Positions 1-32,002 of a stretch of DNA of 32,002 bases are shown here, one piece after another (within the stretch, counting starts at the first letter, position 1; each line of letters starts with the position of its first letter). The notes beneath the pieces were generated by a model that did no database searches, was not told the DNA's origin, and was given only the letters and a program-made list of their open reading frames with translations. Source of the stretch: Acidimicrobiia bacterium (GTDB taxonomy: Bacteria; Actinomycetota; Acidimicrobiia; Spongiisociales; ZC4RG35); the NCBI GenBank assembly GCA_025937235.1, contig JAICRU010000030.1, positions 1 through 32,002 of the forward strand, written 5' to 3'. The translations under genes and the position numbers were made by a program.

Positions 1-911
1 ACCTCGAAGCACACCATCGCCCCGAAGCCGGATGCCTGTCTGGAGGAGAGCTCGAACTGAGGGTGTGACGGGAGCCCCGGGTAGTTGACGTAATCCACCT
101 TGGGGTGGCCTTCGAGCCACTGGGCGATGGCGAGGGCGCTGGCCGACTGTCGATCCATCCGCTCGCTGAGGGTCTTCACCCCCTGCATCGTGAGCCAGGC
201 GACCATGGGCGACATGACCAGCCCGGCCGAGATGCGGGCGAATGCGACGCGATCCTGCAGCTCCTGGCTGTCCACCACCACCGCACCCCCGAGGGTGGCG
301 TTGTGGCCGTCCAGGAACTTCGTGGTCGAGTGGATGACGATGTTCGCCCCGAGCTCGAACGGGCGTTGGAAGTATGGGGTGAGGAAGGTGTTGTCGGTGA
401 CGTGGAGGACGCCGGCCGGGGAGGTGATCTCGGAGATCGCGGCCAGGTCGGTCACCTTGAGCGTCGGGTTTGCCGGCGACTCGGTGAAGACGAGGCGTGT
501 CTCGGGGCGCACGACTTCCCGGATGGCCGCCGGGTCGGAGGCATCGGCGAAGGTGACGTCCACCCCGAACTTGCTCAGGAACCGATCTGCGTAGCGATAG
601 GTCCCGCCGTACACCACATCGGCGATGATCACGTGGTCGCCGGCCTCGAGCAGAGCCAGGAACACGGCCACCGTTGCCGCCATGCCCGAGGCATAGGCGG
701 TGGTGTCGTGGCCCTTCTCGAGGGCGGTCAACTTCTCCTCGAGGGCCCGCACCGTCGGATTGCCCCCGCGGCTGTAGGAGTAGCCCTTGCCCATGTACTC
801 GTCTACCGATTCCTGGACGAAGGTGGTCGACTGGAAGATCGGAGTCAGGATGGCGCCGGTCGTCGGATCAGGCGTCGCCCCGGCATGTACCTGCTTGGTG
901 CGGAATCCCAT
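1..911 (-). CDS. Trans-sulfuration PLP enzyme (cystathionine gamma-synthase/lyase family), 3' end beyond window
   Basis: About 303 N-terminal residues of a Cys/Met-metabolism PLP enzyme; family members are usually 380-400 residues, so roughly the last 80-90 lie outside the window. It starts at ATG 911 with MGFRTKQVHAG, the usual family opening. Visible motifs are YSRGGNPT (substrate/PLP region), SGMAA, a TESPANPTLK stretch, DNTF, and the PLP-binding lysine K198 in HSTTKF. These enzymes join or split cystathionine, or sulfhydrylate activated homoserine, in methionine/cysteine metabolism in the cytoplasm. Sequence alone does not separate cystathionine gamma-synthase, gamma-lyase and O-acetylhomoserine sulfhydrylase here, so no symbol is given. 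It lies 56 nt downstream of the glnR-like gene on the same strand and may be the last gene of that transcript. No strong ribosome-binding site is visible. Confidence 0.88.
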   Translation of the reverse strand, partial: MGFRTKQVHAGATPDPTTGAILTPIFQSTTFVQESVDEYMGKGYSYSRGGNPTVRALEEKLTALEKGHDTTAYASGMAATVAVFLALLEAGDHVIIADVVYGGTYRYADRFLSKFGVDVTFADASDPAAIREVVRPETRLVFTESPANPTLKVTDLAAISEITSPAGVLHVTDNTFLTPYFQRPFELGANIVIHSTTKFLDGHNATLGGAVVVDSQELQDRVAFARISAGLVMSPMVAWLTMQGVKTLSERMDRQSASALAIAQWLEGHPKVDYVNYPGLPSHPQFELSSRQASGFGAMVCFE

Positions 912-967
912 GAGTCAATTGTGGTCGGTCCGGCGACGTCCGGCGCGCAGGTGTAGCGGAGGGCCGG

Positions 968-1603
968 TCAGCCGAATCGATATCCGACCGAGCGCACCGT
1001 GGTGATCCAGGAGGCGCGCTCCTCGCCGAGCTTGGAGCGAAGACGGCGGATGTGGACGTCGACGGTGCGGGCCCCGCCGTAGTACTCGTAGCCCCACACC
1101 TTGGAGAGGAGCTGCTCCCGGGACCAGACCCGGATCGGGTTCTCGACCAGAAAGCGGAGCAACTCGTATTCCATGAAAGTGAGGTCGATCGGGTTGGAGG
1201 CGAGTGTCGCCTGGTAGTTGAGGGTGTTGAGCTCGAGGTCCTTGAACGCCACCAGGTGACCATTGGGCTCCTCCCGGGTCAGCCGCTGCACCCGAAGCCG
1301 GAGCTCCAGAGGGTCGACCGGGGAGAGGATGAAGTCCGAGATCCCCTTGGTCGATTCGATCAGGGCGAGTTGGTCTCCGGATAGCGCGATGACGATGGGC
1401 AGGGCGATCTCCTCGGCGATGCGCGACACCTCCCGCAGACGTCGTATCGGCTGGTCGCCGAGCTCGACCAGGAGCAGATCGGAGTCATTGATGACCCTGT
1501 CCTCCGGGACGAGCTCCGGTGCCCCGACGTGGGTGGCCCCGGCGAGGTGCAGCCCGTCGAGGATGCTCTCGGAGCAATCGATGGGATGGAACGCTACGTT
1601 CAC
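968..1603 (-). CDS. glnR: GlnR-like OmpR-family transcriptional regulator (atypical receiver)
   Basis: A 211-residue protein with a degenerate receiver domain (about residues 1-110) and an OmpR-type winged helix (about 118-211). The winged helix carries DLTFMEYELLRFL, VWGYEYYGGARTVDVHIRRL and a TTVRSVGYRFG end, closely resembling actinobacterial GlnR, the global regulator of nitrogen assimilation. The receiver lacks the usual acidic pocket. At the site of the conserved aspartate (LVDA in GlnR as I remember it) there is E47 in LLLVELGD, so ordinary phosphorylation is unlikely. The chosen start is GTG 1603, which overlaps the glnA stop in a GTGA arrangement; an upstream in-frame start at 1663 would run 60 nt further into glnA. 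Adjacency to glnA supports a nitrogen role. The GlnR assignment rests on remembered family sequence; another OmpR-type orphan regulator is the alternative. Confidence 0.8.
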   Translation of the reverse strand: MNVAFHPIDCSESILDGLHLAGATHVGAPELVPEDRVINDSDLLLVELGDQPIRRLREVSRIAEEIALPIVIALSGDQLALIESTKGISDFILSPVDPLELRLRVQRLTREEPNGHLVAFKDLELNTLNYQATLASNPIDLTFMEYELLRFLVENPIRVWSREQLLSKVWGYEYYGGARTVDVHIRRLRSKLGEERASWITTVRSVGYRFG

Positions 1604-2925
1604 AGGACCGGGAGATAGCTCTCTAGCTCGAACCGGGAGACATGGTGCTGGTAACGGTCCCACTCCTTGCGCTTGTTGCGGATGAACCAGTCGAACACGT
1701 GCTCCCCCAGGGCCTCGGCCACCAACTCCGACCCCTCCATGATGTCCAGTGCCTCGGACAGGGTCTCCGGGAGCCGCTTGGCTCCGGCGGCGGCGCGCTC
1801 CGCATGGGTCATGTGTTGGATATTCGCCGAGATCTCCGGCGGTAGCTCGTATCCCTCCCGAATCCCGGCCAGACCTGCGCAGAGGATCACGCTGAGAGTC
1901 AGATAGGGGTTGCAGGCGGCGTCAGCCGCCCGGTACTCGACCCGCACGCTGGATGGCTTGCCCTTCTTCACGGTGGGGACACGAACCAGCGCCGACTGGT
2001 TGTTGCGGGCCCACGAGATGTATATCGGGGCGTCGAAGCCGTCGACCAGCCGCTTGTACGAGTTGACCCACTGGTTGGTGATGGCCGTCATCTCGGCGGC
2101 ATGGCGAAGGATGCCGGCGATGAAGGCCTGTCCGATCTTGGACAGCCCACCCGGGGTGCCCGGCTCGTGGAAGGCGTTGACATCGTCCTCGAAGAGCGAG
2201 AGGTGGAGATGCATGCCCGAGCCGTCGTGATCCTCCAGCGGCTTCGGCATGAAGGTGGCGTAGATGCCATGTTTCAGCGCCACCTCCTTCACGGTCAGCC
2301 GGGAGGTCATGATGGTGTCGGCCATGGTCAGGGCATCGGTGTAACGGGCGATGATCTCGTGCTGGCTGGGGGCCACCTCGTGATGGGAGTGCTCGATCGG
2401 GATCCCCATCTGCTCCAGGGCGTTGATGGTGTCGCGTCGGTAGTCCTGGGCCACGTCGAGCGGGGTCAGGTCGAAGTACCCCCCGTGGTCGAGCACTTCC
2501 GGCTCGGGCCCGGAGTCCTTGAAGTAGAAGAACTCGAGCTCGGGGGCGGCGTAGAAGTTGTACCCCATCTCCGAGGCACGGGCCAGGTTCCGCTTGAGGA
2601 CATTGCGCGGGTCACCCGAGAACGGCTCCCCGTCCGGGGTGGCGATGTCACAGAACATTCGGGCCACCTGTTGCTCGGTTCGCCAGGGGAGGACACCGAA
2701 GGTGGAGGGATCGGGGCGGGCCAGCATGTCCGCCTCCTGGATCCGGGCGTACCCGTCGATGGCCGACCCATCGAAGGTCATGCCCTCCTCGAAGGCGACC
2801 TCGAGCTCTGCGGGGCTGATGGAGACCGACTTGAGGAAGCCCTGGACGTCGGTGAACCAGAGCCGGATGAACCTGATCCCGCGCTCCTCCACGGTCCGCA
2901 TGACGTATTCGGCCTGCTTGTTCAT
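1600..2925 (-). CDS. glnA: Type I glutamine synthetase
   Basis: A 441-residue glutamine synthetase that makes glutamine from glutamate, ammonia and ATP; the length matches the short GSI-alpha/GlnA2-like forms. Motifs in order are the beta-grasp LWFTDVQGFLKSV, DGSAIDGYARIQEADM, the metal-binding APELEFF, the ATP-site KPLEDHDGSGMHLHLSLF, NQWVNSYKRLVDG, and the C-terminal EYRAADAACNPYL. At the place of the adenylylated tyrosine of E. coli-type enzymes (NLYDLPP) this protein has NIQHM with Q370, so GlnE-type adenylylation is not expected. The ATG at 2925 (MNKQAEYVM) is preferred over an upstream in-frame GTG at 2967, which would overlap the preceding gene. The gene sits 28 nt after a broken MFS gene and overlaps the glnR-like start by four bases. 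Confidence 0.95.
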   Translation of the reverse strand: MNKQAEYVMRTVEERGIRFIRLWFTDVQGFLKSVSISPAELEVAFEEGMTFDGSAIDGYARIQEADMLARPDPSTFGVLPWRTEQQVARMFCDIATPDGEPFSGDPRNVLKRNLARASEMGYNFYAAPELEFFYFKDSGPEPEVLDHGGYFDLTPLDVAQDYRRDTINALEQMGIPIEHSHHEVAPSQHEIIARYTDALTMADTIMTSRLTVKEVALKHGIYATFMPKPLEDHDGSGMHLHLSLFEDDVNAFHEPGTPGGLSKIGQAFIAGILRHAAEMTAITNQWVNSYKRLVDGFDAPIYISWARNNQSALVRVPTVKKGKPSSVRVEYRAADAACNPYLTLSVILCAGLAGIREGYELPPEISANIQHMTHAERAAAGAKRLPETLSEALDIMEGSELVAEALGEHVFDWFIRNKRKEWDRYQHHVSRFELESYLPVL

Positions 2926-2953
2926 GTCGTGTCCCGAATCGGTTGAGCCCACT

Positions 2954-4120
2954 TTATGAGTTGCCACCGCCAGGAAGGGAATCGCCGGCCGCGACCTGGG
3001 GAGCGAGGGTGAGCCGGACCGCCACCAGTGAGGCGGCCGCGGCCAGGCTGACCACGACAGCGATGGCGATCGGCAGCGACCATGCCGTCGCCGCCACCCC
3101 GATCAGGGCCGGCGCCGCCATGAACCCGAGACGCGTGCCCACGGTGAGTGCGGCCAGTCCCGATCCCTCGCCGAACGAGCGATGCGATCCTGCCAGCTTG
3201 TAGAGGACCGGCAAGGCTGCGGATATGCCCAGACCCCATATCAGGAAGCCGGCCAATGCCGCCGCAACGGTCTGCAGCGCGACGACGAAGAGCATGGCGA
3301 CCACCGACACGACGACACCGGAGTACAGCGTCGGCACCGCCCCGAAGCGGTCGACGATGTGATCTCCGGCGAGACGGCCGACCAGCATCCCTGCGGTGAA
3401 CATGATCACTCCCGCTCCGGCCAGGGCCTACCCGCTCCCCGTCACGTCCACGAGGTAGAGAGCACTCCAGTCGAAAGGGGCGCCTTCGACGAAGACGGCG
3501 AATCCGCCGGCGAGCATGAGGCCTACGGCCAGCCTGCCCGACCGTGCGCCCTGCCGGGCCCTGGGCGGAGCATCGGGGATCAGGCGCATCGCATACAGGG
3601 CTGTCCCGATCCCGAAGACCGAGATGAGCGATAGTTGAGTCCCGAAGCGGACGCCGATGAGCACGGCCAGGGCGCTGACACCGGAGCCGATCAGGGTGCC
3701 GAGACTCCACAGACCGTGCAGCCTGGTCATGACGGAACGCCCGTGTGCCTCCTCGACCCTGACCCCAACCGCGTTCATCCCGACGTCGGCGTTGGCATCT
3801 AGGAAGCCCATGGCGGCCAGGACCAGTGCCAGGAGCGCGGCGCTGGGGGCCACCGCCACCAAGGGCAGGAACAGATAGACGGCCAGGCCTGCAGCCACCG
3901 CCGTGCGACGTGCCCCCAACTTGCCGACCACGACACCGCTCAGCGACGACCCGATCAGCGATCCCAACCCGCCGAGGGCCAGGGTCAGGCCCAGGGCGTC
4001 GAGGTGGATGCCGAGACGGTCTCGGATCTCGGGAAGACGGGGGAGCCAGCTCCCCACCACGACACCGTTCACGAAGAAGAGGAGGGCAACTCCGAGGATG
4101 GCCCGTCTGGTGCCGTTCAG
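2954..4120 (-). pseudogene. MFS transporter interrupted by an in-frame amber stop
   Basis: Two segments in the same frame make one 12-helix MFS permease. The N-terminal part (4072 down to 3431) holds LPRLPEIRDRLG, helices and an RTAVAAGL loop. A TAG at 3430-3428 follows VTGSG, and coding then continues seamlessly as ALAGAGVIMFTAGMLVGRLAGD to TAA at 2954. One C-to-T change (CAG to TAG) would explain it. The 5' end is also odd. Hydrophobic coding (ILGVALLFF) extends upstream of the first GTG at 4072 into the first helix, yet I find no ATG, GTG or TTG in that frame between 4073 and 4141; the only near-start is CTG at 4120, seven bases after GGGGA. Likely a decayed sugar/drug-type efflux permease. 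A sequencing error or stop readthrough are alternatives. Confidence 0.75.
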
Positions 4121-4139
4121 ATTGGCGTCCCCGACCGGT

Positions 4140-4460
4140 TTAGCCGGTCCGGCGGCGGGTGGCCAGCCACTTGCGTCGGAGAGAGCGTCGCTCCTCCTCT
4201 GTGGTGCCCCCCCAGATCCCCGCCCGCTGATTGGTTTCCAGGGCGTACTCGAGACAATCGTCGATCACGGCACAACCGAGGCAGATTGCGATGGCACGCT
4301 CGATGGCGGCGGTGTCTGTGTCACCGACGGGAAAGAAGAGGGCATGGCGATAACCAGAGCAAGCTGCTCTCTCCCTCCATTCAGCCGCCAGCTCCGTGGT
4401 CAGCTCGGCTGGGCCTGTGCTCACCAACGCGAGTTTGGCGGGTAAGGAACGGTTTGCCAA
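4140..4460 (-). CDS. WhiB-family iron-sulfur transcriptional regulator
   Basis: A 106-residue WhiB-like protein. Four cysteines, C34, C60, C63 and C69, give the canonical spacing C-X25-C-X2-C-X5-C that holds a 4Fe-4S cluster, followed by the family turn GIWGG (81-85) and a basic tail RRSLRRKW. Such proteins occur only in actinobacteria and their phages; they usually bind the primary sigma factor and adjust transcription in response to redox or nitric oxide, in development or in antibiotic resistance. Which paralogue this is cannot be told. The longest frame begins at TTG 4460; GTG 4424 (VSTGPAELTT) is an alternative, and neither has a strong ribosome-binding site. It is divergent from the TetR gene, and its TAA lies just upstream of the broken MFS gene. 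Confidence 0.9.
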   Translation of the reverse strand: MANRSLPAKLALVSTGPAELTTELAAEWRERAACSGYRHALFFPVGDTDTAAIERAIAICLGCAVIDDCLEYALETNQRAGIWGGTTEEERRSLRRKWLATRRRTG

Positions 4461-4531
4461 GACGGGACCGGATCAGGCTCGATCAGAAGCTTCGTGGTGT
4501 GTTCCTCCTCACTCTGGATAGCCTCTGAGCG
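4461..4531. promoter_or_regulatory. Divergent promoter region between whiB-like and tetR genes
   Basis: A 71-nt spacer that must hold the promoters of the leftward whiB-like gene and the rightward tetR gene. It includes the 8-bp palindrome GAAGCTTC at 4486-4493, a possible but weak operator core for the adjacent TetR regulator. I see no convincing -35/-10 pair. Autoregulation of tetR from here would be usual for the family but is inference. Confidence 0.35.
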
Positions 4532-5146
4532 ATGCCTCGAATCCGCGCCGCCTCGATCGACGAGCACAAGGCTCTGACGCGCAGGTCCCTTCTGGCATCT
4601 GCCAAGACGCTGATTGCCGAGGCCGGAACGGCCGAGATACCTCTGGGCGAGATCGCACTCGCCGCCGGGGTGGGCCGCACCACCCTGTACGACTACTTCG
4701 TCGACAGGGACGACCTGATCGCCACGCTGGTCGAGACAGAGCTGCCCGGGGTGATCGATGGCCTGATCGAAGCCGGCCCCGCATCCGGCGCTGCCGGCGA
4801 GCGCCTGGCCGATTTGGCTGGCCGAACGGTCGAGTTCGTGGCCAGCGACCCGGTTCTCGGCCTCATCCTGCACCGGGAGGTGGGGCGGATGGGCCCGGAG
4901 GCTCAGGAGCGAATCCGCGCCGCCCACTCGCACCTGGCCGACGCCATGATGGGCCTCTATCACCACGGTGTGAGAGTCGGGGAGTTCAGGGAGATGCCGC
5001 CCGATCTGGCCGGCCGTCTCATCCAGGACACGATCATGTCGGCCGCCAAGTCTCTGATCTCCGCAAGGGATCCACAGGAGCGGACCCCGGTCGTGATCGG
5101 GCACCTTCGACACTTTCTCTTAGGTGGGCTGCGTCGAGACCGTTAA
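4532..5146 (+). CDS. TetR-family transcriptional regulator
   Basis: A 204-residue regulator. Residues about 17-62 form the TetR DNA-binding domain: RRSLLASAKTLIAEAG, then IALAAGVGRTTLYDYFVDRDDLI, with the GVGRTTLYDYF recognition helix typical of the family. The remaining residues are a helical ligand-binding and dimerisation domain without recognisable specificity. It probably represses its own gene and a neighbour. The nearest candidates are the divergent whiB-like gene and ppk1, which begins 36 nt downstream on the same strand and could be cotranscribed. The start ATG 4532 (MPRIRAASIDEHK) is the first in the frame. The ligand is unknown. Confidence 0.9.
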   Translation: MPRIRAASIDEHKALTRRSLLASAKTLIAEAGTAEIPLGEIALAAGVGRTTLYDYFVDRDDLIATLVETELPGVIDGLIEAGPASGAAGERLADLAGRTVEFVASDPVLGLILHREVGRMGPEAQERIRAAHSHLADAMMGLYHHGVRVGEFREMPPDLAGRLIQDTIMSAAKSLISARDPQERTPVVIGHLRHFLLGGLRRDR

Positions 5147-5182
5147 CCATTTGATGATTCGGATGCTCTAAGAAGTGAAGAG

Positions 5183-7231
5183 ATGGAAGGCTTCGACCCG
5201 GAACATTTCCTGAACCGAGAGCTGTCCTGGCTCGAGTTCAATCGGCGGGTCCTGTCCCTGACGGGCAGGCCCGATTTCCCCTTGCTCGAGCAGGTCAAGT
5301 TCCTGGCTATCTGGGCGGCGAACCTGGACGAGTTCTTCCAGGTGCGGGTGGCCGGGCTCAAGGAGCAGGTGGGCCACGGCGTCGGGTTCACACCACCGGA
5401 CGGGCTCACCCCTAGCCAACAGCTGGCGGCGATCCGGAGTGAGGTGGAGGTCCAGTACGAGGCGATCTCCAAGCAGTTCCTATCGGAGGTTGCGCCAGCC
5501 CTCGCCAACGAGGGCATCGTGTTCAGCGACTATTCGACCCTCGACCAGGAGGACAAGGACTATCTCGACCTCCAGTTTCGGGACCTGGTTTACCCGGTGC
5601 TGACCCCCTTGGCGGTCGATCCCTCACACCCATTCCCGTACATCTCCAACCTCTCGCTCAACCTGGCCGTGGTCGTCAGGAACCCCGAGAGCGGTGTGAC
5701 TCGGTTTGCCCGGGTCAAGGTCCCTCCGATCCTGCCCCGATTCGTGGTGTTGCCTGACCTGGAACGGTTCGTGCCTCTGGAGCAGGTGATCGCGACCCAC
5801 TCGGGTGCCCTCTTCCCGGGCATGGAGATCCTGGGCCAGGACGTCTTCCGTGTCACCCGCAACGCCGACATCGAGGTGGAAGAGGACGAGGGCGGGGACC
5901 TGCTGATGGCGATCGAGTCGGAGCTGACCCAACGGCGGTTCGGGAACGTGGTCCGGCTCGAGGTCCACCCAGACATGGGCGAGGAGGTCCTCGATCTGTT
6001 GATGCGGGAGATGGGGGCAACTGAAGACGACGTGTACCGGATCGAGGGGCCCCTAGGCCTCGCCGGTCTCTGGGGGTTGTATGACCTGGAGCGCCCGGAG
6101 CTCAAGTTCGATGTGTTCAACGGGGTCACCCCGGCTCGTCTGGCCACGCAACCCGGTGAGGTGGTGGACATCTTCAGCGTCATGAAACAGGGTGACCTCT
6201 TGGTGCATCATCCCTACGACTCCTTCTCCTCGACCGTGGAGCCGTTCCTCGAACGCGCCGCTCGAGACCCAAAGGTGCTCGCCCTCAAGGTGACCCTCTA
6301 CCGCACGTCCAGCGACAGCCCGATCATGGCCTCCCTGATCAAGGCGGCCGAGAACGGCAAGCAGGTCGCTGCCCTGGTCGAGCTCAAGGCCCGCTTCGAC
6401 GAGGAGCGAAACATCGAATGGGCGCAGCGTCTGGAGGATGCCGGTGTCCATGTGACCTACGGAGTCGTCGGGCTGAAGACGCACACCAAGATCGCTCTGG
6501 TGGTCAGGCGTGAGGGTGACGGCGTCGTGCGCTACGCCCACATCGGAACCGGCAACTACAACGAGAAGACGGCCCGAACCTATGAGGACATCGGGATGTT
6601 CACCACCGATCCAGGTATCGGCGCCGATCTCTCCGACCTCTTCAATTATCTGACCGGTTACTCACGACAGACCCGGTACCAGCGTCTCGCCGTCTCGCCG
6701 AACGGGGTGCGCAGCCGGCTCACGGAGCTGATCGAGGAGGAAGCGTCCCGAGCCGACGGCCACATCACCCTGAAGATGAACTCGCTCGTCGACGCCGCCA
6801 TGATCGAGTCGCTCTACGAGGCATCTCGGGCCGGCACACGCGTCGACCTGATCGTGCGCGGCATCTGCTGTCTTCGACCCGGAGTCGAGGGCCTCTCGGA
6901 GAACATCCGGGTGAGATCCATCGTCGGCCGCTATCTCGAGCACTCGCGCATCTACAGATTTGGCGCCAGGGGACGGACACGCACCTACTTCATCGGTTCC
7001 GCCGATCTGATGCCGAGGAATCTGGACCGACGGGTCGAGGCCCTGGCCCCCATCATCGACCCCGATCTACAGTTCCGCATCGACGAGGTCCTCGACGTCC
7101 TCATGGCCGACGACAACCTGGCCTGGTCTCTTGGTCCCGACGGGAAGTGGGAGAGGGTGCCGACGACCGGGGTAGACGCCCATGTCGCGCTCCAGGAGTT
7201 AGCCCGGGCTCGGGCCACCGCCCTGCTCTAG
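5183..7231 (+). CDS. ppk1: Polyphosphate kinase 1
   Basis: A 682-residue Ppk1, full length for the family (about 690). It reversibly transfers the ATP gamma-phosphate to long-chain polyphosphate, storing phosphate and energy. The N-terminal domain opens with FLNRELSWLEFNRRVL, followed by NLDEFFQVRVAGL and the DPSHPFPYISNLSLNL segment. The two C-terminal PLD-like domains carry the autophosphorylated histidine H453 in YAHIGTGNYNEKT and the second conserved histidine H587 in EHSRIYRFG, then FIGSADLMPRNLDRRVE. The ATG at 5183 is preceded by a purine-rich stretch (AGAAGTGAAGAG). It lies 36 nt after tetR and about 1.5 kb from the pst locus. No PHO-box-like repeat is visible in its short upstream gap, so cotranscription with tetR is possible. 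Confidence 0.97.
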   Translation: MEGFDPEHFLNRELSWLEFNRRVLSLTGRPDFPLLEQVKFLAIWAANLDEFFQVRVAGLKEQVGHGVGFTPPDGLTPSQQLAAIRSEVEVQYEAISKQFLSEVAPALANEGIVFSDYSTLDQEDKDYLDLQFRDLVYPVLTPLAVDPSHPFPYISNLSLNLAVVVRNPESGVTRFARVKVPPILPRFVVLPDLERFVPLEQVIATHSGALFPGMEILGQDVFRVTRNADIEVEEDEGGDLLMAIESELTQRRFGNVVRLEVHPDMGEEVLDLLMREMGATEDDVYRIEGPLGLAGLWGLYDLERPELKFDVFNGVTPARLATQPGEVVDIFSVMKQGDLLVHHPYDSFSSTVEPFLERAARDPKVLALKVTLYRTSSDSPIMASLIKAAENGKQVAALVELKARFDEERNIEWAQRLEDAGVHVTYGVVGLKTHTKIALVVRREGDGVVRYAHIGTGNYNEKTARTYEDIGMFTTDPGIGADLSDLFNYLTGYSRQTRYQRLAVSPNGVRSRLTELIEEEASRADGHITLKMNSLVDAAMIESLYEASRAGTRVDLIVRGICCLRPGVEGLSENIRVRSIVGRYLEHSRIYRFGARGRTRTYFIGSADLMPRNLDRRVEALAPIIDPDLQFRIDEVLDVLMADDNLAWSLGPDGKWERVPTTGVDAHVALQELARARATALL

Positions 7232-7265
7232 GGGCTCCGGATCCCCACCCTCTCGTGAGCTGATT

Positions 7266-7320
7266 CACCAAGGAGTTGTCGGGCCTCGATTTCTCCAGCT
7301 CCCGTCCTCGCTCCTTGGTG
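7266..7320. terminator. Inverted repeat in the convergent ppk1/cyclase gap
   Basis: In the 151-nt gap between two converging genes, CACCAAGGAG (7266-7275) and CTCCTTGGTG (7311-7320) are perfect 10-bp inverted arms. The 35-nt loop itself contains CGGG and CCCG, which could extend a nested stem. There is no adjoining T-run, so this is not a textbook intrinsic terminator. Position suggests a two-way terminator or transcript-end structure. Confidence 0.4.
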
Positions 7321-7382
7321 GAGAGTCGGCTGAACCACATCGTTGGAGGATGGTGAGGTCCTCCGCGCCGAGAGGTTCCGCC

Positions 7383-8588
7383 CTATTCCCCGCGTCGGGC
7401 GCTGTGCAGCTGCATCGCCCCGGCCACTCCCTTCAGGTCCACCGGACCGATCTCGGTGAAGGCCAACCCGGACCCGGTCGAGGCGTCGACCACCTCCTGG
7501 CTGACCACGACCTCTCCGGGCCTGGCATACTCCGCGATGCGGGCCGCGATGTTGACGGTGCGGCCGAAGTAATCCCCCTCCTGGAAGAGAACCGGTCCGG
7601 CATGCAGCCCGACATGGGCGGAGGAGACCCCGAGCCGCGGCGCCGCGTCCACCATGTCCAGGGCCGCGACCACACCTTGGGCCGGCTCCGGGAAATGAAA
7701 CATGACACCGTCGCCCAACCACTTGATCGCTTTTCCCCCGTGTCGCACCGAACGCTGCTGGACCATGGTGGACAGGCTCCGGGCGAGGTCGGCTGCAGCT
7801 TCGTCCCCCCGCTCCTCCGTGAGCCGGGTGTAGCCGGTGAGGTCCAGGAAGCAGATCGCCGGCACACGATCCGGGGGCTGGTAGAGCCCAGCCGTCTCCA
7901 ACGCGCTCTCCAGACCTTCCAGTATGTTCCTGATCCAGGCATTTGCCTGCTGCCCGTGATAGATGGCAAGCACGGCCTGGTCACTGGCCCCGGCCAGGGT
8001 CGGTGACAGCTCCCTCGACACCTCCGAGAGGGCATGGGGCCCCTCCCCGGCTCGGATCAGCGGCATCATCACCTCATCTCGCCACCAGTCCGATTCCGTT
8101 TCGGCGATTCGGCGCATGCTCTCGCCGTAGACACGCAGGGCGCGTTCGATGACACTGGGGCGAAAGCCATGCTCGTGCTGGATGGTGATCAGGGGCAGCA
8201 CCTCCAGCTCGCTCTCACGGATGCGGTCCTCAGGCACCGCTGGGGCAAATCCCATCGCCTCCCTGATGGCGGTCAGCACGTCCACCGGCAAACCCGTCTC
8301 TTCACTCAGCTCGGCGTAGGTCGTCTCGCTCAGAGAGGACCAGCGGTCATAGGTCGCGATGTCCATGAAATCGAGCGTCAGGACACCACGCCGGAGTGCC
8401 TCGCCCAATCCCTCCAACGGCAATCCGGCCATCTCGAGTGTCTGCAGGATTCGAGCCCTTTGGACGTCACTGTCGGCGTAATCGCCCGCGACGTCTGGCT
8501 CGATGATCCGGAGCCGAGCCAGTTGTCCCACGAAGGCGCGATCGAGCCCGGCACGATCGGCCACCTCTGCTTCCGAGTAACCCGGCAT
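7383..8588 (-). CDS. Class III adenylate/guanylate cyclase with two MerR-like N-terminal segments
   Basis: A cytoplasmic class III nucleotide cyclase of 401 residues. The catalytic domain (about residues 243-400) has the metal-binding D249 in ICFLDLTGYT, K289 and D293 in IKWLGDG, and the DYFGRTVNIAARI stretch that holds the base-selecting and transition-state residues; it therefore looks active, most likely making cAMP. The N-terminal part resembles the actinobacterial cyclase regulatory domain of the Rv1264 kind. One MerR-like helix-turn-helix begins YSEAEVADRAGL (about 4-70), and a second similar stretch surrounds LSEETGLPVDVLTAIREAMGF (about 95-170). ATG 8588 is preferred to an in-frame GTG at 8666, because the domain begins right after it and the longer form would run through the PHO-box-like repeat. 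It is divergent from pstS. The signal sensed is unknown. Confidence 0.85.
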   Translation of the reverse strand: MPGYSEAEVADRAGLDRAFVGQLARLRIIEPDVAGDYADSDVQRARILQTLEMAGLPLEGLGEALRRGVLTLDFMDIATYDRWSSLSETTYAELSEETGLPVDVLTAIREAMGFAPAVPEDRIRESELEVLPLITIQHEHGFRPSVIERALRVYGESMRRIAETESDWWRDEVMMPLIRAGEGPHALSEVSRELSPTLAGASDQAVLAIYHGQQANAWIRNILEGLESALETAGLYQPPDRVPAICFLDLTGYTRLTEERGDEAAADLARSLSTMVQQRSVRHGGKAIKWLGDGVMFHFPEPAQGVVAALDMVDAAPRLGVSSAHVGLHAGPVLFQEGDYFGRTVNIAARIAEYARPGEVVVSQEVVDASTGSGLAFTEIGPVDLKGVAGAMQLHSARRGE

Positions 8589-8621
8589 CGGGGGCCCGAG
8601 GCTACGCAGAACGCACTGCAA

Positions 8622-8639
8622 GTTCACCTCTCGTTCACC
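8622..8639 (+). promoter_or_regulatory. PHO-box-like direct repeat upstream of pstS
   Basis: GTTCACC-TCTC-GTTCACC: two identical 7-bp units with an exact 11-nt period, ending 102 nt before the pstS ATG. This is the arrangement bound by PhoP in Streptomyces and resembles RegX3-type sites. A further related heptamer, GTTCATC, lies at 8674-8680, out of register. The TACGTT at 8671-8676 could be a -10 element, placing the repeat near the -35 region, which would suit an activator. The likely binder is the response regulator encoded at 13377-14093. No other 11-nt GTTCACC tandem was noticed in the window. Confidence 0.7.
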
Positions 8640-8741
8640 GACGGGCCAACGGCCGGTAAACGGCACCCCATACGTTCATCTCGGGCGGTGGGGTCCCCCG
8701 CGGCCCGGATGAAACCGATCGTGAGCAAGGAGCACATTGGG

Positions 8742-9842
8742 ATGAAGTCCCGAACCATCCACCTGCTGGGTCTCGCTGTCGTGACTGCAATGGTCGTGGC
8801 CGCCTGTGACATCGACGCCGGTGATTCGACCCCGAGCACCGGGGCGGCGGCAGACACCACGGAAGCCGCACCCGATACCACCGAGCCCATGGAGGAGCCG
8901 ACGACGTCTGCGGGAGGCGGCGAGGGCGGTGACCTGTCGGGGAACATCGTGGTCTCGGGTTCGTCGACCGTCGAGCCCATCACGGCACGGGTCGGCGAAG
9001 CCTTCGACGGCGCCAACCCCGGCGTAGCCACCTCGGTCGAGGGACCGGGCACCGGTGACGGGTTCGCCAGGTTCTGTGCCGGCGAGACCGACATATCCGA
9101 TGCCTCCCGCCCGATCTCGGAGGAGGAAATCGCCACCTGTGAGGGCGCCGGTGTCGAGTACGTCGAGCTCCACATCGCCACCGACGGGCTGACGGTCATG
9201 ACCAATCCGGCCAACGAGGCGGTGACCTGTCTCGCCTATTCCGATTTGTACGCCCTGCTCGGCCCGGAGTCGGAGGGCTTCGCCAGTTGGTCCGATGCCA
9301 ACGAGCTCGCCGGTGAACTTGGCGCACCCAACGCCCCCTATCCCGAGGAGCCACTGGTGATCACCGCTCCGGGTGAGGAGTCGGGCACCTACGACAGCTT
9401 CGTGGAGCTGGTCATCGCCGACATATCCGAAGAGCGTCTGGGTGAGGACAACGATTTCACCAGGGCCGACTACAACGCCTCGGCGAACGACAACGTGATC
9501 GTCCAGGGGATCACCGAGAACCCCACCTCGCTGGGGTGGGTTGGCTTTGCCTTCTTCGAGGAGAACCAGGCCGCGCTCAAGGCCATCGAGGTAGACAGCG
9601 GCGACTCGGGATGCGTGGCCCCGACCACCGAGAGCATCGCAAGCTTCGAGTATCCGCTGTCAAGACCCTTGTTCATCTATGTCAAGACCAATGACGTGGC
9701 CAGCAGGCCGGACCTGACCGCCTTCGTCGACTTCTACCTGTCCGACGACGGTCTGGCCTTCGTTTCGGAAGCCGGCTACGTCCAGATCCCGGGGGAGGAC
9801 ATCGAGGCGACCCGAGCGGCATGGGAAGACGCCAAGGGTTGA
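8742..9842 (+). CDS. pstS: Phosphate ABC transporter substrate-binding lipoprotein PstS
   Basis: A 366-residue exported lipoprotein that captures inorganic phosphate for PstCAB. A lipoprotein signal peptide (MKSRTIHLLGLAV, lipobox VAAC) is followed by a Thr/Glu/Pro-rich linker to about residue 60. The binding domain opens with IVVSGSSTVEPITARVGEAF and includes GPGTGDGFARFC, DISDASRPI and GEESGTYDSF, the PstS phosphate-loop motifs. A cysteine pair near FCAGETD and ATCEGAG may form a disulfide. ATG 8742 is chosen because AAGGAG at 8727-8732 is well spaced and the signal peptide starts there; the frame remains open far upstream but that part is antisense to the cyclase. It is the first gene of the pst-pho cluster. 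Confidence 0.95.
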   Translation: MKSRTIHLLGLAVVTAMVVAACDIDAGDSTPSTGAAADTTEAAPDTTEPMEEPTTSAGGGEGGDLSGNIVVSGSSTVEPITARVGEAFDGANPGVATSVEGPGTGDGFARFCAGETDISDASRPISEEEIATCEGAGVEYVELHIATDGLTVMTNPANEAVTCLAYSDLYALLGPESEGFASWSDANELAGELGAPNAPYPEEPLVITAPGEESGTYDSFVELVIADISEERLGEDNDFTRADYNASANDNVIVQGITENPTSLGWVGFAFFEENQAALKAIEVDSGDSGCVAPTTESIASFEYPLSRPLFIYVKTNDVASRPDLTAFVDFYLSDDGLAFVSEAGYVQIPGEDIEATRAAWEDAKG

Positions 9843-9849
9843 GGTCGGG

Positions 9850-9879
9850 CCCGGGGTCGGGCAGAGGCCAGGCCCCGGG
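9850..9879 (+). other. GC-rich stem-loop between pstS and pstC
   Basis: CCCGGGGTC (9850-9858) pairs with GGCCCCGGG (9871-9879), nine pairs counting one T-G wobble, around a 12-nt loop; flanking GGTC and GACC could compete. No T-run follows, so it should shield the 3' end of pstS mRNA or terminate only partly, favouring high PstS relative to the membrane and ATPase subunits. Confidence 0.5.
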
Positions 9880-9901
9880 ACCTAACCTCTACGAGACGCC
9901 A

Positions 9902-10831
9902 ATGGCCACCGTCGATGACCAGCGGGACATCTCGATCGACCTGACCGGAGATGTCCGCCGCCGTCGCCGGGAGAGCCTGGTCAAGGCGACCTTCTTCGCA
10001 GCCGCCGCGGTCTCGATCCTGATCTCGGTGGCCATCGTGATCGCCCTCATCGGGAAAGCGTGGGCTTTCGTGTCATCGATCGAGTTGAGTCAGCTGTGGG
10101 CAGACGGCTGGTTCCCGCGCAGGGGCCGGTTCCAGTTGGCCGCCTTGATCGTCCACACACTGATGGTCACCGGGATCGCCATGGTCGTGGCGGTGCCCTT
10201 CGGACTCGGGTCCGCCGTCTACCTGTCGGAGTACGCCAGATCAGGGGTCCGAAGAGTCCTCAAGCCCACCCTCGAGATCCTGGCCGGAATTCCGTCCGTC
10301 GTCCTCGGTTTCTTCGCCCTCCAGTTCATCACTCCCAACATCGTGCGCGGCATGTTCCCCGGGGCGCAGAGCGCCAACTTCCTCGCAGCCGGTATCGCGG
10401 TCGGAATACTCACCATCCCGTTGGTGGCGTCGGTGTCCGAGGATGCGATGAGGGCCGTGCCTTCCTCGCTGAGAGAGGCCTCATATGGTCTGGGCGCCAA
10501 GCGGTGGCATACCGCCCTCCGCGTCGTCTTCCCGGCGGCGATCTCCGGGATCATCGCTGCCGTGATCCTGGGAATCTCGAGGGCCATCGGTGAGACCATG
10601 GTCGTGGCGCTCGCCGCCGGGCTGAACGGCATCATGACCTTCAACCCGACCGAGGGCGGGCTGACCATGACCGGGGCCATCGCCAATCTGGCGGTGGGAT
10701 CCGACCAGGTGGCCGGAGATGTCGCCGCTTTTCAGTCGCTCTTCTTCGTAGGCCTGGTCCTTTTCATCTTCACGCTCGCGCTGAACATCCTCAGTGGGCG
10801 AATGGTCCGACGCTACAGACAGAGGTACTGA
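9902..10831 (+). CDS. pstC: Phosphate ABC transporter permease PstC
   Basis: A 309-residue inner-membrane permease that forms the phosphate channel with PstA. It has about six transmembrane segments, with a first helix near FFAAAAVSILISVAIVIALI. It has the PstC-type motif VYLSEYARSGVRRVLKPTLEILAGIPSVVLG (split here by its helix turn) and the EAA-like cytoplasmic loop LREASYGLGAKRWHT that docks onto PstB, then ISRAIGETMVVALAAG. ATG 9902 (MATVDDQRDIS) is preferred over an earlier in-frame ATG at 9821 that would overlap pstS and pass through the stem-loop. The gene follows pstS by 59 nt and precedes pstA by two bases, so it is in the same operon. Confidence 0.95.
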   Translation: MATVDDQRDISIDLTGDVRRRRRESLVKATFFAAAAVSILISVAIVIALIGKAWAFVSSIELSQLWADGWFPRRGRFQLAALIVHTLMVTGIAMVVAVPFGLGSAVYLSEYARSGVRRVLKPTLEILAGIPSVVLGFFALQFITPNIVRGMFPGAQSANFLAAGIAVGILTIPLVASVSEDAMRAVPSSLREASYGLGAKRWHTALRVVFPAAISGIIAAVILGISRAIGETMVVALAAGLNGIMTFNPTEGGLTMTGAIANLAVGSDQVAGDVAAFQSLFFVGLVLFIFTLALNILSGRMVRRYRQRY

Positions 10832-10833
10832 GG

Positions 10834-11799
10834 ATGACAACCGGCACGGCAGCCATCACGACCACAGAACTGGTTCGGCGATCGATCGAAGGGCGTCGCT
10901 TCAGCCCGGTCAACGCCCTGATCGCCTTCACCCTCCTCTTCACGCTGCTCTCTTCGGTCGTGATCCTGGTCACCCTGCTCGTCGACACCATCGCGGCGGC
11001 CCTCCCGGTCTTCGCCACCCGGGGGTTCTCCTTCATCACCTCCTCACTATCACCCCGAGCCGAGGCGGCCGGCATCTGGCAGGGGATCATGGGGTCCTTG
11101 GCTTTGACCGGCTTCGTGATCGCGGTCGCTTTCCCTCTCGGTGTGGCTGCCGCGGTCTATCTGGAGGAATACGCCCCGGACAACCGGCTGACCAGGTTCC
11201 TCAACGCCAACATCCGCAACCTGGCCGGGGTGCCGTCGATCGTCTATGGGATCCTCGGGCTCTTCCTCTTCGTCGAGGTGTTCATGCGTGGCATGCTCGG
11301 TGCCTCCGAGGGGATCGCAGGGCGAAACGTCGTGGCCGGAGGTCTCACGTTGGCCGTGCTCGTGCTACCGATCATGATCATCACCACATCTGAGGCCCTG
11401 CGGGCCGTCCCAAGCGGGCTGAGAGAGGCATCTCTGGCGGTGGGGGCCACCCGCTGGGAGACGATCCGACATCATGTCCTGCCTGTTGCCGTGCCGGCCA
11501 TCCTGACCGGGTCGGTGCTCACGATCGCCCGGGCTTTCGGTGAGTCCGCCCCACTGCTCCTGGCCGGCGCCCAGCTATCGCTCTTCTTCACTGTCGCCTC
11601 CGACTCGTCGTTCTACGACTTGATGCTGACCCAGCCCTACACCGCCCTGCCGATCATCGTCTTCAACTTCGCTCGTCAGCCTCAGGCCGAGTTCGTGGCA
11701 CTGACGGCCGCCTCGATCGTCGTGCTGCTGGTGATGCTGCTCTCGGTCAACGCGGCGGCGGTACTGGCCAGGGACCGCTACGAGCGGAGATACCGATGA
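10834..11799 (+). CDS. pstA: Phosphate ABC transporter permease PstA
   Basis: A 321-residue permease partner of PstC. Six or so hydrophobic helices are visible, with the PstA hallmarks [37 protein letters not shown], the ATPase-docking [15 protein letters not shown], and [15 protein letters not shown]. The ATG at 10834 sits two bases after the pstC stop, with AGG close upstream. Its TGA overlaps the pstB ATG as ATGA, which indicates translational coupling in the pstSCAB operon. Confidence 0.95.
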
Positions 11800-12689
11800 T
11801 CGACCAGGAAGGCGAGCCGATGACGACACAGGCGGAGCCCAGCTCCAGACTCGAGGCACCGGTCAAGCTCGCCCTGGGCTCAGCGGATGGCGCGATCGAG
11901 CTGCCGGAGGAGCGATCGCCGATATTCGTGTTGAAAGGGCTCAACGTCTATTACGGGGCTTTCAGGGCGGTTCGCGACGTCGACATGACGATCCGTCAGA
12001 ATCGGATCACGGCCCTGATCGGGCCTTCTGGCTGCGGCAAGTCCACCGTCCTCCGATGTTTCAACAGGATGAACGATCTCATCGAGACCGCCCGCGTCGA
12101 GGGCCAGGTCCACTACCACGGGGTGGATCTGTACGGGGAGAGGGTCGATCCGGTCGAGGTCCGCCGCCGGATCGGGATGGTTTTTCAGAAGCCCAACCCG
12201 TTCCCCAAGAGCATCTACGAGAACATCGTGTACGGGCCGCGCATCGCCGGCTTCAAGGGCAACTACGACGACCTCGTCGAGGAGGCGCTCGTCAAGGCTG
12301 CGCTCTGGGATGAGGTGAAGGATAAGCTCAAGGAGTCGGGGATGGCACTCTCCGGCGGCCAGCAACAACGTCTGTGCATCGCCCGGGCCATTGCCACCAG
12401 CCCTGACGTCGTCCTCATGGACGAGCCATGCTCGGCACTCGATCCGATCGCCACGCTGAAGATCGAAGAGCTGATGCTCGACCTTAAGAAGGACTTCACG
12501 ATCGTGATCGTCACCCACAACATGCAGCAGGCGGCCCGAGTCTCAGACCAGACAGCGTTCTTCACGGTCAACGTCAGCGAGGAAGGGCAGCGAACCGGGT
12601 ACCTCGTAGAGTTCAACGAGACAGAGCAGATCTTCACCTCACCCGAGAAGAAACAGACCGAGGACTACATCACGGGGCGCTTCGGATGA
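11796..12689 (+). CDS. pstB: Phosphate ABC transporter ATP-binding protein PstB
   Basis: A 297-residue ABC ATPase that powers phosphate import. After a variable leader of about 40 residues come Walker [10 protein letters not shown], the PstB-specific NRMNDLI and [15 protein letters not shown], the signature [14 protein letters not shown], Walker B VVLMDEP, and the H-loop THNM. The leader is longer than in typical PstB (about 250-260 residues); an internal ATG at 11820 (MTTQAEPSS) could be the real start. ATG 11796 overlaps the pstA stop, and the pstB TGA overlaps the phoU ATG, so the whole cluster looks translationally coupled. Confidence 0.95.
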
Positions 12690-13393
12690 CCAGTGCCGCA
12701 GACACCAACGTTCATTTCCATCAAGAGCTGGAGAACCTGGAGCACGCCGTCATCGGGATGGTGGACCGCGCCGAGCACATGGTGGAGATGGCAGTGGAGT
12801 CCGTGGTCAGCGGGGATATCGAGCTGGCCGAGCACGTGGTCCGTCTCGACGAGGAGATCGACAAGATCTATTTCGACGTTCACCACCAGTGGACCACGCT
12901 CATGGCCCGATTCCAGCCACTCGGGTCCGATCTGCGAAAGATGACCGTTCTCCTCCAGCTCAACGCGACCTTCGAGCGGATGGGTGACCAGTGTGTGAAC
13001 ATCGCCAGGGTGGCTCAGCAGAACGAAGGGCTGCCGCGTGTGGAGAGGATCTGCGACCAGATCCGGGAGATGGGGGATCTGGTCCGACCCATGATTCGGA
13101 CCTCGATCGAGGCATATCTCCGCCAGGACCTGGACGAAGCTCGGCTCCTGCCCGCGATGGACCAGCCTGTCGATCGCCTCAATGCCAATATGTTCAAGGA
13201 GATCGTGGCCGTCGCCTCCGACCCTCGGATGCTGGAGTGGGCCACCAAGATGATCATGGCTTCGCGGGCCTTGGAGAGGGTTGGCGATCAGGCCGTCGAC
13301 TTCGCCGAGCAGACGGCGTATCTCATCACCGGACAGCGAGCCCAATTCGTCGAAGCCGGTCTGGACGAGTCGGTCGATGAACAGAGCGGATGA
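12686..13393 (+). CDS. phoU: Phosphate signalling regulator PhoU
   Basis: A 235-residue all-helical PhoU with two three-helix repeats. Visible landmarks are [16 protein letters not shown] near the start, the metal-binding-type [17 protein letters not shown] in the first repeat, and [19 protein letters not shown] in the second. PhoU links the Pst transporter to the PhoR/SenX3-type kinase and keeps the regulon off when phosphate is plentiful. It starts inside the pstB stop (ATGA) and its 3' end overlaps the response-regulator gene by 17 nt, so transporter, PhoU and the two-component pair form one unit. Confidence 0.94.
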
Positions 13394-14093
13394 GACCCGC
13401 AGACACCGCGTCCTGGTGGTAGAGGACGAGCCCGGGCTGGCCGAATCGGTCAGATACGCCCTCGATGTGGAAGGGTTCGACGTTCTGGTCTCCGACACCG
13501 GGGTCAGTGGGCTCGAGTCGGCCCGTGTCAACGACCCCGATCTGGTGGTGCTCGACCTGATGTTGCCCGGCATGTCCGGTCTCGATGTCTGCCGTCAGAT
13601 ACGGCTCTCCTCGGACGTGCCGATCATCATGCTCACCGCCAAGGAGGCCGAGTCGGACAAGGTGGCCGGCCTCGAGCTGGGGGCGGACGACTACATGACC
13701 AAGCCCTTCTCCATGCGCGAGCTGGTAGCGCGGATCCGCGCCCAGTTGAGGAGGGCGGCGAAGAGCGGAGCCCTGGCCGAGTCCAACGAAGTGCTTCGGG
13801 GTGGTCCGATCGAGCTCGACATCGACGCCCATCAGGCGCGCCTGGACGGGAAGTCGGTCGACCTGAGGCCGAAGGAGTTCGAGCTGCTGGAGTCGCTGAT
13901 GCGACGTAGAAACCGACTGTCGGCGCGTCACACCCTCCTCGACGACGTGTGGGGGCCGAGCTACTTCGGAGACACCAAGACCCTGGATGTCCACATCAAG
14001 CGTCTCAGGCAGAAGCTGGAGGCCGATCCCTCCCATCCGCAACTGATCGTCACCGTCCGGGGTCTGGGCTACAAGTTCATCGATGAGCAGTAG
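13377..14093 (+). CDS. PhoB/RegX3-type OmpR-family response regulator
   Basis: A 238-residue response regulator. The receiver (11-125) has the acidic pocket E16/D17, phosphoacceptor D60 in LVVLDLMLPGMSG, T87 and K109, so it is complete. The OmpR winged helix (about 140-237) includes VDLRPKEFELLESLM, FGDTKTLDVHIKRLRQKL and VRGLGYKF. It most likely activates pstS and other phosphate-starvation genes through the GTTCACC repeat at 8622-8639. ATG 13377 ([15 protein letters not shown]) fits the domain start; a longer frame from 13281 would overlap phoU heavily. It overlaps phoU by 17 nt and the kinase gene by 11 nt. It could be named phoB, phoP or regX3, so no symbol is assigned. Confidence 0.92.
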   Translation: MNRADETRRHRVLVVEDEPGLAESVRYALDVEGFDVLVSDTGVSGLESARVNDPDLVVLDLMLPGMSGLDVCRQIRLSSDVPIIMLTAKEAESDKVAGLELGADDYMTKPFSMRELVARIRAQLRRAAKSGALAESNEVLRGGPIELDIDAHQARLDGKSVDLRPKEFELLESLMRRRNRLSARHTLLDDVWGPSYFGDTKTLDVHIKRLRQKLEADPSHPQLIVTVRGLGYKFIDEQ

Positions 14094-15819
14094 GGTCCCG
14101 GGTCGGACATCGCTCGCCCTCCGCTTCCTTCTCTATTTCGCTCTCCTCTATCTGGTCCTGATCGGGGCGATGGGCTGGTTCCTCACCCGATCGGTGGCTT
14201 CCGCCTTCACCGAGGGTCTGTTCGACCAGGTGGAGTCGGCTGCGGGCATCGCCTCACACGGGATGCCCTCGGATGAGACGGGGCTGGCCGACTGGGCGGA
14301 GGAGGCATCCGATGCGGGGGGCTACCGCTTCACCGTCATCGACCCTGACGGGGTGGTCCTGGCTGACTCTCACTCAGACCCGTTGTCGATGGAGAACCAT
14401 GCCGACCGTCCCGAGGTCGCAGCCGCTCTCGCCGGGGAGACGGGCCGTGACCTCAGGGACAGCGACACCACCGGGTTCGACCAGCTCTATGTCGCCGTCC
14501 CCACCGAGGGCGGTTTGGTGCTTCGGCTATCTGCCTCTTCCCGCGAGGTGGCCGCCGAGACCTGGCCCTATCGCAGTTCGGTGATCCTCATCTCGATCGT
14601 CGTCGGCGTGTTGGGGCTGCTTCTGGCCGCCTGGCTGGCGCGGACCATGGCCCGTCCGATCAACCAGCTGACCGAGCAGACCAGGGCGCTCATAGGCGAC
14701 GGCGGCGACCACAGGGTGGCTCGATCGTCGGTGCAGGAGATCGACGCGCTAGCGATGGCGATAACCGACCTGGATGCATCCAACAGATCGCGTCTCAAGG
14801 AGTCGGAGCGCTCGTCGTCGACTCTCGAGGTGGTCCTGGCCGCCCTGCCCCAGGGAACCATCCTCTTCGATGAGGCGGACGCGGTGGTCTACGCCAACCC
14901 TTCCGCCCACAGCCTTCTCGGCGCCGTCCCACCGACACTTGCCGGTCTGGCCCCCTTTTCGTTCCAGGATGCGGTGCACGATGCGCGGGTCACGGCCGAG
15001 ACGACCTCGACAATGGCAGAGCACGGCAAGCCGGCCCGGGTGTTGCGGGCCATCGCCACGCCATTCGCCGCAGATCGGAGGGTGCTGCTGGTGGTGGTCG
15101 ACGTCACCGAACGGGAGCGAGCCGCTTCGGTGCGTCGCGACTTCGTCGCCAACGCCTCTCATGAGCTGAAGACGCCGGTCTCGGCGATCATGGCCTCCTC
15201 GGAGGCCCTCCAGCTGGCGGTGTCGAGAGGAGACGCCTCGGCCGTCGACTTCGCCCGTCAGATAGGTGGCTCGGCCGCGCAGCTCGATCGTCTCGTCGCC
15301 GATCTGCTCGACCTGTCACGTCTGGAACGCGACGAGCCCGAGCTGGAGCCCTTGGCCTTTCAGCATCTGGTCCGTGAGGAGGTGGAGAGGGTTCGCACCG
15401 GCGCCGAGGAGCGAGGGGTCGAGTTGACGATCGACCTGGCCGATGTGCATGTCGCCGGGAGCCGCCGTGACCTGGCAATCGCCGTGCGAAACCTCCTCGA
15501 CAACGCCATCAGGCACACCCCGGCCGGCGGCAAGGTCGGAGCCGAGCTCGAGGTGGTGGGTGAGGACGCCGTGCTCAGGATCAGTGACACCGGTGAGGGG
15601 ATCCCGACTCGCGACATCGAGCGGGTGTTCGAGCGCTTCTACCGGGTCGACAACGCACGGGCCCGGGCGACAGGTGGGACCGGTCTGGGACTCGCCATCG
15701 TCAAACACGTGGTGGAGAGTCATGGGGGCAGTGTCACAGTGGAGAGCGAGCTGGGAGCAGGCTCGCTTTTCACGATCCATCTGCCCCTGCCCGACGACCA
15801 AACATCTGAGCGCAACTAG
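14083..15819 (+). CDS. PhoR/SenX3-type sensor histidine kinase
   Basis: A 578-residue membrane kinase. Residues 13-35 form the first helix, a roughly 125-residue extracytoplasmic domain follows, and a second helix (SVILISIVVGVLGLLLAAWLA) leads to a HAMP segment starting with ARPINQLTEQT. A PAS-like region (about 245-345) precedes the kinase core: H-box H360 in NASHELKTPVSAI, N-box NLLDNAIRHT, G1 DTGEGIPTRD, F-box FERFYRV and G2 GTGLGLAIVKH. It should phosphorylate the adjacent regulator under control of PhoU and PstB. Compared with mycobacterial SenX3 it has a larger extracytoplasmic domain. It begins 11 nt inside the regulator gene. Confidence 0.92.
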   Translation: MSSRVPGRTSLALRFLLYFALLYLVLIGAMGWFLTRSVASAFTEGLFDQVESAAGIASHGMPSDETGLADWAEEASDAGGYRFTVIDPDGVVLADSHSDPLSMENHADRPEVAAALAGETGRDLRDSDTTGFDQLYVAVPTEGGLVLRLSASSREVAAETWPYRSSVILISIVVGVLGLLLAAWLARTMARPINQLTEQTRALIGDGGDHRVARSSVQEIDALAMAITDLDASNRSRLKESERSSSTLEVVLAALPQGTILFDEADAVVYANPSAHSLLGAVPPTLAGLAPFSFQDAVHDARVTAETTSTMAEHGKPARVLRAIATPFAADRRVLLVVVDVTERERAASVRRDFVANASHELKTPVSAIMASSEALQLAVSRGDASAVDFARQIGGSAAQLDRLVADLLDLSRLERDEPELEPLAFQHLVREEVERVRTGAEERGVELTIDLADVHVAGSRRDLAIAVRNLLDNAIRHTPAGGKVGAELEVVGEDAVLRISDTGEGIPTRDIERVFERFYRVDNARARATGGTGLGLAIVKHVVESHGGSVTVESELGAGSLFTIHLPLPDDQTSERN

Positions 15820-15837
15820 CCTTCGCGGGTTCCAGCC

Positions 15838-17691
15838 ATGTCGATCCTCGAATCCATCTCGAGCCCTGCCGATGTGCGTGAGCTGAGCCCGGAGGAGCTC
15901 GCTGCACTGAGCGAGGAGATACGCGCCTTCATCCTCGACAAGGTCTCTCGATCGGGCGGGCATCTGTCTCCCAACCTCGGGGTGGTGGAGCTGACTCTTG
16001 CCCTCCATCGGGTGTTCGACTCGCCGACGGACCGCTTCATCTGGGACGTGGGTCATCAGGCCTACGTCCACAAGCTGCTCACGGGGCGCGTCGAGGGCTT
16101 CGACCACCTCCGTGCTACCGGCGGCCTGTCGGGTTACCCCAGTCGGGAAGAGTCGGAGCACGACTTCGTCGAGAACAGCCATGCCTCGACTTCACTGTCG
16201 TACGCGCTCGGCCACGCCCTTGCCGACTATCCCGGCTATACGGTGGCCATAATCGGTGACGGTGCCCTCACCGGAGGGATGGCCTACGAGGCCCTCAACC
16301 ACATCGCGGTGACCCGGCCGAAGCGCCTGATCATCGTCCTCAACGACAATGGCCGCTCCTATGCCCCCACGGTCGGGGGCCTGGCCGCTCTAGCGTCGCT
16401 GGCGCATTACCGGTTCGATCCCAGATACGAGAAGACGAAGCGGACCCTGGGTCGGATGCTGCGCGGGCTGCCGCTGGTCGGGGAGACCGCGGACGAGCTC
16501 GCCGGACGGCTGAAGGACGCGGTGAAGCAGATACTGGAGCCCTTCACCGTCTTCGACGCCCTCGACCTCAAGTACACCGGACAGATCGACGGCCATGACA
16601 TCGAGTTGCTCGAGGAGACCTTTCGAGCCGCCAAGCGCTATGACCGGCCGGTCGTCATCCACGTCGTTACTCAGAAAGGCAATGGCTACCAGCCCGCCAT
16701 CGAGGACGAGCTGGAGAAGCTCCACGGTGTCGGCTCGTTCGACCTGGCCACGGGAAAGGCCATCAAAGAGGAGCTGAGACTCACCGACGTGGCCGGCAAC
16801 GCTTTGGCCGAAGCGGCTGCCAGCAGGCCAGATCTGGTCGGGATATCGGCGGCGATGGTGACGACGGCGGGGCTGATGCAGATGTGGCAGAGGTTTCCCG
16901 AGCGGGTCTTCGACACCGGCATCGCCGAGCAACATGCCGTCACGCTTGCCGCGGGCATGGCGCTGGCCGGTAAGCGGCCGGTGGTTGCGGTTTACTCGTC
17001 CTTCTTGCAGCGCGCCTTCGACCAGATCGTGGCCGATGTCGCCCTCCATGACCTCCCGGTCACCTTCCTCGTCGACCGGGCGGGCATCACCGGACCTGAT
17101 GGGCCCTCCCATCATGGTGTCTTCGATCTGTCCTATCTGCGCATGATCCCCAACATGGTGGTCGGTGCGCCCGCCGATGCCACCGAGCTATGCGCCATGA
17201 TCGAGACTGCCGTCGACCACGACGGGCCGATCGCCATCCGTTACCCGAAGGGAGCCGCGGTTTCGGTGCCGGCGGTCCCGGTGACACCCATCGAAGTGGG
17301 AGAGGCCCAGCTCCTCTCCGAGGGGAGCGATGTGCTCCTGGTGGCGGTGGGCCGGATGGTCGAGGTCGCGGAGAAGGCCGCGGTCGACATCAGGGCACGC
17401 GGTCACTCGGCGGGCGTGGTGAACGCCAGATGGGTAAAGCCGCTCGATCCCCGGATACTGGAATGGGCCGCCCCGGCACGGCATGTGGTCACCATAGAGG
17501 ACAACGTCGTCGCCGGCGGCTTCGGGGCCGGGGTGCTGGAGGCGTTTGCCGAGGCGGGGCTGGTCAAGGAGGTCACCTGCATGGGCATCCCCGACCATTT
17601 TCTCCCCTTCGGGTCACCAGCAGACATCGCCCACTCCGCCGGTCTCGACGCCGAATCGGTGGCCTCCCGGGTGCTGGCTTTGCTCACCTGA
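15838..17691 (+). CDS. dxs: 1-deoxy-D-xylulose-5-phosphate synthase
   Basis: A 617-residue Dxs, close to the usual 620-640. It condenses pyruvate and glyceraldehyde 3-phosphate, using thiamine diphosphate, as the first step of the MEP isoprenoid pathway. Motifs are SGGHLSPNLGVVELT, WDVGHQAYVHKLLTGR, the actinobacterial FVENSHASTSLSYALG, the thiamine motif from GDGALTGG to LNDNGRSYAPTVGG, the pyrimidine-binding GIAEQHAVTLAAGMA, and DRAGITGPDGPSHHG. Transketolase C-terminal sequence (VARWVKPLDP-like, VTIEDNVVAGGFG) completes it. It starts 18 nt after the kinase gene on the same strand without a clear promoter, so it may be read through from the pst-pho cluster. The ribosome-binding site is weak. 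Confidence 0.96.
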   Translation: MSILESISSPADVRELSPEELAALSEEIRAFILDKVSRSGGHLSPNLGVVELTLALHRVFDSPTDRFIWDVGHQAYVHKLLTGRVEGFDHLRATGGLSGYPSREESEHDFVENSHASTSLSYALGHALADYPGYTVAIIGDGALTGGMAYEALNHIAVTRPKRLIIVLNDNGRSYAPTVGGLAALASLAHYRFDPRYEKTKRTLGRMLRGLPLVGETADELAGRLKDAVKQILEPFTVFDALDLKYTGQIDGHDIELLEETFRAAKRYDRPVVIHVVTQKGNGYQPAIEDELEKLHGVGSFDLATGKAIKEELRLTDVAGNALAEAAASRPDLVGISAAMVTTAGLMQMWQRFPERVFDTGIAEQHAVTLAAGMALAGKRPVVAVYSSFLQRAFDQIVADVALHDLPVTFLVDRAGITGPDGPSHHGVFDLSYLRMIPNMVVGAPADATELCAMIETAVDHDGPIAIRYPKGAAVSVPAVPVTPIEVGEAQLLSEGSDVLLVAVGRMVEVAEKAAVDIRARGHSAGVVNARWVKPLDPRILEWAAPARHVVTIEDNVVAGGFGAGVLEAFAEAGLVKEVTCMGIPDHFLPFGSPADIAHSAGLDAESVASRVLALLT

Positions 17692-17701
17692 CCGCCGGCC
17701 C

Positions 17702-18457
17702 TCAGAGGACCGCTTCCAGGAACCTCTTGGTCTGGGCGTGTTGGGGGTCGGCGATGACTTGGCCGGGGGGGCCTTGCTCGACGATCAAACCCTCGTGGAA
17801 GAACGCCATGGTGGTGGCGACTTCCCGGGCGAACCCCATCTCATGGGTGACCACCATCATCGTCATCTGCGTTTCGGTGGCCAGGCTCCTCATCACTGAG
17901 AGCACCTCGGAGATGAGCTCGGGGTCGAGTGCCGACGTCGGCTCGTCGAACATCATCACCTCAGGCTCCATGGCCAGGGCTCGGGCGATGGCGACCCGCT
18001 GCTTCTGACCGCCTGAGAGCCGGATCGGGTGCTCGTCCCTCTTGTCGGCCAAACCAACCTGGGCGAGGAGCTCCTCGGCCACGGCGACGGAATGGGCACG
18101 GTCCTGGCCCTTGACCGTGACTGGTGCCTCGATGACGTTCTCCAGGACTGTCAAATGCGGGAACAGGTTGAACTCTTGGAACACCATGCCGGCCTTTATC
18201 CGCACGCTGCGGATCGCCTCCCGCTGGCGGTGGGTCCGTGGGCCAGGCTCGAGACGGACGCCGCTGACTTCGATCGTCCCGGACGTCGGTTCCTCGAGGA
18301 AGTTGATGCAGCGCAGGAGAGTGCTCTTCCCCGACCCCGATCGACCGAAGATCACGACCACCTCTCCACGTGTGACATCGAGATCGATGCCCTTCAGAAC
18401 CTCGTTGTCTCCGAATGACTTGTGGAGTTGGCTCACCCTGACCACTGGCTCGGTCAT
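17702..18457 (-). CDS. Polar amino-acid ABC transporter ATP-binding protein (system 1)
   Basis: A 251-residue ABC ATPase of the GlnQ/HisP type. It has VRVSQLHKSFGDNEVLKG at the start, Walker A GRSGSGKST (Arg where Pro is usual), LLRCINFLEEPTSGTI, the Q-loop [16 protein letters not shown], signature [15 protein letters not shown], Walker [15 protein letters not shown] and the H-loop [11 protein letters not shown]. It energises the permease encoded just upstream; ATG 18457 overlaps that gene's TGA as ATGA. A longer frame from 18583 is rejected because it lies inside the permease gene. Substrate unknown beyond the polar amino-acid class. Its 3' end faces dxs with a 10-nt gap and no visible terminator. 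Confidence 0.92.
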   Translation of the reverse strand: MTEPVVRVSQLHKSFGDNEVLKGIDLDVTRGEVVVIFGRSGSGKSTLLRCINFLEEPTSGTIEVSGVRLEPGPRTHRQREAIRSVRIKAGMVFQEFNLFPHLTVLENVIEAPVTVKGQDRAHSVAVAEELLAQVGLADKRDEHPIRLSGGQKQRVAIARALAMEPEVMMFDEPTSALDPELISEVLSVMRSLATETQMTMMVVTHEMGFAREVATTMAFFHEGLIVEQGPPGQVIADPQHAQTKRFLEAVL

Positions 18458-19317
18458 GCCGGCTCGCTCTCCACGAGCTCGACCCCGGGCTGCGTGCTGA
18501 CCCTGAGCGTGCGCACGTAACCGGCGGAGAGGCGCTGCTCCAACTTGGCTTGGAAGACCTGGAAGATGGTGGTGAGGATCCAATAGAGGGCGGCGGCGAC
18601 CACAAAGGCCTCCAGAGGTCGGAAATCGGCCCTGCCCACCAATTGGGCGCGGCGGAAGATCTCCATCTGGGCCACCACCGAACCGAGGAGTGAGATCAAA
18701 GCCGAGTCCTTCAACATGGCGATGAACTCGTTGCCCGTGGGCGGGATGATGAGGCGGATCGCCTGAGGGAGGACGATCCGCCTCATCCGCTGGCGATAGG
18801 TCATGCCGAGGGCCTCGGCCGCCTCCACTTGACCATGTCCCACCGATTGGATGCCGGCCCGGAAGATCTCGGTCATGTAGGCGCCGTAGTTGAGCCCGAG
18901 TGCGATAACTCCTGCCTGGAGCGCGGTGAGGGTCAGTGAGTCACGCAGACCCGGGAGATTGGGCGGGGCCAGCTGGGGTAGGGCAAGAAAGATGAGGAAC
19001 ATCTGCACGATCAGCGGTGTGCCCCGGAAGAATGAGGTGTAGAAGCCGGTAACGCCCTGTGCGACTGCGCTGTTGGAGAGACGCCCCAATGCCCCGAACA
19101 AAGCGAGCGTGACGGCGAGGATGATGGCCAGCCCGCAGATGATGATCGTCCAGGGCAGGCCCTGGGTGATGAACCAGAGGTGATCCAACATCCACTGGAC
19201 GTCGAAGTCGGCCAAGGAGAAGAGGAACACCACGATCAGGGCGATGACCCCCCACACCATGCCGAGCTTCACCTTGAACGGGATGTCGGCGCTCCATTGC
19301 TCGAGGCGCTCTCTCAT
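18454..19317 (-). CDS. Polar amino-acid ABC transporter permease (system 1)
   Basis: A 287-residue membrane protein of the HisM/GlnP permease family. The first helix is near VWGVIALIVVFLFSLA. The family core includes SFFRGTPLIVQMFLIF, the LNYGAYMTEIFRAGIQSVGHGQVEAAEALGMTY-type EAA loop that contacts the ATPase, VLPQAIRLIIPPTGNEFIAMLKDSAL and a final helix. It probably works as a homodimer, since only one permease gene is present. ATG 19317 is chosen; a TTG directly before it and an AGGGG close upstream leave the exact start slightly uncertain. It is the middle gene of a binding protein-permease-ATPase operon. Confidence 0.92.
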   Translation of the reverse strand: MRERLEQWSADIPFKVKLGMVWGVIALIVVFLFSLADFDVQWMLDHLWFITQGLPWTIIICGLAIILAVTLALFGALGRLSNSAVAQGVTGFYTSFFRGTPLIVQMFLIFLALPQLAPPNLPGLRDSLTLTALQAGVIALGLNYGAYMTEIFRAGIQSVGHGQVEAAEALGMTYRQRMRRIVLPQAIRLIIPPTGNEFIAMLKDSALISLLGSVVAQMEIFRRAQLVGRADFRPLEAFVVAAALYWILTTIFQVFQAKLEQRLSAGYVRTLRVSTQPGVELVESEPA

Positions 19318-19342
19318 CAACCCCTGATCTAATCGCTATGGA

Positions 19343-19374
19343 CGGGGGCGCCAGACTTCCGTTTCACGCCCCCG
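19343..19374 (-). other. GC-rich stem-loop between binding-protein and permease genes (system 1)
   Basis: CGGGGGCG (19343-19350) and CGCCCCCG (19367-19374) are perfect 8-bp arms around a 16-nt loop, just after the stop of the binding-protein gene as transcribed leftwards. No T-run follows. Like the structures after pstS and aapJ, it could stabilise the upstream message or reduce readthrough into the permease gene. Confidence 0.5.
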
Positions 19375-19384
19375 CCGCCGAATT

Positions 19385-20335
19385 TCAAGAGGTCTTCTTC
19401 GTCAGATCCAGGCCGAACCACTGGTTCGACAGCTCACTCAGCGTCCCGTCTTCGTGCATGCCCTCGATGATCTCCGACACCCGGGCCACGAAGGAATCAG
19501 TGTTCAGCGATGCACTGGCGTCTATCGCCGCCGCCAGCGGCTCGTAGAACAGCGGGTCTCCAACGACCTTGATAGGCAGACCCGCGTCGATCGCAGCCTG
19601 GATGGTCGTCGCCGACGACATCACCGCTGTCAGCCGGCCCTGGGCCAGTTGCTCGATGGCGGTGGTGTCCGTGTCGGTAGTAACGATCTCTGCGTCGTCG
19701 ATCACGAACTCGAAGCTCTCCCCTGGGATCTCCAGGTTCCCCTGCAGGTAGAAGTCGTATGTGCAACCCCCGCACACTCCGATTGTCTGCCCATCGAGGT
19801 CGGTGGTCAGGTCCGTGATGGAGTCATCGTCCGCCGCCACCGCCACCACAGCCGGTGTGTAGTAGTAGGGAGTGCTGAAGTGGAGCACCTCTTCGCGCTC
19901 CGGGGTGATGGTCATCGATCCGACACTGAGATCCCATCTGTCGTTCCAGTTTCCGGCGATGATCGTCTCCCACGCCGGGGCCTCCCAGGCCACTTCGACT
20001 CCGATCTGGTCCGCGATCGCCGTGGCCACGTCGATGTCGAAGCCCTCGTATTCGCCTGTCTCCTCGTTGAGGGAGGACTGGGGCGGGTAGGCCGGGTCGG
20101 TCGACACCGTCAGCACGCCTTCCTCCTCGATGGCTGACAGGAGATCACCCTCGCTGCCTTCGGTGGTTGCGGGCGCCTCCGTGGTTGCGGGCGCTTCTGT
20201 GGTTGCGGGCGCTTCTGTGGTTGCGGGCGCCTCCGTGGTTGCGGGCGCTTCTGTCGTTGCGCCGCCTTCGCCACCCCCACACGCAGCGGCAATGAGCGCC
20301 ATCGTCGCGATTAGCCAGATGATTGGTCGTTTCAT
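19385..20335 (-). CDS. Polar amino-acid ABC transporter substrate-binding lipoprotein (system 1)
   Basis: A 316-residue exported lipoprotein with signal MKRPIIWLIATMALIA and lipobox AAAC. It has a linker of five ATTEAP repeats, then an SBP_bac_3 domain from about residue 65: EEGVLTVSTDPAYPPQS, YEGFDIDVATAIADQIGV, WDLSVGSMTITPEREEVLHFS, and GLPIKVVGDPLF. Between the lobes is an unusual CGGC (C188, C191) where family members normally have a Gly/Thr-rich turn. ATG 20335 has an excellent ribosome-binding site (AGGAGGAG, about nine bases upstream). It binds an amino acid outside the membrane and hands it to the adjacent permease; the ligand cannot be read from sequence. It is divergent from the system 2 binding protein across a 134-nt gap. 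Confidence 0.93.
   Translation of the reverse strand: MKRPIIWLIATMALIAAACGGGEGGATTEAPATTEAPATTEAPATTEAPATTEAPATTEGSEGDLLSAIEEEGVLTVSTDPAYPPQSSLNEETGEYEGFDIDVATAIADQIGVEVAWEAPAWETIIAGNWNDRWDLSVGSMTITPEREEVLHFSTPYYYTPAVVAVAADDDSITDLTTDLDGQTIGVCGGCTYDFYLQGNLEIPGESFEFVIDDAEIVTTDTDTTAIEQLAQGRLTAVMSSATTIQAAIDAGLPIKVVGDPLFYEPLAAAIDASASLNTDSFVARVSEIIEGMHEDGTLSELSNQWFGLDLTKKTS
20163..20261 (-). repeat. 18-bp tandem repeat encoding the ATTEAP linker
   Basis: Five consecutive 18-bp units begin at 20163, 20181, 20199, 20217 and 20235 on the plus strand, followed by a half unit to 20261. Units differ only at two positions near the end (CCTCC versus CTTCT types, in the order A-B-B-A-B), and each encodes one ATTEAP hexapeptide on the minus strand. 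Near-identity points to recent slippage or unequal recombination, so linker length probably varies among strains. Confidence 0.85.
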
Positions 20336-20469
20336 TGAGCTTGCTCCTCCTAGAGACTCGCCCCTGAGGGACCGGGCGATTGTATCGGGAGTTCTGGCTT
20401 CGCCCTCTGGCGGGACAAACGATGGCGGACACTACGCTCCCGGATTCAACGAGTCCTGGGAGGACTCCA
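20336..20469. promoter_or_regulatory. Shared divergent promoter region of ABC systems 1 and 2
   Basis: A 134-nt spacer between two oppositely oriented binding-protein genes. It contains ribosome-binding sites at both ends: CTCCTCCT on the plus strand (AGGAGGAG leftwards) near 20345, and GGGAGGA before 20470. It also has a short CGCC-CTCT-GGCG hairpin at 20401-20412 and an interrupted GGGCGA/TCGCCC pair (20374-20379, 20400-20405). I cannot assign -35/-10 boxes with confidence. Any regulator binding here could set both importers at once. Confidence 0.45.
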
Positions 20470-21300
20470 ATGAAGAGAAGCATCGCGCTCATCGCAGCCC
20501 TCGCTGTCGTCGTGGCCGCTTGTGCCACGGAAGGCGGCGGCGGCGGCGGGGTCTCTTGCGAGAAGGAGGATCTGCCACTGGTCCAGGAGGGGGTGCTCAC
20601 CATCGGCACCGACGAGCCTTCCTTCCCGCCCTGGTTCGACTTCGAAGGCGGCCCGTCGACAGGCACGGGCTTCGAGAGCGCGGTGGCCTATGCCGTGGCG
20701 GAAGAGCTCGGATTCACCGCCGAAGAGGTTGAGTGGGTGGTGGTCCCATTCAACAACTCATTTGCGCCCGGTGAGAAGGACTTCGACTTCGACATCAACC
20801 AGATCTCGATCACCGAGGAGCGTGAGGAGGCAGTGGACTTCTCCGACGGCTACTACAACGTCAATCAAGCCCTGCTCGGCTTTGCCGACTCGGAGATCGC
20901 TTCGGCCACCACCATCGATGATCTCAAGGTCTATCAGTTGGGAGCCCAGGTGGGGACCACCAGCCTCGACTTCATCAACGAGGTGATCCAGCCCGACAGC
21001 GAGGCGCTGGTCTACGACACCAACGCAGATGCCAAGGCGGCCTTCGACGCCGGCCAGCTCGATGGCCTCATCCTCGACCTCCCCACCGCATACATCATTG
21101 CTGCGACCGAGATCGAGGGATCGGCGGTCATCGCTCAGTTCCCCTCAGGTGACGACCCTGAGCAGTTCGGGATGCTGTTCGAAGAGGGGAATCCGCTCCG
21201 TGATTGTGTCAACGAGGCGCTGGCCAACATCGACCTGGACGCGATGCAGCAGGAGTGGCTGTCGGACGTTGTCGACGCCCCCGTCATCGAGACCAGCTGA
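20470..21300 (+). CDS. Polar amino-acid ABC transporter substrate-binding lipoprotein (system 2)
   Basis: A 276-residue lipoprotein with signal MKRSIALIAALAV, lipobox VAAC and a short Gly-rich linker. The SBP_bac_3 domain shows VQEGVLTIGTDEPSFPPWF, GTGFESAVAYAVAEELGF, DFDFDINQISITEEREEAVDFS and a second lobe with GAQVGTTSLDFI. It differs enough from the system 1 protein to suggest a different ligand. ATG 20470 is chosen over an earlier frame start at 20380 because the signal peptide begins here and GGGAGGA lies just upstream. It is followed after 11 nt by its permease gene, the only binding-protein gene here without an intervening stem-loop. Confidence 0.92.
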   Translation: MKRSIALIAALAVVVAACATEGGGGGGVSCEKEDLPLVQEGVLTIGTDEPSFPPWFDFEGGPSTGTGFESAVAYAVAEELGFTAEEVEWVVVPFNNSFAPGEKDFDFDINQISITEEREEAVDFSDGYYNVNQALLGFADSEIASATTIDDLKVYQLGAQVGTTSLDFINEVIQPDSEALVYDTNADAKAAFDAGQLDGLILDLPTAYIIAATEIEGSAVIAQFPSGDDPEQFGMLFEEGNPLRDCVNEALANIDLDAMQQEWLSDVVDAPVIETS

Positions 21301-21311
21301 CACCGCTCTGA

Positions 21312-22181
21312 ATGACTGAGGCCGAGGCGTCGCGCCGGGGGCCGGGCATCTCTCCGGGTCGGGCGCGGCGTCTCGCCTATCAGAGAGGTCAGCGGCGCCG
21401 ATCTCTCCTGATCGGGGCGGTGAGCACCCTGGTCGTGTTCGGCGTCGTCACCCTGGTCGTGGTCAATTCGCCGGGCTGGCCGACGGTCCGTGACACCTTC
21501 TTCAGCTGGGAGGACTTCAAGGCCTCGTTCCCGGAGATCCTCGCCGGGTTCGGCCGCAACATCAGGATCTTCCTGATCGCCGAGGTCTTCATCCTCATCG
21601 TCGCCCTGATGGTCGCCATCATCCGCAGCACCAGGTCCCCGGTGCTGACCCCGCTTCGGCTCGCCGCTACCGCCTACGTCGACCTGATCAGGGGGATCCC
21701 CACCATCATCCTCTTGTTCCTCCTTGGCTTCGGGGTGCCAGCCCTGAGACTGCAGGGTGTGCCCAACAGCCAGGAATTCTGGGCCATCTCCACACTCGTG
21801 ATCTCCTATTCCGCCTACGTGGCCGAGGTGTATCGGGCCGGGATCGAGTCGGTCCATGAGAGCCAGACCGCGGCGGCTCGTTCCCTCGGGCTGAGCTCGA
21901 CGCAGAGTATGCGGTGGGTCGTGCTGCCCCAGGCGGTGCGCCGGGTGATTCCCCCCTTGCTCAACGACTTCGTCGCGCTGCAGAAGGACTCGGCTCTGCT
22001 TGCCCTGCTCGGTGTTCAAGAGGCTTTCCGTCGCGCCCAGATCTACGTGGCGGGCACCTTCAATTTCACCGCATATCTCGCCGCGGCCCTCCTCTTCCTG
22101 ATCTTCACAATCCCGTTGGCCAGGTTCACCGACTACCTGATCCGTCGTCAGCGGGAGCGGGTCGGAGGATCGTCGCTGTGA
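21312..22181 (+). CDS. Polar amino-acid ABC transporter permease (system 2)
   Basis: A 289-residue permease. A basic N-terminus (RARRLAYQRGQRRR) precedes the first helix. The core has NIRIFLIAEVFILIVALMVA, YVDLIRGIPTIILLFLL, the EAA-type loop YRAGIESVHESQTAAARSLG, and VLPQAVRRVIPPLLNDFVALQKDSAL. A single permease gene implies a homodimer. The stop TGA overlaps the GTG start of the ATPase gene, giving translational coupling. Substrate is a polar amino acid or related molecule by family. Confidence 0.92.
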   Translation: MTEAEASRRGPGISPGRARRLAYQRGQRRRSLLIGAVSTLVVFGVVTLVVVNSPGWPTVRDTFFSWEDFKASFPEILAGFGRNIRIFLIAEVFILIVALMVAIIRSTRSPVLTPLRLAATAYVDLIRGIPTIILLFLLGFGVPALRLQGVPNSQEFWAISTLVISYSAYVAEVYRAGIESVHESQTAAARSLGLSSTQSMRWVVLPQAVRRVIPPLLNDFVALQKDSALLALLGVQEAFRRAQIYVAGTFNFTAYLAAALLFLIFTIPLARFTDYLIRRQRERVGGSSL

Positions 22182-22924
22182 GCCCCGCCCCGCTCCTGGA
22201 AGTGCGCGGAGTGTGGAAGGAGTTTGGCGACCTGACGGTGCTGGCAGACGTCAGTCTCTCGTTGGGCACCCACGAGGTCATGGCAGTGGTCGGTCCGTCG
22301 GGCTCGGGCAAATCCACCCTGCTTCGCTGCATCAACCTCCTCGAGCCGATCGACGACGGTGAGATCCTGCTCGACGGGGTCGACATCTCCGATCCCGAAT
22401 ACGAGGCGGACCGGGCCCGTCGCCGCATCGGGATCGTGTTCCAGTCCTTCAACCTGTTCCCCCACCTGTCCGTCCTGGACAACATCACCCTTGCCCCACG
22501 CAAGGTGCTGAAGACCAGTGGGGAAGAGGCTCAGATCACCGCCCAGCATCTTCTCGACCGCTTCGACCTGTCCGATAAGCGTGATGAGTATCCCGACCGC
22601 CTCTCCGGTGGCCAGCAGCAACGAGTCGCCATCATCCGCGCCCTGGCCATGAGCCCGGCGCTGATGCTCTTCGACGAGCCCACCTCCGCCCTGGACCCGG
22701 AGCTCGTGGGCGAGGTCCTCGAGGTCATCAAGACCTTGGCCACGGAGGGCATGACGATGATCGTGGTCTCTCACGAGCTCGGCTTCGCCCGTGAGGTTGC
22801 CGACGAGGTCCTCTTCATGGATGAGGGTCGGGTGGTCGAGACGGGTCCGCCCGCTCAGGTCTTGGTGGACCCTGCAACCGAACGCGCCCGCCGCTTCCTC
22901 AGTTTGATGGCGGAGTCGGGGTGA
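22178..22924 (+). CDS. Polar amino-acid ABC transporter ATP-binding protein (system 2)
   Basis: A 248-residue GlnQ-type ATPase: LLEVRGVWKEFGDLTVLADV, Walker A GPSGSGKST, Q-loop FQSFNLFPHLSVLDNI, signature [15 protein letters not shown], Walker [15 protein letters not shown] and H-loop VSHELGFAREV. The start is GTG 22178, overlapping the permease stop as GTGA, with GGAGG about nine bases upstream; a longer frame from 21914 lies inside the permease gene. It ends one base before the converging membrane-protein gene, with no room for a terminator between them. Confidence 0.92.
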   Translation: MSPAPLLEVRGVWKEFGDLTVLADVSLSLGTHEVMAVVGPSGSGKSTLLRCINLLEPIDDGEILLDGVDISDPEYEADRARRRIGIVFQSFNLFPHLSVLDNITLAPRKVLKTSGEEAQITAQHLLDRFDLSDKRDEYPDRLSGGQQQRVAIIRALAMSPALMLFDEPTSALDPELVGEVLEVIKTLATEGMTMIVVSHELGFAREVADEVLFMDEGRVVETGPPAQVLVDPATERARRFLSLMAESG

Positions 22925-22925
22925 G

Positions 22926-24161
22926 TCAGACGGGTGTCTCCGACCCTTTGATCCACAGGCCCTTGACGGAGGGCTGGATCGTCTCGTCGACCAGGTCGAG
23001 GAGATCTGCCGACAGGGCACTCATGTCGGCTTCGTCGCGGGCGGTGGCGACGAACCGGTCGATGACCCGCTGGGCGTCGTACTTGCTCCGGTAGAGACGT
23101 CGGTCGATGAGGTCCTGGAGACGCCGTCGCAACGGGTTGAACAACGCGGCGACCAGAAGCGTCGAGACTGCTATGCCCAGAGCCGAGTCCTCGCCGACCA
23201 AGCCGCCGATGGTGGTTCGAACCAGGAAGACGGACAGGATGAAGATCCCGACCAAGAGCCCGGACAAAACCGCGTAGAGCAGGGTGCGCCTGATCACGCG
23301 ACCCAGGTCGTAGAGATGAAAGCGCAGGACGGCGATGGCGATCGAGACCGGGATACCCATGATCGAGACGACGAAAATGAGGTCGAGCACGTTCCCGCTC
23401 CCGGTCTCCCCGGCGGCGACGACCGTCCCGACGTAAACCATCGCGAACACCGCGACGGCGAAGACCAGCCACTTCATCTGCTGGCGCTCCGCACCGGCCG
23501 CCCGACGGAAACGAAGGACCAAGGAAGTCAGCGCAGCCGCCGCGACGAGCAGCAGACCACCGGACCACACGGAGTTGAAGACAGCGCCGAAGAACTCCTC
23601 CGGAAGGAAGCCGATGGGGTTGGGCAACGTCCAGGCCAGAGACTCCTCGACGTTCAGTGGGCCGATCTCTTCGCCGAAGGCGGCGGAGAGCATCATGAAG
23701 AGGATCATCGCCGCCTCGAGCCATACCACCCATCTCCAGCGGGGCGACGGCAGGCTTCCGGTTGGGAACACGAGGATCAAATGCAGAATGGGGAAGATGA
23801 GGAGGACCCACGACCAGTTGTCGAACCAGAGCCGGAGCCAGAGCCCCACGGTGAGCTCAGCGGGCTGCGCGCCGGTCTCCAGGGATCCGAAAGCGACATC
23901 GACGACTCCGGCCGTCAAGAAGACGAGGCCGGGGATCATCAGCAAGAGCCCGATGATGTTCTTGGGCTGGCGGGACACGATAAGGGCCCCGGTCAGAACG
24001 AAGATCACCGGGACCAGGGACCACGCGATCGCCCCCGCCGCCTCGACCGGGGCTCGGGTGAACATGCCGCTGCGAGCGTCGCTCCACCATCCATAGGCAG
24101 TTGCGATGAGCGCAAACCCTGCGATCACCCAGACGATCCGGGCGATGGTTCGATCCGACAC
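22926..24161 (-). CDS. Ten-helix membrane protein resembling a histidine-kinase sensor module without the kinase
   Basis: About 411 residues with roughly ten hydrophobic segments, then a cytoplasmic tail. The tail reads NPLRRRLQDLIDRRLYRSKYDAQ and DEADMSALSADLLDLVDETIQP, a linker I associate with actinobacterial sensor kinases of the NarL-partner type. There it precedes GAF and ATPase domains, but here the protein ends soon after at WIKGSETPV. No H-box or ATP-binding motif is present. GTG 24161 (VSDRTIARIVWV) with AAAGG upstream is preferred; an in-frame TTG at 24278 would leave only 11 nt to the divergent aapJ start. The function is unknown; a membrane sensor or scaffold is a guess. It sits between two amino-acid importers. 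Confidence 0.72.
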   Translation of the reverse strand: MSDRTIARIVWVIAGFALIATAYGWWSDARSGMFTRAPVEAAGAIAWSLVPVIFVLTGALIVSRQPKNIIGLLLMIPGLVFLTAGVVDVAFGSLETGAQPAELTVGLWLRLWFDNWSWVLLIFPILHLILVFPTGSLPSPRWRWVVWLEAAMILFMMLSAAFGEEIGPLNVEESLAWTLPNPIGFLPEEFFGAVFNSVWSGGLLLVAAAALTSLVLRFRRAAGAERQQMKWLVFAVAVFAMVYVGTVVAAGETGSGNVLDLIFVVSIMGIPVSIAIAVLRFHLYDLGRVIRRTLLYAVLSGLLVGIFILSVFLVRTTIGGLVGEDSALGIAVSTLLVAALFNPLRRRLQDLIDRRLYRSKYDAQRVIDRFVATARDEADMSALSADLLDLVDETIQPSVKGLWIKGSETPV

Positions 24162-24289
24162 CTCGAGCCTTTCGGAAAAGGGGGCGGTCAGGTTATCGAA
24201 CAGACCCGTTCGCCGTTGCTCGGCTAGGGTCCATCCCGGTGCGCTGCGAGGCCTCGTGACGCCCCCAAAGCCATCCAACGGAGGTTTTT
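24162..24289. promoter_or_regulatory. Divergent region upstream of aapJ
   Basis: A 128-nt spacer between the leftward membrane-protein gene and rightward aapJ. It holds the strong aapJ ribosome-binding site GGAGG at 24280-24284, and an AT-richer patch around GGTTATCGAAC (about 24190) that could belong to a promoter. I looked for GlnR-type alternating GTnAC/GAAAC half-sites and did not find a convincing set. Confidence 0.4.
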
Positions 24290-25468
24290 ATGAAAGCGAT
24301 CAGGCTTTTGGCGGTTCTAGCCGCCTTGTCGCTGGTCCTGGCGGCGTGCACCCAGGCGGCCGACACCACCACCACGGCGGGTGACGGCACCGAGGCACCG
24401 GCCACCACGGCCCCAGACGGCGAGGAGACGACCACATCGGCCGCAGGCGGCGAGGGGTCGACGACCACCGCTGCGGGTGCGCCCGCCGGTGATGGCAGGC
24501 TGGCCGAGGTGCAGGCCCGTGGCTCCTTGCTATGTGGTGTCAACAACACGGTCCCCGGCTTCGGGTTCGTCGACGAAACCGGAGAGCACGTCGGGTTCGA
24601 CATCGACTTCTGCCGGGCGATCGCCGCCGGTGTCCTCGGTGACGCCGAGGCGGTCGAGTACGTCGACCTGACGGCAGAGCAGAGATTCACCGCCCTGCAA
24701 GCCGGCGAGGTCGATGTGCTGGTCCGCAACACCACCTTCACCTCGAGCCGCGATGGAGGTCTCGGTGCCACCTTCCTCACCACCACCTTCTATGACGGCC
24801 AGGGGATGATGGTCGGGGCGGACGGCGGCTTCACCACCATCGAGGACATGACGGACACGACGATCTGCGTCTTGTCGGGCACGACCACCGAGCTGAACCT
24901 GACGGCGAGGATGGCCGACATCCCTTACACCCCGCTCACCTTCGACGAGAACCCGCAGATCCAGGCCGCTTTCATCGAGGGCCAATGCGACGGCTGGACA
25001 TCGGACAAGTCCCAACTCGCGGGCGTGCGCTCGGCCTGGCCGGAGGATCAGGGCGGTCCGGAGGCGCTGGTGATCCTCGAGGAGACCTTCTCCAAAGAGC
25101 CCCTCGGCCCGGCCGTGCTCGACGGCGATTCACAGTGGGCCCAGGTGGTGGACTGGATCGTGCTGGCGACGATGCAGGCCGAGGAATTCGGGATCGACTC
25201 CACCAACGTCGACACGTTCACGGACACCGAGGACACCAACATCAGGAACTTCCTCGGGCTGCCCGTGGAGACGGAAGAAGGCACGGCGCCGTTCGACCCA
25301 GGTCTGGGTCTCGCCCCGGACTTCGCCGCCCAAGTGATCACCCAGGTCGGCAACTACGCCGAGATCTACGACCGCAACGTGGGCGCAGACTCTCCGTTGG
25401 GCCTGGAGCGCCTGCTCAACGAGCTGTGGACGAACGGCGGACTGCACTACCCGCCGCCTTATCGCTAG
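24290..25468 (+). CDS. aapJ: General L-amino-acid ABC transporter substrate-binding lipoprotein (AapJ-type)
   Basis: A 392-residue lipoprotein: signal MKAIRLLAVLAALSLV, lipobox LAAC, a Thr-rich linker to about residue 68, then an AapJ/BztA-type domain. The AapJ features are strikingly retained: SLLCGVNNTVPGFGFV, GFDIDFCRAIAAG, LTAEQRFTALQAGEVDVLVRNTT, DGQGMMVG, SGTTTELNLTA, QCDGWTSDKSQL, SKEPLGPAVLDGDSQW and the C-terminal RLLNELWTNGGLHYPPPYR. The cysteines in LLCG, DFCR, TICV and GQCD match positions seen in that family. It should bind many L-amino acids for AapQMP. ATG 24290 follows GGAGG by five bases. Proteobacterial AapJ lacks the threonine linker; here it is probably a wall-spanning spacer. 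Confidence 0.92.
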   Translation: MKAIRLLAVLAALSLVLAACTQAADTTTTAGDGTEAPATTAPDGEETTTSAAGGEGSTTTAAGAPAGDGRLAEVQARGSLLCGVNNTVPGFGFVDETGEHVGFDIDFCRAIAAGVLGDAEAVEYVDLTAEQRFTALQAGEVDVLVRNTTFTSSRDGGLGATFLTTTFYDGQGMMVGADGGFTTIEDMTDTTICVLSGTTTELNLTARMADIPYTPLTFDENPQIQAAFIEGQCDGWTSDKSQLAGVRSAWPEDQGGPEALVILEETFSKEPLGPAVLDGDSQWAQVVDWIVLATMQAEEFGIDSTNVDTFTDTEDTNIRNFLGLPVETEEGTAPFDPGLGLAPDFAAQVITQVGNYAEIYDRNVGADSPLGLERLLNELWTNGGLHYPPPYR

Positions 25469-25479
25469 AGACGACCGAA

Positions 25480-25518
25480 GCGGGGTGGTCCTCGGACCAC
25501 CCCGCCGGGCCAGGCGGG
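25480..25518 (+). other. Two mutually exclusive stem-loops between aapJ and aapQ
   Basis: Hairpin A: GCGGGGTGGTCC (25480-25491) and GGACCACCCCGC (25494-25505) are perfect 12-bp arms. Hairpin B: CCCGCC (25501-25506) pairs with GGCGGG (25513-25518) around a 6-nt loop. B uses bases 25501-25505 of A, so the two cannot form together. No T-run follows. A further weak TGATC/GATCA pair (25519-25523, 25534-25538) lies just before the aapQ start. The structure likely protects or ends the aapJ message, or acts as an attenuator. Confidence 0.6.
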
Positions 25519-25539
25519 TGATCGTTTGGCGGTGATCAT

Positions 25540-26712
25540 TTGATAGGGGTGGAGCAGACCAGGTACCGCCCGCCCGTGTGGCGGGACGTGCGGGTCCTGC
25601 GCGTCGTCATCCAGGTGTTGGCCGGGGCGGCGGTGTTGGCGATCCTCTACGTGTTGTGGTTCAACCTGACCAACAACCTGCGCGCTGCCGGTCTCCCCAC
25701 CGGCTTCGACTTCCTAACCCAGCCACTCGGCGTCGACATCCCGGGCTCCGACATCAGCCCTTCTTCACCGATTTGGCGCGGGCTTCTCAACGGAGTGAAG
25801 AACACCCTGGCCCTGGTGGTCGTCGGCATTCCTCTGCTGACCGTGATCGGGGTTCTGGTGGGGGTGGCCCGTCTCTCCACCAACTGGCTGGTGGCCAAGG
25901 CGGCAGGGCTCTACGTGGAGATCCTGCGCAACATTCCACCACTGCTCATCATCTTCTTCGTGTTCAACGCGGTGGTGCTCCGCTTCCCCCTCTTGCAGGA
26001 GTCGCTGAGCATCGCCGACCTTGTCCTCGTCAACAACCGGTACATCGCCATGGTCGGGTTCACCGCCCAGCCCAACTTCGGCCCATTCCTGGCGATCTTG
26101 GCCCTGGCCATGTTGGCCGCCGCCGGTGTGTGGTGGTGGCGGACCAGACGCTCCGAGCGGACCGGTGAGCACCATCACCGCTTCCTCTGGGCGTTGGGGG
26201 TCTTCACCGTCATCTCCCTGATCGGATTCTTCGCGCTGAGGGGGCCGATCGGGCTGTCCCGGCCCGTCCTCGACGGCAGAGCCCTGGAGGGGGGGTACAC
26301 GGGTCTGGCCGCATACTGGGCGGTGCTGGCCGCCCTAGTCCTCTACACCGCCTCACACATCGCCGAGATAGTCCGGGGCAGCATCCTGGCCGTGCCCCGT
26401 GGCCAGACCGAGGCTGCCAATGCGATCGCCCTCTCCCCGTTCCAGCGTCTTCGTCACGTTGTCCTGCCTCAGGCGATGCGAGTCGCCATCCCGCCCATCA
26501 TCAGCCAGTACCTGAACTTCACCAAAAACACGTCGTTGGCCATCGCCATCGGTTACGCCGAGATGACCCGGATCACCTTCCAGCTGATCGGGAATGGGCA
26601 ACCCGCACCACAGATGATCTTCCTCCTCATGGGCGGGTATCTGCTCTTCTCCCTCATCATCTCCCTCGTCGTCAACGTGGTGAATCGGCGGATGCAGCTG
26701 GTGACCCAGTGA
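25540..26712 (+). CDS. aapQ: General L-amino-acid ABC transporter permease AapQ
   Basis: A 390-residue permease, long like AapQ/BztB rather than the 220-290 residues of simple amino-acid permeases. The order of motifs is a first helix near VLAILYVLWFNLTNNL, FDFLTQPLGVDIPGS, the permease core GLLNGVKNTLALVVVGIPLL, YVEILRNIPPLLIIFFVF, an inserted pair of helices, then AEIVRGSILAVPRGQTEAANAIAL and LPQAMRVAIPPIISQYLNFTKNTSL. The start is read as TTG 25540; GTG 25549 (VEQTRYRPP) is possible. Its TGA overlaps the aapM GTG start. It forms a heteromeric channel with AapM. Confidence 0.92.
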   Translation: MIGVEQTRYRPPVWRDVRVLRVVIQVLAGAAVLAILYVLWFNLTNNLRAAGLPTGFDFLTQPLGVDIPGSDISPSSPIWRGLLNGVKNTLALVVVGIPLLTVIGVLVGVARLSTNWLVAKAAGLYVEILRNIPPLLIIFFVFNAVVLRFPLLQESLSIADLVLVNNRYIAMVGFTAQPNFGPFLAILALAMLAAAGVWWWRTRRSERTGEHHHRFLWALGVFTVISLIGFFALRGPIGLSRPVLDGRALEGGYTGLAAYWAVLAALVLYTASHIAEIVRGSILAVPRGQTEAANAIALSPFQRLRHVVLPQAMRVAIPPIISQYLNFTKNTSLAIAIGYAEMTRITFQLIGNGQPAPQMIFLLMGGYLLFSLIISLVVNVVNRRMQLVTQ

Positions 26713-27956
26713 CCGTCGAAGCCCCGGTCTTCGAAGAGACGCCCCCGGAGGTAGAGCCGGCTCGGGGCGCCGTCGATTGGGCCCGGAAGAACCTCTTCAA
26801 CAACTGGTACAACAGCCTGCTCACCTTGGCCCTGGCCGTTTTCGTGATCTGGGCGCTGCTGGCCCTGGTGCGTGCGCTGTTCTCGGCCGACTACGAGATC
26901 ATCCAGGCCAACCTGCGACTGTTCATGATCGGGGGGTTCCCCGCCGACCAGCTGTGGCGGCCATGGGCGGCGACCTACTGCTTCACGGTCCTATTCGGCG
27001 TGGTTGGCGGGTCGCTCTCCGCCGGCGCCCGGGACCGCGCCACCGAAGCGGGTTTGCCACACGTGCGCACGACGTTTCGCCAGATCGTCATTCGGTTCTG
27101 GCCGATCGTGGGGTTGATCGTTGTCATTCTGTCATTCACCACCACCGTCACCCCCACCCTCCTCACCATTGGAGCGCTGGTCGCGGCCCTCGGCGCCTAC
27201 TACCTGGGACGGGTACTGCCCCGGGCGATCAGACGATGGACCTGGCTAATCGCGGTCGTTCTCATCGTGGCCGCGTACGTCGCGCTCGCCGGGTTCGGCG
27301 GGGTCGGCTGGCAAGGATGGGGAGGGCTCCAGCTCAATCTCTTCCTCGCCTTTGCCGGGATACTCATCGCCTTCCCGTTCGGCCTCCTCCTCGCCCTGGG
27401 CCGACGCTCCCCACTTCCGGTGATCCGCACGATCTCGGTGACCTACATCGAGATCGTCAGGGGGGTGCCCCTGATCACGGTGCTCCTCGCCGGCGCCTTT
27501 GCCATCGGGTTCCTCATCCCCCGGGATCTGAGGCCGAGCTTGGTGACGAGGATGCTGATCGCCATCATCGCCTTCGAGGCGGCCTACATCGCCGAGGTGG
27601 TACGGGGCGGGCTCCAGGCCGTCCCCCGAGGTCAGGTGGAGGCGGCCCAGGCTGTGGGTTTGACCCCGTGGCGGACGATGCGCCTCATCGTGCTGCCCCA
27701 GGCGCTGCGTGCCACCATCCCGGCGATGGTCGGCCAGTTCATCAGCCTGTTCAAGGACACGACGCTGGTCGCGGTCTTGGGCATCACCGAGTTGCTGGAC
27801 GCCACCTTCATCGTCAATTCCCAGAGCGCCTACCTGGGCAAAGGGCTCTTCGTGGTGACCCTGAGCTTCGCTGCGCTGGTGTTCTGGGTCGGGTCGTACA
27901 CCATGTCGCGGGAATCGCGGAGACTGGAGCGCAAGCTGGGGGTGGGTGAGAGATGA
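26709..27956 (+). CDS. aapM: General L-amino-acid ABC transporter permease AapM
   Basis: A 415-residue partner permease. The N-terminus has the AapM-type [20 protein letters not shown] and a long first half with several extra helices, including [19 protein letters not shown]. The transport core has [63 protein letters not shown] (the EAA loop) and [25 protein letters not shown]. The start is GTG 26709 in a GTGA overlap with aapQ, and the stop overlaps aapP as ATGA. Composition and order match proteobacterial aapJQMP, suggesting a broad-range amino-acid importer. Confidence 0.92.
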
Positions 27957-28726
27957 CTGCGACGATGGACTACAGCGACGCCACCCGGGCGACGGGTGAG
28001 GCGATCATCGAGTTGGAGGGGGTAGACAAGTTCTTCGGCGACTTCCAGGCGTTGAAGGACATCAACATGCGGATCGGCCAGCAAGAGGTAGTCGTGGTGA
28101 TCGGGCCATCCGGAGGGGGGAAATCGACTCTCATCCGTTGCATCAACCGGTTGGAGAAACACGACGCCGGCAGGGTCATGGTCGATGGGATCGAGCTCTC
28201 CGACGATCTGCGAAACATCCAGGAGGTGCGCCGGGAGACGGGCATGGTTTTCCAGCAGTTCAATCTCTTCCCCCATCTCACCGTGCTGGACAATGTCACT
28301 CTGGCCCCGCGTCAGGTGCGGAAGCTGCCGAAGAGGGATGCCGAGGAGCTGGCGATGCAGATGCTGAAGAGGGTGAAGATCCCCGAGCAGGCGCGCAAGT
28401 ACCCAGGGCAGCTGTCGGGGGGACAGCAGCAGCGTGTCGCCATCGCCCGTGCCCTGGCCATGCAACCCAAGGTGATGCTCTTCGACGAGCCGACCTCGGC
28501 TCTCGACCCCGAGATGATCAAAGAGGTGCTCGACGTCATGGTCGAGCTGGCCCACGGCGGGATGACGATGATCGTGGTCACCCATGAGATGGGCTTCGCC
28601 CGTGCGGTGGCCAACCGGGTTGTGTTCATGGCTGACGGGGAGATCGTCGAGGTGGGCACTCCCGAGCATTTCTTCGCCGATCCTCAAGAGGAGCGCACCA
28701 AGCTGTTCCTCAGCCAGATCCTCTGA
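27953..28726 (+). CDS. aapP: General L-amino-acid ABC transporter ATP-binding protein AapP
   Basis: A 257-residue ATPase with a 17-residue leader, then [20 protein letters not shown], Walker [31 protein letters not shown]-loop [16 protein letters not shown], signature [15 protein letters not shown], Walker [16 protein letters not shown] and H-loop [11 protein letters not shown]. It powers AapQM. The GGGGKST-type P-loop and INRLEKH are common in AapP/BztD proteins. It overlaps aapM by four bases and is the last gene of the operon. A small GGGTC/GACCC hairpin (28754-28758, 28766-28770) follows at 28 nt and could be a weak terminator. Confidence 0.93.
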
Positions 28727-28774
28727 GCCGGGCACCGTCGCTTATGGCCCTGCGGGTCTTAGCCTGACCCTCGC

Positions 28775-29908
28775 GTGTCCCGCTCTCTCATGCTCGTCGT
28801 CGTGTTGATAGGTGGCGCACTGGCCGGGTTTGCCGCTTACACCATTTGGGGGCCGGATCCCTCGGCTGCGACTCCTTCTACCTCGACGACCTCCTCCTCT
28901 GCCACTTCCATCGCCACCGGGGCGGCCAGCGCGACCACCGTGGGCAGGACGTCTCTGGCTCCGTCTGTCACTTTCCCACCCACCACCCGCACTCCTCCTC
29001 CCACCACCACGACCTCCACCCTCCCACCCAAGGGCTTCCTGGTGATACAGGGCGCCGGTGACGTGGCCGTGGACCCCAACTACATACCGTCCCTGGCCAC
29101 GTCGGGATGGGATCACGCCTGGTCAGGGCTCGACGGCCTGTTCCTCGAGGACGACCTGACCGTCGTCAACCTCGAGTGCACGCCTTCCGACATCGGAGCC
29201 CCACTCGACAAGGAGTTCACCTTCCGATGTCCGACCGAGGCCCTGCCCTCCCTTCCCGCCAACGGCATCGAGGTTGCGAACATGGGAAACAATCATTCGG
29301 GGGACTACGGGAAGGAAGCCCTTGTCGACGGTCGGGACCAGCTCCTCGCGGCCGGGATCGCCCCGGTCGGCGCCGGGCGAAACATGGCGGAGGCCGGCGA
29401 GCCGGCGATGTTCGAGGCCGAAGGATGGACGGTGGCCGTGGTCGGCTTCGGTGGGGTGGCTCCCGATGACTCCTGGTACGCCACCACCGACACCCCCGGC
29501 ATGCGCAGTGGAGACGACACGGCTTCGATGGTGGAGGCGGTCGAGACGGCGGCCAAGGTGGCCGATCTGGTCGTCGTCACGGTGCATTGGGGCATGGAAT
29601 TGGACACCACACCGCGTCCGGACGACGTGGAACGGGCACAAGCGATGATCGAGGCCGGCGCCGACGTGATATTCGGCCATCACTCACACCGGATGCAGCC
29701 CCTCGAGATGGTCGGCGATGCTGCGGTCTTCTGGTCGTTGGGCAACTTCGTATGGCCCCACAACTCCGAGGCGAGCGCCACGACGGCGGTGGCCAGATCG
29801 GTCGTGGCCCCCGACGGGACCATCGACGCCTGCCTGATCCCCGCATACATCGAGACGCACGGCCATCCTGTGCTGACGGGTGAGGCCACATGTGCGCCCC
29901 CGGCTTAG
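28775..29908 (+). CDS. Membrane-anchored CapA-family (PGA_cap) metallophosphatase-like protein
   Basis: A 377-residue protein with one N-terminal anchor (LMLVVVLIGGALAGFAAY), a Ser/Thr/Pro-rich linker to about residue 88, then a CapA/PGA_cap domain. The domain has the metal-ligand style motifs of that calcineurin-like family: GAGDVAVDP, VVNLECT, MGNNHSGDYG, VTVHWGMELD and GHHSHRMQPLE, then VFWSLGNFVWP. The family includes the poly-gamma-glutamate capsule protein CapA, but most members are uncharacterised. No capB/capC-like genes adjoin, so capsule synthesis is not supported here. The start is read as GTG 28775; ATG 28790 is possible, and neither has a good ribosome-binding site. It precedes the beta-propeller gene by 12 nt, so the pair is probably one operon. 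Location: outer face of the membrane. Confidence 0.85.
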   Translation: MSRSLMLVVVLIGGALAGFAAYTIWGPDPSAATPSTSTTSSSATSIATGAASATTVGRTSLAPSVTFPPTTRTPPPTTTTSTLPPKGFLVIQGAGDVAVDPNYIPSLATSGWDHAWSGLDGLFLEDDLTVVNLECTPSDIGAPLDKEFTFRCPTEALPSLPANGIEVANMGNNHSGDYGKEALVDGRDQLLAAGIAPVGAGRNMAEAGEPAMFEAEGWTVAVVGFGGVAPDDSWYATTDTPGMRSGDDTASMVEAVETAAKVADLVVVTVHWGMELDTTPRPDDVERAQAMIEAGADVIFGHHSHRMQPLEMVGDAAVFWSLGNFVWPHNSEASATTAVARSVVAPDGTIDACLIPAYIETHGHPVLTGEATCAPPA

Positions 29909-29920
29909 GAGGAGCACGAG

Positions 29921-31489
29921 GTGAACGAGAGAGCGGGTCAGGTGATCATGGTGGTCGCCGCCGGGTTCATCCTCGGTCTCGCCGTCTACCTGGTCACTCG
30001 TGACGACGACCCCGCTTCTGCGCCACCGTCCGAGGTCGGCGCGTCACCGACCAGTACGGCCTCCGCAGGCACCGAATCGCCCCCGGCCCCAACCACGACG
30101 TCGGCTGCCCTCTCCACCACCACAACGATGGCGCCCCAGGAGCGGGACCCGGGAACCGTGCCCGCCTTCACGATCGGCCGGCCCTGGGGCACCACGCCCG
30201 GGGTGACGATGTTCCGGGGCAATCCCACCCGCACCTACCACGGCGCCGGGCCGGTGCCCGACACGCCAACGGTTGCGTGGAGGTACCCCGACGAACAGAT
30301 GTGCAGCCCGTCCTCGGAGGGGGGCGTCACCAGGATCTGGTGTGGGATGGGGTGGACCGGGCAGCCTGCCCTCTGGGAGAGGCCAGATGGGATCACCGAG
30401 CTCATCTTCGGGGCCTACGACTCGGCGGTCCATTTCGTCGATGCTGCCACCGGGGAGGACCTACGCCCCGAGTTCCAGACCGGCGACATCATCAAGGGAT
30501 CGGTCACGCTCGACCCCGACGGATACCCGCTTCTCTACTTCGGCTCGAGGGACAACCAGCTTCGGATTCTCGCCCTCGACCGAGATGAGCCGACCGTGCT
30601 CTGGTCTATGGATGCCGGCGAGGTCGACGGGATCTGGAACGACGACTGGGACTCCAACCCGGTAATCGTCGACGACATCATGTACGAGGGTGGCGAGAAC
30701 GGATGGTTCTTCGCCGTCCAGCTCAACCGCGCCTACGACGCCGAAGGGAAGGTGGTGGTCGATCCGGTCAAGCTCGTCCAGATGCCCGGATACGACGAAG
30801 CACTCCTATCCAACTCCGGTCGCAACGTCTCCATCGAGAGCTCAGTGCTCGTCTTCGACCAGCGGGTCTACTTCTCGAACTCGGGAGGGCGGGTCGTCGG
30901 GCTCGACGTCTCGGACGTCCGCAACGGCAATGCTCCCATCGTGTTCGACTACTACGCCGGGGGTGACATCGATGCCACCATGACCGCCGACGCAGAAGGG
31001 ATGCTCTACGTCTCGATCGAGCACGAGCCTTCCCAGATGGGGGCCGGCGAGCTGGAGCGGAACCTCGCCGTGGGCCAACTCGTCAAGCTCAACCCCGATT
31101 CGGCCGGAGATCCCCGTGTCTGGGGGCTGGACCTGACCTCCGGCTCGTCGGACGCGGGCTCGTGGTCCAGCCCGGCGGTTCGAGAAGGCGTTGTCTACCT
31201 GAACACTCATCAGGGCTCACTGATCGCAGTGGATGCCGCTGACGGCACCCTGCTCTGGGAGGATGCGGTCGGGTTCCACTCCTGGTCTTCACCCGCCATC
31301 GTGGACGAAACCCTGGTCACCGCCACCTGTCTCGGCGACGTCCGGGCCTATTCCCTGGCCGACCCCCGGGCCCCGGCCCGATTGTGGTCGCTCAGCCTGG
31401 GCGAGTCCTGTCTCGAGGCGACCCCGGTGGTGTGGAAGGGCTCCATCTACCTCGGGTCCCGAGACGGGTTCATGCGCGCCTTGCGATAG
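29921..31489 (+). CDS. Membrane-anchored PQQ-type beta-propeller protein
   Basis: A 522-residue protein with a single anchor near VIMVVAAGFILGLAVYLV, a Ser/Thr/Pro linker to about residue 75, and a long beta-propeller of the PQQ/BamB type. Blade signatures include MFRGNPTRTYHGAGPVPD, SAVHFVDAATGEDL, NQLRILALD, GGRVVGLDVSDV, GSLIAVDAADGTLLWED and GSIYLGSRDGFMRAL. Cysteines in MCSP and WCGM, and in TCLG and SCLE, could form disulfides. There is no catalytic dehydrogenase motif, so it may be a structural or binding scaffold; the function is unknown. GTG 29921 follows AGGAGGAG by six bases, a strong site. The anchor-plus-linker design matches the CapA-like protein upstream, suggesting the two act together on the cell surface. 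Confidence 0.88.
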   Translation: MNERAGQVIMVVAAGFILGLAVYLVTRDDDPASAPPSEVGASPTSTASAGTESPPAPTTTSAALSTTTTMAPQERDPGTVPAFTIGRPWGTTPGVTMFRGNPTRTYHGAGPVPDTPTVAWRYPDEQMCSPSSEGGVTRIWCGMGWTGQPALWERPDGITELIFGAYDSAVHFVDAATGEDLRPEFQTGDIIKGSVTLDPDGYPLLYFGSRDNQLRILALDRDEPTVLWSMDAGEVDGIWNDDWDSNPVIVDDIMYEGGENGWFFAVQLNRAYDAEGKVVVDPVKLVQMPGYDEALLSNSGRNVSIESSVLVFDQRVYFSNSGGRVVGLDVSDVRNGNAPIVFDYYAGGDIDATMTADAEGMLYVSIEHEPSQMGAGELERNLAVGQLVKLNPDSAGDPRVWGLDLTSGSSDAGSWSSPAVREGVVYLNTHQGSLIAVDAADGTLLWEDAVGFHSWSSPAIVDETLVTATCLGDVRAYSLADPRAPARLWSLSLGESCLEATPVVWKGSIYLGSRDGFMRALR

Positions 31490-31582
31490 CGGCCCAGTCC
31501 CGCAAGATCCAGAAGAGACGGGCCGGTGACGCGCCGCGGCTAGATCTACTGTCAACCCGACTGCGTTTTAGAGTGAGCAGAT
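31490..31582. promoter_or_regulatory. Spacer before the ArsR-like gene
   Basis: A 93-nt gap. CGGCCC (31491-31496) and GGGCCG downstream (about 31520) form a weak inverted pair that might mark the end of the beta-propeller transcript. The AT-richer stretch CTGTCAACC...GTTTTAGAGT before 31583 could hold the promoter of the next gene. Neither assignment is firm. Confidence 0.3.
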
Positions 31583-32002
31583 ATGGATCCCGACCGTCTG
31601 GATGCCGATTTGGAGCCGATAGGCTCACTGAGCGATCCGACCCGGCGCCGGCTGTATGTTTTCGTCACCCGCTCGACCTCACCGGTCAGCCGCGACGAGG
31701 CGGCCGATGCGGTCGGCGTTCCTCGACAGACCGCGGCGTATCACCTGGATCGGCTGGCGGCACAGGGTCTCGTCGAGATCGAGTTCTCCAGACGAACCGG
31801 TCGGACCGGGCCAGGGGCGGGAAGGCCGGCGAAATTGTATCGGCGATCGCAGCGAGACCACGAGGTCAGCCTGCCCCCCCGTCGCTACGGCCTCGCCGCC
31901 CGGATCCTTCTCGCCGCGGTCTCGGCGGGCTCGGTGCGGCGGCGTGATCTGGTCCGGGCGGCGCGGTCGGTCGGCGTCGAGATCGGTGCGGGCGGCCTCG
32001 AG
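31583..32002 (+). CDS. ArsR-like (COG2345-type) HTH regulator, 3' end beyond window
   Basis: The first 140 residues of a regulator that runs off the window. It opens MDPDRLDADLEPIGSLSDPTRRRLY, then a winged helix with VSRDEAADAVGVPRQTAAYHLDRLAAQGLVEIEF and the wing GAGRPAKLYRR. That wing is typical of the predicted ArsR-family regulators of COG2345, some of which carry a C-terminal iron-sulfur cluster (SufR-like); the part that could hold such cysteines lies beyond the window. ATG 31583 follows GAGTGAGCAG, a weak site. It may regulate genes to the right, which are not visible. Confidence 0.82.
   Translation, partial: MDPDRLDADLEPIGSLSDPTRRRLYVFVTRSTSPVSRDEAADAVGVPRQTAAYHLDRLAAQGLVEIEFSRRTGRTGPGAGRPAKLYRRSQRDHEVSLPPRRYGLAARILLAAVSAGSVRRRDLVRAARSVGVEIGAGGLE

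Follow-up and report, generated by a model that had tools for sequence, protein, structure and literature searches.

The tandem repeat GTTCACC-TCTC-GTTCACC, found in front of the phosphate-binding gene pstS in the 32,002-nt window (the whole stretch of DNA analyzed here), is very probably the promoter-distal half of a PHO operator of the PhoP/RegX3 type, which would activate the pstSCAB-phoU-regulator-kinase operon at low phosphate. This assignment is supported by the conservation of the repeat, its fixed spacing, its placement before pst genes, and the kinship of the regulator encoded in the cluster. It is a well-supported, ordinary Pho operator, with an architecture that is fuller than the one recognized in the preliminary description. 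The features of the region are as follows (TIGR numbers denote NCBIfam models with their own cutoffs):

7383..8588, minus strand: class III nucleotide cyclase with Ad_Cy_reg and Guanylate_cyc domains; likely start, ATG at 8588
8622..8628, plus strand: half-site 1, GTTCACC (7/7)
8633..8639, plus strand: half-site 2, GTTCACC (7/7)
8644..8650, plus strand: third position of the 11-nt register, GGCCAAC (4/7); unconserved in relatives
8655..8661, plus strand: degenerate half-site GGTAAAC at offset 33, a register match adjoining the expected -35 place
8671..8676, plus strand: predicted -10 element of pstS, TACGTT (TAnnnT at offset 49)
8727..8732, plus strand: Shine-Dalgarno-like AAGGAG of pstS, read from the sequence
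8742..9842, plus strand: pstS, phosphate-binding lipoprotein (PF12849; TIGR02136, 202.4 bits, just below the cutoff of 206.6)
9821..10831, plus strand: pstC (TIGR02138, above cutoff)
10834..11799, plus strand: pstA (TIGR00974, above cutoff)
11796..12689, plus strand: pstB (TIGR00972, above cutoff)
12686..13393, plus strand: phoU (TIGR02135, above cutoff)
13377..14093, plus strand: RegX3-like response regulator (Response_reg and Trans_reg_C domains; nearest solved structure, RegX3)
14083..15819, plus strand: PhoR/PnpS-like histidine kinase (resembles the PnpS and PhoR models, under their cutoffs)

Conservation and layout of the operator

The tandem occupies positions 8622 to 8639 without a single mismatch, and its first base lies 120 nt from the pstS ATG at 8742. 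The 11-nt period and the location on the pstS (plus) strand are exactly as first described. The sequence has the makeup of a PHO box: two GTTCACC-like 7-nt direct repeats with a 4-nt spacer, located 5' of a phosphate gene on the same strand and kept among relatives. Among named relatives, those closest at this locus are metagenome assemblies of Acidimicrobiia, and the closest pstS gene (locus L009) is 95% identical. In 27 of 58 loci, ppk precedes pstS in the same orientation.

Conservation was assessed in 48 pstS upstream regions, namely, the window and 47 of 80 related loci; the excluded loci were those with only a short upstream region, some from Chloroflexota, one that was a second copy, and L067 to L088. 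On the pstS strand, the best tandem scored at least 12 of 14 in 35 of these regions, compared to 1 of 48 on the opposite strand and 0 of 960 dinucleotide shuffles. The respective mean best scores were 12.1, 9.15, and 8.95. Absence of the repeat from close relatives, which the preliminary description had named as evidence against its proposal, was not observed: the relatives carry the repeat, and its identification as a PHO box agrees with the retention of GTTCACC-like tandems before the pst genes. In some Chloroflexota (loci L032 and L036), the regions 5' of pstS contain tandems resembling GTTAACC-N4-CTTAACG. We take these to be intermediate between the GTTCACC box and the CTTAACC type of cyanobacteria.

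Judging by the aligned promoters, the conserved operator extends beyond the tandem, which makes up its upstream half; the predicted half-sites lie at offsets 0, 11, and 33, and a putative -10 element lies at offset 49. This layout was derived from 41 pstS promoters that were anchored on a tandem with a score of at least 11 (7 of the 48 were dropped), with the downstream columns left free. Of the 41 promoters, 37 have a TAnnnT sequence starting exactly at offset 49, which fixes the spacing from the box to the core promoter; at other offsets, it occurs in ∼0.03 sequences per offset. The most heptamer-like downstream offset is 33 (mean of 3.80 matches of 7, versus 1.81), and offset 22 is at background (mean of 1.78 of 7). 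The common pattern, accordingly, is unit, unit, free position, degenerate unit, and -10 element. An inverted third unit was also considered, given that the minus-strand reading of GGTAAAC in the genus is GTTTACC, and was rejected; the direct-repeat register fits the 41 promoters better. A scan of positions 7200 to 8760 for the sigma70 consensus returned no match, as expected for an activator-dependent promoter.

A 56-nt profile whose training set excluded the window and L009 scored 41.8 bits at position 8622, with the next score in the window being 0.5. The tandem is also the sole perfect copy in the 3.08-Mb draft genome (G000), where 41 places match it with two or fewer mismatches: the site itself, 4 others in the window, and 36 that were fetched separately. 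The corresponding count in a backwards control was 7, and the excess can be put down to codon content as its candidate cause. Of the 36 fetched near-matches, 24 are in strongly codon-biased frames, and the remaining 12 are less clear; no phosphate gene was recognized by eye among the neighbors of these 12, and the 56-nt profile gave nothing above 8.7 bits on the 36 stretches. The best tandems in the stretches with the Pit gene and two GDPD genes score 10 to 11 of 14, and no PhoD gene was found in this genome.

A sequence model (referred to as R1) was then built from an alignment of 40 promoters, all of them pstS promoters, with L066 left out. In this genome, it returns a single strong match (E value of 2.5e-8; runner-up, 0.86); trained as it was on pstS promoters, the model revealed no further box of this kind next to the genome's other phosphate genes. 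Over 60 genomes, R1 yields 34 matches at E values of ≤1e-3, in 32 genomes. All 34 precede pst genes, 31 of them directly 5' of pstS on the same strand, and 16 precede PstS proteins that are at most 38% identical to that of the window, beyond the divergence of the training set. In genome G003, the match follows ppk and precedes a lipoprotein start (judged by eye) that is cut by the contig end. In G036, the box is found 5' of a phosphate-binding-type protein (PF12849) and a permease. In G021 (locus L206, positions 1263 to 5699), the pst cluster is split, with pstS transcribed divergently from pstB-phoU-regulator-kinase, and each of the two units has its own operator of identical layout.

At the relaxed threshold of E ≤ 0.1, there were 63 matches, 39 of them upstream of listed pstS genes and 3 more resolved as pst linked. 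Five of the remaining 21 were fetched, and no pst gene was seen in the 3 of these that were inspected. Conversely, 9 of the 48 listed pstS places in relatives (a list that omits weak or short pstS matches) had no R1 match at this threshold, although these absences are soft, as only the best first-look candidates were scored. One weak match (E value of 0.02; locus L209, positions 1820 to 1893) ends shortly 5' of a gene for a long secreted protein in genome G010, which is a possible further Pho target.

These data yield an operator model that can be applied to an uncultured actinobacterial class, in which phosphate control becomes predictable from metagenomes. A search for literature naming both "Acidimicrobi-" and "PHO box" found none.

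The regulator and the proposed switch

The response regulator encoded at 13377..14093, described earlier as PhoB/RegX3-type, indeed combines a receiver and a winged-helix domain. Its best match among solved structures is RegX3 (2oqr; E value of 6.7e-73), followed by MtrA (2.7e-62), and its gene is linked to phosphate genes, all of which places it in the RegX3/PhoP type. It does not qualify as PhoB, with a score of 233 bits against the curated cutoff of 296.2 for NCBIfam model TIGR02154. Of the 58 pst loci L009 to L066, 31 also carry a gene for a regulator of this RegX3-like kind. The genome contains 11 Trans_reg_C matches, so the reader of the site has to be assigned by linkage and similarity, and on these grounds the cluster regulator is the probable one.

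Under phosphate limitation, the RegX3-like regulator, once phosphorylated, can be expected to bind head to tail: two subunits would occupy the perfect heptamers at 8622 and 8633, and at least one further subunit would occupy the weak site at 8655, on the same face of the DNA and two turns past the second heptamer. The bound regulator, standing in for a -35 element, would recruit RNA polymerase to the predicted -10 element TACGTT; transcription would start shortly thereafter and could cover the entire cluster in one transcript. The switch would also feed back on itself, because the regulator and the kinase are encoded downstream in the same cluster. Phosphate-responsive autoregulation had been proposed in the preliminary description; it is retained here as a prediction from gene order, and the second box, in front of pstB-phoU-regulator-kinase in L206, lends support to regulation of the operon that encodes the regulator.

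The neighboring cyclase and alternative explanations

The divergently oriented gene next to the operator codes for a predicted class III nucleotide cyclase, residues 91 to 400 of which match the Rv1264 structure 1y10 (E value of 1.4e-17); its N terminus shows an additional, weak MerR-like match, below the cutoff. Five homologous cyclase loci (L120 to L124, two of which agree over the part compared) encode proteins with 46 to 53% identity, which align only from residues 21 to 31 of the long form; their likely starts, read by eye, correspond to ATG 8588. The earlier preference for the shorter cyclase is thereby strengthened, and a start at GTG 8666 is unlikely; the 26 extra codons of that form would consist of older pst promoter sequence. 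This 3.1-Mb genome contains 19 matches to the window cyclase, which is many nucleotide cyclases for its size.

Similarity between the window and L009 ends just past the ppk stop codon, at ∼7233, and resumes at ∼8584. In L009 and L010, ppk and pstS are separated by a gap of ∼200 nt, and none of 85 related pst loci, many of which have short flanks and some of which represent the same genome twice, showed a cyclase gene. On this evidence, the most plausible reading is that the cyclase gene was inserted, in this lineage, between ppk and a much older pst promoter, a small natural experiment in a gene landing beside an existing switch.

The same evidence bears on the idea of a second role for the site in controlling the divergent cyclase, with the regulator at 8622 to 8639 blocking or helping a promoter that has its -10 element at TAGCCT (8604 to 8599) and its -35 place in half-site 1. 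Such control is compatible with the distance of 34 nt between ATG 8588 and the box and with the presence of TAnnnT sequences (read by eye) 6 to 8 nt before the starts of homologous cyclases, and TAGCCT is the sole TAnnnT on the minus strand of 8561 to 8760. However, the cyclase is an apparent newcomer, there is no box before the homologous cyclases, TAGCCT is 10 nt, not 6 to 8, from the ATG, and it is already present in L009, which has no cyclase, so that it makes a weak -10 candidate for this gene. Dual control by the site is therefore unlikely. Any effect on the cyclase would, from the geometry, more probably be interference than joint activation. It is likewise rather improbable that the gene, having landed fairly recently ∼35 nt from an ancient Pho operator, is by now wired in, so that phosphate starvation directly alters the output of cyclic nucleotides, with a block of the cyclase promoter as the most likely route.

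The shared control of cAMP production and phosphate uptake, raised in the preliminary description, is accordingly not supported, with no cyclase at any of the 85 related pst loci and an insertion next to an older operator in this one. A precedent for a cAMP link is provided by the cAMP-dependent GlxR, reported to bind the pstS promoter of Corynebacterium glutamicum (PMC4415409), and CRP-like sites in the window show no excess (7 versus 9.7 expected); the link is weak, possible but unsupported.

A further alternative accepts the operator as real and has it read mainly by another OmpR-family regulator, either MtrA-like or the GlnR-like product of 968..1663. The 11 Trans_reg_C matches leave room for such a reader, and the PhoP and GlnR networks are reported to interact in Streptomyces (PMC4415409). 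It is nonetheless very unlikely, given that the cluster regulator is nearest to RegX3, that such a regulator is encoded in the same locus in more than half of the loci surveyed, that a box stands in front of the regulator's operon in L206, and that MtrA sites, as presented in PMC3353115, look different.

The gene at 968..1663 (minus strand) encodes an OmpR-type DNA-binding protein with no recognizable receiver domain, located beside a glutamine synthetase gene (1600..2967, minus strand). It presumably resembles the GlnR type of orphan regulator.

Finally, a coincidental repeat within a cyclase coding sequence starting at GTG 8666, suggested by the frame being open to that codon and by most near-matches elsewhere in the genome being coding (24 of 36), is exceedingly improbable, as the repeat is kept in relatives without the cyclase and the homologous cyclases align only downstream of the extra N-terminal part.

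Comparison with known systems

The PHO box of Streptomyces coelicolor PhoP is reported to have a GTTCACC core (PMC4415409), and the pstS operator of Streptomyces PhoP is described as consisting of 11-nt direct repeat units with this core (PMC4415409, PMC7866108). The window shares with it the 11-nt GTTCACC direct repeats 5' of pstS; in contrast to Streptomyces, it has two strong units, one unconserved position, one weak unit, and a fixed -10 element, and its regulator and kinase genes sit in the pst operon.

In Mycobacterium, the RegX3 box is given as GT/GTCAcc-n4-cG (PMC7884335). RegX3 is the nearest solved relative of the window regulator, but, unlike SenX3-RegX3, the predicted regulator and kinase genes here are located downstream of pstSCAB-phoU. 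The neighboring predicted cyclase resembles the Rv1264-type adenylyl cyclase in its match to 1y10 and its Ad_Cy_reg and Guanylate_cyc domains; it differs in the extra MerR-like N terminus.

The closest parallel in spacing is the pstS promoter of Escherichia coli K-12, which has CTGTCAT units at -106 and -95, CTTACAT at -84, CTGTCAC at -73, and TATTTT at -56. Its units fall at offsets 0, 11, and 33, as in the window pattern, with a weaker one at 22, and the distance from the first TCA to the -10 element is 47 nt in both (offsets 2 and 49 in the pattern). The heptamer is CTGTCAT in E. coli versus GTTCACC in the window, and the third E. coli unit is still recognizable (CTTACAT). The E. coli spacing has thus been kept despite the differing repeat letters. 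PhoB is reported to act at E. coli pstS via polymerase recruitment, and structural models described in the same source favor strict spacing between the pho box and the core promoter (PMC10294691). Judging by the promoter anatomy, polymerase recruitment is most likely the mechanism of the window operator as well.
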